Program-made: the position numbers and the translations under genes
DNA from: Pseudomonadota bacterium
GTDB taxonomy: Bacteria > Pseudomonadota > Gammaproteobacteria > Competibacterales > Competibacteraceae
Reading direction: 5' to 3'
Assembly (NCBI GenBank): GCA_030917925.1
Contig: JAUPTV010000124.1
Coordinates: forward strand, 1-62,594
DNA length: 62,594 nucleotides
Shown here: positions 1-62,594 of the stretch, piece by piece
Layout of the letters: every line of letters begins with the position of its first letter
Numbering within the stretch: position 1 is the stretch's first letter
Notes under the pieces: generated by a model
Seen by the model: the letters and a program-made list of their open reading frames with translations, nothing else
What the model was told of the DNA's origin: nothing
Databases searched by the model: none

Positions 1-1
1 C

Positions 2-64
2 CGCATGTTCCCCCAGGTCTCACGCCCTCTCGGCAAGCGTTACTTCCCGCCCAACTGGCGGTAG
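2..64 (+). CDS. 3' end of an unidentified gene (partial)
   Basis: A reading frame open from the left edge ends in TAG at 62-64. Its last residues read LGKRYFPPNWR, with GC-rich third positions like the genes nearby, so it looks like the tail of a real protein. Only 20 codons are visible and I do not recognise the family. It could be chance; the upstream sequence would settle it. Confidence 0.35.
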   Translation, partial: RMFPQVSRPLGKRYFPPNWR

Positions 65-381
65 GTTCCTGAGAACGGAGATTATTTTAGGATGAAAGAC
101 CATTAAAGCCAACAATTTTTTTCAGTAGCTGTCAACCCCTTCCTGCAAGTGCTCTTTCCCTTTCGGCAACGCCGCTCATTTGTCCTTCATTGTCGGAGAC
201 AGTAAAAGCTTTCCGAGAAATTTGTGAAATATTTGCAAGAGAATCAATGAGAGCAAGTGAGAGTTTTTGAGAGCAAACTCGGCTTGCGTTCCAGTAGGAT
301 GATGTGCTGTGTCGGGCGGAAAACCGGTGAACCCCGCTTCCTGCGCCGACTTGACAGTTCAATCCACCTTCGGAGTTTGTG
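65..381. other. Intergenic region before the WG-repeat lipoprotein
   Basis: No gene is seen here. The stretch is more AT-rich than the coding DNA. It holds an exact direct repeat TGAGAGCAA at 248-256 and 268-276, 20 bases apart, which could be a regulator site or chance. A CGGAG ribosome-binding site at 371-375 precedes the ATG at 382. I cannot point to a convincing promoter pair. Confidence 0.4.
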
Positions 382-2898
382 ATGAAACGTTTAGTGCTTG
401 CCTCTGCGATTGCTCTCGCCCTGTCCGGCGTGACCGGCTGCGGTTCCGATAATGACAATGATTCGGCCTCTACACCCACCACGCCGACCCCTCCCCCCTC
501 AGCCCCCACCTATCAAGCCCTGAGCGACTTCCAACACGGCTTAGCGCTGGTTGAGAAAGACGGTAAGTGGGGGGCGATAGATACCACCGGGAATCTGCGC
601 ATTCCAACCACCTATGAGAAGTTGAAATTGTTGCCGTATGGCCATGTCGCCTTCCGCAACGAGCAGGGCAAGTGGGGCGTCCTGAACGCTAATAACCAGG
701 TCGTCGTGCAACCGATCCATCTCGGCATTGACACGTATGCGGACGGCATCCTGGGCGTCAACGGCATCCATCGGGGCAGCCGGCACTATATCAATGTCGC
801 CACCGGTCAACCGCTCACGGCCGATACTTACCATTTTGCGCGGTCGTTTGAGCAAGGACGGGCGGCGGTGATGAAAGATGGCGCGTGGTCGTACCTTGAT
901 CAAAGCGGCAATACCACCCTCACGCTGGACCCGCAGGTGTACCGCGCCTATTCCTTCACGCCCGAAGGGTTGGCATTGGTGCGCTATGACGGGCCGCAGG
1001 GCACTTATGGCTATATCAATCAAAGCGGTCAGCCCGCATTTGCCGAGCAATTCCGCGTGGCCACAGACTTCTCGGAGGGACTGGCGGCGGTCTCGCCGGA
1101 TGGTCTGAACTGGGGCTATATCAACCCCCAGGGCGAGTATGTCATTCAGCCGACGTACCGGATGGCTGCGCCCTTCAGCGAAGGGCTGGCGTCGGTACAA
1201 CGCGAGGACGGGCGGCGAATTTATATCGACCAATCGGGCAAACAGGCGATTGCCGCGATCTTTGATGCCGCCGATTCATTCTCGGATGGTATGGCGCTGG
1301 TTCATCAGGATCACCAGAGTTGGTATATCAATGCCAAAGGTCAGTCGCTGGCGATTGCCCAAGCCAAAACGGCGATGGTGACGTCCGCTGCCCAAAGTCA
1401 GTCCTTGGCGGGGGCAGACAACTACCATCAACCGATGGATAGCAGTAATGGCATACAGTCGAATTTGGCCGTCCCTTATCGGGGTGGCATGGTGATGTTT
1501 CGGCTGATCAATTACACCAATACGGACTGGACGATCACGCTGGATAACAAAGGTGATAATAGTAGCAAGGCTAACTTTATTCCCGGCGCTCCAGCCAAGT
1601 TAAAGGCCGGAAGCAAGAGCGGTTCAACCTATACCGGCGGTTATAATACTTTTGTCGCCCAATACCCCAGCGGGCACCAATTTGGCCCGTCAGGTTCTTT
1701 CTCGGACTCCAAATTGTTTAGTTTAAAACTGGACAATGGTTCAAAAACCAACGTGACTTTCACCGGGTATTTGTCTTACAAGAATTCGAATACGGACACC
1801 AAGACGACCTTTTTGGCGTATTTGAAAGATGCCGTCGAAATTCTGAAAGGTGTGGCTGACGTGGCGGAAGGCGTAACAACCGGGTCAGCACTGAACGTCG
1901 CGAAGGGTCTCTATGATATCGGTGTGGGCATTTATGACACAGACAAAGATGCGACCGCCAGCTTCTCAGTGGTTAATGACACAAAGTTCTATCCCGGTTT
2001 GGTCGGCAATAACATGAACTCTATCACGGGGGATTTTGCTGGAGACGATCAATACATTATCTCGGATGGGGGCTTCAACGAGGGCTATGTTGCTCAGGTC
2101 ACGGTCACCCGGCCACCGTACAGTATCCCCGAGGTTCAGTTGCAGATCCATACCTATGCCGCCTTCTACGCCGTCAACGCTGCCAAGCTTCTCAATGATT
2201 ATCGTGGCACTATGACTGCTACGAGTATAAAGACGGTTTCAGATGACAAGGCGCAAATGCTCAGTGGAGTTTTTGCTAATTTTACGGACTTACAGGACGA
2301 TAGCCTGTGTTCCAATTCGTCGACCAACTATATGGACACCGCTTCGGCATTCGTGGTGACCCCGGCCAGCGGAAATTCAACGTCTTCCGATCAACCTGCT
2401 TTATTCTGGCAATATGCCAGCAGCTTCAGTGCGCAAACTGCTACCAATAATCAAAACTGGGCGGGTCATTTCTTCGCGAGATGCGGGGGAATTTACGGGA
2501 CCTATTCTGCTGCCGCTACTGTCACCGCATCCTCAGCGCAGGATGGTTATCAAGCATCGTACGCCTATGACAATGACTCAAAAACTGAGTGGCGTGCTGC
2601 ATCTTCTAACCAGGAAAGTCTGACCGTTGACTTTGGTGGCCCCCGTCAAGTCAAGGCGGTGGTTATTCATTGGGGTGATGCTATATCAACAAAGACCAGC
2701 GTCGACGCTTCGTCTGATGGAAAAACCTGGCAAAGTGCTGGAGGTATAAGTCTAGGTGGTAGTCTAAATTCATATACGACGACTACTCTCTCTGGTGGCG
2801 GTTATTTCACGCCGCAGACTGCTCGTTATTTCCGATTCACTTTTGATAAGCCCGTCTATGGTTCTCACGCTGTAGCTGAATTGGAATTCCAGAACTGA
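382..2898 (+). CDS. WG-repeat lipoprotein with C-terminal F5/8-type C (discoidin) domain
   Basis: Predicted outer-membrane or surface lipoprotein of 838 residues. The signal peptide ends in a lipobox VTGC with the acylated Cys at residue 20, followed by a Ser/Thr/Pro linker. Residues about 45-320 hold six or seven WG-type repeats, recognisable by recurring FSEGLA, WGYIN and YIDQSGK-like units. The middle section (about 365-690) is unassigned and beta-rich. The last 140 residues look like an F5/8 type C carbohydrate- or lipid-binding domain, with DNDSKTEWRA, LTVDFGG and ARYFRFTF as typical signatures. The ATG at 382 is preferred over GTG 379 because CGGAG lies at 371-375. A hairpin separates it from the small secreted gene at 2974. 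WG repeats and discoidin domains are both binding modules, so an adhesion or surface-recognition role is inferred; no catalytic motif is seen. Confidence 0.75.
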   Translation: MKRLVLASAIALALSGVTGCGSDNDNDSASTPTTPTPPPSAPTYQALSDFQHGLALVEKDGKWGAIDTTGNLRIPTTYEKLKLLPYGHVAFRNEQGKWGVLNANNQVVVQPIHLGIDTYADGILGVNGIHRGSRHYINVATGQPLTADTYHFARSFEQGRAAVMKDGAWSYLDQSGNTTLTLDPQVYRAYSFTPEGLALVRYDGPQGTYGYINQSGQPAFAEQFRVATDFSEGLAAVSPDGLNWGYINPQGEYVIQPTYRMAAPFSEGLASVQREDGRRIYIDQSGKQAIAAIFDAADSFSDGMALVHQDHQSWYINAKGQSLAIAQAKTAMVTSAAQSQSLAGADNYHQPMDSSNGIQSNLAVPYRGGMVMFRLINYTNTDWTITLDNKGDNSSKANFIPGAPAKLKAGSKSGSTYTGGYNTFVAQYPSGHQFGPSGSFSDSKLFSLKLDNGSKTNVTFTGYLSYKNSNTDTKTTFLAYLKDAVEILKGVADVAEGVTTGSALNVAKGLYDIGVGIYDTDKDATASFSVVNDTKFYPGLVGNNMNSITGDFAGDDQYIISDGGFNEGYVAQVTVTRPPYSIPEVQLQIHTYAAFYAVNAAKLLNDYRGTMTATSIKTVSDDKAQMLSGVFANFTDLQDDSLCSNSSTNYMDTASAFVVTPASGNSTSSDQPALFWQYASSFSAQTATNNQNWAGHFFARCGGIYGTYSAAATVTASSAQDGYQASYAYDNDSKTEWRAASSNQESLTVDFGGPRQVKAVVIHWGDAISTKTSVDASSDGKTWQSAGGISLGGSLNSYTTTTLSGGGYFTPQTARYFRFTFDKPVYGSHAVAELEFQN

Positions 2899-2924
2899 AA
2901 ATTTATCCACCATTCCCTAATTTC

Positions 2925-2949
2925 GCAGGATGTCCCTCTCACATCCTGC
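2925..2949 (+). terminator. Hairpin between lipoprotein and companion gene
   Basis: GCAGGATGT (2925-2933) pairs with ACATCCTGC (2941-2949) around a 7-base loop, followed by CCCCTTTT. It may terminate or attenuate transcription from the lipoprotein gene into the next one. Confidence 0.5.
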
Positions 2950-2973
2950 CCCTTTTCTCTTGTGAGGCTTGTC

Positions 2974-3588
2974 ATGAAGAAAACGATGTTAAGCGCAGCA
3001 CTGCTGGCGACACTAACCCTGTCCACGGCCAAAGTTCTGGCGGATAGTCCCTATATCGTTGTCTGGGAAAGCGATATTGGCAGTGAAGCCGATACGGCTG
3101 ATTTTATCGTCTATAACATGCTGGACCAGGACATCACACTGGAAAATGACAGTGGGTGGCTGCATAGCGACATTTTAGGGAAAATCCCAGCCTACTCATC
3201 CAAAGTAGATGGTTCAATCGGCGTCAAGAATGATACTTCGGGAAGCATGAAAGTGAGTGGAAAAGATGGTTTCTGGTTCGACATCAAAGCGAGTAAAAGC
3301 GGGGCTACCAATATATGGACTTTCGATGGTTGGACAGCAGACATCAGTGGTGGCTCTTATTCTTCCATCGCGCAAATTAACACCGGTTGGATTATGGCAT
3401 CGCTGTTTGCCTGTCCACATATTGATTCCGGTGATGGGATTACCGGCGTGGGCGGGCCTACCCAGATTGTCCTGTTGCTCAGTCTTGTTCAAAACAGCGA
3501 TTTTACGCAATCTACAGTGAAAGGTAAGTTTTGTGCGAACAGCAAGAGCGCCGATAAGAAAAACGAGTTCAGCTATAACAAGCAGTGA
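2974..3588 (+). CDS. Small secreted protein of unknown function
   Basis: A 204-residue protein with a clear Sec signal peptide (KKT start, hydrophobic core LLATLTLSTAKVLA, cleavage near residue 23). I do not recognise the family. The mature part is beta-rich, with a Trp-containing core and two Cys residues (in LFACPHID and GKFCANS) that could form a disulfide. The segment VYNMLDQDITLEND followed by KIPAY loosely resembles RLINYTNTDWTITLDN and FIPGAP in the preceding lipoprotein, suggesting a shared small beta-sandwich domain; this is by eye only. A GAGG at 2964-2967 supports ATG 2974 rather than the in-frame GTG at 2962. It follows the lipoprotein by 75 bases on the same strand and is followed by a strong terminator, so the two may form one surface module. 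Confidence 0.6.
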   Translation: MKKTMLSAALLATLTLSTAKVLADSPYIVVWESDIGSEADTADFIVYNMLDQDITLENDSGWLHSDILGKIPAYSSKVDGSIGVKNDTSGSMKVSGKDGFWFDIKASKSGATNIWTFDGWTADISGGSYSSIAQINTGWIMASLFACPHIDSGDGITGVGGPTQIVLLLSLVQNSDFTQSTVKGKFCANSKSADKKNEFSYNKQ

Positions 3589-3612
3589 AGCCTTGATAAG
3601 CTGATTTGCTGG

Positions 3613-3675
3613 CCCCCCTGAAATCAGGGGGGATTTTTAACCCGCGCCCGGTCGGTTAATGCGTCCGGGTTTTTT
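3613..3675 (+). terminator. Rho-independent terminator (two tandem hairpins)
   Basis: CCCCCCTGA (3613-3621) pairs with TCAGGGGGG (3624-3632), followed by ATTTTT. A second arm pair AACCCG (3639-3644) and CGGGTT (3666-3671) is followed by TTTT. Together they close the secreted-protein unit. Confidence 0.75.
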
Positions 3676-3729
3676 ACCAACCAAAGCGGCTCAAATGTCT
3701 TTCACCCTGAATTGATCGGTGAAGCCAAT

Positions 3730-3816
3730 ATGAACATTTCCGCCATTCAATATGTCGCTGACCCACAGGGCCACACCGCCGGTGTGCTGATTCCCATTCG
3801 GCTCTGGCGGGAGATT
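3730..3816 (+). pseudogene. N-terminal fragment of a small antitoxin gene
   Basis: ATG at 3730 opens a frame reading MNISAIQYV, then PQGHTAGVLIPI and LWREI. This is the typical beginning of small type II antitoxins whose N-terminus reads like xxYVTDPxGxxxxVxVPIxxWxxI. The family-like match stops at codon 29 (3816). The frame continues to a stop at 3895-3897 but only by reading the opposite strand of the neighbouring antitoxin genes. It is therefore a truncated remnant, abutting tail-to-tail with the toxin remnant at 3825-3860. The family assignment is from memory of similar sequences. Confidence 0.5.
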
Positions 3817-3824
3817 AACGTGGG

Positions 3825-3860
3825 CGCATCCCGCTCGTCGATCCAGAGCGGTTCGGTCAT
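3825..3860 (-). pseudogene. N-terminal fragment of a Doc/Fic-type toxin gene
   Basis: An ATG at 3858-3860 on the minus strand overlaps the antitoxin stop as ATGA, the usual arrangement of an antitoxin-doc operon. It reads MTEPLWIDERDA, a typical start of death-on-curing (Doc) proteins. After codon 12 the similarity ends; the frame runs to a stop after about 38 codons with no HxFx(D/N)xNKR Fic motif. The toxin has therefore been lost by a deletion or rearrangement whose breakpoint lies within 3817-3824. Confidence 0.55.
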
Positions 3861-4084
3861 TGGGCGAGAACGTGCAACGTGTTGGGGTAGCGACTGATGA
3901 TGTCCTCGGCTTTGGCCATTTTCTGCGCAAAGACTGGATCATCAGGCGTCAGCCGATAGCTCCCGTCCGGCATTTCAATCAGGAACAGGGGTTTTCCGTC
4001 TTCCGTGTGCAGTCGGTTAATGACCTCCCTGGGCAAAACAACACCCAGTGAGTTACCGAATTTGCGGACTTTAAGTTCGACCAT
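3857..4084 (-). CDS. AbrB/MazE-type antitoxin of a broken toxin-antitoxin pair
   Basis: A 75-residue protein beginning MVELKVRKFGNSLGVVLP, the classic swapped-hairpin AbrB/MazE DNA-binding fold. The C-terminal half (from about residue 48) is the toxin-neutralising type of tail. The start at 4084 is chosen because GGAGG lies 7-11 bases upstream on the minus strand; the frame extends further upstream but without such a site. Its normal partner, a Doc-type toxin, begins with an ATGA overlap but is truncated after 12 codons, so this is an orphan antitoxin. It is divergent from the transglycosylase gene at 4199, and could still autoregulate the shared 115-base gap. Confidence 0.8.
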   Translation of the reverse strand: MVELKVRKFGNSLGVVLPREVINRLHTEDGKPLFLIEMPDGSYRLTPDDPVFAQKMAKAEDIISRYPNTLHVLAQ

Positions 4085-4198
4085 GAGCAATCCTCCACTA
4101 TTGTTAGGCATCATCATAACTTTGGTTGGCTTTTTAACGAAGAAGTCACCGAACCCTTTGCCGATCATCCTTCCGGGAAATCACTGAGGAGAAACTAA

Positions 4199-5653
4199 AT
4201 GTACTTCAACCGCTGGCTCACCCATGGCTTACTGCTGCTCGCGCTAACGCTGCTCGCGCCAGTCCACGCCGCCTCCCCCGACGCCGAAACGGCGCTGCCT
4301 GATATCACCGCCCGACCCTGGACCGGCGATCTGGACGGGATGCTCCAGCGCCGCCAAATCCGCATTCTCGTTCCCTACTCCAAAACCTTCTACTTCAACG
4401 ACCAGGGCACCCAGCGCGGTTTGGTCTACGACATCGGACAGACGCTGGAAGAACAACTCAACGCGCAACGGCACGGCCCCCGCGTTCACGTCATCTACAT
4501 CCCCGTCACGCGGGATCACCTTATCCCGGCCCTGCTGGAGGGGCGCGGCGACATCGCTATGGGCAATCTGACCCTCACCCCAGACCGCCAGCAACAGGTC
4601 GATTTCACCGAACCCACCCGCCGCAATGTCGCTGAAGTCATCGTCACCGGTCCCGCCTCCCCACCCATTACCAACCCCCAGGCGCTGTCCGGCCAAGAAG
4701 TCTACGTTCACCGCTCCTCCAGCTTCCACGCCAGTCTGAAGCAACTGAACGCCGAACTGACCCAGGCCGGCCAGCCGCCAGTCAAACTACGCTTCGCCCC
4801 GGAAAACCTGGCACTGGAGGATATTCTGGAAATGGTCAACGCCGGGTTGGTCAAAATCACCATCGCCGACGACTACATTGCCCAATTCTGGCAGCACATC
4901 TTCCCGAAACTGGTGGTAAACGCCCAAGCCCCGCTGCACACCGGCGACGACATTGCCTGGATGATTCGCCAGAACAGCCCCGAACTCAAAGCCGTGCTCA
5001 ACGCCCTGCTCGCCCGCTATCCTGCCGGTTCCGCCCGGCGCAATCAGTTGCTGCAAGAATACTGGAAGAACGTCGGTTATGTGAAAGACGCCGCCTCCGA
5101 GAGCGAACGCGCCAAATTCGAGCGCGCCGTCGCCCTCTTCCACCAATACAGCGGCCAATATGAACTGGATTATCTCTTGATGGCGGCGCAGGGCTATCAG
5201 GAATCGCGGCTGGACCAGAATGTGAAAAGCAAGGTTGGCGCGGTCGGCGTCATGCAGATCATGCCTGCCACCGGCCAGGAATTGGCGGTTGGCGACATTC
5301 ACCAGATCGAACCCAATATCCACGGCGGGGTGAAATACATGCGCACCATGCTCGACCGCTACTTCGCCCAGGAACCGATGGACGCCTTGAATAAAGGCTT
5401 ATTCACCTTCGCCTCGTACAACGCCGGGCCAGGCCGGATTGCGGAACTGCGGAAGGAAGCCGCCAAACGCGGCCTCAATCCCAACGTCTGGTTCAACAAC
5501 GTGGAGCAGATCGCCGCCGAGAAGATTGGCCGGGAGACCGTGACCTATGTGGCGAACATCTACAAATACTACCTCGCCTACCAGTTCCTCATCGAAGAAC
5601 AGACCGAGCGGGAGAAGGCCAAGACCATGCTAAAAACGGGGGACGGGCAATAG
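4199..5653 (+). CDS. mltF: MltF-like membrane-bound lytic murein transglycosylase
   Basis: Cleaves the MurNAc-GlcNAc bond of peptidoglycan non-hydrolytically in the periplasm. The 484-residue protein has a signal peptide (LLLLALTLLAPVHA), then a type-3 solute-binding-like domain at about 45-300 (RQIRILVPYSKTFYF, GRGDIAMGNLTLTP), then an SLT catalytic domain from about 325. The catalytic Glu is E335 in GYQESRLD; KVGAVGVMQIMPAT and FASYNAGPGRI are further SLT signatures. A GAGGAG site lies just before the ATG. Length and architecture match MltF; the fused binding-protein domain may sense a ligand and regulate the enzyme. It is flanked by the antitoxin (divergent) and a histidine kinase (convergent). 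Confidence 0.85.
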   Translation: MYFNRWLTHGLLLLALTLLAPVHAASPDAETALPDITARPWTGDLDGMLQRRQIRILVPYSKTFYFNDQGTQRGLVYDIGQTLEEQLNAQRHGPRVHVIYIPVTRDHLIPALLEGRGDIAMGNLTLTPDRQQQVDFTEPTRRNVAEVIVTGPASPPITNPQALSGQEVYVHRSSSFHASLKQLNAELTQAGQPPVKLRFAPENLALEDILEMVNAGLVKITIADDYIAQFWQHIFPKLVVNAQAPLHTGDDIAWMIRQNSPELKAVLNALLARYPAGSARRNQLLQEYWKNVGYVKDAASESERAKFERAVALFHQYSGQYELDYLLMAAQGYQESRLDQNVKSKVGAVGVMQIMPATGQELAVGDIHQIEPNIHGGVKYMRTMLDRYFAQEPMDALNKGLFTFASYNAGPGRIAELRKEAAKRGLNPNVWFNNVEQIAAEKIGRETVTYVANIYKYYLAYQFLIEEQTEREKAKTMLKTGDGQ

Positions 5654-5667
5654 CAAGTTGTGGCGCT

Positions 5668-5690
5668 CCCCCTCCCCTTGTGGGAGGGGG
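5668..5690. repeat. GC-rich intergenic hairpin
   Basis: CCCCCTCCC (5668-5676) pairs with GGGAGGGGG (5682-5690). There is no T tract after it, so it is more likely a REP-like intergenic palindrome than an intrinsic terminator. It sits between two convergent genes. Similar CTCCC/GGGAG hairpins occur elsewhere in the window. Confidence 0.6.
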
Positions 5691-5719
5691 TTGGGGGGAA
5701 GGGGCTGAACAGCAAGCGG

Positions 5720-7111
5720 TTATTCAACTAATAGTTTTACCATCGCCAACGGCAAGCGAATCACGAACACCGCCCCCTGCGGGATATTATCGCGGACCGT
5801 TACATCGCCGCCGTGCAAGCGGGCGATGGTCCGCACGATAGATAACCCCAAACCGCTGCCCGGACCGGCATCCCGTCGATAGAAGCGCTCAAAAATCACC
5901 TCTTTTTCCGCATCCGGCACTCCGGGACCGTAATCAGCGACCGTAATTTCCACATCGCCTTCCATCAACTGCAAACGAACTTCCGGCGGCTGAAGGACCG
6001 TGCTATAGCGCAGGGCGTTATCGATCAAATTATGCAACGCAATCGTCAACAAATCGGCGTCCATCTCCATCACCCGACCCTGATCCAGCCCACGCCAGAC
6101 TATCGGCATCGCGTAACGCTCCACCACTTGACTCACCACCGCATGAATATCGGCTTCCTGTAGCATCAAGCCAAAACGCAATTCGCGCAATCGGTCCTGA
6201 GCAATCAGCGCATTGGCCAGATGAATCAGGCGCTGAGTGGCTTGACGTATATTATCCAGCCGCAGCGTGACCGCCGGTGGAATAGTGTCCGCCAGGAATT
6301 TCAGCGAATCCAGCGAAGCGCGAATCATCGCCGCCGGGGTGCGGAATTCGTGCGAAGCCAGCGACAGCAATTGGCGCTGCTCCGCCTCAGCCTGCGCCAC
6401 ATCCGCCAGCGCCTCGCGCAAAACCTGATCATCATTTTGCTTGGCGAGCAGCAGAAAGCCATAGCCATTGATGATGATAATCAGGTAGCCGACCACAAAC
6501 AGCGTAATGTGGAATGCCTGATAGGTCGGGTGGGTCAGATCGTCCAGACCCATCAACGACATCATGCGGCCCAGAAACAGCGTTCCAGCCACCCCGTTGG
6601 TCACGCCCATCAATCGCACCAAAAGTCCGTGCTGGCGGTTGGTCAACAAGAGCAGCGCCATCGCTGCAAAAAACCCGCTATTCACCAGCGAGAAGTACAT
6701 CAGATCGACGCGGCGCGTCACCTCCATGCCATGCAGGACCAGTTGCGCCACGACCGCCATTCCCGTCAGCAGCACCAGCGGCGTTCGCCAGTTGCGCCGC
6801 TGGTCCAGCAGGCTGGCGTAGGCCCCATATTCCAGCGCCCAGGCGACCACCAGCAACAGATGCGACAGGGTCAGCGAGAGCCATGGCGGAATAACGGGCC
6901 GCAGCCAGATCAGCAGGAAAGCGACGCTGCTGATCAACCGCGCCCAGCGCCAGATCGACAGGGGTTCATTGGCCATTTTGGCTGACCGGGTATACACCGT
7001 AGTCAATCCGGCAAACGCCAGATTGCCGAGACCCATGGCTAACGATAATGTAGGAATATCAATCAAAATCCGCCCCCCATGCCGATGAACCCCCTTCGCG
7101 CCATTGCTCAA
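5720..7111 (-). CDS. Membrane sensor histidine kinase
   Basis: Two-component kinase of up to 463 residues. About seven hydrophobic segments lie in residues 25-225, a multi-pass input domain without a large periplasmic loop. HisKA follows with the phosphoacceptor H254 in LASHEFRTPAAM, then an HATPase with an N-box NLIDNALRYS, DYGPGVPD and GLGLSIVRTIARLHGG. The longest frame starts at TTG 7111; a TTG at 7066 (LIDIPTLSLAMG) preceded by GGGGGGCGG, or ATG 7036, is also possible and the 7066 start fits related sensors better. It is divergent from the response regulator at 7190, which is its probable partner. The signal is unknown; the membrane-embedded sensor suggests a lipid-soluble or membrane stimulus. 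Confidence 0.85.
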   Translation of the reverse strand: MSNGAKGVHRHGGRILIDIPTLSLAMGLGNLAFAGLTTVYTRSAKMANEPLSIWRWARLISSVAFLLIWLRPVIPPWLSLTLSHLLLVVAWALEYGAYASLLDQRRNWRTPLVLLTGMAVVAQLVLHGMEVTRRVDLMYFSLVNSGFFAAMALLLLTNRQHGLLVRLMGVTNGVAGTLFLGRMMSLMGLDDLTHPTYQAFHITLFVVGYLIIIINGYGFLLLAKQNDDQVLREALADVAQAEAEQRQLLSLASHEFRTPAAMIRASLDSLKFLADTIPPAVTLRLDNIRQATQRLIHLANALIAQDRLRELRFGLMLQEADIHAVVSQVVERYAMPIVWRGLDQGRVMEMDADLLTIALHNLIDNALRYSTVLQPPEVRLQLMEGDVEITVADYGPGVPDAEKEVIFERFYRRDAGPGSGLGLSIVRTIARLHGGDVTVRDNIPQGAVFVIRLPLAMVKLLVE

Positions 7112-7189
7112 AAACTACGAACCTTGGCTAGAATACTATGATCTAATCAGTAATCTGCCCGCCACGTCCTTTGACCCGCTATCGCGCCC

Positions 7190-7900
7190 ATGCCCCTCAC
7201 TCCACCCACCTACACCGTCGCCATTATTGAAGATGAAGCCATCCTGCGCGAGGAACTGACCTTCCAACTGGAATACCTCGGTTTTACCGTTGCATCGTTT
7301 ACCACCGCTGCGGAGTTCTACCGTTACCTGGCCGTGCATCCCAAAACCGTCGTGGTGCTGGACATCGGGCTGGCCGGCGAAGACGGTTTATCGGTCTGTC
7401 AGTATCTGCGGGGGCATGATCTCAACATCGGCATTGTCTTCGTCACTGCCCGCAGTTTGCGCAGCGACCGTCTGGCGGGTCTGGATCTCGGCGCGGACGC
7501 CTATCTGATCAAACCGATTGATATTGAAGAACTGGCGCTGATCCTGAAGCGCCTGGGCCAGCGCCTCCTGACCGCGCCGAATCCAGAATCCCGCTACCCC
7601 GATGACGGACAATGGCGTCTCGAAGAGAATCCGGCGTTCCTCATCGCCCCCAATCAGACCCGAATTCGCCTGTCAGCGAACGAATATTTGTTAATGAAAG
7701 CGCTCTTCCAGCAACCGAACGCGCCGTGCCCTCATATCGAGTTAGCGATAGCCCTGCACCTGCAACCGGAGGAATATCACAAGCACCGGGTCGAGGTGAT
7801 CTTCAGCCGCTTGCGGGAGCGCGTCTTGCGCCTGAGCGGATTGCCACTCCCCCTCCAGGCCGAACGCAACCTGGGTTACCGCTTCCTGTACGACCTGTAG
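7190..7900 (+). CDS. OmpR/PhoB-like response regulator
   Basis: A 236-residue regulator. The receiver domain (about 9-122) has acidic pair E14/D15, phosphoacceptor D58 in VVVLDIGLAGEDG, T86 in FVTARS and K108 in LIKPID. A winged-helix effector follows (about 140-235), with SANEYLLMKALFQQ and NLGYRFLY as typical wHTH features. It is transcribed away from the histidine kinase at 5720-7111, leaving a 78-base shared control region. It ends 11 bases before the PhoH-like gene, so it may be cotranscribed with that gene and the cardiolipin synthase. Confidence 0.88.
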   Translation: MPLTPPTYTVAIIEDEAILREELTFQLEYLGFTVASFTTAAEFYRYLAVHPKTVVVLDIGLAGEDGLSVCQYLRGHDLNIGIVFVTARSLRSDRLAGLDLGADAYLIKPIDIEELALILKRLGQRLLTAPNPESRYPDDGQWRLEENPAFLIAPNQTRIRLSANEYLLMKALFQQPNAPCPHIELAIALHLQPEEYHKHRVEVIFSRLRERVLRLSGLPLPLQAERNLGYRFLYDL

Positions 7901-7911
7901 GAGCCGCATCA

Positions 7912-9300
7912 ATGACAGAACGTCGCCTGTTTGTTCTCGACACCAACGTGCTGATGCACGACCCCAGCGCCGTGTTCCGTTTCCAGGAACATGACATTTA
8001 CCTGCCCATGATGGTGCTGGAAGAGCTCGATCACGCCAAGAAAGGTGTTTCCGAAGTCGCCCGCAACGTTCGGCAAGCCAGCCGCTTCCTCGATGATCTG
8101 GTCGCTGGAGCCAGCCAGGAGGAAATTGAGCAGGGTCTGCCGCTGCCTGGTGCGCCGGGTCCACAGGGTCAACCGACCAGTGGCCGATTGTACTTCCAGA
8201 CCCGTCCCACCCGACTGACTCCCTCCATTCCCCTGCCCGGCAACGCCCCGGATAACGACATCCTGGGCATGACGCTGACCCTGCGTCAGGATCATCCGCT
8301 TCGGCAAATCACGCTGGTGTCCAAGGACATTAACCTGCGGATCAAGGCCGCTATTCTTGGCATTCACGCCGAGGACTATTACAACGACCAGGCGCTGGAC
8401 GATGTCAACCTGCTGTATGGCGGCATCCGCGAACTGCCCGAAAACTTCTGGGAAACTCACGGCAAGGAACTGACGTCCTGGCAAGAGAGTGGGCGCACCT
8501 TTTACCGGGTGCACGGTCCCGAAATCGCCCAGTGGCATCCCAATCAAGGCTTGTTTGCCGCCGACGCTAGCGCCGATTTCATTGTCCGCCAGCTTCAAGG
8601 TGCGGAAGCCGTGATTGAAGTGCTGCGCGACTATACCGCACCCAATCACGCGGTCTGGGGCATTACTGCCCGCAACCGGGAACAGAATTTCGCCCTGAAC
8701 CTGCTGCTGGACCCGGAAATTGATTTCGTCTCCCTGCTCGGCGCAGCGGGTACCGGTAAAACACTGATTACCCTGGCGGCAGGACTGGCGCAAGTGCTGG
8801 ACGTTCCGCGCTACCGGGAAATTATTATGACCCGCGTGACGGTGCCGGTGGGTGAAGACATCGGCTTTCTGCCCGGTACCGAGGAAGAGAAGATGACGCC
8901 GTGGATGGGCGCGTTAATGGACAATCTGGAGGTGCTGGCACCCAAGGAAGGCGGGGAATGGGGCCGCGCCGCCACCGCGGATTTACTGAGCAACCGGATC
9001 AAGATTCGCTCGCTCAATTTCATGCGCGGGCGCACCTTCCAGAGCAAATATCTGATTCTCGACGAAGCGCAGAATCTGACGCCCAAGCAGATGAAAACGC
9101 TGATCACTCGCGCCGGGCCAGGCACCAAGGTCATTTGCCTGGGCAATATTGCGCAGATCGACACGCCCTATCTGTCGGAAACGACTTCGGGCCTGACTTA
9201 TGTCGTCGACCGTTTCAAGGACTGGCCGCATGGGGGCCATGTCACCCTGCGGCGCGGCGAACGTTCACGGCTGGCGGAGTTTGCCTCGGAGCGGCTTTAG
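7912..9300 (+). CDS. PIN domain-PhoH family ATPase
   Basis: A 462-residue protein with an N-terminal PIN nuclease-like domain (FVLDTNVLMHDPS, residues about 4-140, with acidic active-site residues) and a C-terminal PhoH ATPase with a P-loop GAAGTGKT and Walker B ILDEAQN. Proteins of this build (YlaK/PhoH2 type) are RNA helicase-ribonucleases in the characterised cases. ATG 7912 is chosen because GGAG lies upstream at the stop of the response regulator and because the PIN domain starts here; the frame is open further upstream only by overlapping the regulator. The next gene, cls, follows after 3 bases. Confidence 0.88.
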   Translation: MTERRLFVLDTNVLMHDPSAVFRFQEHDIYLPMMVLEELDHAKKGVSEVARNVRQASRFLDDLVAGASQEEIEQGLPLPGAPGPQGQPTSGRLYFQTRPTRLTPSIPLPGNAPDNDILGMTLTLRQDHPLRQITLVSKDINLRIKAAILGIHAEDYYNDQALDDVNLLYGGIRELPENFWETHGKELTSWQESGRTFYRVHGPEIAQWHPNQGLFAADASADFIVRQLQGAEAVIEVLRDYTAPNHAVWGITARNREQNFALNLLLDPEIDFVSLLGAAGTGKTLITLAAGLAQVLDVPRYREIIMTRVTVPVGEDIGFLPGTEEEKMTPWMGALMDNLEVLAPKEGGEWGRAATADLLSNRIKIRSLNFMRGRTFQSKYLILDEAQNLTPKQMKTLITRAGPGTKVICLGNIAQIDTPYLSETTSGLTYVVDRFKDWPHGGHVTLRRGERSRLAEFASERL

Positions 9301-9303
9301 GCG

Positions 9304-10764
9304 ATGACCGGGTTATGGTCGTTGCTCAGCGAACACCTCACCGCCCTCCTCTCGCTGGCCTGGCTGATCTGGATTGGCCTGGTCGCCGCAGGATTGATCC
9401 TGGAGCGCCGTTCGCCCGCCGCCACCCTGGCCTGGCTGCTGGCGCTGCTGTTCATGCCCTACTTCGGCTTTATCGTGTATCTGTTGCTCGGGCCGCGCCG
9501 CCTGCACCGTCGCCGCCGCCGTTATAGCCGTGCCCGCGAACGGTTGATGCAGTCCACCACGCACCGCATGGGCCGTAATCATGCCGCCCTGCCCGACTTC
9601 CCCAGCGTGGATCTGGCCTGGCAGTTGGCGACCCTGCTGGACCGCACCGGTCAGGGACAACCCACGCCCGCTCGCCGCGTTGCCCTGCTGGACACCGGCG
9701 ACGCCTGTTTCGCGGCGCTGGAAACCGCCATCGCTGCCGCTGTCCATCACGTTCATCTGGAATACTACATGTGGCAGCCGGACTCCGTGGGAACCCGGCT
9801 CCGCGACCTGCTGATTGACAAGGCCCGCGCTGGTGTCCAGGTGCGACTGCTCCTCGATCCCATTGGTTCCGACCGCATCACCCGCCGCTTCCTGCAACCT
9901 CTGCAAGCCGCCGGCGGCGAAACTGCCTGGTTCAATCCCATCAGCTTGCGCCGCTTCCGCTGGCGCTATGTCAACTTCCGTACTCACCGCAAAATTGTCG
10001 TCTGCGATGGACACGTCGGCTTTACCGGCGGCATCAACATCAGTGCCGAACACAGCCAAACGCATAGCGACGCCCACGCCTGGCGCGACACACATCTGCG
10101 CATCGACGGCGAACCGGTGCACCGCCTGCAATTCATTTTCCTGGAAGACTGGTATTTCGCCACTGACCACGCACCGCTGGAACCGGAATTCTTTCCACCG
10201 TTCCCGGATCATCCCACCCATCCCTGGCTGCATATCGTCGAATCCGGTCCCGACAACCACCGCTACGCGATTGCCAAACTCTATTTCGCCGCCATCACCG
10301 GCGCCCAGCGCCAAGTATTGCTGGCCACGCCCTATTTTGTCCCGAATGAAGCGCTCACCACGGCTTTAATTACAGCGGCGCTGCGCGGCGTTGTGGTGCG
10401 AATTCTGGTCCCAAAACAAAGCGACTCACGGTTGGTTACGGCCGCCGCCCGCAGTTACTACGAAGAACTGGCCAGCGCCGGGGTCGCGATTTATGAATAC
10501 GGCCCGCCGATGCTGCACAGCAAAGTGCTGATCGTGGACGAACAGATCGCGGCGGTCGGCAGCGCCAATTTCGACAACCGCAGCTTGACGCTGAATTTTG
10601 AAGCCATGGCCGTGCTGTACGATGCGCCACTGGCGGCGCAACTGGCGCACAGTTTCGCCACTGATCTGCACAGCGCTACCCGCTATATCAACCCCGGTCA
10701 GCGGGCCACGCTCGGTCAGCGTTTGGGTGAAGCAACGGCTCGATTACTATCGCCGTTGCTGTGA
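9304..10764 (+). CDS. cls: Cardiolipin synthase
   Basis: Condenses phosphatidylglycerol (or PG and PE) into cardiolipin at the inner membrane. The 486-residue protein has two N-terminal membrane segments (residues about 8-60), then two phospholipase-D HKD motifs: HRKIVVCDG with GGINIS, and HSKVLIVDE with GSANFDNRS. Full length for the family. It begins 3 bases after the PhoH-like gene. Its 3' end overlaps the convergent MFS gene by 49 bases. Confidence 0.92.
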   Translation: MTGLWSLLSEHLTALLSLAWLIWIGLVAAGLILERRSPAATLAWLLALLFMPYFGFIVYLLLGPRRLHRRRRRYSRARERLMQSTTHRMGRNHAALPDFPSVDLAWQLATLLDRTGQGQPTPARRVALLDTGDACFAALETAIAAAVHHVHLEYYMWQPDSVGTRLRDLLIDKARAGVQVRLLLDPIGSDRITRRFLQPLQAAGGETAWFNPISLRRFRWRYVNFRTHRKIVVCDGHVGFTGGINISAEHSQTHSDAHAWRDTHLRIDGEPVHRLQFIFLEDWYFATDHAPLEPEFFPPFPDHPTHPWLHIVESGPDNHRYAIAKLYFAAITGAQRQVLLATPYFVPNEALTTALITAALRGVVVRILVPKQSDSRLVTAAARSYYEELASAGVAIYEYGPPMLHSKVLIVDEQIAAVGSANFDNRSLTLNFEAMAVLYDAPLAAQLAHSFATDLHSATRYINPGQRATLGQRLGEATARLLSPLL

Positions 10765-11987
10765 GTTCGCCCCATACTCACCAGCAGCCAACCCCAGGTC
10801 AGCGCCTGCAACGCCAGCGCCAGTCCGAACGCCCAGTGATACCCGGCAGCCGCGTATCCGCCGCCGGCCTGGGGCCAATGATTGATGATCGCGCCCATCC
10901 CCCATTGCCCGGCGAACGCTGCTACAAACACCAGCAAGTTCAACGCCGTATTCACCCGACCAGCCACGCCGGACGGAAAGGCCTGCGTCAGAATCGCGTA
11001 AGTCAGCGTGCCAGCGGTGCCAAAGAAGCCAAACAGCGTCCACCACAGGCCGATTGATCCCCAACCAGCCAGCAGCGCCAGTTGCGCCAGCATGAACAGC
11101 GCCAGACCGCCCACGGCTACCCCCAGCGGCGGCATTCCCAGGCGTGACAGGCGATAGGTCAATTGCCCGAGGCCGAGAAAACCCGCCACCATCGCTGCCG
11201 CAATCCAGAATAAATAATCAGCGGCTGCCGCTTTGTCCAAACCGGCCACATCGCGCAGCCACGGTCCCGCCCACAGTCCCTGAATCGCCAGAAACGCCGC
11301 CTGTGACAGCACGGCGGTCGGCGCGATGCGCCAGAAGATCGGACTGCGGAAAATCCCCACCACTTCCCGCCATTGTTCACGCAGACCCTCCACTGGCCTC
11401 ACATGGCGACGTTCTGGAACGATCCAGAGCAAAGCCGCAGACACCGCGAAACTCAACCCGGTCAGGATCACGAACAACCCGCGCCAGTCGGTCAACTTCA
11501 GCGCCGCTTCCACCGGAGCCGTAGCGACCAGTGCGCCCAGCCCGCCCGCCGCCAGCACCCAACCGTTCACTGCGGGCAGGCGCGACGCCGGAAACCAGAC
11601 CACGAAGGCTTTAAAACTGGCCATCAGACAAGCCGATACCCCCAGACCGATCAATGCCCGACCAATAATCAGCTCAGTTGCATGATGGCTCATCGCAAAC
11701 AATCCGGCACCGACAGCGGCAAACAGCAGCAAAAGCGCCTCCACCCGGCGCGGCCCGAACCGATCCAGCAACATCCCCAGCGGCAATTGAAAGGCGGCAA
11801 AGGTCAGAAAATACACGCTGGTCAACAACCCCAGATCCGTCGCGTCCAACCGCAATTCCGCCGCCAGATAGGGCGACAGCACCGCGTTGATGGTTCGGTA
11901 CAGGTAGGACAGAAAATAACCGGCGGCAAAGGGCAGGAACACCCGCAGCACAATCGCTACTGGCGTCGGTGGGGTAGCGCTGCTCAT
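10716..11987 (-). CDS. MFS transporter
   Basis: A 423-residue, 12-segment major facilitator. The N-terminal half carries the conserved loop motif LLDRFGPRRVEAL between helices 2 and 3, and GRALIGLGVSACLM in helix 4. The substrate cannot be told. The start ATG overlaps the stop of the methyltransferase gene as ATGA, so the two are translationally coupled, methyltransferase first. The C-terminus overlaps cls by 49 bases on the other strand. Confidence 0.85.
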   Translation of the reverse strand: MSSATPPTPVAIVLRVFLPFAAGYFLSYLYRTINAVLSPYLAAELRLDATDLGLLTSVYFLTFAAFQLPLGMLLDRFGPRRVEALLLLFAAVGAGLFAMSHHATELIIGRALIGLGVSACLMASFKAFVVWFPASRLPAVNGWVLAAGGLGALVATAPVEAALKLTDWRGLFVILTGLSFAVSAALLWIVPERRHVRPVEGLREQWREVVGIFRSPIFWRIAPTAVLSQAAFLAIQGLWAGPWLRDVAGLDKAAAADYLFWIAAAMVAGFLGLGQLTYRLSRLGMPPLGVAVGGLALFMLAQLALLAGWGSIGLWWTLFGFFGTAGTLTYAILTQAFPSGVAGRVNTALNLLVFVAAFAGQWGMGAIINHWPQAGGGYAAAGYHWAFGLALALQALTWGWLLVSMGRTHSNGDSNRAVASPKR

Positions 11988-12643
11988 CCGTGATGAACCA
12001 ACCGGTAGACCCGCTCAAACAACCACGTCACGCCGCGTTCCCGCCAGCGGGAAGACTCGTCAAGGGTATCGCGTACATACAACACTTCGACTTCATGCGT
12101 GGCTTCGAACTGCCGACGCACTTCCGCTTCGTCAACCGCGAACGGCGGTCCCGGCATGAGAGTTTGATCGTATTCCAGCGTCACCAGCAGCGTCCGCAGA
12201 CCAGGCGGCAATAGGGTATGGAGATGCTGGACATAGCGCTCGCGCATCGGCGGCGGCAGCGCAATCAGCGCAGCGCGATCATAAACGCCCACGCAATCCG
12301 CTACCTGGCGCGGTTCCAGCGCGAAGAAATCACCGAGCAGAATGCGAATTTCATCCTGTTCCCAAATCTCGAACGCCCCTTCTCGCGACCGGCACGGCTG
12401 CAAGTCGTTCTCCTGAAAAAACGCCTCCACCGCAATCGGACTAATTTCCACACCCGTCACCGGATACCCTTCCCCGGCCAGCCACAATAAATCCAGGCTC
12501 TTGCCGCACAGGGGCACGAATACCCGTTGACCCGGTTGCAACCCCAGGGCGCTCCAGAACTGTTGCAGGTGGGCGTTAATATCCGGCTTGTGAAAGCCGA
12601 TCTCAGCCTGTTCCCAACGTTCATGCCAGAATGAAAGTTCCAT
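11984..12643 (-). CDS. tpm: Thiopurine S-methyltransferase family protein
   Basis: SAM-dependent methyltransferase of 219 residues. Signatures of the bacterial TPMT family are FWHERWEQAEIGFH at the N-terminus, VFVPLCGKSLDLLWLA (SAM-binding loop), VTGVEISPIAVEAFF, and DRAALIALPPPMRERY. Bacterial members act on thiopurines and on oxidised selenium or tellurium compounds. The ATG at 12643 is chosen over the in-frame TTG at 12652. The stop overlaps the MFS start (ATGA), suggesting the transporter may move a related substrate or product. Confidence 0.9.
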   Translation of the reverse strand: MELSFWHERWEQAEIGFHKPDINAHLQQFWSALGLQPGQRVFVPLCGKSLDLLWLAGEGYPVTGVEISPIAVEAFFQENDLQPCRSREGAFEIWEQDEIRILLGDFFALEPRQVADCVGVYDRAALIALPPPMRERYVQHLHTLLPPGLRTLLVTLEYDQTLMPGPPFAVDEAEVRRQFEATHEVEVLYVRDTLDESSRWRERGVTWLFERVYRLVHHG

Positions 12644-12682
12644 ACGCTTCAATACCTTCGTTTGCTAAATTTGCTAGATTCG

Positions 12683-14152
12683 CTAAAGCGGAGTCTCTGG
12701 CCACCAGGCCCGGCGCGTAAACAGCATCCCCAGGCCCTGCAACAAATAGCGCAAATCGCCGGCGGTGCTGCGTTGGCGGGCGTAGAAGGCATCGCTGAGC
12801 AACCGTTCTTCCCAAGGCGCACCGGGCGGCAGGTGCAGTAGCGTCGGCCCGATCAACCCAGCCGGCGCTTGATCGCTCACCCGTTCCCAATCTTCCGTCC
12901 GGCTATCCACCTGTTCCGGGGTCAGCGGCACCGCCCCCACCAGGCGCAAATCGCCGCTGACCACCGCCAGCAAGCGCGGCAAATAGCGCAACACCGGCAC
13001 CGAAACGGCCCATTCACGGGCGATGAAGCTCAGACGCTGCCGACGTCCCCGTTCATCGAACCCCAACCGATTGCCCCGTAGTTTCACCTCCTGCAAGGGC
13101 GTGTTCACATTGGCCGTGAGCGCCAATATCAGCGCCAACGGCCACAGCGGCAGCGACAGCCCCAGCGCCAGCAGACCCAGCAACCGATTCAGCGGTTCGG
13201 CCAGCGTCCGCCTTAACGTCGCATCCCGCAGATCGGTCAGCAGAAAGGTCTCCACCACCGGCAACACCACACCGGTATCAACGCGAATCAACTGATTCCC
13301 CTGGACAATGGCGTTGCGCACGTCCACCAGTTCACCAACGTAGGTATCCGGCAACACCACACTGTCCTGAAGCGTCGCGTAGCGGTCGATCATCACCCCA
13401 TGGGACACGACCACCTCGCCGTGCAATTCGGCAGTCGCCTCAACCCGGCACTGGCTGCCAATGAAGGCCATACCCTGCCGCAAGCTGTGCGGCGAGACTT
13501 TAGAGCGCAGCCCCACGGTCAACCCCAAAGCCACTGCCCGCCCCGGAATGACTAAACCCGGAAAGCGGCCAGCAGCGGTGTCCAGATTGGCGCGATGATA
13601 AGCCCGCCACGATTCCAGCCGGTTCAACGCCGCATCCGGCAATTCCACCACCGGCCAAACCGGCGGCGCGTCCGCAGGCTCCACGGACCAGCGCAACGGT
13701 TCCAACCCACCCTGCCCGCCAGCGCGATGCCGACACAGGCTTAAAGGCGCACCCGTGACCCGGCCATGTATAACCGGCCCGGCGACTCCATCCGTCCGTT
13801 GCAGAAATTCCGCCACTGCCGCGCCATGCAGCACATCGCCGCGCAACAGCAGCAGGACATTCGCTAACCGGGACTGGCTACGCGCCACCACGGCTTCCGG
13901 TTCTTCCTCACCCTGAGTCAGCACATAATCCAGCCGCATCCCCCAGCGACTGCCGCCACCGATGGTCGCCCGCACTTGATCAGCAAAGGGTGAAATAGCG
14001 ATGACCGCCCGACGCAGCCCGGCAACGGCCAGCGCCTCCAGGGTGTGCTCCAGCACCGGTTTGCCCACCACCGGCAGCAGCGCCACACAGGTCCGGTGGG
14101 TCAACGGCTCCAGTTCCCGGCCCAGTCGGTCCGCGAAAACAACGGCTTGCAT
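12683..14152 (-). CDS. Nucleotidyltransferase-like/sugar transferase fusion protein
   Basis: A 489-residue fusion. Residues 1 to about 270 resemble sugar-nucleotide pyrophosphorylases (LPVVGKPVLEHTLEAL) with a left-handed helix-like section (VVSHGVMIDRYATLQDSVVLPDTYVG is the type; positions about 245-275). The usual G-G-x-G-T-R-L-x-P-L-T loop is replaced by FADRLGRELEPLT, so catalytic activity is doubtful. Residues about 315-489 resemble bacterial polyprenyl-phosphate sugar transferases: a hydrophobic segment, LPRLLAVVSGDLRLVGAVPL, and FYARQRSTAGDLRYLLQGL. It probably helps start or control exopolysaccharide assembly. It is divergent from the WecA-like gene at 14363. Confidence 0.65.
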   Translation of the reverse strand: MQAVVFADRLGRELEPLTHRTCVALLPVVGKPVLEHTLEALAVAGLRRAVIAISPFADQVRATIGGGSRWGMRLDYVLTQGEEEPEAVVARSQSRLANVLLLLRGDVLHGAAVAEFLQRTDGVAGPVIHGRVTGAPLSLCRHRAGGQGGLEPLRWSVEPADAPPVWPVVELPDAALNRLESWRAYHRANLDTAAGRFPGLVIPGRAVALGLTVGLRSKVSPHSLRQGMAFIGSQCRVEATAELHGEVVVSHGVMIDRYATLQDSVVLPDTYVGELVDVRNAIVQGNQLIRVDTGVVLPVVETFLLTDLRDATLRRTLAEPLNRLLGLLALGLSLPLWPLALILALTANVNTPLQEVKLRGNRLGFDERGRRQRLSFIAREWAVSVPVLRYLPRLLAVVSGDLRLVGAVPLTPEQVDSRTEDWERVSDQAPAGLIGPTLLHLPPGAPWEERLLSDAFYARQRSTAGDLRYLLQGLGMLFTRRAWWPETPL

Positions 14153-14362
14153 GGTTCAGTACGCTCCACGCCCCGGCGCTACCGCCGGCACGGTTTTCAG
14201 CTTAGCGGCTGAGGCGCAGGCGGCGCTGCTTTTATTGTCGTTATTGTCCATCCGTGTTCCTTGAGCGATTTTCGGCTATGATAATCTTCTTGCCGCAATG
14301 AAGAAAATCCGATGACCCACTTTCAATTTCTGATTATTTAATTCAAAAAGATAATTTTTTTT

Positions 14363-15475
14363 ATGGAACTACCTTTCATACTGCACCACTACTCATTAAT
14401 TTGCGCTTTCCTGCTCAGCGTCATATTGACCTCATTATCCATTAAGCCAGCACAGCAGTTAGGGTGGGTGGATCGGCCTGGCGACCGCAAGCACCATCAC
14501 CATCCGGCACCGCTCACTGGCGGCATTACGATGTGCATCGCCTTCTGCCTGAGCTGGCTGCTATTACCCGAAAAGCCCCACGCCTATACCATGCTACTGA
14601 CCGGGATGGTATTGCTCACCCTTATCGGGATTTACGACGATCTTCATTCCAGCCGACCCGTAACCCGCCTGCTCTTCCAGGCCGGCGCTGTAGTGCTAGT
14701 AGCGTTCCAGGGCGAGATCATCCTGAGGGATCTGGGCAATCTGTTCGGTCTGGGCATTGTTGAATTAGGCTGGGTGGCCATCCTGTTCACTATCTTTAGC
14801 ATTGTTGGCGTTATCAATGCGTTCAATATGATCGACGGTCTTGATGGACTGGCCGGTGGGCTGGCGCTCATCGCTACGGGTTGGCTCATCGCCTTGAACC
14901 TGATGGCTCCTGTTCCCGATACCCACGCGGGTCACGCTCTGCTAACGCTGATGATGGTCATCGCCGGGTTTCTGTGTTTTAACCTCCGTCACCCCTGGCG
15001 CACTCACGCCTGCGTTTTTATGGGCGATGCGGGCAGCACCATGATTGGATTCGCCCTGGGTTGGTTCATGGTGCATCTTTCCCAGAGCAATGAAAACCGC
15101 GCCGCCATCATGACCCCGATGACCGCCATCTGGATTCTTGCTCTGCCCCTGCTGGACACGATTGCGATCATGGTCCGCCGCATCCGCACCGGGCAAAGTC
15201 CGTTCGCCGCTGACCGCCAGCATCTGCACCACCTGTTACTTCATTACGGTCTGCCAGATGGACAAGTCACCCTGATTCTGTTGATCGCCGCTATCCTGAC
15301 CGGCGCGGCAGGCGCAACCGCCAACTGGCTGGATGTGCCGGAATATTTTCAGTTTTACGCCTTTGTCGCCGTATTCATGCTGTATTACTACGCCACTCAC
15401 CGCTTGTGGATGCAGCGCTGCGGCTTGAACGGCGAAGACCCACGTTCCGAAACGAAACCCTGGCTTCGCCCTTAA
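14363..15475 (+). CDS. Undecaprenyl-phosphate GlcNAc-1-phosphate transferase-like (WecA/MraY family)
   Basis: Transfers a sugar-1-phosphate from a UDP-sugar to undecaprenyl phosphate, the first step of O-antigen or exopolysaccharide synthesis. The 370-residue protein has about eleven membrane segments and the family motifs: RKHHHHPAPLTGG, LIGIYDD, NAFNMIDGLDGLAGG, CVFMGDAGSTMIGF and RQHLHHLLLHYG. The Asp pairs in the cytosolic loops are the metal-binding residues. The 5' leader is AT-rich (14270-14362). It converges with the glycosyltransferase gene, with a 4-base 3' overlap. Confidence 0.9.
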   Translation: MELPFILHHYSLICAFLLSVILTSLSIKPAQQLGWVDRPGDRKHHHHPAPLTGGITMCIAFCLSWLLLPEKPHAYTMLLTGMVLLTLIGIYDDLHSSRPVTRLLFQAGAVVLVAFQGEIILRDLGNLFGLGIVELGWVAILFTIFSIVGVINAFNMIDGLDGLAGGLALIATGWLIALNLMAPVPDTHAGHALLTLMMVIAGFLCFNLRHPWRTHACVFMGDAGSTMIGFALGWFMVHLSQSNENRAAIMTPMTAIWILALPLLDTIAIMVRRIRTGQSPFAADRQHLHHLLLHYGLPDGQVTLILLIAAILTGAAGATANWLDVPEYFQFYAFVAVFMLYYYATHRLWMQRCGLNGEDPRSETKPWLRP

Positions 15476-16596
15476 CTTCTCAAATCCCGATACACCGCCA
15501 ATGTTTGTTCAAACACCAGGCGCTGATCAAATTCAGCCAGCGCCCTGGCGCGACCCGCCTGACCCAGGCGCTGGCGCATTTGTGAATCTTCGCTCAATCG
15601 ACGGATGGCATCGGTCAGCGCCTGAGTGTCTTTGAGTGGAATAAGCAGACCATTGACGCCGTGATCGACGATTTCCCGGCAACCGGGAACGTCTGTAGTG
15701 ATCAGTGGCAAGCCACAGGCCGCCGCCTCCAGTAGACTGCGGGGTACGCCTTCGCGGTAACTGGGAAGAACCGCCATGTCCGTTTGCGCCAGCAAAGTCG
15801 GCATATCGTCGATATGGCCCAGCAACGTCACATCGCCTTCCCGACGCCACCTGGCGAGCTGGTCAGGAGATATCGACGCCGGATTGCCGGGGTCGGGAGC
15901 GCCCGCCAGCAGGAATTCAGCCGCCATGCCTTCCTGCCGGAGTTGCCGAGCGGCAGCAACGTATTCGCCAATCCCTTTTTCCCAGAGCAGGCGGCTGGCC
16001 AGCAGGATTTTCAGCGAACCAGCGGAAATCGATTTAGCGACGGGCTGAAACCTCTCGGTGTCCACCCCGGAGCTGCGAATCAGCCGAATGCGCCGGGAAT
16101 CGATCAAGTCCGCCTGTTCAAATGCGGCTTGATCGTCAGGGTTCTGCACGATCAGGCGGCTACGCGGACTGTTTAGCGCCAGTCTCAGTAAAATGCGCAC
16201 CGACTGGCGCAACAGACGAGTGCGCAAGCGGGTACTGGTGAAGACATGACCCAGGCCCGTCACCGCATTGACGCAGGCGGGAACGCCGGTCAGTCGCGCA
16301 ACCAGTGCGCCGTACACCACACATTTAAGGGTGAAGTGGTGAACCAGATCGGGGCGTTCCTGAACGTAGATCCGGCGAACATCGTTGAGCAACCGCAACT
16401 CACGCACCGGATGCAGGCTGCGCCGCTCCATCGGGATAGTCAGGGTGCGAAAGCCCGCTGCTTGTAGATGGGCAACATAGGGATCAGGGGGGGACAACAT
16501 CACCACCTCATAACCCTGATCGCGGAGATAGCGGGCCAGTGGCAGGCGGAAGTTGTAGAGATACCATCCTGTGTTGGCGAAAAACAGGATTTTCAA
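15472..16596 (-). CDS. GT4-family glycosyltransferase
   Basis: A 374-residue retaining glycosyltransferase of GT-B fold. The N-terminal Rossmann half starts MKILFFANTGWYLYNFRLPLA; the C-terminal half has the donor-binding region LPSYREGVPRSLLEAAACGLP, whose EGxPxxLLEA motif is the E-x7-E type of GT4. Its start overlaps the stop of the flippase gene by 4 bases (ATGA), so the flippase and the transferase are translated together. It likely adds a sugar to a lipid-linked oligosaccharide. Confidence 0.85.
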   Translation of the reverse strand: MKILFFANTGWYLYNFRLPLARYLRDQGYEVVMLSPPDPYVAHLQAAGFRTLTIPMERRSLHPVRELRLLNDVRRIYVQERPDLVHHFTLKCVVYGALVARLTGVPACVNAVTGLGHVFTSTRLRTRLLRQSVRILLRLALNSPRSRLIVQNPDDQAAFEQADLIDSRRIRLIRSSGVDTERFQPVAKSISAGSLKILLASRLLWEKGIGEYVAAARQLRQEGMAAEFLLAGAPDPGNPASISPDQLARWRREGDVTLLGHIDDMPTLLAQTDMAVLPSYREGVPRSLLEAAACGLPLITTDVPGCREIVDHGVNGLLIPLKDTQALTDAIRRLSEDSQMRQRLGQAGRARALAEFDQRLVFEQTLAVYRDLRS

Positions 16597-17924
16597 TGAT
16601 CAGCCCTGGTTTTTATTATCAAAAATAAGGCTCCCAATCCTGAAACCAGATAGGCGACCGCCGTGGCCATCCACAAACCGCCCAACCCAAAACCGGCCAC
16701 AAGAAAATACGATAAAACTATTTTTACCAATAGCGCTAGCAGATTTAAAAAAACCACCGGTATCTGCCGCCCCTGACTCAACAACGCATAAGTCAGCACC
16801 ATACTGACAAAATAAAACGGTGCCTGGAACAACCCATAACGCAGCATATCCACAACTTGCCGGGTATTTTCAGCGGTAAACTGGCCACGCTGGAACAAGA
16901 TCTCCACGATCCACGGTGCCGCCACGGTTCCCAGCGCCAACGCCCCGCAGCCGGCCACCCACAGTAAGCCGGCCCAGCGCCAGGCGACGCCCGCCAGGTC
17001 GCGCCCTTCAACATGGGACCGGGCCAGCACCGGCAACATGGCTCGACTGATGGCGGTCGCGCCGAGAGCCAGAATCAGGGCTAGAACCCGGTAGGCGTAG
17101 TTCAAAGTAGACAAGGCACCAGGCCCCAACCGGGCAGCGTAGAACTGGTCGATCAAGGTCAAAAAGCTGACCAGTGTTTGGCTGACTACCATCAAACCCA
17201 GCCCGGCCAGCAGCGCCTGCCAATGCGGCGAGGTAAAGCGAAAACGGGGCGCGGTGATTTCCGAACGCCACACCAGACTGAGGCCGAGCAGCATGACATG
17301 CGCCAGATAGCCCAGCAACGTCCCCCAGATCAACGGCTCGGAACCGCCTTTCGTCAACAGGATCGCGGCCAGAACCGTCAACGCCGGTATCCCTTCAGAC
17401 AGGGTATTCACATGCCGGTTGGCCGCCATGGTCCAGGCCGCGAACAACCGCATGACCAGATCCAGCGGTACGATCCAGGCCAGATAACACGCCATGCCCC
17501 AGGCGATTTCCGCCTGGGTGGACGCCAGATGAACCCACGATTGCGTCACTAGCCAAGGCAGGGCCACCCAGAATACCGCGCCCAGCAACAATCCCACTCC
17601 AAGCGCAGCGCCCAGCATCTCCGCCCGAAAGCACAACATCTCTTCTGGCTGGTCCTGGGGCATCCGGGCCAGAACCGGAATCATCACCGACGCCAGTACG
17701 CCGCCAAGAATGTCAATCGGCCACTGCGCCAGCTTGAACACGAACACATAGGCGTCTACGGTTTCGCTGACGCCATACTGCCAGGCCATCGCCACCTCTT
17801 TCGCCGCGCCCGCCATTCTGCCTGCCAGCAGAAAGATCACGATGACGATCATGCTGCGGGCAATCACCTGGTGATCAGAATGGGCGTGACGGAGACGAGA
17901 GATGACAGCGGAAAACGGTTTCAC
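16593..17924 (-). CDS. MurJ/MviN-like lipid-linked oligosaccharide flippase
   Basis: A 443-residue multi-pass protein of the MOP exporter superfamily with about 12-14 membrane segments. AGAAKEVAMAWQYGVSETVD near the N-terminus and FLTLIDQFYAARLGPGALS in the second half are typical of MurJ-like flippases. The start is GTG 17924, without a strong ribosome-binding site. Its place upstream of, and overlapping, a GT4 glycosyltransferase points to polysaccharide export rather than to the housekeeping lipid II flippase, though this is inference. Confidence 0.8.
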   Translation of the reverse strand: MKPFSAVISRLRHAHSDHQVIARSMIVIVIFLLAGRMAGAAKEVAMAWQYGVSETVDAYVFVFKLAQWPIDILGGVLASVMIPVLARMPQDQPEEMLCFRAEMLGAALGVGLLLGAVFWVALPWLVTQSWVHLASTQAEIAWGMACYLAWIVPLDLVMRLFAAWTMAANRHVNTLSEGIPALTVLAAILLTKGGSEPLIWGTLLGYLAHVMLLGLSLVWRSEITAPRFRFTSPHWQALLAGLGLMVVSQTLVSFLTLIDQFYAARLGPGALSTLNYAYRVLALILALGATAISRAMLPVLARSHVEGRDLAGVAWRWAGLLWVAGCGALALGTVAAPWIVEILFQRGQFTAENTRQVVDMLRYGLFQAPFYFVSMVLTYALLSQGRQIPVVFLNLLALLVKIVLSYFLVAGFGLGGLWMATAVAYLVSGLGALFLIIKTRADH

Positions 17925-17972
17925 CAGATCAACCGGTTTGTTGGCAAGCCGGCAAATGGCCGGTATTCACTC

Positions 17973-17999
17973 CCCGCTCCCCATGGATCGAGGAGCGGG
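17973..17999. repeat. GC-rich intergenic hairpin
   Basis: CCCGCTCC (17973-17980) pairs with GGAGCGGG (17992-17999) around an 11-base loop in the gap between the flippase gene and the acyl-CoA dehydrogenase gene. No T tract follows, so termination is uncertain. Confidence 0.5.
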
Positions 18000-18023
18000 T
18001 CAAATTGAAAGGCTCAAAAAGGT

Positions 18024-19826
18024 TCAGAACGCATCGGCCCGCAGCGTCATCAAGGCATCGGCACCAGCCTGAATCTTGGCCAGATGCGCCATGGTTTCCG
18101 GCAATACCTTCTCCATGAAGAACTCGGCGCAGACCAGTTTATTCTGGTAGAACGCCCGATCAAAGCTGTCATCGTCGGGGTTCGAGAGCTGGTTTTCGCA
18201 AATCCGGGCGACCTGCGCCCACTGATAGCCCAGCGTCACCAGCGCCATCATGTACAGGTAATCCATCGATGCCGCGCCGCCGTTATCCGGGTTGGAAATG
18301 GCGTGCTGCATCAACCACTGCGTGGCTTCAATCAGTCGCTCCAGCGCTTCGGTCAACGGCCGCACAAACGGCGAGAGCGCCGCATTATCCTCATACTTCT
18401 CGCAGAACCCGCCGACCAGCGCAAAGAACAACTGAATCGCCCGGCCCTTGTTCGCGGGTAGCTTACGGCCGATCAGATCCAGCGCCTGAATGCCATTGGC
18501 CCCTTCGTAAATCTGGGTAATGCGCGCATCGCGAACCAGTTGCTCCATTCCCCACTGGGCAATGTAGCCATGTCCGCCAAAGCATTGCAAGCACAGATTC
18601 GTTGAGTGAAAGCCCATATCGGTGAAATAGGCTTTCATCACCGGAGTTAGCAGGCCCAGCAAATCCTCTGCCTTGCGCTGGGTTTCCGCATCGGGATGCT
18701 TGCGGATAATATCCACGGTCAGACCCGCCCAGTAGGCCAGCGCGCGCGCGCCTTCGTTGAAGACCCGAGCGGTCATCAACATCCGGCGGATATCGGGATG
18801 CACGATCAGCGGATCAGCCGCCAGCTCGGGGAATTTCGGCCCGCGCAGTGACCGACCCTGGAGCCGTTCCTTGCAGTAGGCCACCGCGTTCTGATACGCC
18901 ACTTCGGACTGGCTCAGACCCTGCACCGCCACGGCAAGCCGGGCGGCGTTCATCATGATAAACATGGTGCGCAAGCCCTTGTGCGCCTCGCCAACCAGGT
19001 AGCCCACTGCGCCGTCATAGTTCATCACGCAGGTCGCGTTGCCATGGATGCCCATTTTCTCTTCCAGCGCTCCGCAACTCACCGCGTTGCGCTCGCCGAG
19101 GCGACCATCAGGATGCACCAGGAATTTGGGGACGATGAACAGGCTGATGCCTTTAACGCCTTCCGGGCCGCCGGGAATTTTGGCCAGCACCAGATGAATA
19201 ATGTTCTCGGCCAAATCATGCTCGCCAGCGGAGATGAAGATCTTGGTGCCGGTGATCCGGTAGCTGCCATCGGCCTGCGGTTCGGCTTTGGTCCGCAACA
19301 ACCCCAGGTCCGTGCCGCAATGCGGTTCGGTCAGGTTCATCGTGCCGGTCCAGGCACCGGACACCATTTTTGGCAGATAGAGCGCCTTCTGTTCCGCAGT
19401 CCCACCAATGTCAATCGCTTCCATGGCACCGCTGGTCAGGCCGGGGTACATGGTGAACGCCATATTGGCTGAAGCCATCATCTCGCTGACCGCCAGGCCG
19501 AGAACGTAGGGCAGACCCTGGCCGCCATATTCCGGGTCGCCAATCAGGCCGGTCCAGCCGCCATCGACGACGGCCTGATAAGCGTCCTTGAACCCGGTAG
19601 GGGTAATGACCTGACCGTTCTCCAGTCGGCAGCCTTCCCGGTCGCCCACCGCATTCAAGGGTTGCAGCACTTCCTGACTGAGCTGGGCGGCTCCTTCCAG
19701 AATCGCCGCGACGGTATCCGAACTTGCTTCGGCAAAACCAGGCATCAGATCGTTATAGCGGTCAATTTTCAGCAGTTCATGCAGGATGAACTGCATGTCG
19801 CGCACCGGCGCAGTGTAGGTAGGCAT
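18024..19826 (-). CDS. Acyl-CoA dehydrogenase
   Basis: FAD flavoenzyme of 600 residues that oxidises an acyl-CoA to the enoyl-CoA. Signatures are MNLTEPHCGTDLGLLRT (FAD-binding), GSYRITGTKIFISAGEHD, and RDARITQIYEGANGIQALDL, where the Glu of YEGANGIQ is the usual catalytic base position. The extended C-terminus and length of about 600 fit the subfamily of long acyl-CoA dehydrogenases that includes DmdC-like enzymes; substrate is not decidable here. ATG 19826 has an AGGA about 9 bases upstream. Stands alone on its strand, with an AT-rich promoter region at 19880-19970. Confidence 0.9.
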   Translation of the reverse strand: MPTYTAPVRDMQFILHELLKIDRYNDLMPGFAEASSDTVAAILEGAAQLSQEVLQPLNAVGDREGCRLENGQVITPTGFKDAYQAVVDGGWTGLIGDPEYGGQGLPYVLGLAVSEMMASANMAFTMYPGLTSGAMEAIDIGGTAEQKALYLPKMVSGAWTGTMNLTEPHCGTDLGLLRTKAEPQADGSYRITGTKIFISAGEHDLAENIIHLVLAKIPGGPEGVKGISLFIVPKFLVHPDGRLGERNAVSCGALEEKMGIHGNATCVMNYDGAVGYLVGEAHKGLRTMFIMMNAARLAVAVQGLSQSEVAYQNAVAYCKERLQGRSLRGPKFPELAADPLIVHPDIRRMLMTARVFNEGARALAYWAGLTVDIIRKHPDAETQRKAEDLLGLLTPVMKAYFTDMGFHSTNLCLQCFGGHGYIAQWGMEQLVRDARITQIYEGANGIQALDLIGRKLPANKGRAIQLFFALVGGFCEKYEDNAALSPFVRPLTEALERLIEATQWLMQHAISNPDNGGAASMDYLYMMALVTLGYQWAQVARICENQLSNPDDDSFDRAFYQNKLVCAEFFMEKVLPETMAHLAKIQAGADALMTLRADAF

Positions 19827-20066
19827 GGGCGTAGTCCTGAGTGACGTTGATCTGAATAGCATGGCGGTTTGCACCATGCCGACGCCTCACCCTACCCGGA
19901 AAAATTAGAATAAACATCCTAACTTCATAGAAATAGCCAATTTATTCAAAATATTGCGTTGTGGTATGCGCGGGGGCGTATCGGCGCGAAAAACCCTCGA
20001 GATCCGTCGTTTTGCGCCGACCTGCTTGAATGTCGCAGGCCGAACGCAACGACGAACTGATTTGAT

Positions 20067-22760
20067 TTAACAAGGCACAGCAGCGCCCTTGCGGGCGTAC
20101 CACTGCCAAGTGATCCACAGGCAAATCAGGTAAAACCCGCTAAAGAAGATCAACGCGCCTTGCGGACTGCCGGTTTGATCGAAAGATGCGCCGTAAGCGA
20201 TGGGGATGAAGAACCCGCCAAAGGCGGCGACTGCTGAACTGAAGCCCAACGTTGCAGCGGCTTCCGTAGCCCCTTCGCGCCGGGCGTGTTCCATAACGGC
20301 TCCACCCTGTCCAGCGACTTTCTGCTCGCGCAGGGTGCGGAAAATCGTGGGAATCATGCGGAAGGTCGAGCCATTACCGATGCCCGCAGCCAGGAACAGA
20401 ATCAGGAACATCAGCACAAAGCCGACCACGCTGCCACCGCCATCAGCGCCCGGCAGGAACGGGATTGCTGCCAACGCAGCGACCGCCATGACCAGGAAAC
20501 TCCAGAAAGTGATCATCGCCCCGCCCCGCTGATCCGCCAGCCAACCCCCGATAGGTCGCACCAGCGCCGCCAGCAGAGGGCCGATAAAGGCGAATTTGAA
20601 GGCGTCTACCGCCGGGAACTCGGTGTTCACCAACATTGGAAAGCTCACCGCCAGACCGATAAACGAGCCAAACGTCCCGGTGTACAGCCAACTCATCAAC
20701 CACTGATGTTTGTGCTTCATGATCGCCACTTGCTCAGCGAAACCCGCCTTGACCGTGGCGATGTTGTCCATGCCCAGATAAGCCGCGATAGCGGCCAGTA
20801 CGATAAAAGGCACCCAAATAAAGCCCGCGTTCTGCAACCAGATCCGGGTGGTCGCGCCAGCCTCGTCACTCAAGGTCTGCGCCTCGCCACCCAGAATCAG
20901 CAACGCCCCGCCATAAACGGCAATCGGGGTGATCAATTGCGCCAGCCCGACTCCCAGATTCCCGACACCGGCATTCAAACCCAGCGCCGTACCCTGTAGC
21001 CGTTGCGGGTAGAAGAAGCTGATATTGGCCATGCTCGAAGAGAAGTTACCCGCTCCCAAACCGCATAACAGCGCAATAGCCACAAACACCGCATATTGGG
21101 TATTCGGATCTTGTACAGCGACGCCGATCCACAGCGTCGGCAACAACAGCAGCACAGTGCTGAACACCGTCCAGTTGCGTCCGCCGAAGATCGGCACGAC
21201 GAAGGAATACAGCACCCGGAAGAATGCACCAGACAAGCCCGGCAGCGCCGCCAGCCAGAACAACTGATTCGACGTGAACTGGAAGCCCACTTTCGGCAAC
21301 TGGACCACGATCACGCTCCACACCACCCACACGGCGAAGGCCAGAAGCAGCGCGGGCATGGACAGCCACAAATTGCGGTTAGCGATACGCCGTCCCATTT
21401 TCTCCCAGAAAACGTCATTGTCCGGCTGCCAGTCGATCAGCAAATGCCGCCGGCGCGGGCGAGTCGGTTCGATCAGTTCGGCATCGACCATTTCGGCGCG
21501 GACATCGGCGTGCCGTTCCAGAATCGCTTCCCGCTCATCCCGTTCCGCCAGCCAGGTCCAAATCATTGAGGCCACCAGCGCCAGGAAAATCACCATATAG
21601 GCGCTGCTGCGCACCCCAATTGCATCCGATACCACGCCGAAAATGATCGGCAGCGTAAAGCCGCCCAAACCGCCAATCACCCCGACCATGCCACCGACCA
21701 CGCCCATATTGTTGGGGAAATGGTCGGCCAGACTGCGGTAAACACTGGCTTTGCCAATACCCTGCGCGATGCCGACGATAAAAATTAGCACGGTGAAGGT
21801 CACGACGCCCACCCCGAGGTTCAGCGCCACATCGCCACGCAGGGTATGAATAATCATCGTGGTCTGTGGATAGCAGAGGAAGAACAGGCAAACCAGTGAC
21901 ACCCAGAATACCCACCACGTCGTTTGCGCGCCGCCAAAGCGGTCGGAAATCCAGCCGCCCAGGGCGCGGATGGCACCGGATGGCAAGGTAAACAGAATGG
22001 TGATGAAAGAAGCCGTCTTGAGATCGAGGCCGTATTCGTTGACGTAATATTTCGGCAGCCACAGCGCCAGCGCCACGAAAGCGCCGAAAACGAAGTAGTA
22101 GGACAGCCCGAACCGCCAGACTCGGGCGTCCATCAGGGGCGCGAGTTGTTGAGCCAGGCTAATCCGGGTTCCGGATTTTTTGCGTTCCTCGGTCTTGGGG
22201 TCGGGGTAAGTGAACAGCCAGAACAGCACCGCCATCACAAGCATAGCGATGGAATAGACCTGCGGCACCATGCGCCAGCCATAGGCGACGACCAGCAACG
22301 GCGCAACCAGATTGGTAATAGCGGAACCGGCGTTACCCGCCCCGAAAATGCCCATCGCGGTCCCCTGGCGTTCCTTGCTGAACCAGGCTGAGGTATAGGC
22401 AATACCGGTCGCGAACGAACCGCCTGCCAACCCGACGAACAGGCCCAACGTGAGGTATTGCCAATATTCCGTCGCGAACGCCAGCCCGTAGATCGGAATG
22501 GCGACCAGAATCATCTGGATAAAGAAAACGATGCGTCCGCCAAAGCGGTCGGTCAGAATGCCCAACGGCAGGCGGATCAGCGAACCGGTCAGAATCGGCG
22601 TCGCGACCAGCAGGCCAAATTCAGTTTCGCTGAGATTGAGTTCAGCCTTGATCCGGATACCGAGGATGGAGAACATGGTCCACACGGCGAAATTCACCGC
22701 GAAGGCCATGGTACTCATGGTCAATACTGAGATTTGTTTTTGTTGAAATGTTTTAGCCAT
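20067..22760 (-). CDS. narK: Fused NarK1-NarK2-type nitrate/nitrite transporter
   Basis: An 897-residue inner-membrane protein containing two complete MFS units of the nitrate/nitrite porter family, about residues 1-415 and 465-897, joined by a charged linker around residues 415-465. Unit 1 has LPLGILTDRFGGR and the nitrate signature GIFGAGNAGSAITN; unit 2 has GLNAGVGNLGVGLAQL. In Paracoccus the equivalent fusion combines a nitrate/proton symporter (NarK1) with a nitrate/nitrite antiporter (NarK2) to feed respiratory nitrate reductase; the same is inferred here. It is divergent from mobA, which makes the guanylylated Mo cofactor for nitrate reductase. No nar structural gene lies in the window. 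A NarL-type palindrome stands about 100 bases upstream. Confidence 0.92.
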   Translation of the reverse strand: MAKTFQQKQISVLTMSTMAFAVNFAVWTMFSILGIRIKAELNLSETEFGLLVATPILTGSLIRLPLGILTDRFGGRIVFFIQMILVAIPIYGLAFATEYWQYLTLGLFVGLAGGSFATGIAYTSAWFSKERQGTAMGIFGAGNAGSAITNLVAPLLVVAYGWRMVPQVYSIAMLVMAVLFWLFTYPDPKTEERKKSGTRISLAQQLAPLMDARVWRFGLSYYFVFGAFVALALWLPKYYVNEYGLDLKTASFITILFTLPSGAIRALGGWISDRFGGAQTTWWVFWVSLVCLFFLCYPQTTMIIHTLRGDVALNLGVGVVTFTVLIFIVGIAQGIGKASVYRSLADHFPNNMGVVGGMVGVIGGLGGFTLPIIFGVVSDAIGVRSSAYMVIFLALVASMIWTWLAERDEREAILERHADVRAEMVDAELIEPTRPRRRHLLIDWQPDNDVFWEKMGRRIANRNLWLSMPALLLAFAVWVVWSVIVVQLPKVGFQFTSNQLFWLAALPGLSGAFFRVLYSFVVPIFGGRNWTVFSTVLLLLPTLWIGVAVQDPNTQYAVFVAIALLCGLGAGNFSSSMANISFFYPQRLQGTALGLNAGVGNLGVGLAQLITPIAVYGGALLILGGEAQTLSDEAGATTRIWLQNAGFIWVPFIVLAAIAAYLGMDNIATVKAGFAEQVAIMKHKHQWLMSWLYTGTFGSFIGLAVSFPMLVNTEFPAVDAFKFAFIGPLLAALVRPIGGWLADQRGGAMITFWSFLVMAVAALAAIPFLPGADGGGSVVGFVLMFLILFLAAGIGNGSTFRMIPTIFRTLREQKVAGQGGAVMEHARREGATEAAATLGFSSAVAAFGGFFIPIAYGASFDQTGSPQGALIFFSGFYLICLWITWQWYARKGAAVPC

Positions 22761-22860
22761 GGCGGACCCCGTTTTTATGCTGCGTATGCGATGCTACCTG
22801 CTGTTCATGCGCAGAGAAATCAGGGTTATTAGCACGGGCTGGCAAAATTACAACGTGAAC

Positions 22861-22876
22861 TACCTCTTTGGAGGTA
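22861..22876. promoter_or_regulatory. NarL/NarP-type 7-2-7 palindrome
   Basis: TACCTCTTTGGAGGTA is two inverted heptamers separated by 2 bases. The left one (TACCTCT) fits the NarL consensus TACYYMT exactly; the right one, read on the other strand (TACCTCC), differs at the last base. A further exact heptamer AGGGGTA (reverse TACCCCT) lies at 22971-22977. The location between narK and mobA fits nitrate-responsive control. Confidence 0.6.
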
Positions 22877-22905
22877 TGGCGGTTATTGCTGATAATTAGC
22901 TGTTC

Positions 22906-22923
22906 TTGATTGGATTTAATCAA
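22906..22923. promoter_or_regulatory. Possible FNR/Anr-like site
   Basis: TTGATT (22906-22911) and AATCAA (22918-22923) form an inverted repeat. Read as an FNR box (TTGAT-N4-ATCAA), the best 14-base match is 22910-22923 on the minus strand, with 8 of 10 consensus bases. The oxygen regulator is plausible for a narK promoter but the site is imperfect. Confidence 0.35.
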
Positions 22924-23031
22924 ATTAACTGTTGAAGAAAGCCGATAACGCCGGACCGGAATGATCCCGTAGGGGTAACTCGAAAAACCGGGAGTATCCA
23001 TAGGGACAGGCTACTGAAAGCGGAGGTAACA

Positions 23032-23676
23032 ATGCATCACACTATAGCGATCACCGGCGTCATTCTGGCCGGCGGGCGCGCCGAACGCATGGGCAGACGG
23101 GACAAGGGCTTACTGCCACTGGCGGGCGAACCACTGATTGCACATGGCGTTCGCCGCCTGCGTCCACAGGTCGCGGAATTGTTGATTAGCGCCAATCGCC
23201 ATCAGGAACGCTACGCTGCGTTCGATTGCCCGGTCATCACCGACGCCCCGGATAGCCAATTTCGGGGACCGCTGGCGGGCATCCTGGCGGCAATGGACGC
23301 GGCCCGGACACCGTATCTCTTAACAGCGCCCTGCGATTCGCCACTGTTGCCGCCCGACTACGCTGAAGGAATGTGGGCCGCCTTGGAACGGGAAGGAGCA
23401 TCAGTCAGCGTGGCGTTCGGCGAAGGATGCTGGCAGCCGGTATTTGCCTTGCTGCCGGTTGCCTTGCGGGAGGATTTGCGGGAATGGCTGGCGGAGGGTC
23501 AAGGCGGCGTGGGTCGCTGGCTGCAACGCCATCAACCCGCGCCGGTGGAATTTGCGGAGGGGGCGGTGCTATTCCGCAATGTGAATACGCCGGAGGAACT
23601 GGCGCAACTGGAAGCGGAAATCACCGGCGCAGCAACCCCCAGTTACTTACCACGCCTACTACGCCCAAACCAATAA
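23032..23676 (+). CDS. mobA: Molybdenum cofactor guanylyltransferase
   Basis: Attaches GMP to molybdopterin to form MGD, the cofactor of nitrate reductase and other DMSO-reductase-family enzymes. The 214-residue protein has the nucleotide loop GVILAGGRAERMGRRDKGLLPL, shown here in parts as LAGGRAERMG and RDKGLLPL, followed by FRGPLAGILAAMDA, TAPCDSPLLPP and NVNTPEEL. CGGAGG lies just upstream of the ATG. It is divergent from the nitrate transporter and shares a control region with NarL-like sites. Its 3' end overlaps dsbB by 56 bases in convergent orientation. Confidence 0.93.
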   Translation: MHHTIAITGVILAGGRAERMGRRDKGLLPLAGEPLIAHGVRRLRPQVAELLISANRHQERYAAFDCPVITDAPDSQFRGPLAGILAAMDAARTPYLLTAPCDSPLLPPDYAEGMWAALEREGASVSVAFGEGCWQPVFALLPVALREDLREWLAEGQGGVGRWLQRHQPAPVEFAEGAVLFRNVNTPEELAQLEAEITGAATPSYLPRLLRPNQ

Positions 23677-24166
23677 ACAGCAACAGTGTCCACTCCGGGA
23701 TGCTGAATCCGAGTAACGTCCAATCCACCTCGGCGCATTCCCCGGAACCGGTCAAGACTTCACGGAGCGTTTCATTCAATGGCATGGTTTGCAACATATA
23801 ATCCAATCCCGGCCCGCAACGCGGCGCTTCCTCCGGCGGCAGATGCTGCAACCAGACATGCCGGGCCGCAATGAGTGCGCCAACCGTCGCCAACAGATCA
23901 ATCAGCGCGCCATACGCCTTCGCCCCCCAGTCCTGGGGGTGGTGCAAGGTCGCTGCCAGAAACGCCAGCCCCAGCGCGAACAGCGCCAGCCGCTGGAAAA
24001 TACACAGCGGGCACGGGGTCAACTCCAAATGGAATTGCGCGTAATAGGCAAACATCAGCCCCATCGCACAGACCAGCGCCGCCAACCCATTGAATAGCCG
24101 ACGGGACCGCCAGGGTTCCGCAGCAACAGAATCGATTATTTGAGAATCCTGCATAAGATTTTCCAT
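23621..24166 (-). CDS. dsbB: Disulfide bond formation protein DsbB
   Basis: Inner-membrane quinone reductase that reoxidises DsbA. The 181-residue protein has four membrane segments, the first redox pair in TPCPLCIFQR and the second pair of periplasmic Cys in RCGPGLDY and GSGECAEVDW. Length and spacing match DsbB. Start is ATG 24166 or ATG 24154 (MQDSQ). A TATAAT-like -10 lies on the minus strand at 24196-24201. The C-terminal codons overlap the mobA 3' end. Confidence 0.93.
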   Translation of the reverse strand: MENLMQDSQIIDSVAAEPWRSRRLFNGLAALVCAMGLMFAYYAQFHLELTPCPLCIFQRLALFALGLAFLAATLHHPQDWGAKAYGALIDLLATVGALIAARHVWLQHLPPEEAPRCGPGLDYMLQTMPLNETLREVLTGSGECAEVDWTLLGFSIPEWTLLLFIGLGVVGVVSNWGLLRR

Positions 24167-24195
24167 AGTGTTATTGAGAGATTGACAGATTCAGC

Positions 24196-24201
24196 ATTAT
24201 A
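24196..24201 (-). promoter_or_regulatory. Possible -10 box for dsbB
   Basis: The minus strand reads TATAAT here, 30 bases before the dsbB start. No good -35 hexamer is found at the usual distance, so the call is weak. Confidence 0.25.
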
Positions 24202-24283
24202 GAATGTTGCCCACTGACTTTAGTTCTACTCCTTACTGCCTGATCGAATCACTCTCTTCCACCCTTTGCAATATCATTACGCC

Positions 24284-26368
24284 ATGCCAAACAACGCTTC
24301 ATCTTTACCCACTCCCGTAGTCGCTTCCGACGAACCTGTCCATTTTTTCAGAAATTACAAACGGGCTATCGGCCTGGCCTACGGAGCAATCCTGCTCGGT
24401 CTGCTGGCTTTCTGCGCTTACCAGCTTCATCGAAAGTTTGACGCCGAAATTGAACTCATCCAAGAACACATCCAGCGCTATAGTCAATTCGTCGAATTCG
24501 TCATACGGTCATCGGCCGACCAGTTGGAAACCCTGCGGATGCTGGCCGAAGGCGAGACCGCAACGCCCAAAACACTGGGCGATGAGCCTTCATCGCAATG
24601 GCCCGGCCTCACCTTCAGGGCGGAGGTCAATGAAGTCGGGTACAGCCTCGATCAAACTCCCGACCTCGACCTGAGCGGAAACCTGGTCGGTATCGGTCCA
24701 CTCACCGGACGTTCGCCTGATTTCTACCAGGATCTGGACATAGCGCTGATCTTCAATAAAAGCTTCCGCTCCCTGGTCTTCACCTTACCCAACGCCGCTC
24801 AGGCTCGCTTCATTTCGCTCCATAACTTTGTCCTGTTCGCCCCCTGGGAACCCTCGGTCAACCAGCCATTCACTTCAAGGGTTTACCAGGACCCGGTTTG
24901 GACGCTCGGCAGCCCGGAGCAGAATCCCGACCGTGAGAAGTACTGGGCGCCGGTTTACTTTCGAGACGCCTCCCAAGGTTTGCTGGTACCGGTCGCCGTC
25001 CCGGTTTATCAAGACCGACGCTTTACCGGGGTCATCGCCATTGATACCAGTCTTGACTATCTCAACCGGATCAATAACGACTTCAGCTATCCGCTGGGGA
25101 CGGTATTCCTGGCGGACGCCTACGGGAAAGTCCTCGCCCATCCTCACTTGTACGCCAACCCCCTCACCGTCGAACAAGCGCCCACACTTACCGACGCATT
25201 GCCGGAAGCGCTCAAAACCCGCGATTTAAGCAACCTGCCAAAAGCTCAGCCGGTTGACATACAGGATTATGTCGTCATCCGCTACCCTTTCGCCCTGGCA
25301 CCCTGGATCCTGATTTATACCGTGCCACGTTCCGCGCTGTGGCATAAAGTCCTGACCGACTATGGACCCCCTATGCTCGCTATCCTGCTCGGTTTGATAG
25401 CGGTTATGGTCGTTACCTACACGGTAACGTCACGCGAATTTGTCGGCCCAGCCGCGAAACTGGTCCAGCATCTCGCCGCAGAATCACGCTTTCAGCCGAC
25501 CAATATTCCGATAGTGCCGATGGCCTGGCGTCCCTGGTTTGAAACCGTGACCAAAGCGTTTCGTGAATCCATCCAACTCATGGCCCTGCGTCAGGAACTC
25601 AATGTCGCCGCCAAAATGCAGATTGCGATCCTGCCGCGCGCCTGGCCGGTCCATCCCCAATATCAATTATGGGGAACCATGCAGGCGGCGAAAGAGGTCG
25701 GCGGTGATTTTTACGATCATTTTGAGGTCGCTGGTGGACTGCGTGGTATGGTCGTCGCTGATGTCAGCGGCAAGGGCATCGGCCCCGGTCTGTTTGGCAT
25801 GATGGCGAAAACCCTGGTGCGTGCCACCGCCCTGCATGAAGCGCTGGATTTGTCCGGGATCATCGCCAAAGTCAATGATGAACTCTGCGCGGACAATGAC
25901 GGTTGCATATTTGTTACCCTGTTCTATGGCCTGTTCGATCCCGCAACCGGGTTGCTGCGCTATGCGAACGGGGGACATCCGCCGCCCTTGCTGGTACACG
26001 CTGATGGCAGCGCCGAGTATCTACCCGTGCTCGGCGGGGCTGCGCCGGGCATCATCCCTGGCGCGTTCTACCCCCAGGCGAGCATTCAGCTTCACCCCGG
26101 CGATACCGTATTGATGTTCAGCGATGGCGTCACCGAGGCGATGAATGCGGCAAACGAGGAATTTGGCGTCGACCGACTGGTCGCGCTGTTCCGCGATGCG
26201 CCCTGCGGAACCCCGACTGAGGCGGTGGAGCGCACCGTGCGCGCAGTCCATGAATTTGCCGCTGGCGTCGAACAGTCCGATGACATCACCTGCGTCGCGC
26301 TTTGTTATCAAACCAGGGATGCCCTTCGCGATAGCGCGGCGCTCCTGGCGCTGGAGGCGACGTTATGA
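24284..26368 (+). CDS. Membrane sensor SpoIIE/RsbU-type protein phosphatase
   Basis: A 694-residue inner-membrane sensor with PP2C-type serine phosphatase output. A membrane segment at about residues 33-52 precedes a periplasmic region of about 310 residues resembling a double CACHE ligand-binding domain (VPVYQDRRFTGVIAIDTSLDY is the type; residues about 240-265). A second membrane segment (PMLAILLGLIAVMVVTYTV) leads to a short linker and the phosphatase. Metal-binding motifs are GGDFYDHF, VVADVSGKGIGPGLFG, MFSDGVTEAMN and SDDITCVAL. Such phosphatases usually dephosphorylate an anti-sigma antagonist (STAS protein); none is nearby. ATG 24284 is preferred to TTG 24266. The stop overlaps the next start (ATGA), coupling it to a periplasmic binding protein. 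Confidence 0.85.
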   Translation: MPNNASSLPTPVVASDEPVHFFRNYKRAIGLAYGAILLGLLAFCAYQLHRKFDAEIELIQEHIQRYSQFVEFVIRSSADQLETLRMLAEGETATPKTLGDEPSSQWPGLTFRAEVNEVGYSLDQTPDLDLSGNLVGIGPLTGRSPDFYQDLDIALIFNKSFRSLVFTLPNAAQARFISLHNFVLFAPWEPSVNQPFTSRVYQDPVWTLGSPEQNPDREKYWAPVYFRDASQGLLVPVAVPVYQDRRFTGVIAIDTSLDYLNRINNDFSYPLGTVFLADAYGKVLAHPHLYANPLTVEQAPTLTDALPEALKTRDLSNLPKAQPVDIQDYVVIRYPFALAPWILIYTVPRSALWHKVLTDYGPPMLAILLGLIAVMVVTYTVTSREFVGPAAKLVQHLAAESRFQPTNIPIVPMAWRPWFETVTKAFRESIQLMALRQELNVAAKMQIAILPRAWPVHPQYQLWGTMQAAKEVGGDFYDHFEVAGGLRGMVVADVSGKGIGPGLFGMMAKTLVRATALHEALDLSGIIAKVNDELCADNDGCIFVTLFYGLFDPATGLLRYANGGHPPPLLVHADGSAEYLPVLGGAAPGIIPGAFYPQASIQLHPGDTVLMFSDGVTEAMNAANEEFGVDRLVALFRDAPCGTPTEAVERTVRAVHEFAAGVEQSDDITCVALCYQTRDALRDSAALLALEATL

Positions 26369-27258
26369 GGGCCGTCATTAAACACTGGGTGCTGTTATCG
26401 CTGGCCGCCGCCTGTTGCTATGGACCAGTCGCTCGCGACGTCCGGGCGGATACTTTCGAGGCCATTCAAAACCGGGGCAAACTGATCGTTGGCGTCAAGG
26501 CAGACGTGCCATTATGGGGCGTACTCGACAAGGTGTCGGGAAATATCGTGGGGCTTGAACCGGATCTGGCCCAGGATCTGGCCGACCAGTTTGGCGTGAA
26601 GCTTGAGTTAAAACCCTTACTGAGCGCCGAACGCGTGTCGGCTCTGGAACAGCGGTTGGTGGATGTCGTCATCGCCACCTTTGCCGATACCCCGGACCGG
26701 CAGACGCAGGTCACCATGGTACTGCCCCATTACTATGAAACCGGCTTCGGCTTGCTCACTCGACGTTCAGAGCAATTGAAGCAGTGGTCCGATCTGTACA
26801 ACCGGCGGGTCTGCTCGCGCCGGGAATCCTTCTTTAATCGGGCGCTGGCCATTAAATACGGCGTCGACGTCATCGCATTGTACAGCGTTGACCACGCGGT
26901 GGCGGCGTTACGCGATGGCCGCTGCGTCGGCCTCATTTTCAGCGACATCGCCATCCAGGCCATGCTACAAAAACCGGAGTGGTCGACGCGCTACGAAGCG
27001 CCGCTGCCGTCGCTGTATTCAGCGCCATGGGCCATAGGGCTGCATCGGGACGAACGGGATGGACGCCTGTATCACGCGATCTCCAGGGCAGTAGTTCGCT
27101 GGCACCGCAGCGGTTTATTAGCCAGGCTTGAAGACAAGTGGGGCATCCCGCGCTCCAACTTTGTTCAACAAATGGAGCAACGCTGGAAGGTGCCGAAAAC
27201 CAGCCCGCTGTACTGTGGCGACAGCGTGACCGCGAGTACGCCAGCGGAATGCCTTTAA
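26365..27258 (+). CDS. Periplasmic type-3 solute-binding protein
   Basis: A 297-residue exported protein with a signal peptide (VLLSLAAACCYGPVARDVRA) and the SBP_bac_3 fold: GKLIVGVKADVPLWG, GLEPDLAQDLADQFG and VDVVIATFADTPDRQTQV are typical. No ABC permease or ATPase gene is adjacent. Because its start overlaps the phosphatase stop by 4 bases, it is likely a ligand-binding partner of the sensor's periplasmic domain rather than part of an importer; this is inference. Followed by the sodB terminator. Confidence 0.8.
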   Translation: MRAVIKHWVLLSLAAACCYGPVARDVRADTFEAIQNRGKLIVGVKADVPLWGVLDKVSGNIVGLEPDLAQDLADQFGVKLELKPLLSAERVSALEQRLVDVVIATFADTPDRQTQVTMVLPHYYETGFGLLTRRSEQLKQWSDLYNRRVCSRRESFFNRALAIKYGVDVIALYSVDHAVAALRDGRCVGLIFSDIAIQAMLQKPEWSTRYEAPLPSLYSAPWAIGLHRDERDGRLYHAISRAVVRWHRSGLLARLEDKWGIPRSNFVQQMEQRWKVPKTSPLYCGDSVTASTPAECL

Positions 27259-27306
27259 TTCCTGGAAAACGCCGTCCAGCACCAGGCGATTTCACCGCTT
27301 AAAATA

Positions 27307-27341
27307 AAAGCCAGCATCCCTAAAATAAAGATGCTGGCTTT
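27307..27341. terminator. Bidirectional terminator between binding protein and sodB
   Basis: AAAGCCAGCATC (27307-27318) pairs perfectly with GATGCTGGCTTT (27330-27341). On the minus strand the stem is followed by TTTTATTTTAA, a good U-rich tail for sodB; on the plus strand the tail is weaker. Confidence 0.8.
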
Positions 27342-27362
27342 GAATAGCCCGCCGAATACGGT

Positions 27363-27941
27363 TCAGGCGTATTGCTGAGCGACGAAATCCCAGTTGACCA
27401 GATTCCAGAACGCCTCGACATACTTCGGACGCAGGTTCCGATAATCGATGTAATAGGCGTGTTCCCAGACATCGCAGGTCAGCAGCGCTGTCTTGCCGGA
27501 GGTCGCTGGCGTTCCGGCATTACTGGTGCTCATCAATTCCACGGAACCATCAGCATTTTTGACCAGCCAGCCCCAGCCGGAACCGAACGTGCCTATCGCG
27601 GTCTTGGCGAATTCTTCCTTGAACGCCGCAAACGAACCAAACTTCTGGTTGATCGCCGTCGCCAGCGCCCCGGTCGGCTCGCCGCCGCCATTCGGCTTCA
27701 GGCAGTTCCAATAGAACGTGTGATTCCACACCTGAGCGGCGTTGTTGAATACGCCGCCCGACGACTTGAGCACGATCTCTTCCAGAGACAGATTTTCAAA
27801 CTCCGTGCCCTTGATCAGGTTATTCAGGTTGGTCACATAGGTCTGATGATGCTTGCCATAGTGAAACTCCAGGGTTTCCGCCGAGATGTGTGGCTCCAGC
27901 GCATTCTTGGCGTAGGGTAAAGCAGGCAATTCGTGAACCAT
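27363..27941 (-). CDS. sodB: Superoxide dismutase [Fe]
   Basis: Dismutates superoxide in the cytoplasm. The 192-residue protein has the Fe/Mn-SOD motifs: [15 protein letters not shown] with the first metal His, [11 protein letters not shown] with the second, and [13 protein letters not shown] with the Asp and His ligands. The Gln in the [10 protein letters not shown] region and the [10 protein letters not shown] pattern favour the iron type. An AAGGAGAT ribosome-binding site precedes the ATG. Monocistronic, with a strong terminator. Confidence 0.95.
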
Positions 27942-28185
27942 GCAGCTATCTCCTTGATGATTGAGTGATGGAAAAATCGCGTCAATTTTGAACCCACTGG
28001 CGGCATGAAGTTTCGCCAGAACATGCAGGACGCGACAAACCCGGCAAGTCTAGCCCCCCCTCCCTGACGATGCAACGCAGGTTATCGGCGCTAAGGGTAT
28101 GTTATTCTTGCCGGCAAATTTGGCATCGAACCGGCATTGGCCCTTCCACACGCTCGTAATCCCAGCCTTATGGAGAAATCAGGAT

Positions 28186-28533
28186 ATGAACAAACTTGCT
28201 TTCACGCTCGCACTAGTGGCCGGCTTAACCACCGCTGGCTGTGTCAGTATGGGCGGCGGTTCCAGTGATGAGAGTAGCGTCGCCAGCACTTCCAGCCTGA
28301 CCGATAGCGGACGCCCCGGCCCGAAACTCAGCGATTCGGAAATCGTTTCGGCCATCAAGGACGCCTACAAGCAGGATGAACAACTCGCCAGCGCCAGCAT
28401 TAATGTCACAGCCAATCAGGGTGTCGTCACGCTCAGCGGCAGTGTTCCCAGCGCTCAGGTCTATAATCGCGCTATTTCGGTAGCGCGCAGCGTCACCGGC
28501 CGCCCGCCGGTCGCCGCCAGTCTTAGTTTCTAA
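28186..28533 (+). CDS. BON-domain lipoprotein
   Basis: A 115-residue lipoprotein. Signal peptide with lipobox TAGC at about residue 19, a Ser-rich linker, then a BON domain (residues about 48-115: SDSEIVSAIKDAY, INVTANQGVVTLSGSVPS, AISVARSVTG). BON domains bind membranes or other envelope parts and are typical of OsmY-like proteins. ATG 28186 has GGAG about 10 bases upstream; the open frame extends upstream to 28099 without support. Precedes the NAGGN amidotransferase gene by 47 bases, which also suggests an osmotic-stress link. Confidence 0.8.
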   Translation: MNKLAFTLALVAGLTTAGCVSMGGGSSDESSVASTSSLTDSGRPGPKLSDSEIVSAIKDAYKQDEQLASASINVTANQGVVTLSGSVPSAQVYNRAISVARSVTGRPPVAASLSF

Positions 28534-28580
28534 CCTCTAACCTCTCTCCCTCCGGGAGCGGGCAGCAATCTCTTGAAACC

Positions 28581-30374
28581 ATGTGTGGCATCTGCGGTGA
28601 ATTAACACTGGACGGCCAAGGGCCGGACTTGACCTTAATGCCAGCGATGCTGGCGCGACTGGCCCGGCGCGGTCCTGATCATGAAGGCATGTGGGCAGAT
28701 GGTCCGCTGTTATTCGGCCATCGCCGACTGTCGGTCATCGATCTCAGTGACCGCTCCAACCAGCCGATGGTCGATCCGGAACTGGGCCTGGCGCTGGTCT
28801 TCAACGGCGCAATCTATAACTACCGGGAACTGCGGCAGGAACTCCAGACCAAGGGCTACCGCTTCTTCTCCGGCGGCGACACCGAGGTCATCCTCAAAGC
28901 CTATGCGGAATGGGGCGAGCAGTGCGTTGAGCACCTGATCGGCATGTTTGCTTTCGCCCTGTGGAATTTGCGTGAACGCACCCTGTTCCTCGCCCGCGAC
29001 CGACTGGGCATCAAGCCGCTGTACTACAGCCGGACACCGCACGCCTTCCGCTTCGCCTCGAACAGTCAGGCGCTGCTGGCCGCGCCCGATGTGGATACCG
29101 CGATTGATCCGGTCGGTCTGCATTGCCAACTGACCGTGCACGCGGTCATCCCCGCGCCGCGCACAATTTTGCAAGGCATCCGCAAGCTGCCCCCGGCAAC
29201 AACGATGACTATCGACGCGCAGGGCAATCAGCGGAATCGGGTTTACTGGCGATTGACCGCCCGGCGTCCGGTGGAATCGCGCAGCGAGGCGGAATGGACC
29301 GACGCGGTGCATGACGCACTGCGGCTGGCAGTGCGGCGGCGGCTGGACATTGCGGATGTGCCGGTGGGCGTTCTGCTGTCTGGTGGACTGGATTCCAGCC
29401 TGCTGGTCGCATTGCTGGCGGAATCCGGCGTGCATGATCTGCGCACCTTCTCAGTGGGTTTTGAAGATCAGCCGGAAGAAAAAGGCAACGAGTTTGAATA
29501 TTCCGATCCGGTGGCGGCCCGCTACCAGACCCGCCACCACAAGTATCTAATTCCCAACGATCAGGTGCTGAAACGCCTGCCGGAAGCCGTGACCTGCATG
29601 GCCGAGCCGATGGTCGGCCAGGACGCGGTGGCCTTCTTTCTGCTGTCGGAACAGGTTTCGCAAGCGGTCAAAGTCGTGCAGAGCGGTCAAGGCGCGGATG
29701 AAGTGTTCGGCGGCTATTTCTGGTATCCGCGCATGGTCGCAGAAAGCGGGACTGATCTGGAGCGATTCCGCCAACACTATTTCGACCGTGACCATGCTGA
29801 ATTTCTGGAAACGGTCGGGCCGGCCTGGCAGGGTTCCGACTACACCGCAGAACTGATTGCGGAACGGCTGGCGGAATCGGGCGCAGATGAATATCTCGAC
29901 CAAGTGCTGCGGCTGGATGTGACCACGCTGATCGTTGACGACCCGGTGAAACGGGTGGACAACATGACCATGGCCTGGGGACTGGAAGCGCGGGTGCCGT
30001 TCCTGGACCATGAACTGGTGGAACTGGCGATGCAATTACCGCCAGAATTAAAGATCGGCAGCGGCGGTAAGCAGGTATTGAAAAAAATCGCCCGGGGCTT
30101 ATTGCCTGACGCCGTGATCGACCGGCCCAAGGGCTATTTCCCGGTGCCAGCGTTAAAATTCGTGCGTGGCCCCTTTCTGGAATTCATGCGCGACACGGTT
30201 AATTCCCGCGCCTGTCGGGAGCGTGGCCTGTTCCAGCGGACGTATCTGGACCGTCTACTAGCCGAACCCGAGGCGCATCATACCCGGCTACTGGGCAGCA
30301 AGCTCTGGCACTCGGCGCTGCTGGAACTGTGGCTGCAATTGAACGTGGACCCGGCAACACGGGTCAATGGTTAA
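28581..30374 (+). CDS. N-acetylglutaminylglutamine amidotransferase (AsnB-like)
   Basis: A 597-residue class II glutamine amidotransferase. The N-terminal glutaminase has catalytic Cys2 in MCGICGE; the synthetase part has the PP-loop LLSGGLDSSLLVALL. It resembles the subfamily that makes the osmoprotectant N-acetylglutaminylglutamine amide (NAGGN) rather than asparagine: EYSDPVAARYQTRHH, AEPMVGQDAVAFFLLSEQ, VVQSGQGADEVFGGY. In that pathway a companion acetyltransferase-ligase (ngg) is normally adjacent; here none is seen on either side. The gene before is an envelope BON lipoprotein and the one after a glutaredoxin. General asparagine synthase is the alternative. Confidence 0.75.
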   Translation: MCGICGELTLDGQGPDLTLMPAMLARLARRGPDHEGMWADGPLLFGHRRLSVIDLSDRSNQPMVDPELGLALVFNGAIYNYRELRQELQTKGYRFFSGGDTEVILKAYAEWGEQCVEHLIGMFAFALWNLRERTLFLARDRLGIKPLYYSRTPHAFRFASNSQALLAAPDVDTAIDPVGLHCQLTVHAVIPAPRTILQGIRKLPPATTMTIDAQGNQRNRVYWRLTARRPVESRSEAEWTDAVHDALRLAVRRRLDIADVPVGVLLSGGLDSSLLVALLAESGVHDLRTFSVGFEDQPEEKGNEFEYSDPVAARYQTRHHKYLIPNDQVLKRLPEAVTCMAEPMVGQDAVAFFLLSEQVSQAVKVVQSGQGADEVFGGYFWYPRMVAESGTDLERFRQHYFDRDHAEFLETVGPAWQGSDYTAELIAERLAESGADEYLDQVLRLDVTTLIVDDPVKRVDNMTMAWGLEARVPFLDHELVELAMQLPPELKIGSGGKQVLKKIARGLLPDAVIDRPKGYFPVPALKFVRGPFLEFMRDTVNSRACRERGLFQRTYLDRLLAEPEAHHTRLLGSKLWHSALLELWLQLNVDPATRVNG

Positions 30375-30401
30375 GCATCTTTCTCCTACCGAGGTCAATC
30401 A

Positions 30402-30737
30402 ATGGACGCTCTCGAACGCATCAAGCAACAAGTCGAATCCAATCCGGTCGTGATCTACATGAAAGGCACCCCGGAAGCCCCCCGCTGTGGTTTCTCACAC
30501 CGCGCCTCCCAGGCTCTGGCCGCTACCGGCCTGCCGTTCGCCTATTTCAATATCCTGGAAGACCCGGACATTTTCGACAACCTGCCGCGCTACGCCGACT
30601 GGCCCACCTTCCCGCAGATTTACATTAACAGCGAGTTGATTGGCGGTTGCGACATTACGTTGGAACTGTATCAGAGCGGCGAGTTGCAGAAATTGATGGA
30701 AGAGGCCGTCGCTAGAGCCGATTCCGCTGCGTCCTAA
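30402..30737 (+). CDS. grxD: Monothiol glutaredoxin (Grx4/GrxD family)
   Basis: A 111-residue CGFS-type glutaredoxin that carries and delivers [2Fe-2S] clusters. Signatures are NPVVIYMKGTPEAPRCGFS with the active Cys, WPTFPQIYINSELIGGCDI for glutathione binding. Length is normal. Follows the amidotransferase by 27 bases with AGGT near the start, so it may be cotranscribed. Confidence 0.93.
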   Translation: MDALERIKQQVESNPVVIYMKGTPEAPRCGFSHRASQALAATGLPFAYFNILEDPDIFDNLPRYADWPTFPQIYINSELIGGCDITLELYQSGELQKLMEEAVARADSAAS

Positions 30738-30755
30738 GCCCCCCTGATACGCGCT

Positions 30756-30776
30756 CCTCCCCCGCAACAGGGGAGG
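30756..30776. terminator. Hairpin after grxD
   Basis: CCTCCCC (30756-30762) pairs with GGGGAGG (30770-30776). A T run (TATTTTTTT) lies about 10 bases later, further than in an ideal intrinsic terminator. Confidence 0.5.
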
Positions 30777-30791
30777 AAACTTGCTATTTTT

Positions 30792-30807
30792 TTGTGCGAT
30801 TGCACAA
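30792..30807. promoter_or_regulatory. Operator-like palindrome
   Basis: TTGTGC (30792-30797) and GCACAA (30802-30807) form a perfect inverted repeat with a 4-base spacer, in the AT-rich 255-base leader of the unknown gene at 30993. The shape is that of a dimeric repressor site. I cannot name the regulator. Confidence 0.4.
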
Positions 30808-30992
30808 TGTGAAATTTTTTTCGCAGTTCCCTACCAAAACGCTGAATATGGATTACAATAATCGTATTCAGGCTGTGGCAATGCTCTTTAGAAGCGAATA
30901 ACCGCATTCACAACCTGAATCCATCCTCACGGTACATTTCCCCAACGCCCTGAGGCTGGCCACCGGGCCACGGTTGAGCGAGGTACAGCATC

Positions 30993-31454
30993 ATGCCCAG
31001 TGTTTTGCAGCAAATCGCCCAGCAGTTTGAACAAATCGATCCTGACAAAGCCAATGAGCTGCGCCGGATCGATCAGGTCTATACCGACTTTGGCTTTAAT
31101 GATGGCGCATCCGCGCAGGCGGATGATGGCGCGGCCCGCCGTTTGCTTCACTATCTACCGCGTATGGCGCGGATGAAGGGATTCCGGTTGTACCGGATTG
31201 GAGTTGGCGAACAGGAAAATGGCGGCTATGCCCATCAGGCCGTCGCCCTGCTCGACGCCCGTCACCTGCCGACGCCGGGCAATACCCTGGCGGTGCTGGA
31301 CCCGTCCGGCGTCGAGGCCGAACCACCAGTCGCAAGCGATGAAGAATCCCGTCAGTATTTTTTTGAAGTCTGGCAGACCTTGCAGTATTACTACGGCCAT
31401 GGTTGCGCACTGATTCCTGATAGTCAGTCAGCACCGAAGCAGAGTTCGGTTTAA
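30993..31454 (+). CDS. Hypothetical protein
   Basis: A 153-residue cytoplasmic protein I do not recognise. No signal peptide, membrane segment or known motif is seen. The N-terminus (QQIAQQFEQIDPDKANELRRI) is likely helical and amphipathic; the centre has GFRLYRIGVGEQENGGYAHQAVALLD. A GAGG site precedes the ATG. It stands alone between a 255-base leader with an operator-like palindrome and a strong intrinsic terminator, so it is a dedicated, probably regulated, single-gene unit. Confidence 0.65.
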   Translation: MPSVLQQIAQQFEQIDPDKANELRRIDQVYTDFGFNDGASAQADDGAARRLLHYLPRMARMKGFRLYRIGVGEQENGGYAHQAVALLDARHLPTPGNTLAVLDPSGVEAEPPVASDEESRQYFFEVWQTLQYYYGHGCALIPDSQSAPKQSSV

Positions 31455-31504
31455 AGCGGTAAACGCTTTAACAAACAGGAAACCCGGCAATGCCGGGTTT
31501 TTTT
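31452..31504 (+). terminator. Tandem hairpins ending in an intrinsic terminator
   Basis: TAAAGCG (31452-31458) pairs with CGCTTTA (31464-31470). Then AACCCGGC (31481-31488) pairs with GCCGGGTT (31492-31499) and runs into TTTTTTT. The second is a textbook rho-independent terminator. Confidence 0.85.
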
Positions 31505-31526
31505 GTGAATATGGAAAGCGTTGGTT

Positions 31527-31554
31527 GAACCGCCAGGACGCCAGAATCGCCAGG
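31527..31554. repeat. Dispersed GCCA(A)G nine-base-period repeat, copy 1
   Basis: Starts GAACCGCCAGGACGCC and continues with two more CGCCA units, spaced about nine bases. A second copy in reverse orientation lies at 53807-53835. Noncoding, next to the Uma2 gene. Confidence 0.6.
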
Positions 31555-31575
31555 TTATTCTTAAAGTTGAGGGGC

Positions 31576-32166
31576 TTAAACCGCTCGTGGCGTCTCGGGC
31601 AATCCAGCGCCTTCGTACAGTTCCGCTAATTGAATCGTCAACCCCGTACAGGGCAACGTTAATTCACCCTGTGGATCGCTAAATTCGGTCCGTTGCCATT
31701 GGCCTGCTTCCCGCGAATGCAGAATTGCGCGCATCTGATCCTGCTCCAGCAGCAGATAGCCTTGAACACTATCTAATCGGGTATACGCAAACAGTTTCTC
31801 CTGTCGATCCGTGCACGCTGTCTCACTGGATAACACCTCGACAATCAAACAGGGACGCATACGGTAATAGGGGTGACGATCATCAGGATCACAACAAACC
31901 ATTAAGTCAGGGTAGTAAAGCATCTCGACGCCGACTTCCCTGAGATGCAATTTGACGTCCGCAATAAACACCTGGCAGGGCGAGCCTCGCAGGTGATTCA
32001 GCAAGCGAGCAAACAGATTACCCGCAATCTGATTATGCCGGGCGCTACTACCCGACATAGCATAAATTTCACCGTTAATATATTCATGCTTGATCCCGCT
32101 GTTTTCTTCAATAGCGAGATACTCTTCCACTGAAATCCAGTGAGTTTTGAGTTGGGCTGACATCAT
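31576..32166 (-). CDS. Uma2 (DUF820) family putative endonuclease
   Basis: A 196-residue protein of the Uma2 family, which has a PD-(D/E)XK nuclease-like fold. Typical features are WISVEEYLAIEENSGIKHEYI at the start, GEIYAMSGSSARHNQI, YYPDLMVCCDP with the acidic active-site residue, and CLIVEVLSSETACTDRQEK with the E-x-K-like site. The cellular role is not established; many members sit alone and are mobile or multicopy. A dispersed GCCAG repeat lies just downstream of its stop. Confidence 0.8.
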   Translation of the reverse strand: MMSAQLKTHWISVEEYLAIEENSGIKHEYINGEIYAMSGSSARHNQIAGNLFARLLNHLRGSPCQVFIADVKLHLREVGVEMLYYPDLMVCCDPDDRHPYYRMRPCLIVEVLSSETACTDRQEKLFAYTRLDSVQGYLLLEQDQMRAILHSREAGQWQRTEFSDPQGELTLPCTGLTIQLAELYEGAGLPETPRAV

Positions 32167-32212
32167 CTTTCTCCATGGATGGCATTTATAAAAGGGGCTT
32201 CATGGATAGCAT

Positions 32213-32536
32213 TCAAAGTACAATACGCTGAGTCGCCAGACTCTCCAAATCTCCACGCCCGACGCCCATCTCACCGGCCAGTCGAATATAGCCCACTTCA
32301 CTGGGTTCCAGGCCAAACAACTTCGCCGCTGCGGTATCCGCCGTCACCAGATCGGTCGATAGCAATTGCGATTGCAGGTTAACGATATCTGCCGTCGACA
32401 CCCCCTTGACGGCGACCAGATCGGGAACGCCGCCAGCGACGGCTTCTCCCGCATACAGGCGCTCTACTGGATTGCCCAGCGCCAGACCGGTGCCGAGCGC
32501 TTTCAGAAAAGTTCTGCGTTGCATGGTCAGGCTCAT
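32213..32536 (-). pseudogene. Internally deleted DUF362-type protein with Tat signal
   Basis: The 107-residue frame begins with a Tat signal (MQRRTFLKALGTGLALG) and then jumps directly to what looks like the C-terminal 65 residues of DUF362 proteins: LLSTDLVTADTAAAKLFGLEP and YIRLAGEMGVGRGD. DUF362 proteins are usually around 300 residues or more. The core, including any Cys cluster, is missing, yet the frame is intact. It is most likely a relic of an in-frame deletion; a short functional form cannot be excluded. Starts at ATG 32536 or ATG 32524. Confidence 0.6.
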
Positions 32537-32599
32537 TAATCGAGATCGAGGGTGCGTCGCCCCTCCCTGACTGGCAAGAAGGGGTCTGGATTGACCAGG

Positions 32600-33028
32600 T
32601 TAGAACCGGAATCGGCGCAGGATAGTCAGCGATGACAACGCGCCCACCAGCTTGCGATTCCCATCGACGACCGGCAACCGGATATAGCCCTCTGATAACA
32701 AGGTTAATGCCTCGGACAATGGCGATTCGGGACTCACCACCGGATGGTTCACGGCAAAATCGGCGACCTTGCGGTGCAGATAAGGAATCAGCCGGTTATC
32801 AACATCCTCGGCGCGCTCATTCTCAGCGTCATCCGGCAACTGCGGCTCGGCAGGCAGCAGCATTTTGGAAAACATGAACGAATTGATGGTGCCCACAAAT
32901 TCACCCTGAGCGTTAATCACCATTAAGTCCTGCATGTGTTTACGAATCATGAGCGCCAATGCTTCCGACAACGGCGCGGTATCGAGCACGGCAGTGGGCG
33001 CGGACAACATGTAATGTTTGCACTTCAT
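32600..33028 (-). CDS. CBS-domain pair protein
   Basis: A 142-residue soluble protein made of two CBS motifs: residues about 8-60 (YMLSAPTAVLDTAPLSEAL, LMVINAQGEFVGTI) and about 85-142 (HPVVSPESPLSEALTLL, RLPVVDGNRKLVGALSS). CBS pairs bind adenine nucleotides and act as energy sensors. It is divergent from the membrane pyrophosphatase gene, with a 174-base gap between the two starts, so it may be related to that pump's regulation; this is inference. Confidence 0.85.
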   Translation of the reverse strand: MKCKHYMLSAPTAVLDTAPLSEALALMIRKHMQDLMVINAQGEFVGTINSFMFSKMLLPAEPQLPDDAENERAEDVDNRLIPYLHRKVADFAVNHPVVSPESPLSEALTLLSEGYIRLPVVDGNRKLVGALSSLTILRRFRF

Positions 33029-33202
33029 TGTTGAATTTCTCCTGCTGGGTTTAAACCGGCGACGCAGATGACGGTCATCGCTGCGAAGCTGCCACCCTTA
33101 AGAATATCGGATTTGCGCAGCCTTGATCGGGTATTATTGCGCAGCCTTAGCCGCCATGCATGGCGGACCACATATCCGCAAGTTCATTCTGGGAGGAGTT
33201 TT

Positions 33203-35239
33203 ATGATTGTCGGAATCCTGTCGCTGGTCGCGGGCCTGATCGGGCTGGTCGTTGCCGCGATGTTGTACAAGTCCATAGTGCGCCGTTCCAGTGGGGACGA
33301 CCTGATGATGGCGATTGCCGCTGAGATTCAGTTGGGTGCCATGACCTACTTGCGCGCCCAGTACACCAAGATCGCCGTTTTTGCCTTAGTGATCGCTATT
33401 TTGCTATCCGTGCAGTATGGCTTCCCCACCAGTCTGGCCTTCCTGCTCGGGGCATTGGCCTCAGCGCTGGCGGGTTTGATCGGGATGTACGCAGCGACCA
33501 AGGCCAATGTTCGCGTTACGGCCGCGGCGCGGGAACAGGGCCTCGGTGAGGCGCTGCTGGTGGGCTTCAACGGTGGTGCGGTCATGGGTCTGGCCGTCGC
33601 CAGCTTCGGTTTGCTCGGCCTGGGCCTCATTTTTACCGGCCTGGCATCCAGTTTTGCGGTTGATCCGGAGCAGATCTCAGTGGTTTGGGGCTTCTCGATG
33701 GGTGCTTCATCTATCGCGTTGTTCGCCCGGGTCGGCGGCGGCATCTTCACCAAGGCTGCAGACGTCGGTTCCGATCTGGTCGGCAAGGTGGAGGCCGGCA
33801 TTCCCGAAGACGATCCGCGTAATCCAGGCGTCATCGCTGACAACGTCGGTGATAATGTCGGCGATATCGCGGGTATGGGCGCAGACATTTTTGAATCTTA
33901 TGTCGGAGCCATGGTCGCCACCGTGACGCTGGCAGCGACTTTCACTGCGGTGCAACTGACCGACCAGTTTGGCAGTGACATCAGCCGTTCGATGCTGGTG
34001 ACCCTCCCCCTGGCGTTGGCCATCATCGGCCTGATCTCATCGCTGGTCGGTATCTATGGCATGAACGCTTTTAAAAAGTATGGGCCAGAAAAAGCCTTGG
34101 CGATTTCCGAAACCAGTGCCTCTGTACTCTTTCTCTTTCTGTCGCTATTGACCATGTTGGCGCTGGGCTATAGCTGGTCGCTGTTCTTCGCTATTCTGGC
34201 CGGCAACCTGGCGGGCGTCGCCATTGGCCGGGCAGCCTGGTATTACACATCATCCAAACCGGTCACACGCATCGTGGAATCCTGCAAGACCGGCCCCGCA
34301 ACCAACATCATCACGGGCCTGGCAGTAGGGTTAGAGAGCTGTGCGATACCGATGTTGATCATCGTGCTGACCATCTTCGTCGCCTACCAAACGGCGGGCC
34401 AGTATGGTATCGCCATTGCCGCAGTCGGCATGTTAGCCACCGCGGGCGTGACCATGACCATTGACGCTTCCGGGCCGATCTCCGACAACGCGGGCGGCAT
34501 CGCCGAAATGTCGCATCAACCTGCCGAAGTTCGCGCTATTACCGATCACCTTGACGCGATTGGCAACACCACCGCTGCCACGGGTAAGGGCTTCGCTATC
34601 GGTTCAGCCGCACTGACGGCTCTGGCGCTGTTTGTTTCCTATAAACAGGCGGTCGAACTGGCCATTGGCAAACCCCTGCCCATGGATATTACCGATCCTC
34701 TGGTCATTATTGGCGTCTTGCTGGGCGGCATGGTGATTCTGCTGGCTGCGGCGATGACCATGAGTTCGGTCGGGCGGGCGGCGATGGAGATGGTGACAGA
34801 AATCCGTCGCCAGTTCCGTGAAATCCCTGGCCTGTTGCAGGGTACGGCAAAACCGGATACCGCACGCTGCGTGGCCATCTCGACTGATGCGGCGTTGCGC
34901 GAGATGATTCCCCCCGGCCTTCTTGCCGTCATGTCGCCGGTGATTGTTGGCTTCTTCTTCGGCCCGGTGGCGCTCGGCGGGATGCTGCTGGGTTCGCTGC
35001 TCACTGGCATGACCATGGCCCTGCTGATGTCCAACGCCGGCGGTGCCTGGGACAACGCCAAGAAGTCGATTGAAGCCGGTCAACTGGCGGGTGAACGCAA
35101 GGGCGGCGACGCTCATGCAGCAGCGGTGATTGGCGATACCGTCGGTGATCCGTTCAAGGACACCAGCGGCCCGGCCATGAACATCCTGGTCAAACTGCTT
35201 TCCATCGTGTCTCTGATCCTGGTACCGTTCATCACCTGA
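33203..35239 (+). CDS. hppA: Membrane-bound ion-pumping pyrophosphatase
   Basis: Hydrolyses pyrophosphate and pumps H+ or Na+ across the inner membrane. The 678-residue protein has about 16 membrane segments and the catalytic signatures [21 protein letters not shown] (in part), [14 protein letters not shown] and the C-terminal [19 protein letters not shown]. The motif [18 protein letters not shown] has Ala where K+-independent enzymes have Lys and Gly where they have Thr, so it looks K+-dependent. [17 protein letters not shown] is also the form seen in Na+-pumping members. ATG 33203 has GGGAGGAG upstream; the open frame before it is not supported. A CTCTTCC hairpin follows the stop. Confidence 0.93.
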
Positions 35240-35252
35240 ACAGTGCGCTTTG

Positions 35253-35277
35253 ACCCCTCTTCCGCAACGGGAGAGGG
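35253..35277. terminator. Hairpin after the pyrophosphatase gene
   Basis: CCCCTCT (starting about 35253) pairs with AGAGGGG (ending about 35278), with extra pairing CC/GG inside. A weak TTCTT tail follows. Member of the window's CTCCC/GGGAG hairpin set. Confidence 0.5.
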
Positions 35278-35358
35278 GCGTTCTTAAAGCAAGGGAAAGT
35301 CAGCAAACCTGTATATTGTAGTCCTGCCATTACGAAAAACCCGCTGTCGTTACACCCT

Positions 35359-35772
35359 ATGGCATTCTCCTCCGAAATTTGCGTCCTTTGTCGTCGCATG
35401 CCCTGCATGACAGGACTGCTGCTCGTGCTTGTCGTGCTGGTTAATGACTGGGCATCCTACGCCAACAGGGTCTCCACCTCGCACGATCCGGCTACTTGGT
35501 CCGGGCATGACGACGCGCCGCTTCTGGCCACGCAATTCGGTGAGCACGACCACAGCCATGATGAGTCGCAATCGGATGATGACCGCAGCGCCGGTCATCA
35601 ACATGGGCACCACACCGCAGATCACAGCCACGACACCTCCAACTTACCCGATAGTGAAACGCACACGGTGGTGATGCTCTCGGATGCCTGGGTCGTGGCA
35701 TCGCCGATAGTGGCTTATCCTGCCCCCTGCTTTTGCCTTGAACGACCGCCAAAATCCCTTTCGATATGCTGA
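35359..35772 (+). CDS. Small histidine-rich exported protein
   Basis: A 137-residue protein with an N-terminal hydrophobic segment (MTGLLLVLVVLVNDWASYA) that reads as a signal peptide or anchor, and a centre packed with His and Asp (GEHDHSHDE, HQHGHHTADHSHD). The C-terminus has PCFCLERPP. This composition fits a periplasmic metal-binding protein; it recalls CzcI-like small proteins of zinc/cobalt systems, but only by build. Its 3' end precedes the HupE-like gene, whose frame is open across the junction. Confidence 0.65.
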   Translation: MAFSSEICVLCRRMPCMTGLLLVLVVLVNDWASYANRVSTSHDPATWSGHDDAPLLATQFGEHDHSHDESQSDDDRSAGHQHGHHTADHSHDTSNLPDSETHTVVMLSDAWVVASPIVAYPAPCFCLERPPKSLSIC

Positions 35773-35833
35773 CGCAACCGGTCGGTCGTCTTCAACGATG
35801 CGACCCTTGACTCAATCTCATCGGAAGCAATCC

Positions 35834-36535
35834 ATGGTCCTTTCATTCCCTGATCGAGGGCAGTCGGCGCGACTGTCCCACTTTGGTCTATTGCTGCAAG
35901 TTATTGCAGGCATTTTCCTCTACCTGCTCTTGACCGCTTTCGCTCACGCTCATGGCGTGGCCGAGGGCGACAAGGGCTATATCCAGGAAATCTCGGGTAC
36001 GCATCTGCTGCCCTTCACCTACCTTGGTACCAAGCACATGGTCACCGGATACGACCATCTGCTATTCCTCGCTGGGGTGATCTTCTTCCTCTACAGGCTC
36101 AAGGACATCGCGCTCTACGTCAGCCTGTTCGCCATCGGGCACTCAGTCACCATGCTGTACGGCGTCTACGCTGGGGTGAATGTCAATGCCTATGTGATCG
36201 ACGCGATCATCGGCCTGTCGGTGGTCTACAAGGCGCTCGACAACCTCGGTGCCTACCAGCGCTGGTTCGGCGTACAGCCGAACACCAAGGTGGCGACCCT
36301 GATCTTCGGCTTGTTCCATGGCTTCGGCCTGGCCGCGAAAATCCAGGAGTTCGAAATCGCCCGCGATGGCCTGCTGCCCAACTTGCTGGCGTTCAACGTC
36401 GGTGTGGAGATCGGCCAGTTGCTCGCGCTGGGCGCGATCCTGATCGTGATGGGTTTCTGGCGGCGCACCGCTGGCGACGTCACCGTCACGCTGAAGGCCA
36501 AAGGCGATTACGCGAAGATCGAGCGCGTGCTGTAA
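35834..36535 (+). CDS. HupE/UreJ family membrane protein
   Basis: A 233-residue multi-pass protein of the HupE/UreJ-2 type. Motifs are GTKHMVTGYDHLLFLAG near the N-terminus, LFAIGHSVTMLYG and LIFGLFHGFGLA; the His and Asp residues in them are typical of metal permeases of this family, several of which carry Ni2+ or Co2+. ATG 35834 is preceded by GGAAG and a signal-like stretch follows. It lies 61 bases after the His-rich protein and upstream of an EamA transporter with a His tail, so the three form a probable metal-handling unit. Confidence 0.8.
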   Translation: MVLSFPDRGQSARLSHFGLLLQVIAGIFLYLLLTAFAHAHGVAEGDKGYIQEISGTHLLPFTYLGTKHMVTGYDHLLFLAGVIFFLYRLKDIALYVSLFAIGHSVTMLYGVYAGVNVNAYVIDAIIGLSVVYKALDNLGAYQRWFGVQPNTKVATLIFGLFHGFGLAAKIQEFEIARDGLLPNLLAFNVGVEIGQLLALGAILIVMGFWRRTAGDVTVTLKAKGDYAKIERVL

Positions 36536-36543
36536 GCAAGGCA

Positions 36544-36566
36544 CCCTCACTCCAGTGGGGTGAGGG
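36544..36566. repeat. GC-rich hairpin between HupE-like and EamA genes
   Basis: CCCTCAC (36544-36550) pairs with GTGAGGG (36560-36566). It has no T tract and may act as an intercistronic RNA hairpin. Confidence 0.5.
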
Positions 36567-36621
36567 CGTTTCCGGCTATCGTTTCCACCGAATGGCATCC
36601 TCGCCGTCTCCGACAAGAACC

Positions 36622-37665
36622 ATGAACAATATCTATGTGATCCATGCGCTCCTCGCGGCAGCCTTGTTCGGCGCGAGTACGCCATTCGCCAAACTACTCG
36701 TCGGCGAGATGTCGCCCTGGCTGCTAGCCGGACTGCTCTATCTGGGAAGTGGATTCGGGCTGGCTGCGGCGCGTCTGATCCGCGATCGGGGCTGGACGCC
36801 ATCCGGCCTCGCCAAGGATGAATGGCCCTGGCTATTGGGGGCGATCTTCTTCGGCGGGGTGCTGGGGCCACTTGCCCTGATGTTCGGCCTGACCGGCACC
36901 AGCGGATCGACCGCCTCGCTGCTGCTCAACTTCGAGGCGGTGCTGACCGCTGTGATCGCCTGGGTCGTCTTCAAGGAAAATACCGACCGCCGCATCGTAC
37001 TCGGCATGCTCGCCATCGTGGCCGGTGGCGTGGTGTTGTCCTGGTCGGGAGGCGAAGGCGGAACAAGCAACTGGGTTGGGCCGCTGGCCATCATCGCTGG
37101 TTGCCTGTGCTGGGCCATCGACAACAACCTGACGCGGCGCGTGTCGGCCTCGGATGCGCTGTTCATTGCGGGTGCGAAGGGCGCCGTAGCGGGTGCCGTC
37201 AACGTCTGGCTGGCGTTCGCGCTCGGGGCAAGCTTGCCGGGAAGTGTAACCCTGTTGGGTACGATGGTTGTCGGCTTGTTCGGCTACGGCATCAGCCTCG
37301 TGCTCTTCGTTCTTGCACTGCGCGGCCTGGGCACGGCGCGCACTGGAGCCTACTTCTCCACTGCACCCTTCATCGGCGCGGTGATGTCCCTCGTCCTGCT
37401 CGGCGAAACGACCTCAGTCGCGTTCTGGCTCGCAGCAGCGCTGATGGGTTGGGGGGTGTGGCTGCACCTGACCGAACACCATGAGCACGAACATGGGCAT
37501 GAACCGATGGAGCACCGTCACCCGCATGTTCACGAAGAGCATCATCGGCATGACCATGACTTCGATTGGAAAAGCGACGAGCCGCACGAGCACTGGCATC
37601 AACACGAAATAATAGTGCATAAGCATCCCCATTTCCCCGACATCCACCATCGGCACACGCATTGA
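36622..37665 (+). CDS. EamA/DMT-family transporter with histidine-rich C-terminal tail
   Basis: A 347-residue drug/metabolite-type transporter with ten membrane segments (two EamA repeats, about residues 3-140 and 150-290; LFGASTPFAKLL and GTSGSTASLLLNFEAVLTA are typical). After the last helix comes a 60-residue tail dominated by His, Glu and Asp (EHHEHEHGHE, EEHHRHDHDFDW, HKHPHFPDIHHRHTH). The tail should bind transition metals and suggests metal export or metal-sensing control. ATG 36622 or ATG 36592 is possible. Confidence 0.82.
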   Translation: MNNIYVIHALLAAALFGASTPFAKLLVGEMSPWLLAGLLYLGSGFGLAAARLIRDRGWTPSGLAKDEWPWLLGAIFFGGVLGPLALMFGLTGTSGSTASLLLNFEAVLTAVIAWVVFKENTDRRIVLGMLAIVAGGVVLSWSGGEGGTSNWVGPLAIIAGCLCWAIDNNLTRRVSASDALFIAGAKGAVAGAVNVWLAFALGASLPGSVTLLGTMVVGLFGYGISLVLFVLALRGLGTARTGAYFSTAPFIGAVMSLVLLGETTSVAFWLAAALMGWGVWLHLTEHHEHEHGHEPMEHRHPHVHEEHHRHDHDFDWKSDEPHEHWHQHEIIVHKHPHFPDIHHRHTH

Positions 37666-37744
37666 GAATGTGGCTGATTACCGCTTGAGTTTGCCGATTT
37701 GAATAACCGTTCGCTACCCGCAGGAGGCGGTGATGACGGACTCA

Positions 37745-37984
37745 CTATGGGCGCTGGAACAAATAAGTCATTTCCTGAAACCAATTTTCATAGTTCTTGT
37801 GAAATTCCGCCAACTGCACATTCCCCGCTGTTTTGGCCATGTAATCGTTGAGAATCGGCAACTGCAATTGCGCAAGGTGTGCAGCATCCTCATAGCGGGT
37901 GGCAGTTAAAAAAGAAGAGAGGCTGATGATCGGACCACAACAATCTTCATGGTCACGCTTAGAACCACATGAACATAACGCCAT
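37745..37984 (-). CDS. Small SEC-C zinc-motif protein
   Basis: A 79-residue protein beginning MALCSCGSKRDHEDCCGPII, the SEC-C type CxC...CC metal-binding motif also found in YchJ-like proteins and at the SecA C-terminus. The rest is helical and not recognised. ATG 37984 has GGAG upstream; the frame extends to 38014 without support and would then overlap the next gene. It may be a short free-standing SEC-C protein or a shortened YchJ. Confidence 0.6.
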   Translation of the reverse strand: MALCSCGSKRDHEDCCGPIISLSSFLTATRYEDAAHLAQLQLPILNDYMAKTAGNVQLAEFHKNYENWFQEMTYLFQRP

Positions 37985-38010
37985 AACCCCACTCTCCAGT
38001 TCCATCAATC

Positions 38011-39582
38011 TCACCCCTGACTTTTCTCGGATTCAGCAACCCGACAGACGCGCACCTGATGGATCCGGTGTCCATTCATGTGAACCACTTCAAACTGATA
38101 GCCTTCCAGCGTGAACAGTTCGCCGCCACTCGGCACCTCGCCCAATTGGTTGAGCACCAGTCCGGCCAAGGTGTGATAGTCGGCGTCTCTGGGCAAATTC
38201 TCGCACCGCAAAAGGTCTCGCAACTCATCCAGAGACAGGCTGCCGTCCAGCAACCAGACTCCGTCCTGTTCCTGCACACTGGGGGTGTCGGTGCTGGCGG
38301 TATCCGCCAAGTCGCCAGCAATCGACGCCAAAACGTCGGAGGCGGTGACAATACCCTCCACGCCGCCGTACTCGTCCACCACCACCGCCAACGGAATGGG
38401 ATGCTGGCGCATCTGCTCCAGCACCTGCAAGGTGTTCATGCCCTCGTGAACGATGAGCGGCTCTCGCAGCGCCGCAGTGAGGTTCAGCGGTTCGCCGGCC
38501 AGCACACCAGCCAGCAGATCGCGCCCCTGCACCACACCTTGCAGGTCGTCCAATTCGCTGCGACACACCAAATAGCGGCTATAGGGATATTGTTGCAGGG
38601 TTTGCCGGAGTTGCTGCGCGTCCGCTTCGATATCCAGCCAGACAATCTCCATGCGCGGGGTCATCAAGACAGGAATGGGGCGCTCGCCCAGATTAAGCAC
38701 GCTACGGATCATGGCGCGCTCGGCCGGATCAAACAGCGATGCCGGGTTTTCAGCGCCGCTGGCCAGGGCCGCGACATCCTCGCCGACTTCAGCCGGTTCC
38801 ACACGCCCGCCCAACAGGCGTAACACGGCTTCGGCCGTGCGTTCTCGCAACGGACGCTGACCCACCAGAAATCGGCGACGGTTGAACTGCGCCCACTGAT
38901 TAAAGACTTCGATGAGTACCGAGAACCCAATAGCGGCGTACAGGTAGCCCTTGGGGATATGGAAACCCAGTCCTTCGGCCACCAGACTGAACCCAATCAT
39001 CAGCAGGAAACCCAGACAGAGAATGATGACGGTGGGATGGGCGCTGACAAAGCGGGTCAGCGGCTTGCTGGCGATCATCATCAGCATGATGGCGATCATC
39101 ACCGCTGCCATCATCACTGGCAAATGTTCGACCATGCCCACTGCGGTGATCACGGCGTCGATGGAAAATACCGCGTCCAGAACGACAATCTGCGCCACCA
39201 CGGGCCAAAAACGGGCATACAGCTTCGTGCCGCTGTGATGTTCGTCGCCCCCCTCCAGGCGTTCATGCAGTTCCATGGTGCCTTTGAACAGCAGAAACAG
39301 GCCACCCAGGGCGAGAATCAGGTCGCGCCCGGAAAACGCTTGGCCAAAAAGCGTAAATAGCGGCGCAGTCAGGGTGACTAACCAGGAGATGCTGGCCAGC
39401 AACACCAAGCGCATGAGCATCGCCAGAGTCAGGCCAATAATCCGCGCCCGGTCGCGCTCCGCAGGCGGGAGTTTGTCGGCGAGAATGGCGATAAAGATCA
39501 GATTGTCGATGCCGAGGACGATCTCCAAAACCACCAGAGTCGCCAGACCGATCCAGACCGTGGGATCAGCGATCCATTCCAT
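38011..39582 (-). CDS. TerC-CBS-CorC transporter domain protein (YoaE/YegH-like)
   Basis: A 523-residue membrane protein. Residues 1-230 form a TerC-type domain with seven helices and the acidic membrane motifs [16 protein letters not shown] and [22 protein letters not shown] pair follows (about 300-420, [27 protein letters not shown]), then a CorC/HlyC C-terminal domain (about 440-520). TerC proteins are linked to manganese export and metal loading of exported proteins. First of three successive membrane-CBS genes on this strand. Confidence 0.88.
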
Positions 39583-39679
39583 AATGAAAATTTCCCCTTT
39601 GAATCATAGAGATGATGTGCAGGACACCATTGCTCAGATGACTGGTTTCAGCGCATGAATTGCCTGGCCTCGGGCACGG

Positions 39680-41020
39680 TTAGTCAGAAGTTGGTTCGTC
39701 CGACCGGGTTTCGACGGGTGCCTCGCTTGTAGACTCCGGTAGCGGAGTGGCGAGCACTTTGTCGATGCGTTTGCCGTCGAGATCGACCACTTCGAGTCGC
39801 CAGCCTTCCCAGATCACCACATCGCCAGTCTGTGGCAAGCGCTCGAGCAGCCACATCACCATCCCGGACAAGGTGTGGAACCGGGCTTTTTCCTCCTCGG
39901 GCACCGTGTTCAGTTTGAGTTGATCCTTCAACTCGGGAACTGGAATCAGGCCATCGAGCAACCACGAGCCATCCTCGCGCTGTACTGCCCAAGCGTCGTC
40001 CAGTTCCTCGGTCTGGAACTCCCCGGTGACTGCTTCCAGTACATCCTGCAAAGTCACGATCCCCTGGACCTCGCCATACTCGCCCACGACGAACACCATG
40101 CAGGTGCGCGAGGTACGGAACTGCTCCAAAAGCGCCATACCGGTGAGCGACTCGGGAACAAAAACGGCTTGTTCAAGCTGGGCGGTCAGATCCGTGATCC
40201 CTCCGCCCAGGGTCTGCTTGAAAAGCGCCTTGGTCGAGATCGTCCCGAGAATATCGTCGAGTCCACCGCGGCACACCGGAAAGCGCGAATGGTGGGAATC
40301 GAAAATGCGCCCGAGGTTGTCCGCAAGGGGCAGCGTGACGTCGAGGGCGATAATATCCGAGCGCGGCACGATGAGCGTGCCGATCTGACGATCGTCGAGT
40401 CGGAACACGTTTCTGACCATGTCATGTTCGTTCTTTTCGATGACGCCCGCTTCCGAGCCTTCATCAATCATGGCGCGGATTTCCTCCTCAGTCACACTCG
40501 ACCCGACCTTCTCGTTCTGTCCGAGCAGTTTCAGCACAACCGTCGTCGAAACGGACAGAAGATAGACGAACGGACGCGAGAGCGCCGCCAGCGCTGTGAT
40601 GGGGCGGGCGACCTTTATGGCAATGCCTTCGGGATTGATCTGTCCCAGGCGCTTGGGCACGAGTTCGCCGACGACGATAGACACATAAGTCACTACGATA
40701 ACGACCAGCGTGGTCGCCCCCCACTCACTGCTGCGCGGCGCAACACCCAAGTCCTGTAGCCACAGCGCGAAGGGTTCGGCGAGGGCGGCTTCGCCCACAA
40801 TACCGCTTAGTATGCCAATCGCCGTGATGCCGATTTGTATCGTCGACAGAAAGCGGTTGGGGTCTTGGCCGAGGGTGATCGCCACAGTTGCGGCTGGGTC
40901 ACCTTCTTCGGCCAGTCGTGCGAGTCGTGCGCGGCGTGCAGTAACCAGGGCAATTTCGGACATGGCGAAAAGCCCATTCAACGTGATGAGGGCAGCAAGA
41001 ATCAGTATTTCCATGAGCAT
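39680..41020 (-). CDS. CNNM-CBS-CorC protein (hemolysin C/PaeA-like)
   Basis: A 446-residue protein. Residues about 1-190 are the CNNM/DUF21 domain (LNGLFAMSEIALVTARRARL, VVGELVPKRLGQINPEGIA), then a CBS pair (about 210-330, GTLIVPRSDIIALD, FVVGEYGEVQGIVTLQDVLEA) and a CorC/HlyC domain (about 345-430). Family members handle Mg2+, Co2+ or polyamine export. A GAG-containing region precedes ATG 41020. It is separated by 64 bases from the next, similar gene upstream, so the two may have arisen by duplication. Confidence 0.9.
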   Translation of the reverse strand: MLMEILILAALITLNGLFAMSEIALVTARRARLARLAEEGDPAATVAITLGQDPNRFLSTIQIGITAIGILSGIVGEAALAEPFALWLQDLGVAPRSSEWGATTLVVIVVTYVSIVVGELVPKRLGQINPEGIAIKVARPITALAALSRPFVYLLSVSTTVVLKLLGQNEKVGSSVTEEEIRAMIDEGSEAGVIEKNEHDMVRNVFRLDDRQIGTLIVPRSDIIALDVTLPLADNLGRIFDSHHSRFPVCRGGLDDILGTISTKALFKQTLGGGITDLTAQLEQAVFVPESLTGMALLEQFRTSRTCMVFVVGEYGEVQGIVTLQDVLEAVTGEFQTEELDDAWAVQREDGSWLLDGLIPVPELKDQLKLNTVPEEEKARFHTLSGMVMWLLERLPQTGDVVIWEGWRLEVVDLDGKRIDKVLATPLPESTSEAPVETRSDEPTSD

Positions 41021-41084
41021 GAGGCTTTGAGAAAACGTGAGTCAGCGTGGATACGACAGACAGTGCACGAAGTTCAATGACGGG

Positions 41085-42311
41085 TCACGAGTTCGGCGAC
41101 GCCTGATCGGACGGTAGCGGGTTGGTGGTATCGATCTTCAGTCCCAGCGCCTTCGCACGCTTGGTCCAGAGTTGGCGCGCCAGGTTCTGCATATCCTCGA
41201 CCTGGTCGCCTTCATCGACGATCTCAATGCCGAGCAGGGTCTCGACCACATCTTCCAGCGTGACCACGCCCCTGGTTTCACCGTATTCGCCAATCACCAC
41301 CGCAATGTGATGGTGTTGGTCGAGGAGTTGTTCAAGCAAGGCCGATAACGGCGTCGCGCCGACCACCGCCAAAATCTCCCGGCGCAGCTCCGTGAGCGGC
41401 CGATGGCCCGTACCTTCCGCTTGCGCCAGCAGCAAATCTTCACGGAGGACAAATCCGGTGACGGCGTCGAGGTCCGTTGCGTACACGGGTAGCCGCGAGA
41501 ACAGGGTGTTGGTTCGCACCCGCAACGCATCGGATATGAGCATATCCTCTTGCAACGCCATGACTACGGTCCGTGGCGTCATGATGTCTTGCGCTCGCAG
41601 CGACCCGAAGCGGAACAGGTTGCGAATGATGCGGGACTCGCGATCGTTGATATGCCCGGATGCCTGTCCGATATGGGCCATCGCGATGAACTCGTCGCGA
41701 CTGAAGACATGCACCGTTTGCCCACGGGCAATCAGTTTGGTGAACTTCTCGGAAACCAGGATCAGCGGATACATGCTTTTAATCAGGAAATTCACATACC
41801 ACGCGGTGAATCCAGTCAGGCTGGGCCAATACACGGCGCCCAGCGTTTTGGGCAAAATTTCCGAGAGGAACAGGATCAGCAGGGTCATGACCGCCGAAAA
41901 TACCCCGAACCAGGCGTTGCCGAAGACCGCCGTGGCCTTGGCACCGGCACCGATGGCACCCACCGTATGGGCGATGGTGTTCACGGTCAGAATGGCCGCG
42001 AGTGACCGATCGATACCGTCGCCCTTGAGTTTCCGGAGTAGTGCAGCCCGCTTAGGGTCAGTTTGCTCGAGTCCACCAATGAACGAAGGGGGGATGCTCA
42101 GCAGTACGGCCTCAGCGACCGAACACATGAAAGAAAAGAAAAGCGCCAGCAGAACGTAGGCAACGAGCAGAACAGCGTCGCCGCTGATCGGGTGGGTCGC
42201 CTCAACCGCTTGATCTGCATCAGCGACGCCTGGACTCAGGGCAAGGAAAGCCACAAAGGCGGAAAGGCGCAAGAAGGGGTAAGGTCGTGGTTCAGGGTCA
42301 GGGTCATTCAT
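41085..42311 (-). CDS. CNNM-CBS protein without CorC domain
   Basis: A 408-residue protein of the same family. An N-terminal signal-like stretch (LSAFVAFLALSPGVADA) precedes the CNNM domain (about 45-225, FMCSVAEAVLLSIPPSFIGG, LILFLSEILPKTLG) and a CBS pair (about 240-365, DIMTPRTVVMAL, VVIGEYGETRGVVTLEDVVETLLG). Unlike its neighbour it stops soon after the CBS pair, with no CorC/HlyC domain. Ion transport or its control is inferred. Confidence 0.87.
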   Translation of the reverse strand: MNDPDPEPRPYPFLRLSAFVAFLALSPGVADADQAVEATHPISGDAVLLVAYVLLALFFSFMCSVAEAVLLSIPPSFIGGLEQTDPKRAALLRKLKGDGIDRSLAAILTVNTIAHTVGAIGAGAKATAVFGNAWFGVFSAVMTLLILFLSEILPKTLGAVYWPSLTGFTAWYVNFLIKSMYPLILVSEKFTKLIARGQTVHVFSRDEFIAMAHIGQASGHINDRESRIIRNLFRFGSLRAQDIMTPRTVVMALQEDMLISDALRVRTNTLFSRLPVYATDLDAVTGFVLREDLLLAQAEGTGHRPLTELRREILAVVGATPLSALLEQLLDQHHHIAVVIGEYGETRGVVTLEDVVETLLGIEIVDEGDQVEDMQNLARQLWTKRAKALGLKIDTTNPLPSDQASPNS

Positions 42312-42384
42312 TAATTTCGAGAGTACCGTAGCCAGAGAGAGACAAGATTAGCAGAAAAATCCAAGGGAACAGGGCATTTCCTGT

Positions 42385-43071
42385 TCAGTTCGCCAAGCTT
42401 GCAAAAAAGGCGGGCAATTCATCCAGCCGACTGACGACGACATCCGGCTCCACATCCCAGGGATCGAACACCGCATCCGACTGGCGTTTGACCCAGGCCG
42501 CCCGTAACCCGGATGTCTTGGCACCAATCACATCCCAGGCATTGCTGGAGATCAGCCAGGTTTCGCCCGGCAGGCGTTTGGTTCGCCGCGCCAGATAGGC
42601 GTAAACCTCTGGATTAGGCTTAAACGTGCGCAGATCATCCACGCTGACCACATCCTCCAACAACGGCAACGCACCAGCGTTGGTCAACAGCGCCCGAATA
42701 CTGGTCTCGACGCCATTGGAAAAGGCCACCTGCTGATGACCCTGAGCCTTGAGGGCATTCAGCGCCGCAGTGACTTCCTCAAACATGGGCAAATACAGAT
42801 AGGCTTCTATCAGTCGATCCTGATCGGATTCCGGTAACTCGCAACCCAGCGCCTTCTGGGTATAGAGCAAAGCCTGGCGGGTACACACATCAAAATTCGC
42901 ATAGCGCCGCATCAAGCCGCGCCGGAACGAATATTCCAATTGCTTGGTCCGCCACAGCGCCGCAAACGCAACCGCATGTTCGCCAACCAGCATCCGCAAA
43001 GGTTCGGCCAGCGCCAGTGGATCGACCAGGGTGCCGTAAACATCGAATCCTAAAGCATACGTTTTTTCCAC
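42385..43071 (-). CDS. Haloacid dehalogenase type II (HAD hydrolase)
   Basis: A 228-residue HAD-superfamily protein. Nucleophile Asp in GFDVYGTLVDP, the Ser/Asn motif VAFSNGVE, Lys in RTFKPNPEVYAYL and the acidic site WLISSNAWDVIGAKTSG match L-2-haloacid dehalogenases (haloacid dehalogenase type II), where S-N-A-x-D is diagnostic. The natural substrate may be a 2-haloacid such as chloroacetate or another small acid. Stands alone on the strand. Confidence 0.88.
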   Translation of the reverse strand: MEKTYALGFDVYGTLVDPLALAEPLRMLVGEHAVAFAALWRTKQLEYSFRRGLMRRYANFDVCTRQALLYTQKALGCELPESDQDRLIEAYLYLPMFEEVTAALNALKAQGHQQVAFSNGVETSIRALLTNAGALPLLEDVVSVDDLRTFKPNPEVYAYLARRTKRLPGETWLISSNAWDVIGAKTSGLRAAWVKRQSDAVFDPWDVEPDVVVSRLDELPAFFASLAN

Positions 43072-43165
43072 GATGAACTCCGTTGTAACAAAGATTCTTA
43101 GAAACCGGGAATTTCAATGCATTCCCCGAAACATCTTGATCGCTGTCATCTGCGCCATCTGCGGA

Positions 43166-43813
43166 TCACCGTCCACGAAATCCTCCCTGAATTTCCGGAG
43201 CGACGCCTGCCGGAGCCGGCTTAAACGGGGGATTCGGTTTAGCCAAAGGTTCGGGAGGGCGCGGCATGGGCATGGGCGCGGGTAAAGGCAGGGGAGTCGG
43301 CAGAGAACCTGGCCTGGATTTATGGCAAGCGGGCCACGGCCGACAGGGCGGCGGATCAGGCGGTCCGGGGGGATAGAGCGGATAGGGATAGAACGGTGGA
43401 TAACCGATAATGACGCTATCCCGGTCATTAGGGGGCGGCGTTTTCTGTTGCTGAATCTGCTGGTTCAGCAGCATATTCTCCAAAGCCTTATTTTGCAGTT
43501 CCAGATCGCGTATCGCCTGTTCCTGACGGGCCTGCTCGACGGCCTGGCGCTCACGGGCCATTTGTTCGGACAGCGCTTTGATGCGGGCAATTTCCGCATC
43601 GGCATCCGGGTTAGCCGGGGCCGGCGGCGGGGGTGGTGCAATCTCCAGTGCCTGCACGCCCGGCGCGTCCCCCGGCTTTTGCTGACTGTAATGCACCTGG
43701 CCGCTGGCGTCAGTCCATTTGTAGACTGGTTGGGCCTGCACAACGCCGCTCAACCCCAGGTACACCGCTAACAGGGGAAACAGTCGCTTGAGGTTCATGC
43801 TAGAATTATTCAT
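43166..43813 (-). CDS. DUF4124 exported protein with coiled coil and proline-rich tail
   Basis: A 215-residue exported protein. A signal peptide (FPLLAVYLGLSGVVQA) is followed by a DUF4124 domain (VYKWTDASGQVHYSQQKP), a Pro run, a coiled-coil of about 65 residues (IARIKALSEQMARERQAVEQ) and a Pro/Met-rich tail of about 85 residues with only two Cys. DUF4124 proteins are periplasmic and of unknown function. Start is ATG 43813 or ATG 43798. Divergent from uppP. Confidence 0.75.
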   Translation of the reverse strand: MNNSSMNLKRLFPLLAVYLGLSGVVQAQPVYKWTDASGQVHYSQQKPGDAPGVQALEIAPPPPPAPANPDADAEIARIKALSEQMARERQAVEQARQEQAIRDLELQNKALENMLLNQQIQQQKTPPPNDRDSVIIGYPPFYPYPLYPPGPPDPPPCRPWPACHKSRPGSLPTPLPLPAPMPMPRPPEPLAKPNPPFKPAPAGVAPEIQGGFRGR

Positions 43814-43842
43814 TTTTCGGGCTACGATTTGAAGGAGCGCCC

Positions 43843-44667
43843 TTGGACATCCTTTTAATTATCAAGGCTTTTATTTTGGGTTTGGTGGAAGCAGCTTCGG
43901 AATTCCTGCCCATTTCCAGTACGGGTCATTTGATTATTGTAGGCGATTTTCTGAATTTTACCGGGCCGCGCGCCGAAGCCTTCCAAATTTTCATCCAGCT
44001 CGGCGCAATTCTAGCAGTGGTCTGGATCTACCGGGAACGGTTGCTCGACATTGCCGTGAACCTGGACTGGGATCGCAAGGCGCAGCGATTGGTATTGAAC
44101 CTCGCGATTGCCTTCATTCCTGCTGCGATTCTGGGTTTATTGTTTCATCAGCATATCACCCATTATCTATTCAATCCGGTCACGGTTGCCGGAGCGTTAG
44201 TGTTCGGTGGCATCGCTATCCTGCTAATTGAACGCTATGCGCGAACCGGTCGGGTGCAGGCCATGGATGATATGAACTGGAAAGACGCGCTGGTCGTAGG
44301 TATTGCGCAAAGCGTAGCGCTGTTTCCCGGTATGTCGCGTTCTGGCGCAACGATTATGGGCGGCATGTTAAGCGGCATGTCGCGGTTTGCGGCAACCGAA
44401 TTTTCATTCTTTCTGGCCATTCCTACCATGTTCGCCGCGTCCTTTTATAGCTTGTACAAGGAATGGCATGTGCTTAGCGTAGCAGATATACCCATATTTG
44501 CAGTCGGCTTTATCGCTGCTTTCTTCGGTGGATTAGTGGTCGTGCGCTTCCTGTTGGCGTATGTGGGCCAACACAGTTTCGCGCCATTCGCCTGGTACCG
44601 GATTATCTTTGGCGGATTGCTACTGGCGTATTTCCATTATCATCCATGGACCGGCGGCGCGGGATAA
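43843..44667 (+). CDS. uppP: Undecaprenyl-diphosphatase
   Basis: Recycles the lipid carrier undecaprenyl pyrophosphate to the monophosphate (bacitracin resistance). The 274-residue protein has eight membrane segments, the motif GLVEAASEFLPISSTGHL with the catalytic Glu pair and the second motif LFPGMSRSGATIMGGM. The start is TTG 43843 with GAAGGAG six to eleven bases upstream. Also serves the polysaccharide genes at 12.7-17.9 kb. Confidence 0.95.
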   Translation: MDILLIIKAFILGLVEAASEFLPISSTGHLIIVGDFLNFTGPRAEAFQIFIQLGAILAVVWIYRERLLDIAVNLDWDRKAQRLVLNLAIAFIPAAILGLLFHQHITHYLFNPVTVAGALVFGGIAILLIERYARTGRVQAMDDMNWKDALVVGIAQSVALFPGMSRSGATIMGGMLSGMSRFAATEFSFFLAIPTMFAASFYSLYKEWHVLSVADIPIFAVGFIAAFFGGLVVVRFLLAYVGQHSFAPFAWYRIIFGGLLLAYFHYHPWTGGAG

Positions 44668-44714
44668 GTGAGTCCCAAATATGGCGATTAAAATTCCCAC
44701 TAAAAACTGGATAC

Positions 44715-46166
44715 TCAGAGATTAAAAAAGGTAACGACCGTCATTCTGATCAGATGAATAAGCGGCGCTGGCATCATCCCCAGTACCAGCAATCCCACAA
44801 CCAGCGGCATCACCGCTAATAATTCCCGTGGTTGCAAGTCCAGCAAATCCGCTAATTCCGGGCGTGGCGGACCGGCGAACAACCCGCCAATCGTCCGCAC
44901 CGCATAAGCCGCACTGATCAGCACTCCCAGGCTGGCGAACAAGACCAGCCACCCCCATTGTTGAAAACCGCCGATTAAGACATGTAGTTCAGCGACAAAC
45001 CCCGCCAATCCCGGCATCCCCATTCCCGCCAATAACGCCAACGTCATCAATAGCGCAAAGCGCGGCGTTACCCGCATTAGCGATCCGTAATCGGCAATTT
45101 CACGGCTGTGGGTGCGTTCATAAAGCAAGCCAATCAATAAAAACAACGTGCCGGCCATCAATCCATGTGCGGTCATCTGTAAAACCGCACCCATCAGGCC
45201 AATCTCGTTCAGCGTGGAAATGCCCAGCAGCACCACACCCATGTGGCTGACCGAGGAGTAAGCGATCATTGCTTTCAAATCGCTCTGCCGCCAGGCCAGC
45301 AGTCCCCCATAGATGATGCTGACCAAGGCGATGCCGACCAACAGCGGTTGCAACGACAGCGTTCCCTCCGGCAGCATCACCGCGACCCGCAACAGGCCAT
45401 AAGCCCCCATTTTCAGCAACACGCCCGACAGCAGAATACTGACCGGACTCGGCGCTTCGACATGGGCCAGTGGCAACCAGCCATGCAGCGGAAAAATGGG
45501 AATTTTCACCCCAAAACCAATGAGAAAGGCCAGTAACAGCCAAATCTGTTCCTGATGCGGCAAATTCACAGCCGCTTCTGCCATCGCCGCCATTGCAAAC
45601 GACTGGGTTGGCGTGAACCGATAGACCACGATCAGCCCCATGAGAATCAGGATCGAACCGCCCATGGTGTACAGCACGAAATTGAGACTGGCGACATGCC
45701 GCTTCTCCCCACCCCACAGGTCGATCAGGAAAAACAGCGGGATCAGCGTCAACTCCCAGAACATGAAGAACAGCGACCAGTCCCGCGCCATGAACACGCC
45801 GAGCATGGCGAATTCCAGAATCAGCAACCAGACATGGTAGCCTTTCACCCCGGTCGTCACCCGCGCCGAGGCCAGCAGCGCCACTGCGGATAACAGCGTC
45901 GCCAGCAACACCATCGGCAGCGACAATCCGTCCACGCCCAGCGCATAAGACACGCCAATGGTGGAACTCCAAATCACCTGTTCAGCAAACTGGATCGTCC
46001 CCGTGGTACGATCAAACGGAATCAGCAGACTCCAGGAGAGCGCCAGCGTCAGGCCGGCATGAAACAGCGCCAGACCGCGAAGGAGTCGGGGCTGACTGGC
46101 GGGCAGCAGCGCAATCAACAGCGCACCAAAAAAGGGAACCCAGAGAATCAGGCTAAGGATGCGCAT
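44715..46166 (-). CDS. NuoM/NdhD-like proton-pumping subunit, without a complex I operon
   Basis: A 483-residue, 14-segment antiporter-like subunit of the NuoM family. Typical are MARDWSLFFMFWELTLIPLFFLI with the key Glu, GFGVKIPIFPLHGWLPLAHVEAPSPVS with the key Lys, and SSVSHMGVVLLG. No other nuo gene is next to it (uppP on one side, ycgL on the other). It may serve an incomplete complex I locus elsewhere or a stand-alone ion-pumping or bicarbonate system; this cannot be decided here. A small frame with a strong ribosome-binding site ends 6 bases before its start. Confidence 0.85.
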   Translation of the reverse strand: MRILSLILWVPFFGALLIALLPASQPRLLRGLALFHAGLTLALSWSLLIPFDRTTGTIQFAEQVIWSSTIGVSYALGVDGLSLPMVLLATLLSAVALLASARVTTGVKGYHVWLLILEFAMLGVFMARDWSLFFMFWELTLIPLFFLIDLWGGEKRHVASLNFVLYTMGGSILILMGLIVVYRFTPTQSFAMAAMAEAAVNLPHQEQIWLLLAFLIGFGVKIPIFPLHGWLPLAHVEAPSPVSILLSGVLLKMGAYGLLRVAVMLPEGTLSLQPLLVGIALVSIIYGGLLAWRQSDLKAMIAYSSVSHMGVVLLGISTLNEIGLMGAVLQMTAHGLMAGTLFLLIGLLYERTHSREIADYGSLMRVTPRFALLMTLALLAGMGMPGLAGFVAELHVLIGGFQQWGWLVLFASLGVLISAAYAVRTIGGLFAGPPRPELADLLDLQPRELLAVMPLVVGLLVLGMMPAPLIHLIRMTVVTFFNL

Positions 46167-46172
46167 CGTTGC

Positions 46173-46262
46173 TTACCCACCCGCGCCGCTGGGACGGGGT
46201 GTTTTCACCGCCGGATGTTGCCCGTGGCGCAGGCGCAGGCGTTGGCGAACGATCATTGGCAT
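46173..46262 (-). CDS. Possible 29-residue leader ORF before the NuoM-like gene
   Basis: On the minus strand GGGGAGGATATCGCT precedes an ATG at 46260-46262. The frame runs 29 codons, rich in Arg, His and Pro (MPMIVRQRLRLRHGQ), and stops 6 bases before the NuoM-like start. The close spacing suggests translational coupling. No known family; could be an unrecognised leader peptide or a chance frame. Confidence 0.35.
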   Translation of the reverse strand: MPMIVRQRLRLRHGQHPAVKTPRPSGAGG

Positions 46263-46358
46263 AGCGATATCCTCCCCGAAAAGACGCTGTGGTTTTTTTA
46301 TGTGGCCGATATTATACCCTGTGATTATTAACCCTTCTTCCTTCCCGGAGATAACCCG

Positions 46359-46619
46359 ATGCAGTGCGTAATCTACAAAGGCTCGCGGAAACAGGACACT
46401 TATCTCTACCTGGCCGACCGGGATAATTTTTCCTGTATGCCTGAAAATCTGCTAAAACTGATTGGCCAACCCGTCCATGTGATGGATCTGGACCTGCATC
46501 CGGAACGCCGCCTGGCCCAGGCGGATACCGCCGAGGTGCTGCAGAACCTTCAGGAACGCGGCTGGCATTTGCAAATGCCCCGGCAGGAAGAGTGGCTGAC
46601 TACCGGCGCTTGGCATTGA
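46359..46619 (+). CDS. YcgL-domain protein
   Basis: An 86-residue protein of the YcgL family (MQCVIYKGSRKQDTYLYLAD, ENLLKLIGQPVHVMDLDL, LQERGWHLQMP). Widespread in gammaproteobacteria, function unproved. CCCGGAGATA just upstream provides the ribosome-binding site. Followed after 17 bases by an amidohydrolase-family gene on the same strand. Confidence 0.9.
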   Translation: MQCVIYKGSRKQDTYLYLADRDNFSCMPENLLKLIGQPVHVMDLDLHPERRLAQADTAEVLQNLQERGWHLQMPRQEEWLTTGAWH

Positions 46620-46636
46620 ATCAAGGTCGATTCTCC

Positions 46637-47455
46637 ATGAACCAGCCCTTTTCAGCCTTCCTTCCGAACTCGACTCTACTCAGTCCTGAAGATCCCCCGC
46701 CGTTCACCGTGGTCAACCCGGAAGGTCGCGCCTCGGCAGTACTGGTCTGCGACCATGCCAGCAATGCGATTCCCAGTCGACTGAAGCAACTGGGTCTGGG
46801 ACCGGGGGAACTGAGCCAGCACATCGCCTGGGATATTGGCGCGGCGGAAGTGACTCGACAACTGGCGGCGCAGTTGGATGCGCCCGCGATATTCTGCGGC
46901 TATTCACGCCTGGTCATCGACTGCAACCGCCCACCCGGCGATCCGACGTCCATTGCCGAGGTGAGTGATGGCGTTTTGATTCCGGGAAACCATGATCTGG
47001 ACGATGCCGCCGCCGAGGCGCGGTTGAACGACGTGTTCTGGCCCTATCATCACGCCATTACCCAGGCGCTGGCCCATCGCTGGCGGCACGGCCACGGTCA
47101 TGCGCCGGCGCTGATCGCCATTCACAGCTTTACCCCGGTGATGCACGGTTTTCACCGCCCCTGGCAAATCGGCGTACTGTGGAACCGCGATCCCCGACTG
47201 GCCGCGCCATTACTGACCCGCTTTCAGGCGTACCCCGATCTGTGCGTTGGCGATAATGAGCCGTATTCCGGACGTGATGTCGGTTTTACCATGGATACCC
47301 ACGGTGGCGCTGCCGGTCTGCCGCATATTGAAGTGGAAATTCGTCAGGATTTGCTGGCCGATGTCGTCGGTTGCACGGCCTGGGCAGAAATTGTCGGCGA
47401 TGCCTTGGCCGCGGTGCTGCAGGATTCGTCAATCTACACGGTCCAACATTACTAA
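46637..47455 (+). CDS. N-formylglutamate amidohydrolase family protein
   Basis: A 272-residue protein of the N-formylglutamate amidohydrolase (HutG-like) family. Typical parts are VLVCDHASNAIPSRLKQLG, HIAWDIGAAEVTRQLAAQL, FCGYSRLVIDCNRPPGDP and HIEVEIRQDLLAD; the His, Asp and Glu residues in these are the likely metal ligands. No histidine-utilisation genes accompany it, so the true substrate is open. ATG 46637 is chosen because family similarity begins there; an open frame from 46592 overlaps ycgL. Confidence 0.85.
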   Translation: MNQPFSAFLPNSTLLSPEDPPPFTVVNPEGRASAVLVCDHASNAIPSRLKQLGLGPGELSQHIAWDIGAAEVTRQLAAQLDAPAIFCGYSRLVIDCNRPPGDPTSIAEVSDGVLIPGNHDLDDAAAEARLNDVFWPYHHAITQALAHRWRHGHGHAPALIAIHSFTPVMHGFHRPWQIGVLWNRDPRLAAPLLTRFQAYPDLCVGDNEPYSGRDVGFTMDTHGGAAGLPHIEVEIRQDLLADVVGCTAWAEIVGDALAAVLQDSSIYTVQHY

Positions 47456-47538
47456 TTAATGGCACGATGGATAGTGCCCGTGGTTGTATAATTTAAAAGA
47501 GGATTGTCTGTTTAAAAATACGCGAGGTCAGGCCGACG

Positions 47539-49515
47539 ATGGACGCCACGGAAAACTCCAACAACGCAACGCCGCTTCAGCGCCGATGGAGGCATCGTGC
47601 GGTGCTTGCGCTTACCTATGTCGTTGTCTGGGTTGCCCTTTGGCATACCACCCATGCCTTCAACCGGCTCGCCGGCGCGGATTTATGGGTCCCCTGCGCT
47701 GGTCTGACCTTCGCCATTCTGCTGGAATATGGCGGACGAGCCGCGCCGCTGCCGTTATTGGCCCTCCTGCTCGTTAGGTGGCCGGTTGATGTGGGAGAAA
47801 ACTGGCTGTATACGGTCGCCGCCACCCTGGCGTCGTTACCCGGTTATCTAGTCGCTGCCTATATCCTGCGCCGCCGTCCAGGTGGGAAACGTCCGGGCGC
47901 GTGGCGCTTTGATGACCCCTCACAGGTCGCGGCCTTTCTGGGCGCAGCAGCGTTTGGCGCACTGTTCGCGGCGCTGTTGGAAGCGCATTTAATTCAAGCG
48001 GCCGGCCGTTCGCCGTCCGATCTGTCGTGGCTGGAGATGGTCGGGCGCAGTGGAGCAGGGGCGTTTATCGGCATCGCCACCTTTGCGCCGTTAGCCCTGA
48101 TCTTCGCCGCCCCACTGGCCCGGCGCTTTGGCCGGGGGAAGTCCTGGCGCACCGGCAATCTGGTCCCGGCGGTTGAACCACCGCCGCTTCGCCTCAGCCT
48201 CTTGCAAGGCGGTCTATCTCTGGCGTTGCTGGGGTTGTTGCTCTGGGCACCGCATGGGGCATGGGTGGATCAACTTCATTCGTTCGCCATTTTGCTGCTG
48301 TTGCCGGTGTTGGCCTGGATCGCGGCAACGCATGGCGTGCGCGGAACCATGCCGATGGTTTTGCTGTACCAGTTGGGCATCGTGGCGCTGGCCGCTGATT
48401 TGGCGCAACCGGATTTGGCGCAGGTCGCGATGATCGCCCTGGCCGCTTCAGGATTACTGACCGGTGCCGTGTCCCAGGCGCGTTTGGTCGATATTGCCCG
48501 TTTCCGCGATCTGGCTGAGGTTTCCAACGATCTGCTGTGGGAATTTGACAATCAGGGACGGCTGTGCGATTTGCGTGGCCATTTTTCCCGAACGGTAGAG
48601 GCGTTCAGCAGCCAACTGGGAAAACACTGGCGGGAGTATGTCGCTCAGCAGGAACCGGACACCGGACTGGCGATATTACAGACGGCGATCCGGGATCAGC
48701 AGCGGTTTCAGCAAGTGGTGCTTTACCTCCGATTACCGGGCCAGAAAGCGCCGATCTGTACGCGCAACAGCGGCTTACCATTGTTTGATGACAGCGGCGA
48801 ATTTCGCGGTTATCGCGGTACAACCACTGATATCAGCGACTATCAGCGGATTCAAGCCGAACGTCGGCAAGCGGAAATCCGATTGCAGGATTACGACCGG
48901 AATCTGGAAGCCCAAGTCGAAGCCCGAGTGGTCGAACGCACCCGGATGCTCACCGAGATCAGTCAGCGCAATTGGCAGTTGGCCAATTTTGACCCTCTCA
49001 CCGGCTTGCCTAACCGTAACCTGTTTTTTGAGCAGTTGCGCAAGAGCTTGCAGCAGGCGCGGCGGCAATGGCGAATGCTGGCGCTGCTGATGGTCGATCT
49101 GGATGGCTTTAAGGAAATCAACGACACCCTTGGCCATGAGATGGGCGATGAATTGTTGCGGCAAGTGGCGGCGCGCCTGCGCCAGTGCATCCGTGCGACT
49201 GATACGGCAGCCCGGTTGGGTGGCGACGAATTCACGATCATCCTGACCGATCTGGAACAGGCCGATGCGGCAGAAGCGGTGGCGGTCAAACTGGTGGCCC
49301 GATTAGCGGAGCCGATGCTGCTAGGGGATCTGACCGCCGCCGTCACCGCCAGTGTCGGCATGGTGCTGTACCGACCGGAGTGGCCGGCCAATCTGGAAAT
49401 GGGCATGGTGTTGCTGCGCCGGGCGGATGCGGCCATGTACGAGGCCAAGCGGGCCGGTAAAAATGATTGGCGGTTTGCGGAATCGCAGGGACCCGAAGGC
49501 GCTTCCCCAACGTGA
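47539..49515 (+). CDS. MASE1-PAS-GGDEF diguanylate cyclase
   Basis: A 658-residue membrane cyclic-di-GMP synthase. Residues about 20-330 hold eight or more membrane segments of MASE1 type (NRLAGADLWVPCAGLTFAIL). A PAS-like region follows (about 335-435), then a coiled coil and the GGDEF domain (about 490-650). The active site GGDEF is at residues 561-565, and RATD five residues before it is an intact inhibitory I-site, so product feedback is expected. No EAL domain. Next to a convergent recJ, which it does not overlap. Confidence 0.9.
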   Translation: MDATENSNNATPLQRRWRHRAVLALTYVVVWVALWHTTHAFNRLAGADLWVPCAGLTFAILLEYGGRAAPLPLLALLLVRWPVDVGENWLYTVAATLASLPGYLVAAYILRRRPGGKRPGAWRFDDPSQVAAFLGAAAFGALFAALLEAHLIQAAGRSPSDLSWLEMVGRSGAGAFIGIATFAPLALIFAAPLARRFGRGKSWRTGNLVPAVEPPPLRLSLLQGGLSLALLGLLLWAPHGAWVDQLHSFAILLLLPVLAWIAATHGVRGTMPMVLLYQLGIVALAADLAQPDLAQVAMIALAASGLLTGAVSQARLVDIARFRDLAEVSNDLLWEFDNQGRLCDLRGHFSRTVEAFSSQLGKHWREYVAQQEPDTGLAILQTAIRDQQRFQQVVLYLRLPGQKAPICTRNSGLPLFDDSGEFRGYRGTTTDISDYQRIQAERRQAEIRLQDYDRNLEAQVEARVVERTRMLTEISQRNWQLANFDPLTGLPNRNLFFEQLRKSLQQARRQWRMLALLMVDLDGFKEINDTLGHEMGDELLRQVAARLRQCIRATDTAARLGGDEFTIILTDLEQADAAEAVAVKLVARLAEPMLLGDLTAAVTASVGMVLYRPEWPANLEMGMVLLRRADAAMYEAKRAGKNDWRFAESQGPEGASPT

Positions 49516-49518
49516 CGC

Positions 49519-51234
49519 TCAAGCTACTTCAAGATGTTCAATCCGCAGTTGCAACCGGGATTCGCCACGCCATTCATTGACATCCAGGCGATAGGCCAAC
49601 CGCAATCGTGCTGTGCCAGGCAGGAAGTAGCTGACCTGATTGAAAGCGACGGCTTCCAGGGTCAAGCGGGTTCCCGATGGCCGCAAGCGGAGTTTGAGAT
49701 GATGCTCTTTCATAATCTGGTGAGAGAGCACCTCGAACACCCCGTCAAATAGCGGTTCCGGGAAACCCTGCCCCCAAGGACCGCCCTGCTGCACCTGTTG
49801 GGCAATGTCCAGGGAAAACTCCCCCGGCACGAGCTCGCCATCACTCAATAACCGGCCCTGCAAGTCGTCATCGCTCAGCCATTGCCGGGTTTCCGCATCA
49901 AACGCTGCCTGGAACCGCTCCAGATGTTGCGCGGGCAAACTCAACCCAGCCGCCGCCGCATGACCGCCGAATCGGCTGATCAGTCCCGGTTGACGGGCAG
50001 CTATCGTCGCCAATGCATCACGGACGTGAAATCCCGGCACGGACCGCGCCGAACCGCGTAATTGCCCGTCGTCAATATCCAAGGCAAAAGCGATGACCGG
50101 TCGATGCGTCTGCTCGCGCACTCGTCCGGCCAGAATGCCGACGACGCCCGGATGCCAGGCCGGATCGAACAGGCACAGCCCAAATGGTAGATCGCTGCTG
50201 TCCAGCGGCAACTGCAACCGGGCCAGCGCCTGGTCGCGCATGTCATTCTCAATGGTCTTGCGTTCCCGGTTGAGATCATCCATGCGCTGCGCCAGCCGGT
50301 GCGCTAATTCCGGATCGTCGGTGAGCAGGCATTCAATGCTCAGACTCATGTCCGCCAGGCGACCAGCGGCGTTCAATCGGGGACCAATGTAGAAACCGAG
50401 ATCCATCGCAGTGGCCCGTTCCATGGGCCGCCGGGCGACTTCCAGCAACGCCTTAATGCCCGGTACGCAACGCCCGGCACGAATCCGTTTCAAGCCCTGT
50501 TCCACCAGGATACGGTTGGTATGATCCAGCGTGACCACATCAGCCACCGTACCGAGCGCCACAATATCCAGAAACTGCGCCAGGTTAGGTTCCGCCAAGC
50601 CCTGGGCAGCGAACCAGCCCGCCTCCCGCAACCGGGCGCGCAACGCGCTCAGCACATAGAAAATTACCCCCACCCCCGCCAGATTTTTACTGGGGAAACA
50701 ATCACCGGGCTGATTGGGATTCACCAGCGCATCGGCCGCCGGCAAGGTCAGACCGGGCAAATGGTGGTCGGTAATCAGCACCTTAATGCCGTGCGCCTGG
50801 GCGACCCGGACGCCTTCATGGCTGGAAATGCCGTTATCGACGGTAATCAGCAAGTGTGGCTGCTGGTCCGCAACGACCGCGACAATTTCCGGGGTCAGGC
50901 CGTAACCGTGGGTAAAGCGGTTCGGCACCACATAACTCACCTCTGCCGCGCCCAGCGCCCGCAAGGCGCGGAGCGTCAACGCACAACTGGTGGCGCCATC
51001 CGCATCCAGGTCAGCGACGATCAGCAGTCGCCAGCGCTCCTGCAAGGCCGTTTGCAACAAATCCACGGCCCGGTCGATCTGGCTCAAGGCCGCGAACGGG
51101 GTCAGGCTGCGCAGTTCCTTGTTCAGTTCACCCACCGAATGAACGTGGCGAGCCGCGTAAATCCGTTGCAACACGGGGGGAACCGGCAAGTTAACCGGCG
51201 CCCCTGGGGGACGGCGAACGATCAATTTCGCCAT
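49519..51234 (-). CDS. recJ: Single-stranded-DNA exonuclease RecJ
   Basis: Degrades single-stranded DNA 5' to 3' in recombination and mismatch repair. The 571-residue DHH-family protein has LIVADLDADGATSCAL, ITVDNGISSHEG, LITDHHLPG (the DHH motif), FYIGPRLNAAGRLADM and the DHHA1-type GGHAAAAGLSL. The start ATG 51234 matches the family; the open frame to 51432 would overlap the neighbour and is not used. The upstream gene at 51255 ends 20 bases before the start, so the two are probably cotranscribed. Confidence 0.95.
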   Translation of the reverse strand: MAKLIVRRPPGAPVNLPVPPVLQRIYAARHVHSVGELNKELRSLTPFAALSQIDRAVDLLQTALQERWRLLIVADLDADGATSCALTLRALRALGAAEVSYVVPNRFTHGYGLTPEIVAVVADQQPHLLITVDNGISSHEGVRVAQAHGIKVLITDHHLPGLTLPAADALVNPNQPGDCFPSKNLAGVGVIFYVLSALRARLREAGWFAAQGLAEPNLAQFLDIVALGTVADVVTLDHTNRILVEQGLKRIRAGRCVPGIKALLEVARRPMERATAMDLGFYIGPRLNAAGRLADMSLSIECLLTDDPELAHRLAQRMDDLNRERKTIENDMRDQALARLQLPLDSSDLPFGLCLFDPAWHPGVVGILAGRVREQTHRPVIAFALDIDDGQLRGSARSVPGFHVRDALATIAARQPGLISRFGGHAAAAGLSLPAQHLERFQAAFDAETRQWLSDDDLQGRLLSDGELVPGEFSLDIAQQVQQGGPWGQGFPEPLFDGVFEVLSHQIMKEHHLKLRLRPSGTRLTLEAVAFNQVSYFLPGTARLRLAYRLDVNEWRGESRLQLRIEHLEVA

Positions 51235-51254
51235 GGGAGTTGAGGTTGTACTAC

Positions 51255-52265
51255 TCACCACTGGCTCACCGGACGGGACCGCCGCCAGAACCGCCAGCGC
51301 GCCGCGCCGGTCAGCGAATAGCGACGACCCTGCCCTCCGTACAGGTGCAGTGCGCTGATCTGGCCGGATTTCAACCGCCGCTGGCAGGGCGCAAACCAGT
51401 TTCGCTCCAACTCGGCCAGATGATCCACCCACGCCAGGGGATCGCTATCCGCCCGGTCATAGCGGGTCGAATCCAGCACGATCAGACTATCCGCGTGATG
51501 AGCATGTTCTTGCCACTCGTCAGCATTTTCGGGAACGGACCGGACCGGAACATTCGCCAATCGCGCTAAACCACGGGTCAACGGATCATCAGCGTAAAGC
51601 TGGGCAGCCGGCGCTTGCGCACCCTCGGGAAGGGAACCGCCGCCCCAAAGCCACAGACCGTTAATCATGGGCTGGCGACGTTCATCCCGCGCCCGGTTGA
51701 CCGGATGGGCGTGGAACAGCATCTGCGCTTCGGTGAGCAGGGTATGCCAGCGGCGCTTGTTCGGACCCTGCGGCAACAACGGATTGATGTCGCGGCCAAT
51801 GGCGTCATGCAGGGAGTAAGTACGCAGGCCGGGATACTCCAGCAACCGCAGATACCAGCGTTCAGGACACGGAACCCGTAGTTGCAACCCGTCCTCGGCA
51901 AAGGTTTGATCAAACGCGGCGGCCAGGGCGGCAGCTTCGACCGGTTCAATCGCCAATGCCCGCGCATCGACCAGCAACACCCCCTGCACATCCGGGCGCA
52001 AATGCACCGGATCAGCGCGTAGCCACCACCCGTCGCCCGGTTCGCAACCATCGGCCAGGGCGGTCACGGCGGCGATGGGTAAATCATCCTCGTCAGCGAC
52101 CAGCAGGCCAAACTGCTGGAACAACAGCGCTTCAATCGATGACGGCACTTCGGCAATCTCCGCCCGCGCCAACAGCCATTCGAGCGCCGGGACTACCGGT
52201 CGCGGCAGGGTCAGATCAGCGGGCCACGGCCCCAGCAGACCGGGAATCACCAGGTGCAGGATCAT
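51255..52265 (-). CDS. Phosphoglycerate-mutase-like protein, RecJ-linked
   Basis: A 336-residue protein with weak relation to cofactor-independent phosphoglycerate mutases. Features are HLVIPGLLGPWP at the N-terminus, LLTEAQMLFHAHPVNRARDERR and PMINGLWLWGGGSLPEG. Catalytic metal ligands of true mutases are not apparent. A gene of this type commonly sits beside recJ in gammaproteobacteria, and in Xanthomonas it is called RpfE; its role is not established. It starts 6 bases after the end of the homoserine dehydrogenase gene. Confidence 0.65.
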   Translation of the reverse strand: MILHLVIPGLLGPWPADLTLPRPVVPALEWLLARAEIAEVPSSIEALLFQQFGLLVADEDDLPIAAVTALADGCEPGDGWWLRADPVHLRPDVQGVLLVDARALAIEPVEAAALAAAFDQTFAEDGLQLRVPCPERWYLRLLEYPGLRTYSLHDAIGRDINPLLPQGPNKRRWHTLLTEAQMLFHAHPVNRARDERRQPMINGLWLWGGGSLPEGAQAPAAQLYADDPLTRGLARLANVPVRSVPENADEWQEHAHHADSLIVLDSTRYDRADSDPLAWVDHLAELERNWFAPCQRRLKSGQISALHLYGGQGRRYSLTGAARWRFWRRSRPVSQW

Positions 52266-52271
52266 TCGCGG

Positions 52272-53594
52272 TCAATCCGAACCCAGATTATCCAGGCGAA
52301 TGCGCGTCACCGGCGCATGAATGCTGTCCAGCGCTTCCATCGCCGCAATCGCTTCATTCATCCGCTGTTCCTGCACCTCGTAGGTCAGCAGGATAATCGG
52401 CACATCGCTGGCACCAGGTGCCGGTTCCTTTTGCAGCAGCGCCTCAATGCTGATGTCGCGGTCGGCCAGAATGCGGGTCACTTCCGCCAGAACACCGGGC
52501 CGGTCCTGGGCCTGCAACCGCAGGTAACAGGCGGTTTCCACGTCGGTCATGGGCAATACGGGCAAATCGGACAATGCATCGGGCTGGAAAGCCAGATGCG
52601 GCACTCGATTATCGGGATCGGCGGTCAAGGTGCGCACCACATCAATAATATCAGCGACGACCGCTGACGCCGTCGGTTCCGCACCCGCTCCGGCCCCGTA
52701 GTACAGGCTTTGCCCAACCGCATCGCCCTTGACCAATACCGCATTCATCACCCCGTTCACATTGGCCAGCAGTTGCCGTTCCGGGATCAGGGTGGGATGA
52801 ACCCGCAGTTGCACCCCGTGCTGGTCGCGGCGGGCGATGCCCAGGTGCTTGATGCGGTAGCCGAACTCGTCGGCGTAGGCCACATCCTCGCGGGTAATGC
52901 GGCTGATGCCTTCGATATAGACCTGATCAAATTGCAGGGGAATGCCGAAAGCGATGGAGGCGAGAATCGTCAGTTTATGCGCGGCGTCGATGCCTTCGAT
53001 ATCAAAGGTCGGATCGGCCTCGGCGTACCCGAGCGCCTGGGCTTCCACCAGCACTTCCGGAAAATCGCGGCCCTTGTCGCGCATCTCGCTCAAGATAAAG
53101 TTGGCGGTGCCGTTGATAATCCCGGCCACCCATTCGATACGATTGCCCGCCAGCCCTTCGCGAATCGCCTTGATGATGGGAATGCCGCCAGCCACTGCGG
53201 CTTCAAAGCCCACCATCATGCCGGCGGCGCGGGCAGCGGCGAAGATTTCATTGCCATGCCGGGCGATCATCGCCTTGTTGGCGGTGACGACGTGCTTGCC
53301 ATTGGCCAGCGCCCGCAGCACCAGACTGCGCGCCGGTTCATAGCCGCCCATCAACTCTACAATGATGGACACTGTGGGGTCGTCCACGACTTCCAACGCT
53401 TCGCCGGTCAATTGCATCCCGGCGATATTGGCGGTCGTGGTATCCAGATTGCGGGCGGCAGCGTGGGTAATAAGAATTTCCCGCCCGGCGCGGCGGCTGA
53501 TTTCTTCCGCATTACGCGCCAGGACGCGGGTCACGCCGCCGCCGACCGTACCGAGGCCGAGCAAACCGACGTTGACTGGAGAATAGGCATTCAT
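52272..53594 (-). CDS. hom: Homoserine dehydrogenase
   Basis: Reduces aspartate semialdehyde to homoserine in threonine and methionine synthesis. The 440-residue protein has an NAD(P) Rossmann motif GLLGLGTVGGGV, the HK-type catalytic segment VTANKAMIARHG, GIINGTANFILSEM and EADPTFDIEGIDAAHK, followed by a C-terminal ACT domain (about residues 350-440, ACYLRLQAQDRPGVLAEVTRI in part) that binds threonine for feedback. No thrC or thrB follows; the downstream genes are the mutase-like gene and recJ. Confidence 0.95.
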   Translation of the reverse strand: MNAYSPVNVGLLGLGTVGGGVTRVLARNAEEISRRAGREILITHAAARNLDTTTANIAGMQLTGEALEVVDDPTVSIIVELMGGYEPARSLVLRALANGKHVVTANKAMIARHGNEIFAAARAAGMMVGFEAAVAGGIPIIKAIREGLAGNRIEWVAGIINGTANFILSEMRDKGRDFPEVLVEAQALGYAEADPTFDIEGIDAAHKLTILASIAFGIPLQFDQVYIEGISRITREDVAYADEFGYRIKHLGIARRDQHGVQLRVHPTLIPERQLLANVNGVMNAVLVKGDAVGQSLYYGAGAGAEPTASAVVADIIDVVRTLTADPDNRVPHLAFQPDALSDLPVLPMTDVETACYLRLQAQDRPGVLAEVTRILADRDISIEALLQKEPAPGASDVPIILLTYEVQEQRMNEAIAAMEALDSIHAPVTRIRLDNLGSD

Positions 53595-53806
53595 AGTTCA
53601 GGCTCCTGCTGCCAGGATTGGCGCGTAAATAGCCCCGTGATGCCTGCCGGGTGCAATGTTCAACAGGTATCAGGTTCGGCTGGACGGGGGGGTTAAGCGA
53701 GTGGGCAAGTCTACCTGCTACCGGAAGAATCGTCCAATTAGCGGCCACTCATGCAGCGAAAAATGCTCAATTGTTTGAAATACAGAAGAAATTGAACCTT
53801 CCTTTC

Positions 53807-53835
53807 CCTTGGCGACCTTGGCGTCTTGGCGGTTC
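53807..53835. repeat. Dispersed GCCA(A)G nine-base-period repeat, copy 2
   Basis: Read on the minus strand it begins GAACCGCCAAGACGCC and continues with GCCAAGG units. It matches copy 1 at 31527-31554 apart from a few substitutions and one base of length. It lies between hom and the livF stop, in noncoding DNA. Confidence 0.6.
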
Positions 53836-53844
53836 ATCCGTTAT

Positions 53845-54561
53845 TCACACACCCAGATAACGGCTCCACAATCCCCGGTTGGTGTCCAGTTCGGCAGAAC
53901 GGCCACTCCAGGCCATCGCGCCGCGTTCAAGAATGAAATGACGGTCAGTCAGTTGGATGAGCCGCTCTACATATTTATCCACCACCAGCGTCGTCTGGCC
54001 CACCGCTTTCAACCGGTCCAGACAGCGCCAGATCTCCTCCCGAATCACCGGGGCCAGGCCCTCGGTAGCTTCATCGAGAATTAGCAAACGCGGGTTGGTG
54101 GACAGCGCCCGGGCAATGGATAACATTTGCTGTTCGCCGCCGGAAAGCTGATGGCCCAAATGACGGGCGCGTTCCTGTAGACGCGGGAACAGCGCGTAGA
54201 GCTTCGGCAATGTCCAACACTCGCTCCGACCGCTGCGATTGGCGGCAAAAGCGATCAGATGTTCACGCACAGTCAGATTGGGAAAACACTGCCGTCCTTC
54301 CGGCGCCATCGCGATGCCAAGGCGGGCGATGGCGTCAGGACGCCTGTTGTGGATGGCCTGGCCGCCGAAATGAATTTCACCCCGGCGCACCGGTAAACCG
54401 CCAGTCAGAGTCTTGATCGTGGTGCTCTTGCCCATGCCGTTGCGGCCCAGCAAGGTCACCACTTCCCCAGCGGCGATGTCAAAATCCAGTCCAAACAGCA
54501 CCTGGCTGGCACCATAGCCCGCTTCCAGCCCGCGACAACTCAACAAAATTTCTGGATTCAC
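53845..54561 (-). CDS. livF: Branched-chain-type ABC transporter ATPase LivF
   Basis: Second ATPase of a high-affinity amino-acid-type importer. The 238-residue protein has Walker A GRNGMGKSTT, signature QLSGGEQQMLSIARAL and Walker B LLILDEATEGLAP. It overlaps livG by 4 bases (ATGA), last gene of the operon. Confidence 0.93.
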   Translation of the reverse strand: MNPEILLSCRGLEAGYGASQVLFGLDFDIAAGEVVTLLGRNGMGKSTTIKTLTGGLPVRRGEIHFGGQAIHNRRPDAIARLGIAMAPEGRQCFPNLTVREHLIAFAANRSGRSECWTLPKLYALFPRLQERARHLGHQLSGGEQQMLSIARALSTNPRLLILDEATEGLAPVIREEIWRCLDRLKAVGQTTLVVDKYVERLIQLTDRHFILERGAMAWSGRSAELDTNRGLWSRYLGV

Positions 54562-55307
54562 CGCGCCGCCTCCGTACCCAGATACACGGCCTGCACTTCC
54601 GGGTGATCCCGAATATAGGCGACATCGCCGGACGTCAGCACCCGGCCGTAATCCAGCACCGAAATGCGGTCGGCCAGTTGAAACACCGCATCCATGTCGT
54701 GCTCAATCAACAAGATGGCGGTTTCCGCACACAGGCGCTGAATCAGCGCAACCATCTCCGCCACATCCTCCGGCCCCATACCGGCCAGCGGCTCATCCAG
54801 CAACAACAATTTGGGCTGCGCCGCCAGCGCCAATGCGACATCAAGTTGGCGTTGCGCACCATGCGGCAGCGCCCTGGCGATCCGGTCCAGCGCCTCGCCA
54901 AGCCCCACCTGCTGCGCCAGTTCAATCGCCCGTTCGCGTAATCCCGATTTGTCCGCCCGCCGCCCGAAAATGCGGAAACTGGAGCCGGTTTGCGCCTGCA
55001 CGGCCAGCAGCAGGTTATCCAATACGCTGTCGTTGTTGAACACGCGGGTAATTTGGAAAGAACGCGATAGCCCATGACGCACCCGTTGATGCGGCGGCAA
55101 GGCAGTCAAATCGACGCCATCCAAGATGATCCGTCCCGCATCCAGCGGCAGCAGGCCGGAAATCACATTCACCAGTGTCGTTTTACCCGCACCGTTGGGT
55201 CCGATTAACGCATGAATCTCGCCCGGTTCCACGGTCAGACTGACCCGATCCACCGCGATCAAACCGCCGAAGTGTTTGAACAGACCTTCCGCGATGAACA
55301 GACTCAT
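54558..55307 (-). CDS. livG: Branched-chain-type ABC transporter ATPase LivG
   Basis: First ATPase of the importer. The 249-residue protein has Walker A GPNGAGKTTLVNVISG, the LivG-like HGLSRSFQITRVFNNDSVLDN region, LPHGAQRQLDVALALAAQP in the signature position and Walker B LLLLDEPLAGMGP. The C-terminal YLG is typical. Overlaps livM and livF by 4 bases each. Confidence 0.93.
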   Translation of the reverse strand: MSLFIAEGLFKHFGGLIAVDRVSLTVEPGEIHALIGPNGAGKTTLVNVISGLLPLDAGRIILDGVDLTALPPHQRVRHGLSRSFQITRVFNNDSVLDNLLLAVQAQTGSSFRIFGRRADKSGLRERAIELAQQVGLGEALDRIARALPHGAQRQLDVALALAAQPKLLLLDEPLAGMGPEDVAEMVALIQRLCAETAILLIEHDMDAVFQLADRISVLDYGRVLTSGDVAYIRDHPEVQAVYLGTEAAR

Positions 55308-56239
55308 GGGGATTTCCCACGGTTATCCAACAGCGCCGCCATTCCCTTGGGCGCAAAGAACACAATCAGGATCAGCAACAGGCCCAACGGCCAGCGCCAA
55401 TAATCGGTGTACAGCTTCAGCACTTCCGCCAGTGTGAGCCAGACCGCCGCGCCCAGTGGCGCACCCCAGCGCCGACCCAGGCCGCCAATCACTACGATCA
55501 CCAGCAACGTGGCCGATTCCGTCCAGTGCATTAACGACGGGCTGACAAACCGGTTATGGCAGGCCAGCAATGCGCCAGCCAGCCCGGCCACCGCGCCGGC
55601 GACGGTAAATGCGGTGAACTTGATCCAATAAACCGGGTAGCCCAGCGCCGCCATCCGGGTTTCATTTTCGCGGACGCCCCGCAGCGCATAGCCAAAGCGC
55701 GACACGGCTACACGGTTCAGGAATGCGAAGAGTAATGCCGCTATCGCCAATACCAGCCAGTAAAGAATGCGCCCCTGAGCATCGCCGAGTCCCAAGCCGA
55801 GAGTGAGCGGCGTGTGCAGCCCATAACCGTCATCGCCGCCATAGGTTCGCAACGACACCGCCAGGTAATACAGCATCTGCGAGAAGGCCAGCGTGAGCAT
55901 CAGGAAATACACGCCCTGGGTGCGTAAAGAAACTGCGCCGATGGCCGCTGCGAAGGCTGCTGAAACGATCAAGGCCGTGGCCCACGCGCCCCAGGCGGAA
56001 GTGAATCCGGCATCGACCAGCGCTACGACGGTATAGGCTCCAACGCCGATAAAGCCGGCATGACCGAGCGCCGCCATCCCGCCGTAGCCGAGAATGAAAT
56101 TCAGGCTGGTTGCCGCGATCATCACGATCAGCAGATGGCGGACGAAACCAACGTAATAAGTGAAATCGAAGAGTGGCGCGACCAGCGGAAACAGCGCCAA
56201 AACGAGCAGCAGGGTCCATGGGAAAATCCTGATCAGCAA
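55304..56239 (-). CDS. livM: Branched-chain-type ABC transporter permease LivM
   Basis: Inner-membrane permease of 311 residues from TTG 56239, preceded by AGGGAAG. Typical features are LNFILGYGGMAALGHAGFIGVGAY and LRGVRENETRMAALGYPVYWIKFTAF. The open frame runs upstream to 56362, but those 41 extra codons read through two CTCGCCC-type hairpin repeats and an ACGAAAGAC repeat array and resemble no permease, so they are left out. It overlaps livG by 4 bases. Confidence 0.88.
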   Translation of the reverse strand: MLIRIFPWTLLLVLALFPLVAPLFDFTYYVGFVRHLLIVMIAATSLNFILGYGGMAALGHAGFIGVGAYTVVALVDAGFTSAWGAWATALIVSAAFAAAIGAVSLRTQGVYFLMLTLAFSQMLYYLAVSLRTYGGDDGYGLHTPLTLGLGLGDAQGRILYWLVLAIAALLFAFLNRVAVSRFGYALRGVRENETRMAALGYPVYWIKFTAFTVAGAVAGLAGALLACHNRFVSPSLMHWTESATLLVIVVIGGLGRRWGAPLGAAVWLTLAEVLKLYTDYWRWPLGLLLILIVFFAPKGMAALLDNRGKSP

Positions 56240-56246
56240 AACTTCC

Positions 56247-56337
56247 CTAGCCCAGCAGGAGAGAGATACCACGAAAGACACGAACCGCACGAAAGAAACC
56301 CCGTCCGGAAAAACTGCTCTCGCCCAGCGGGCGAGAG
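56247..56337. repeat. Intergenic repeat cluster between livH and livM
   Basis: Two related 19-base units of the form CTMGCCCAGCRGGMGAGAG lie at 56247-56265 and 56319-56337; the second forms a perfect hairpin CTCTCGCCC/GGGCGAGAG at 56317-56337. Between them (56268-56300) stand three nine-base units ACGAAAGAC, ACGAACCGC, ACGAAAGAA. The array interrupts an otherwise tight operon. Confidence 0.65.
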
Positions 56338-56386
56338 GTAAGAAGTAAGGGGTGCTTTTCAACAGGTTCTCTCGCCAACGTCTGGC

Positions 56387-57307
56387 TCAAGCCCGGGCCG
56401 GGAACAGCCCCGCCGGTTTGAGAATCAACACCGCCGCCATCAGGACGTACATGGCAATACCAGCCAGCGCCGGGCCGAGGTCAGCCGCGAGGGCTGGCGG
56501 TAATACTGCCCGCAGCGCCGGCGGCAGGAAGGCGCGGCCCGCAGTATCGACCAGACCCACCAGCAGCGCCGCGACGAAGGCACCGCGTATCGAACCGATG
56601 CCGCCGATTACGATCACCACCAAGGCCGGAATCAGGATGGCCTCGCCCATCCCAATCTGCACCGCGCTGATCGGTCCCATCATCGCGCCAGCCAACGCTG
56701 CCAGCGCTGCGCCGAGGGCGAAGATAAAGGAGAACACCCCGTCAACGCGGACGCCCATACACTCGGCCATGGCGCGATTGGAAGCGCCAGCGCGCACTAA
56801 CATTCCGATGCGGGTATGGTTCACCAGCAGATAGAGGCCCAACGCAACCAGCAGACCCACGGCAAGCATGGCCAGACGATAGGCCGGATAGGGTAGTTCA
56901 GCGAGCAACTGCACCGGTCCCGCGAGTGCCGCCGGAGTCGATGCCAGCATCGGCGCTGGCCCCCATATCGCCTTCACCAGGTCGTCGGCGATCAGAATAA
57001 TGCCGAACGTGGCAATGACCTGGGCCAAATGGCCGCGACTATAAATCCGGCGCACCACCAGCATTTCCAGAACGAAGGCGATGACCACCGTCGCCGCCAT
57101 GGCCATGAACACGGCTCCGACAAAGCTGCCGCTGCGCTCGTGCACTTGGGCGGCGATATAAGCGCCGACCATGTACAGCGAGCCATGGGCCAGGTTCATC
57201 GTATCCATGATGCCGAACACCAGCGTCAGTCCAGCGGCCAGCAGGAACAGCATCAGACCGTAGCCCAGACCGTTGAGCAGTTGCTCGATCAGGAAAATGG
57301 CGTCCAT
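56387..57307 (-). CDS. livH: Branched-chain-type ABC transporter permease LivH
   Basis: Partner permease of 306 residues. FLIEQLLNGLGYGLMLFLLA and GLTLVFGIMDTMNLAHGSLYMVGAY are typical of the N-terminus of LivH; IPALVVIVIGGIGSIRGAFVAALLVG of the C-terminal half. ATG 57307 is chosen: the open frame extends to a GTG at 57358 that would overlap the binding-protein stop. It ends 147 bases before livM. Confidence 0.9.
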   Translation of the reverse strand: MDAIFLIEQLLNGLGYGLMLFLLAAGLTLVFGIMDTMNLAHGSLYMVGAYIAAQVHERSGSFVGAVFMAMAATVVIAFVLEMLVVRRIYSRGHLAQVIATFGIILIADDLVKAIWGPAPMLASTPAALAGPVQLLAELPYPAYRLAMLAVGLLVALGLYLLVNHTRIGMLVRAGASNRAMAECMGVRVDGVFSFIFALGAALAALAGAMMGPISAVQIGMGEAILIPALVVIVIGGIGSIRGAFVAALLVGLVDTAGRAFLPPALRAVLPPALAADLGPALAGIAMYVLMAAVLILKPAGLFPARA

Positions 57308-57345
57308 GGGGAACGGCGCGTCTTCAAAATGACCGCCTGTTGCCT

Positions 57346-58512
57346 CTACATCTGGCACTCGCCCACATAGGCATCCTGGTGCTTTTCCAGCACCGTGCTG
57401 ACCAGCTTGTTAGTGAGTTGACCATTGGCGTCTTTCTCGACGACGCGCAGATAATAGTTCTGTATCGGGAAATGGTTGGGGCCGTAGCTGAAGTCGCCGC
57501 GCACCGACTTGAAGTTCGCTTTTTTCAGCGCCGCCAACACCGCCGCCCGGTCGCTGACCTTGCCATCGACCTCACGCACCGCCGCATCCATCGCCATAAT
57601 GACATCGTAGGCTTGGGCGGCGTAGACCGTGGGATAACGCCCGTCATATTTCTTGCGGAAGGCGGCGACAAATTCGACGTTGGCCGGAACGGGTAGGTCG
57701 TGCGCCCAGTGCGCGGTGTTGTAGAGACCCATCGTCGGTTCGCCAACCGCCGCGATCACATCCTGATCGGCGGAGAAGCCGGGGGCGATCATGGGAATAT
57801 CCTTGAGGCCACCGCCGACATATTGCTTGATAAAGTTGATGCCCATTGCCGCCGGCAGGAAGAAAAACACCGCATCCGGTTTAGCGGCGCGGATCTGGGC
57901 AATTTCCGCCGCATAGTCAATCTGGCCCACCTTGGTATAAATCTCGTCCTTGATCGCGCCTTTGTAGAGGCGTTTGAAACCGTTCAGATGATCCTTGCCT
58001 GCCGGGTAGTTCGGCGCAATCAGCACCATGTTCTTATAACCCTTCTCGTTGGCGACCTTGCCAGCGGCTTCATCGTAGGTGTCGTTCTGGTAGGAAACGC
58101 CGAAGAAATAGGGATTACATTGCTTGCCGGCATACTGGCTGGGTCCCGGATTACTGGACAAAAACGGGACTTGGGCGGCGAACAGGGCCGGGCCTACGGC
58201 AAGCGCTGAGTTCGACGCGACCGGGCCGGTGAAGAAATCAATCTTGTCGCGTTGCAGGTAGCGATTGACCAACTGATTGGCCTGCTCCGGGTTGCCGGCG
58301 AAGTCCGTTTGCAGAAACTCCGTCGGGACGCCGCCGAGTTGGCCGTTGAGGCGCTCAATCGCCAGGTTCAACCCATCGCGGGTTTCTGCGCCGATAGTGG
58401 CGAAGGGACCGGAGATATCAAGCGCTACGCCCACTTTAATGGGATCAGCCGCGTGAACGTTCAGTGCGCTGCACAGGGCCAAAGTCAACGTGGCGGTTTT
58501 CAGCTTCAGCAT
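57346..58512 (-). CDS. Branched-chain-type ABC transporter substrate-binding protein
   Basis: A 388-residue periplasmic binding protein of the LivK/peripla_BP_6 type. A signal peptide (LTLALCSALNVHA) is followed by IKVGVALDISGPFATIGAETRDG, FFTGPVASNSALAVGPA and ANEKGYKNMVLIAPNYPAGKD. First gene of the operon with livH, livM, livG and livF downstream. The cargo may be branched-chain amino acids, but aromatic acids, urea or amides are also carried by this family, so it cannot be fixed. Confidence 0.88.
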   Translation of the reverse strand: MLKLKTATLTLALCSALNVHAADPIKVGVALDISGPFATIGAETRDGLNLAIERLNGQLGGVPTEFLQTDFAGNPEQANQLVNRYLQRDKIDFFTGPVASNSALAVGPALFAAQVPFLSSNPGPSQYAGKQCNPYFFGVSYQNDTYDEAAGKVANEKGYKNMVLIAPNYPAGKDHLNGFKRLYKGAIKDEIYTKVGQIDYAAEIAQIRAAKPDAVFFFLPAAMGINFIKQYVGGGLKDIPMIAPGFSADQDVIAAVGEPTMGLYNTAHWAHDLPVPANVEFVAAFRKKYDGRYPTVYAAQAYDVIMAMDAAVREVDGKVSDRAAVLAALKKANFKSVRGDFSYGPNHFPIQNYYLRVVEKDANGQLTNKLVSTVLEKHQDAYVGECQM

Positions 58513-58676
58513 GGGGACTCCTTGGAATTAAAGACAGAAAGGACGACGGAATGGCGGGGTTCTTGCGAATGCGGAACGCGATGCAACGCTCACTCGATTC
58601 AAACTGAGGAGAGTCATTGAGCGGCTATGAATGGCGAGATAGCGAAGGGACTCCGCTACCCGCTATTCATCATGGA

Positions 58677-59852
58677 TTAGAAGAGCTTGAGGATGGAGCC
58701 AACAATGGCGGCGGCAGAGGCCAGGATGGCGACAATGCCCACGACCAAAGCCAGTGTGGCGCGTGAATCGCCTGATCCGCCGTTCTGCGCAAGATTAGCC
58801 GCCGCCTGCTGAATAGAACGTTCTGCGGTTTCGCGGGCGATGGTTTCGATCACCGGCTGAAGGCCAGAGCGCACCATCTGCACCACTTGTTGCTTGAATT
58901 CCGGAGAACCGGTCGCCATAACCAGCATTTCCTGACTGTGGTGCTTGACCTGGCCCTCAATTTCCTTGAGCAACTCATCCCGGTTGATTTCCAGACCTCG
59001 CGCCACATTGCGTTTTGAAACGCCTTCGCTGACTTCACGGGCGGCCTGTTCGGCAACCGCCCGAGCGCTTTCCTGGGCGGTGGTGCGTGCGGTGCGCTCG
59101 GCAGTGCCCCGGGCGATTTCAGTCGCGACCTGCTTGGCGGCTTCCTGAGCGGCGCGCACCGCGGCATGAGCGGCCCGGCGGCCCAGATCCTCGGCGACGT
59201 TGCGCGCAGCTTGTGTCGCGGCTTCCTGCGCCAAGCTGGGTACCATTTCCTGGATGATGTCGCGGGCCACTTTCTCCGCGGACGCCCAGGCGGCACGTTC
59301 CGCAATCTGTTCAACATCGGCCACCGACAGCCCGACAGTAGCAGGCGCGACGGCCAAGGTTGGCGGTGGCGCTGCTGCCGATGGCGTAGTGACAATCGGT
59401 ATGGAGACCGGCGAGGTTTTTTCAACCACGCGCGGCGTCGGAATGACGGATGGTGCTGATAACTCTTCCATGGAAATCGCCGCAGTGCCCGAACTGACGG
59501 TGCGCAGGACACCGTCCAGTTCATCCGGCGTATAGGGCTTGGAGAGGAAACTGACCGCGCCGCTTTCCCGTGCGTCCCGCTTATCCTCATCCGTGGCGTT
59601 CGCGGAACACATGATGATGGGAGGGCTTTGCGGATGCTGGCTGGTAATCGTGCGATTCGTCTCAAAGCCGTCCATGCCGGGCATCATCACATCCATGAAA
59701 ATAATATCGGGCTTTTTACCCTCCAGATATTTGACACAGTCCTCGCCCGACCCCACCCAGTCGACTTCGATACCGCGCTCGATCAGCAGTTTGCGTAAGG
59801 TCATGTGGGCGACTCTGGAGTCGTCCACTACCAGCGCCTTTTTGATATCCAT
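58677..59852 (-). CDS. Receiver-domain protein with alanine-rich helix and C-terminal membrane anchor
   Basis: A 391-residue protein of unusual build. Residues 1-122 are a complete receiver: D10/D11, phosphoacceptor D54 in IFMDVMMPGMDG, S83 and K105. A Pro/Thr-rich linker (about 125-170) follows. Then about 175 residues are alanine-rich and amphipathic (AERAAWASAEKVARDI, AAHAAVRAAQEAAKQVATEI), like LEA or apolipoprotein helices. The last 25 residues are one hydrophobic helix (TLALVVGIVAILASAAAIV) with a short basic end, a tail anchor. No DNA-binding or enzyme output is seen. It may relay a phosphosignal to the membrane or to chemosensory-type partners. It follows secF by 95 bases on the same strand. 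Confidence 0.75.
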   Translation of the reverse strand: MDIKKALVVDDSRVAHMTLRKLLIERGIEVDWVGSGEDCVKYLEGKKPDIIFMDVMMPGMDGFETNRTITSQHPQSPPIIMCSANATDEDKRDARESGAVSFLSKPYTPDELDGVLRTVSSGTAAISMEELSAPSVIPTPRVVEKTSPVSIPIVTTPSAAAPPPTLAVAPATVGLSVADVEQIAERAAWASAEKVARDIIQEMVPSLAQEAATQAARNVAEDLGRRAAHAAVRAAQEAAKQVATEIARGTAERTARTTAQESARAVAEQAAREVSEGVSKRNVARGLEINRDELLKEIEGQVKHHSQEMLVMATGSPEFKQQVVQMVRSGLQPVIETIARETAERSIQQAAANLAQNGGSGDSRATLALVVGIVAILASAAAIVGSILKLF

Positions 59853-59947
59853 GCAGGCCTCCTACGGCATGAGAATCTTCAAATTATCCGGAAATACTTT
59901 AGGTCAAATTCACCCAAATTGCGCGTGAAACATCGGCTGGATGGGTT

Positions 59948-60889
59948 TCAGGGCCGTTCATCCGCAGTTTCCTTGGCCCGGGGCAGCAAGTCTTCACGGC
60001 TGATGCCTAGATACAGAGCCGTGGCGCTGGCGATGTAGATCGACGAATAGGTGCCAACGACAATGCCCACGATCATGGCGATGGAAAAGCCGTGCATCAC
60101 CGCGCCGCCGAAGAAGTACAACACAATCACCGACAATAGCGTGACCAGGCTGGTCATCGTGGTACGAGCCAGCGTCTCATTGATCGACAGGTTCATGATG
60201 TCTTGAATCGAACCCTTGCGCCGCTTGCGGAAGTTTTCACGAATGCGGTCCAGCACCACGACCGTATCATTGACCGAGTAGCCAATGACCGCCAGCACCG
60301 CCGCCAGCACCGTCAGGTCGAATTCGAGTCCGAATAGTGAGAACCAGCCAACCGTGAAAATCACATCATGAACCGTGGCGGCAATGGTGCCGAGCGCCAG
60401 CCGCCATTCAAAGCGGAACATGACATAGATCAGAATACCGGCCAACGCGCCGAGCATCGCCAATCCCCCCTGTTCCACCAGTTCCTGACCGACCTGCGGC
60501 CCAACAAATTCGGCTCGCGCCAGAGTTACCCCGGCACCGCCCTCTGCGCCTTGCAGGGCGTGCAGAACCTCATTGCTCAGGGTCGCGGCGTTAGCTTGCT
60601 CACCGCGTGGCGGAACGCGAATCAGCACATCGCGGGAGGTGCCGAAGTGCTGGGTCTGCGCGTCGCCGAAACCCGCCTTGGCTAGGGTAGCCCGAACCTG
60701 CCCCAAATCAGCAGGTTGTGAATATTGCGCCTCGATCACCGTGCCGCCGGTGAAATCCAGGCCCAGGTTCATGCCTCGGATCAGCAGCGAGCCAAGGGCA
60801 ATCAGCACCACGGTGATAGACCAGCCAATCGCCAGCTTGCCCCAGCGCAGAAAATCGATATTCGTGTTGTAGAGATCCAATCGCCACAT
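59948..60889 (-). CDS. secF: Protein translocase subunit SecF
   Basis: Membrane partner of SecD that uses the proton gradient to help complete protein export. The 313-residue protein has LRGMNLGLDFTGGTVIEAQY (in part, the family start GLDFTGGT), and the C-terminal membrane block with VIGYSVNDTVVVLDRIREN, RTMTSLVTLLSV-like ARTTMTSLVTLLS and SSIYIASATALYLG. Starts 24 bases after secD ends, as usual. Confidence 0.95.
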   Translation of the reverse strand: MWRLDLYNTNIDFLRWGKLAIGWSITVVLIALGSLLIRGMNLGLDFTGGTVIEAQYSQPADLGQVRATLAKAGFGDAQTQHFGTSRDVLIRVPPRGEQANAATLSNEVLHALQGAEGGAGVTLARAEFVGPQVGQELVEQGGLAMLGALAGILIYVMFRFEWRLALGTIAATVHDVIFTVGWFSLFGLEFDLTVLAAVLAVIGYSVNDTVVVLDRIRENFRKRRKGSIQDIMNLSINETLARTTMTSLVTLLSVIVLYFFGGAVMHGFSIAMIVGIVVGTYSSIYIASATALYLGISREDLLPRAKETADERP

Positions 60890-60913
60890 AACCGTATTCC
60901 CGTGCCTGACCGG

Positions 60914-62594
60914 TCAAACCGACAGGGTTTGCAGCTTGCGGCCGCCATAAAGGAGATTGACCAGCGCCCGTGAACCCGTGACTGCGGTAAACATCGAGGT
61001 CAGGATGCCGATGCTGAGGGTGATCGCAAACCCCTTGATCGGACCGGTGCCGAAGCCGAAGAGCATGATCGCCGCAATGAGCGTGGTCAGGTTGGAGTCG
61101 AGAATCGTGTCAAAGGCCCGGTCGAAGCCGGAATGAATAGCGGCCTGGGGGCTGTTGCCATTGCGCAGTTCTTCGCGGATGCGTTCGTAGATCAGCACAT
61201 TGGCGTCCACCGCCATACCCATGGTCAACACGATGCCGGCAATGCCGGGCAAGGTGAGCGTGGCTTGGAGCAACGATAACGCAGCGATAAGCAGCACCAC
61301 GTTCGCCGCCAGCGCCGCCGTGGCGATCAGGCCGAAGTTTTTATAACGCCAGGTCATAAATGCTGCGATAACCAGCAGTGAGATAGCGGCGGCGCGAAAT
61401 CCCTGAGCGATATTTTCCTTACCAGCACTGGGGCCGACCGTGCGTTCTTCGATGATTTCAATCGGACTGGCCAGCGCACCGGCTCTCAACAACAGAGCCA
61501 AGTCGCGGGCTTCACGGGAACTATCCAGACCGGTGATCTGGAAGCGCCGCCCCAGCCGGTCGCGGATGGTGGCGACATTGATGACTTCTTCGACGGTGAA
61601 GGCGGTTTTCTTCAATTCGCCGTCAACCCGCTTGGTTTCGGTCTTGTTCTCGATGAACACCACACCCATGCGTTTACCGATGTTGTCCTTCGTCGCGTCT
61701 TCAAAGCGCTTGGCACCTTTACCATCCAGACTGACGTAAACGGCGGGACTGCCGCTCTGCTGATCCAGACCGGAGGAGGCGTCAACGATGGAATCGCCGG
61801 TGAGCATTACCCGTTTTTGCAGCAATACCGGGCGACCATCGCGATCCTTGTACAGGCGGGAATTCAGCGGAATGCGATTGGTGGACGCAGCCTGATACCA
61901 GTCATTTTCTTCATCGGCCAACCGGAATTCCAGAGTGGCGGTCGCACCGAGAATTTCCTTGGCGCGAGCGGTGTCCTGGACGCCAGGGAGTTGCACCACA
62001 ATGCGGTCGCTGCCTTGCTGCTGGATAATCGGTTCGGCCACGCCGAGCTCATTGACCCGGTTGCGCAGCGTCGTGATGTTCTGTTGCAGGGCGAAGTCGA
62101 GTTTTTCCTTAATTTCCGGCGCATTCAGGGTCAGTTTCAAACTGAGCGGCCCCGGTTCGTCCTGCTGGAGGTTTGACAGATTTTTGCGCAGCGCTTGGGC
62201 CGCCTTGTTACGCTCGGCTTCGCCTTTGAATTCTACCTGCACTCCACCGCCCGCCGCCCGGCCCACCGTGCTGTACAGGATTTTCTCAGTGCGCAACTGA
62301 TTGCGGATTTCCTCAACATAGCTGTCTTCGACCTGCTTGATCGTAGCATCCATATCGACCTGCATCAGAAAATGCACGCCGCCGCGCAGGTCAAGGCCGA
62401 GGTACATGGGATTCAGGCCGATAGCGCGCAGAAAGCCGGGCGCAGCGGAAGCCAGATTGAGGGCGACGATATAGTCGCGGCCCAGTCGATCCCGGAGGAT
62501 GTCTGCCGCTTTGAGTTGCACTTCGGGGTCAGGGAAACGGATCAGCAAGCGGCCCTCAGCCAGTTCTACCCGCTTGGGGGGCAGCTTTTCCGCC
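60914..62594 (-). CDS. secD: Protein translocase subunit SecD (5' end beyond the window)
   Basis: Partner of SecF in post-translocational export. About 560 residues are visible and the frame is open to the right edge, with no start in the window; SecD is usually 600 or more residues, so only the N-terminal anchor is missing. Visible features are LGLDLRGGVHFLMQVDMD, IQQQGSDRIVVQLPGVQD, LRAGALASPIEIIEERTVGPSAG (in part) and the membrane half with GMAVDANVLIYERIREELRNG. Followed by secF and the receiver protein. Confidence 0.95.
   Translation of the reverse strand, partial: AEKLPPKRVELAEGRLLIRFPDPEVQLKAADILRDRLGRDYIVALNLASAAPGFLRAIGLNPMYLGLDLRGGVHFLMQVDMDATIKQVEDSYVEEIRNQLRTEKILYSTVGRAAGGGVQVEFKGEAERNKAAQALRKNLSNLQQDEPGPLSLKLTLNAPEIKEKLDFALQQNITTLRNRVNELGVAEPIIQQQGSDRIVVQLPGVQDTARAKEILGATATLEFRLADEENDWYQAASTNRIPLNSRLYKDRDGRPVLLQKRVMLTGDSIVDASSGLDQQSGSPAVYVSLDGKGAKRFEDATKDNIGKRMGVVFIENKTETKRVDGELKKTAFTVEEVINVATIRDRLGRRFQITGLDSSREARDLALLLRAGALASPIEIIEERTVGPSAGKENIAQGFRAAAISLLVIAAFMTWRYKNFGLIATAALAANVVLLIAALSLLQATLTLPGIAGIVLTMGMAVDANVLIYERIREELRNGNSPQAAIHSGFDRAFDTILDSNLTTLIAAIMLFGFGTGPIKGFAITLSIGILTSMFTAVTGSRALVNLLYGGRKLQTLSV

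Follow-up and report, generated by a model that had tools for sequence, protein, structure and literature searches.

The minus-strand gene described here encodes an orphan response regulator whose output appears to be structural: a phospho-accepting receiver is followed by a flexible linker and a long rod with a four-residue small/hydrophobic repeat, which a last helix would fix in the cytoplasmic membrane. From this anatomy, the constraint on the rod and the absence of any other output, we propose with moderate confidence that the protein is a phosphorylation-controlled membrane scaffold. The gene lies in a 62,594-nucleotide stretch of Competibacteraceae DNA (GCA_030917925.1, contig JAUPTV010000124.1), the whole of which is called the window here. 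Its features are collected in Table 1.

Table 1. Features of the receiver gene and its conserved neighbour, in window coordinates
Feature	Coordinates	Strand	Basis
Whole gene, 391 aa, ATG start, predicted membrane-anchored orphan response regulator	58677..59852	-	ORF and translation; 22 aligned orthologues
Receiver domain, residues 1-120; active site D10, D11, D54, S83, K105	59493..59852	-	Pfam PF00072
Variable disordered linker, residues 121-175	59328..59492	-	pLDDT, conservation, dN
N part of the helical rod (residues 176-290), a tetrad repeat with Ala at every fourth residue, A227-A271; one-residue slip at 221-228 (EDLGRR)	58983..59327	-	
C part of the rod (residues 291-356), continuing the four-residue register with lower conservation	58785..58982	-	
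Predicted C-terminal transmembrane helix with a short tail (residues 368-391; hydrophobic stretch of the helix at about 367-389)	58680..58751	-	Hydropathy, model, orthologues
secF, directly upstream, conserved neighbour	59948..60889	-	Same strand in all measured group-A loci

The open reading frame (58677-59852) was read on the minus strand, and the plus-strand reading was interrupted by stops. The Pfam scan detected a single domain in the protein, Response_reg (PF00072; residues 7-113, E 4.6e-28), with the acidic pair, acceptor Asp and Lys of a response regulator receiver; at E values up to 1 no second family appeared except a weak overlapping receiver model. D54 is the phospho-acceptor, and D10, D11, D54 and K105 were invariant in 15 divergent members of the membrane-anchored group described below. 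The intact phosphoreceiver (D54) claimed in an earlier note on this DNA was thus borne out by the Pfam match and the invariant active-site residues. The receiver had an AlphaFold pLDDT of about 80-90. The linker that the same note had placed after it was recovered as a Pro/Ala-rich segment (residues 121-175) with pLDDT below 50 at 124-174. Residues 170-360, for which a known output domain had been held to speak against the earlier interpretation, were empty in Pfam, and the scan of ten divergent members detected no output domain above the cut-off. Judged by these scans, the protein is a response regulator without a known DNA-binding, enzymatic or RNA-binding output domain, and homologues with the same domain order were found.

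The AlphaFold monomer was based on an alignment of three sequences, two of them relatives (mean pLDDT 69.6), and its rod packing is not reliable. It placed helices at residues 177-247, 252-277, 280-289, 291-313, 317-356 and 365-390. Foldseek with the full model gave receivers only among the best 50 matches listed. Hydropathy and the model agreed on a hydrophobic helix at about residues 367-389 of 391 with none earlier, the arrangement of a C-tail-anchored protein, and this helix is predicted from its hydropathy to insert in the cytoplasmic membrane. The predicted helix was kept in 22 of 22 aligned orthologues, one of which ends at a contig edge inside it. The C-terminal hydrophobic tail of the earlier note has therefore held, as the full-length orthologues retain it and tail-less homologues were what would have counted against it.

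The rod contains 35 Ala in 170 residues. Its hydropathy spectrum (residues 181-345) showed a peak at about 90.7 degrees per residue, corresponding to a period of 3.97 residues, with an amplitude of about 220, compared with 46 at a period of 15/4, 59 at 11/3 (98.2 degrees) and 34 at 7/2 (102.9 degrees). This hydrophobic peak was about 2.5 times the mean shuffle maximum and was reached by none of the 500 shuffles. The register i mod 4 = 3 was mostly small or hydrophobic across 41 tetrads (mean hydropathy 1.82), and register 1 was strongly polar. Ala recurred at four-residue spacing from 227 through 271, an unbroken run of 12, against a maximum of 8 in 20,000 shuffles. The phase of the stripe was constant near 140 degrees at residues 181-213 and near -135 degrees at 229-253, with a one-residue slip between them; the slip segment E221-D222-L223-G224-R225-R226 was invariant in group A, the members adjoining secF. 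A heptad or hendecad coiled coil (3.5 or 3.67) was excluded by the low amplitude at both periods, as against about 220 at about 90.5 degrees. Of the "Ala-rich amphipathic repeats" described before, the Ala-rich repeats stood up to the shuffle tests, but the ordinary amphipathic helix had to be given up for a tetrad, not heptad, pattern.

As the period is 3.97 residues and not that of a heptad, the helix must carry its hydrophobic stripe as a winding band. With a turn of about 99-100 degrees per residue in a straight alpha helix, a stripe at 90.7 degrees per residue drifts by about 9 degrees at each residue, circling the helix in about 40 residues (about 60 angstroms). Two helices packed along this stripe with the 7-8 angstrom spacing of Ala-Ala contacts would be expected to cross with right-handed geometry, at an angle of about 40-45 degrees, as GxxxG/AxxxA pairs do.

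The same period was found well beyond the window. In a set of 838 gene models taken from the loci compared, these rods ranked first, with peaks at about 91 degrees; the coiled coils of chemoreceptor-like proteins peaked at 102-103 degrees, and the only other strong gene models near 91 degrees were opposite-strand shadow ORFs in three group-A loci. Divergent members kept the period (L028, 3.93; L030, 4.02; L036, 3.98; L043, 3.96; L052, 4.00), the rods of L157, L158, L161, L168, L175 and L179-L181 peaked at 89-92 degrees, and all 40 of the 40 strongly periodic tail-anchored rods found peaked at 89-94 degrees, although some of them (L158, L175 and L161) differ greatly in sequence. The four-residue rule is not universal, as an Oleispira member had a period of 3.65 (not significant). 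The rod profile gave two chance-level matches only against the PDB (E 1.8 and 5.9), and over 369 gammaproteobacterial genomes it matched only the window's own family, indicating that what the distant rods have in common is the period rather than the sequence. Matches of the L028 rod (152-331 aa, E 4e-5) and the L158 rod (163-320 aa, E 1e-4) to DUF445 were below the Pfam cut-off and the identity was rejected; DUF445, which was absent from the window's own genome, perhaps shares a similar helical period. The VPxLAxE motif was also considered as possibly PopZ-like; the Pfam scan of the window protein showed the receiver only.

The orthologue search covered 59 related genomes; within the window's own family most members proved to carry a full-length orthologue (68-82% identity), and 22 orthologues were aligned. 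Invariant columns amounted to 67 of 120 in the receiver, 74 of 115 in the rod at residues 176-290 and 2 of 55 in the linker. The Nei-Gojobori medians, taken for the orthologues against the window gene, were dN 0.104 and dS 1.48 for the receiver, dN 0.087 and dS 1.12 (dN/dS about 0.08) for rod residues 176-290, and dN 0.185 and dS 1.16 for rod residues 291-345; the median dN was 0.565 in the linker and 0.283 in the tail. By these substitution measures purifying selection on the rod is strong, and the part at 176-290 is as constrained as the receiver, suggesting that the rod is more than a plain spacer. Two orthologues were irregular, and both cases may be assembly errors: a frame change in the linker splits the gene in genome G027 (L026/L048), and unrelated sequence starts near residue 323 in genome G032 (L024).

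The secF gene was found upstream on the same strand in 20 of 20 measured group-A loci, with a gap of 84-641 bp (95 bp in the window), and the long gaps often held a small opposite-strand gene. In L008, L009, L011, L012, L015, L019, L020 and L022 the gap contained a conserved opposite-strand ORF, about 105 residues long (MKRTLLALIAPPAAV...), which has cysteines as well as hydrophobic stretches and is absent from the 95-bp gap of the window. Divergent members, read by eye, adjoined unrelated genes and not secF. Group B had a TM-coiled-coil protein as its neighbour, joined in some genomes by srfB. The group-B paralogue in the window's own genome (L031, 1-7147 of G000:C252) lies directly upstream of the TM-coiled-coil protein, SrfB (PF07520) and a protein combining TerD with Virul_Fac (PF10139), and in L044 the stretch also holds TagF_N and PP2C genes. 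The nearby kinase that the earlier note had proposed to look for did not materialise: the sole HATPase_c match of the window (5744-6061) is about 52 kb away, among 66 in the host genome. The loci read by eye look like orphans.

In a tree of 163 receivers, rooted by midpoint only, the membrane-anchored receivers formed one group (support 90/87) with 114 others outside. Receivers were flagged in this tree when a C-terminal or mid-protein membrane helix followed closely, and the sole flagged receiver outside the group was that of a cyanobacterial cyclase-like ORF (L091). The receiver profile of the group, searched in 369 gammaproteobacterial genomes, gave scores of at least 119 bits in about 48 genomes, mostly for frames of 260-530 residues; below 119 bits the frames were mostly CheY-like. 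The window's own genome had exactly two receivers at about 176 bits, the window gene and the group-B paralogue on contig C252, and the next scored 95. After removal of copies there were 59 tail-anchored gene models and 27 with a mid-protein helix, most of the latter with about 200-220 residues after it.

These mid-protein-helix models represent a sister class in which a receiver and a TM helix are followed by a conserved C-terminal domain, about 200-220 residues long (L042, L049, L055-L059, L134-L137, L139-L142 and others), in which two conserved cysteines were seen in three aligned sequences. The domain after the TM helix had no Pfam match. Foldseek with its model (pLDDT 65) gave probabilities of 0.99-1.0 and E values of 6e-4 to about 1e-2 for the best rows; by VIA the top match was 4rha (OmpA CTD; Z 9.8, rmsd 2.7, 122 aligned), and the rows listed were OmpA/MotB/Pal-like nearly throughout. 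The domain is thus predicted to fold like the OmpA/MotB/Pal wall-binding domains. Of the two residues that bind peptidoglycan in such domains, the Asp of the HTD motif was not seen in the members read by eye, and the Arg was present in some only.

In the proposed scaffold, the rods would pair or bundle tightly and right-handed through the Ala-tetrad stripe, a mode of association already put forward for AxxxA/GxxxG helices. An unlinked kinase, by phosphorylating D54, would alter receiver dimerisation or docking, and the altered receiver state would switch the assembly or partner binding of the membrane-bound scaffold; no DNA-binding or enzymatic output would be expected. The four-residue period could instead serve packing against a partner all round rather than self-assembly.

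The earlier note had offered a scaffold, a polar organiser and a chemosensory adaptor, among which the scaffold is the most economical. A chemosensory or motility role, in which the protein would act as an adaptor or polar organiser recruited to a membrane site in a phosphorylation-dependent manner and CheV- or FrzS-like in effect, appears unlikely; an anchored receiver would be a natural adaptor and the host carries FliH and dozens of receivers, but no che, pil or fli gene was recognised beside the members read, the neighbours being secF for group A and the TM-coiled-coil protein, sometimes with srfB, for group B. The intact receiver, the many kinase-type ATPase matches in the genome and the lack of a cognate kinase next door would also suit a phosphate sink or relay intermediate, in which the receiver is held near membrane kinases and the rod sets the distance. 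We consider this quite unlikely, since a spacer need not match the conservation of the receiver as the rod does at 176-290, and the four-residue period is retained in divergent relatives.

The constant position of secF upstream raised the possibility that the protein regulates a membrane process whose genes lie close by, which for group A would be secDF. The variable gap, holding the opposite-strand gene in many genomes, indicates that co-transcription with secF is not general, and the divergent members are located elsewhere, making this explanation improbable. Least probable is a perilipin- or phasin-like arrangement, with the rod as a long amphipathic helix flat on the membrane surface: an Ala-rich helix does adjoin the membrane anchor, but the drift of the stripe takes it through about four turns across the rod, leaving no single flat hydrophobic face.

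The family of membrane-anchored switches probably organises something at the membrane rather than controlling genes. A wider and more tentative idea, possible but less likely than not, is a family-wide output module of two-component systems, in which membrane-anchored small-residue-tetrad rods would form a right-handed, tight helical assembly of unsolved type switched by receiver phosphorylation, and the sister class would link its receiver across the membrane to the cell wall. An anchored group without known output in about one in eight of the sampled gammaproteobacterial genomes suggests that two-component signalling has a structural branch.

Response regulators are known chiefly for regulating genes or acting as enzymes. 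The window protein resembles those of the CheY, NtrC and OmpR types in its receiver fold and active-site residues, and differs in carrying a helical rod and a C-terminal membrane helix in place of a DNA-binding, enzymatic or RNA-binding output; in the literature searched, response regulators of this kind, whether termed membrane-anchored, membrane-bound or tail-anchored, were not found described. The MotB/OmpA/Pal wall anchors are matched by the sister class in the predicted OmpA-like fold of the domain after the TM helix. The sister class differs from them in the receiver on the cytoplasmic side; the usual HTD Asp was not seen in the members read, and the window protein is without an OmpA-like domain.

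SPFH/Band_7 proteins with Ala-rich helices form membrane-bound helical assemblies, and such an assembly is the common point with the scaffold proposed here. The window protein had no PF01145 match and does not belong to that family, and the SPFH ORFs of the window's genome showed no comparable hydropathy peak at 90 degrees.

The nearest described case to the tetrad rod is the GxxxG repeat of FliH, a component of the export apparatus, whose structure was unknown in 2009; its authors judged it very rare and found that none of the solved helices had GxxxG repeats in a contiguous run of more than three (PMC2674601). The tetrad rods would accordingly offer a test case for a rare helix packing, a continuous AxxxA. 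The FliH genes of relatives and class members showed a small-residue peak at 88.5-92 degrees over short segments. Membership of FliH/YscL was rejected, as the window protein has no PF02108 match and its repeats are Ala tetrads. Both carry small residues at four-residue intervals along a long helix, but the window rod uses Ala in place of Gly and extends over about 160 residues, compared with roughly 60 in FliH/YscL.
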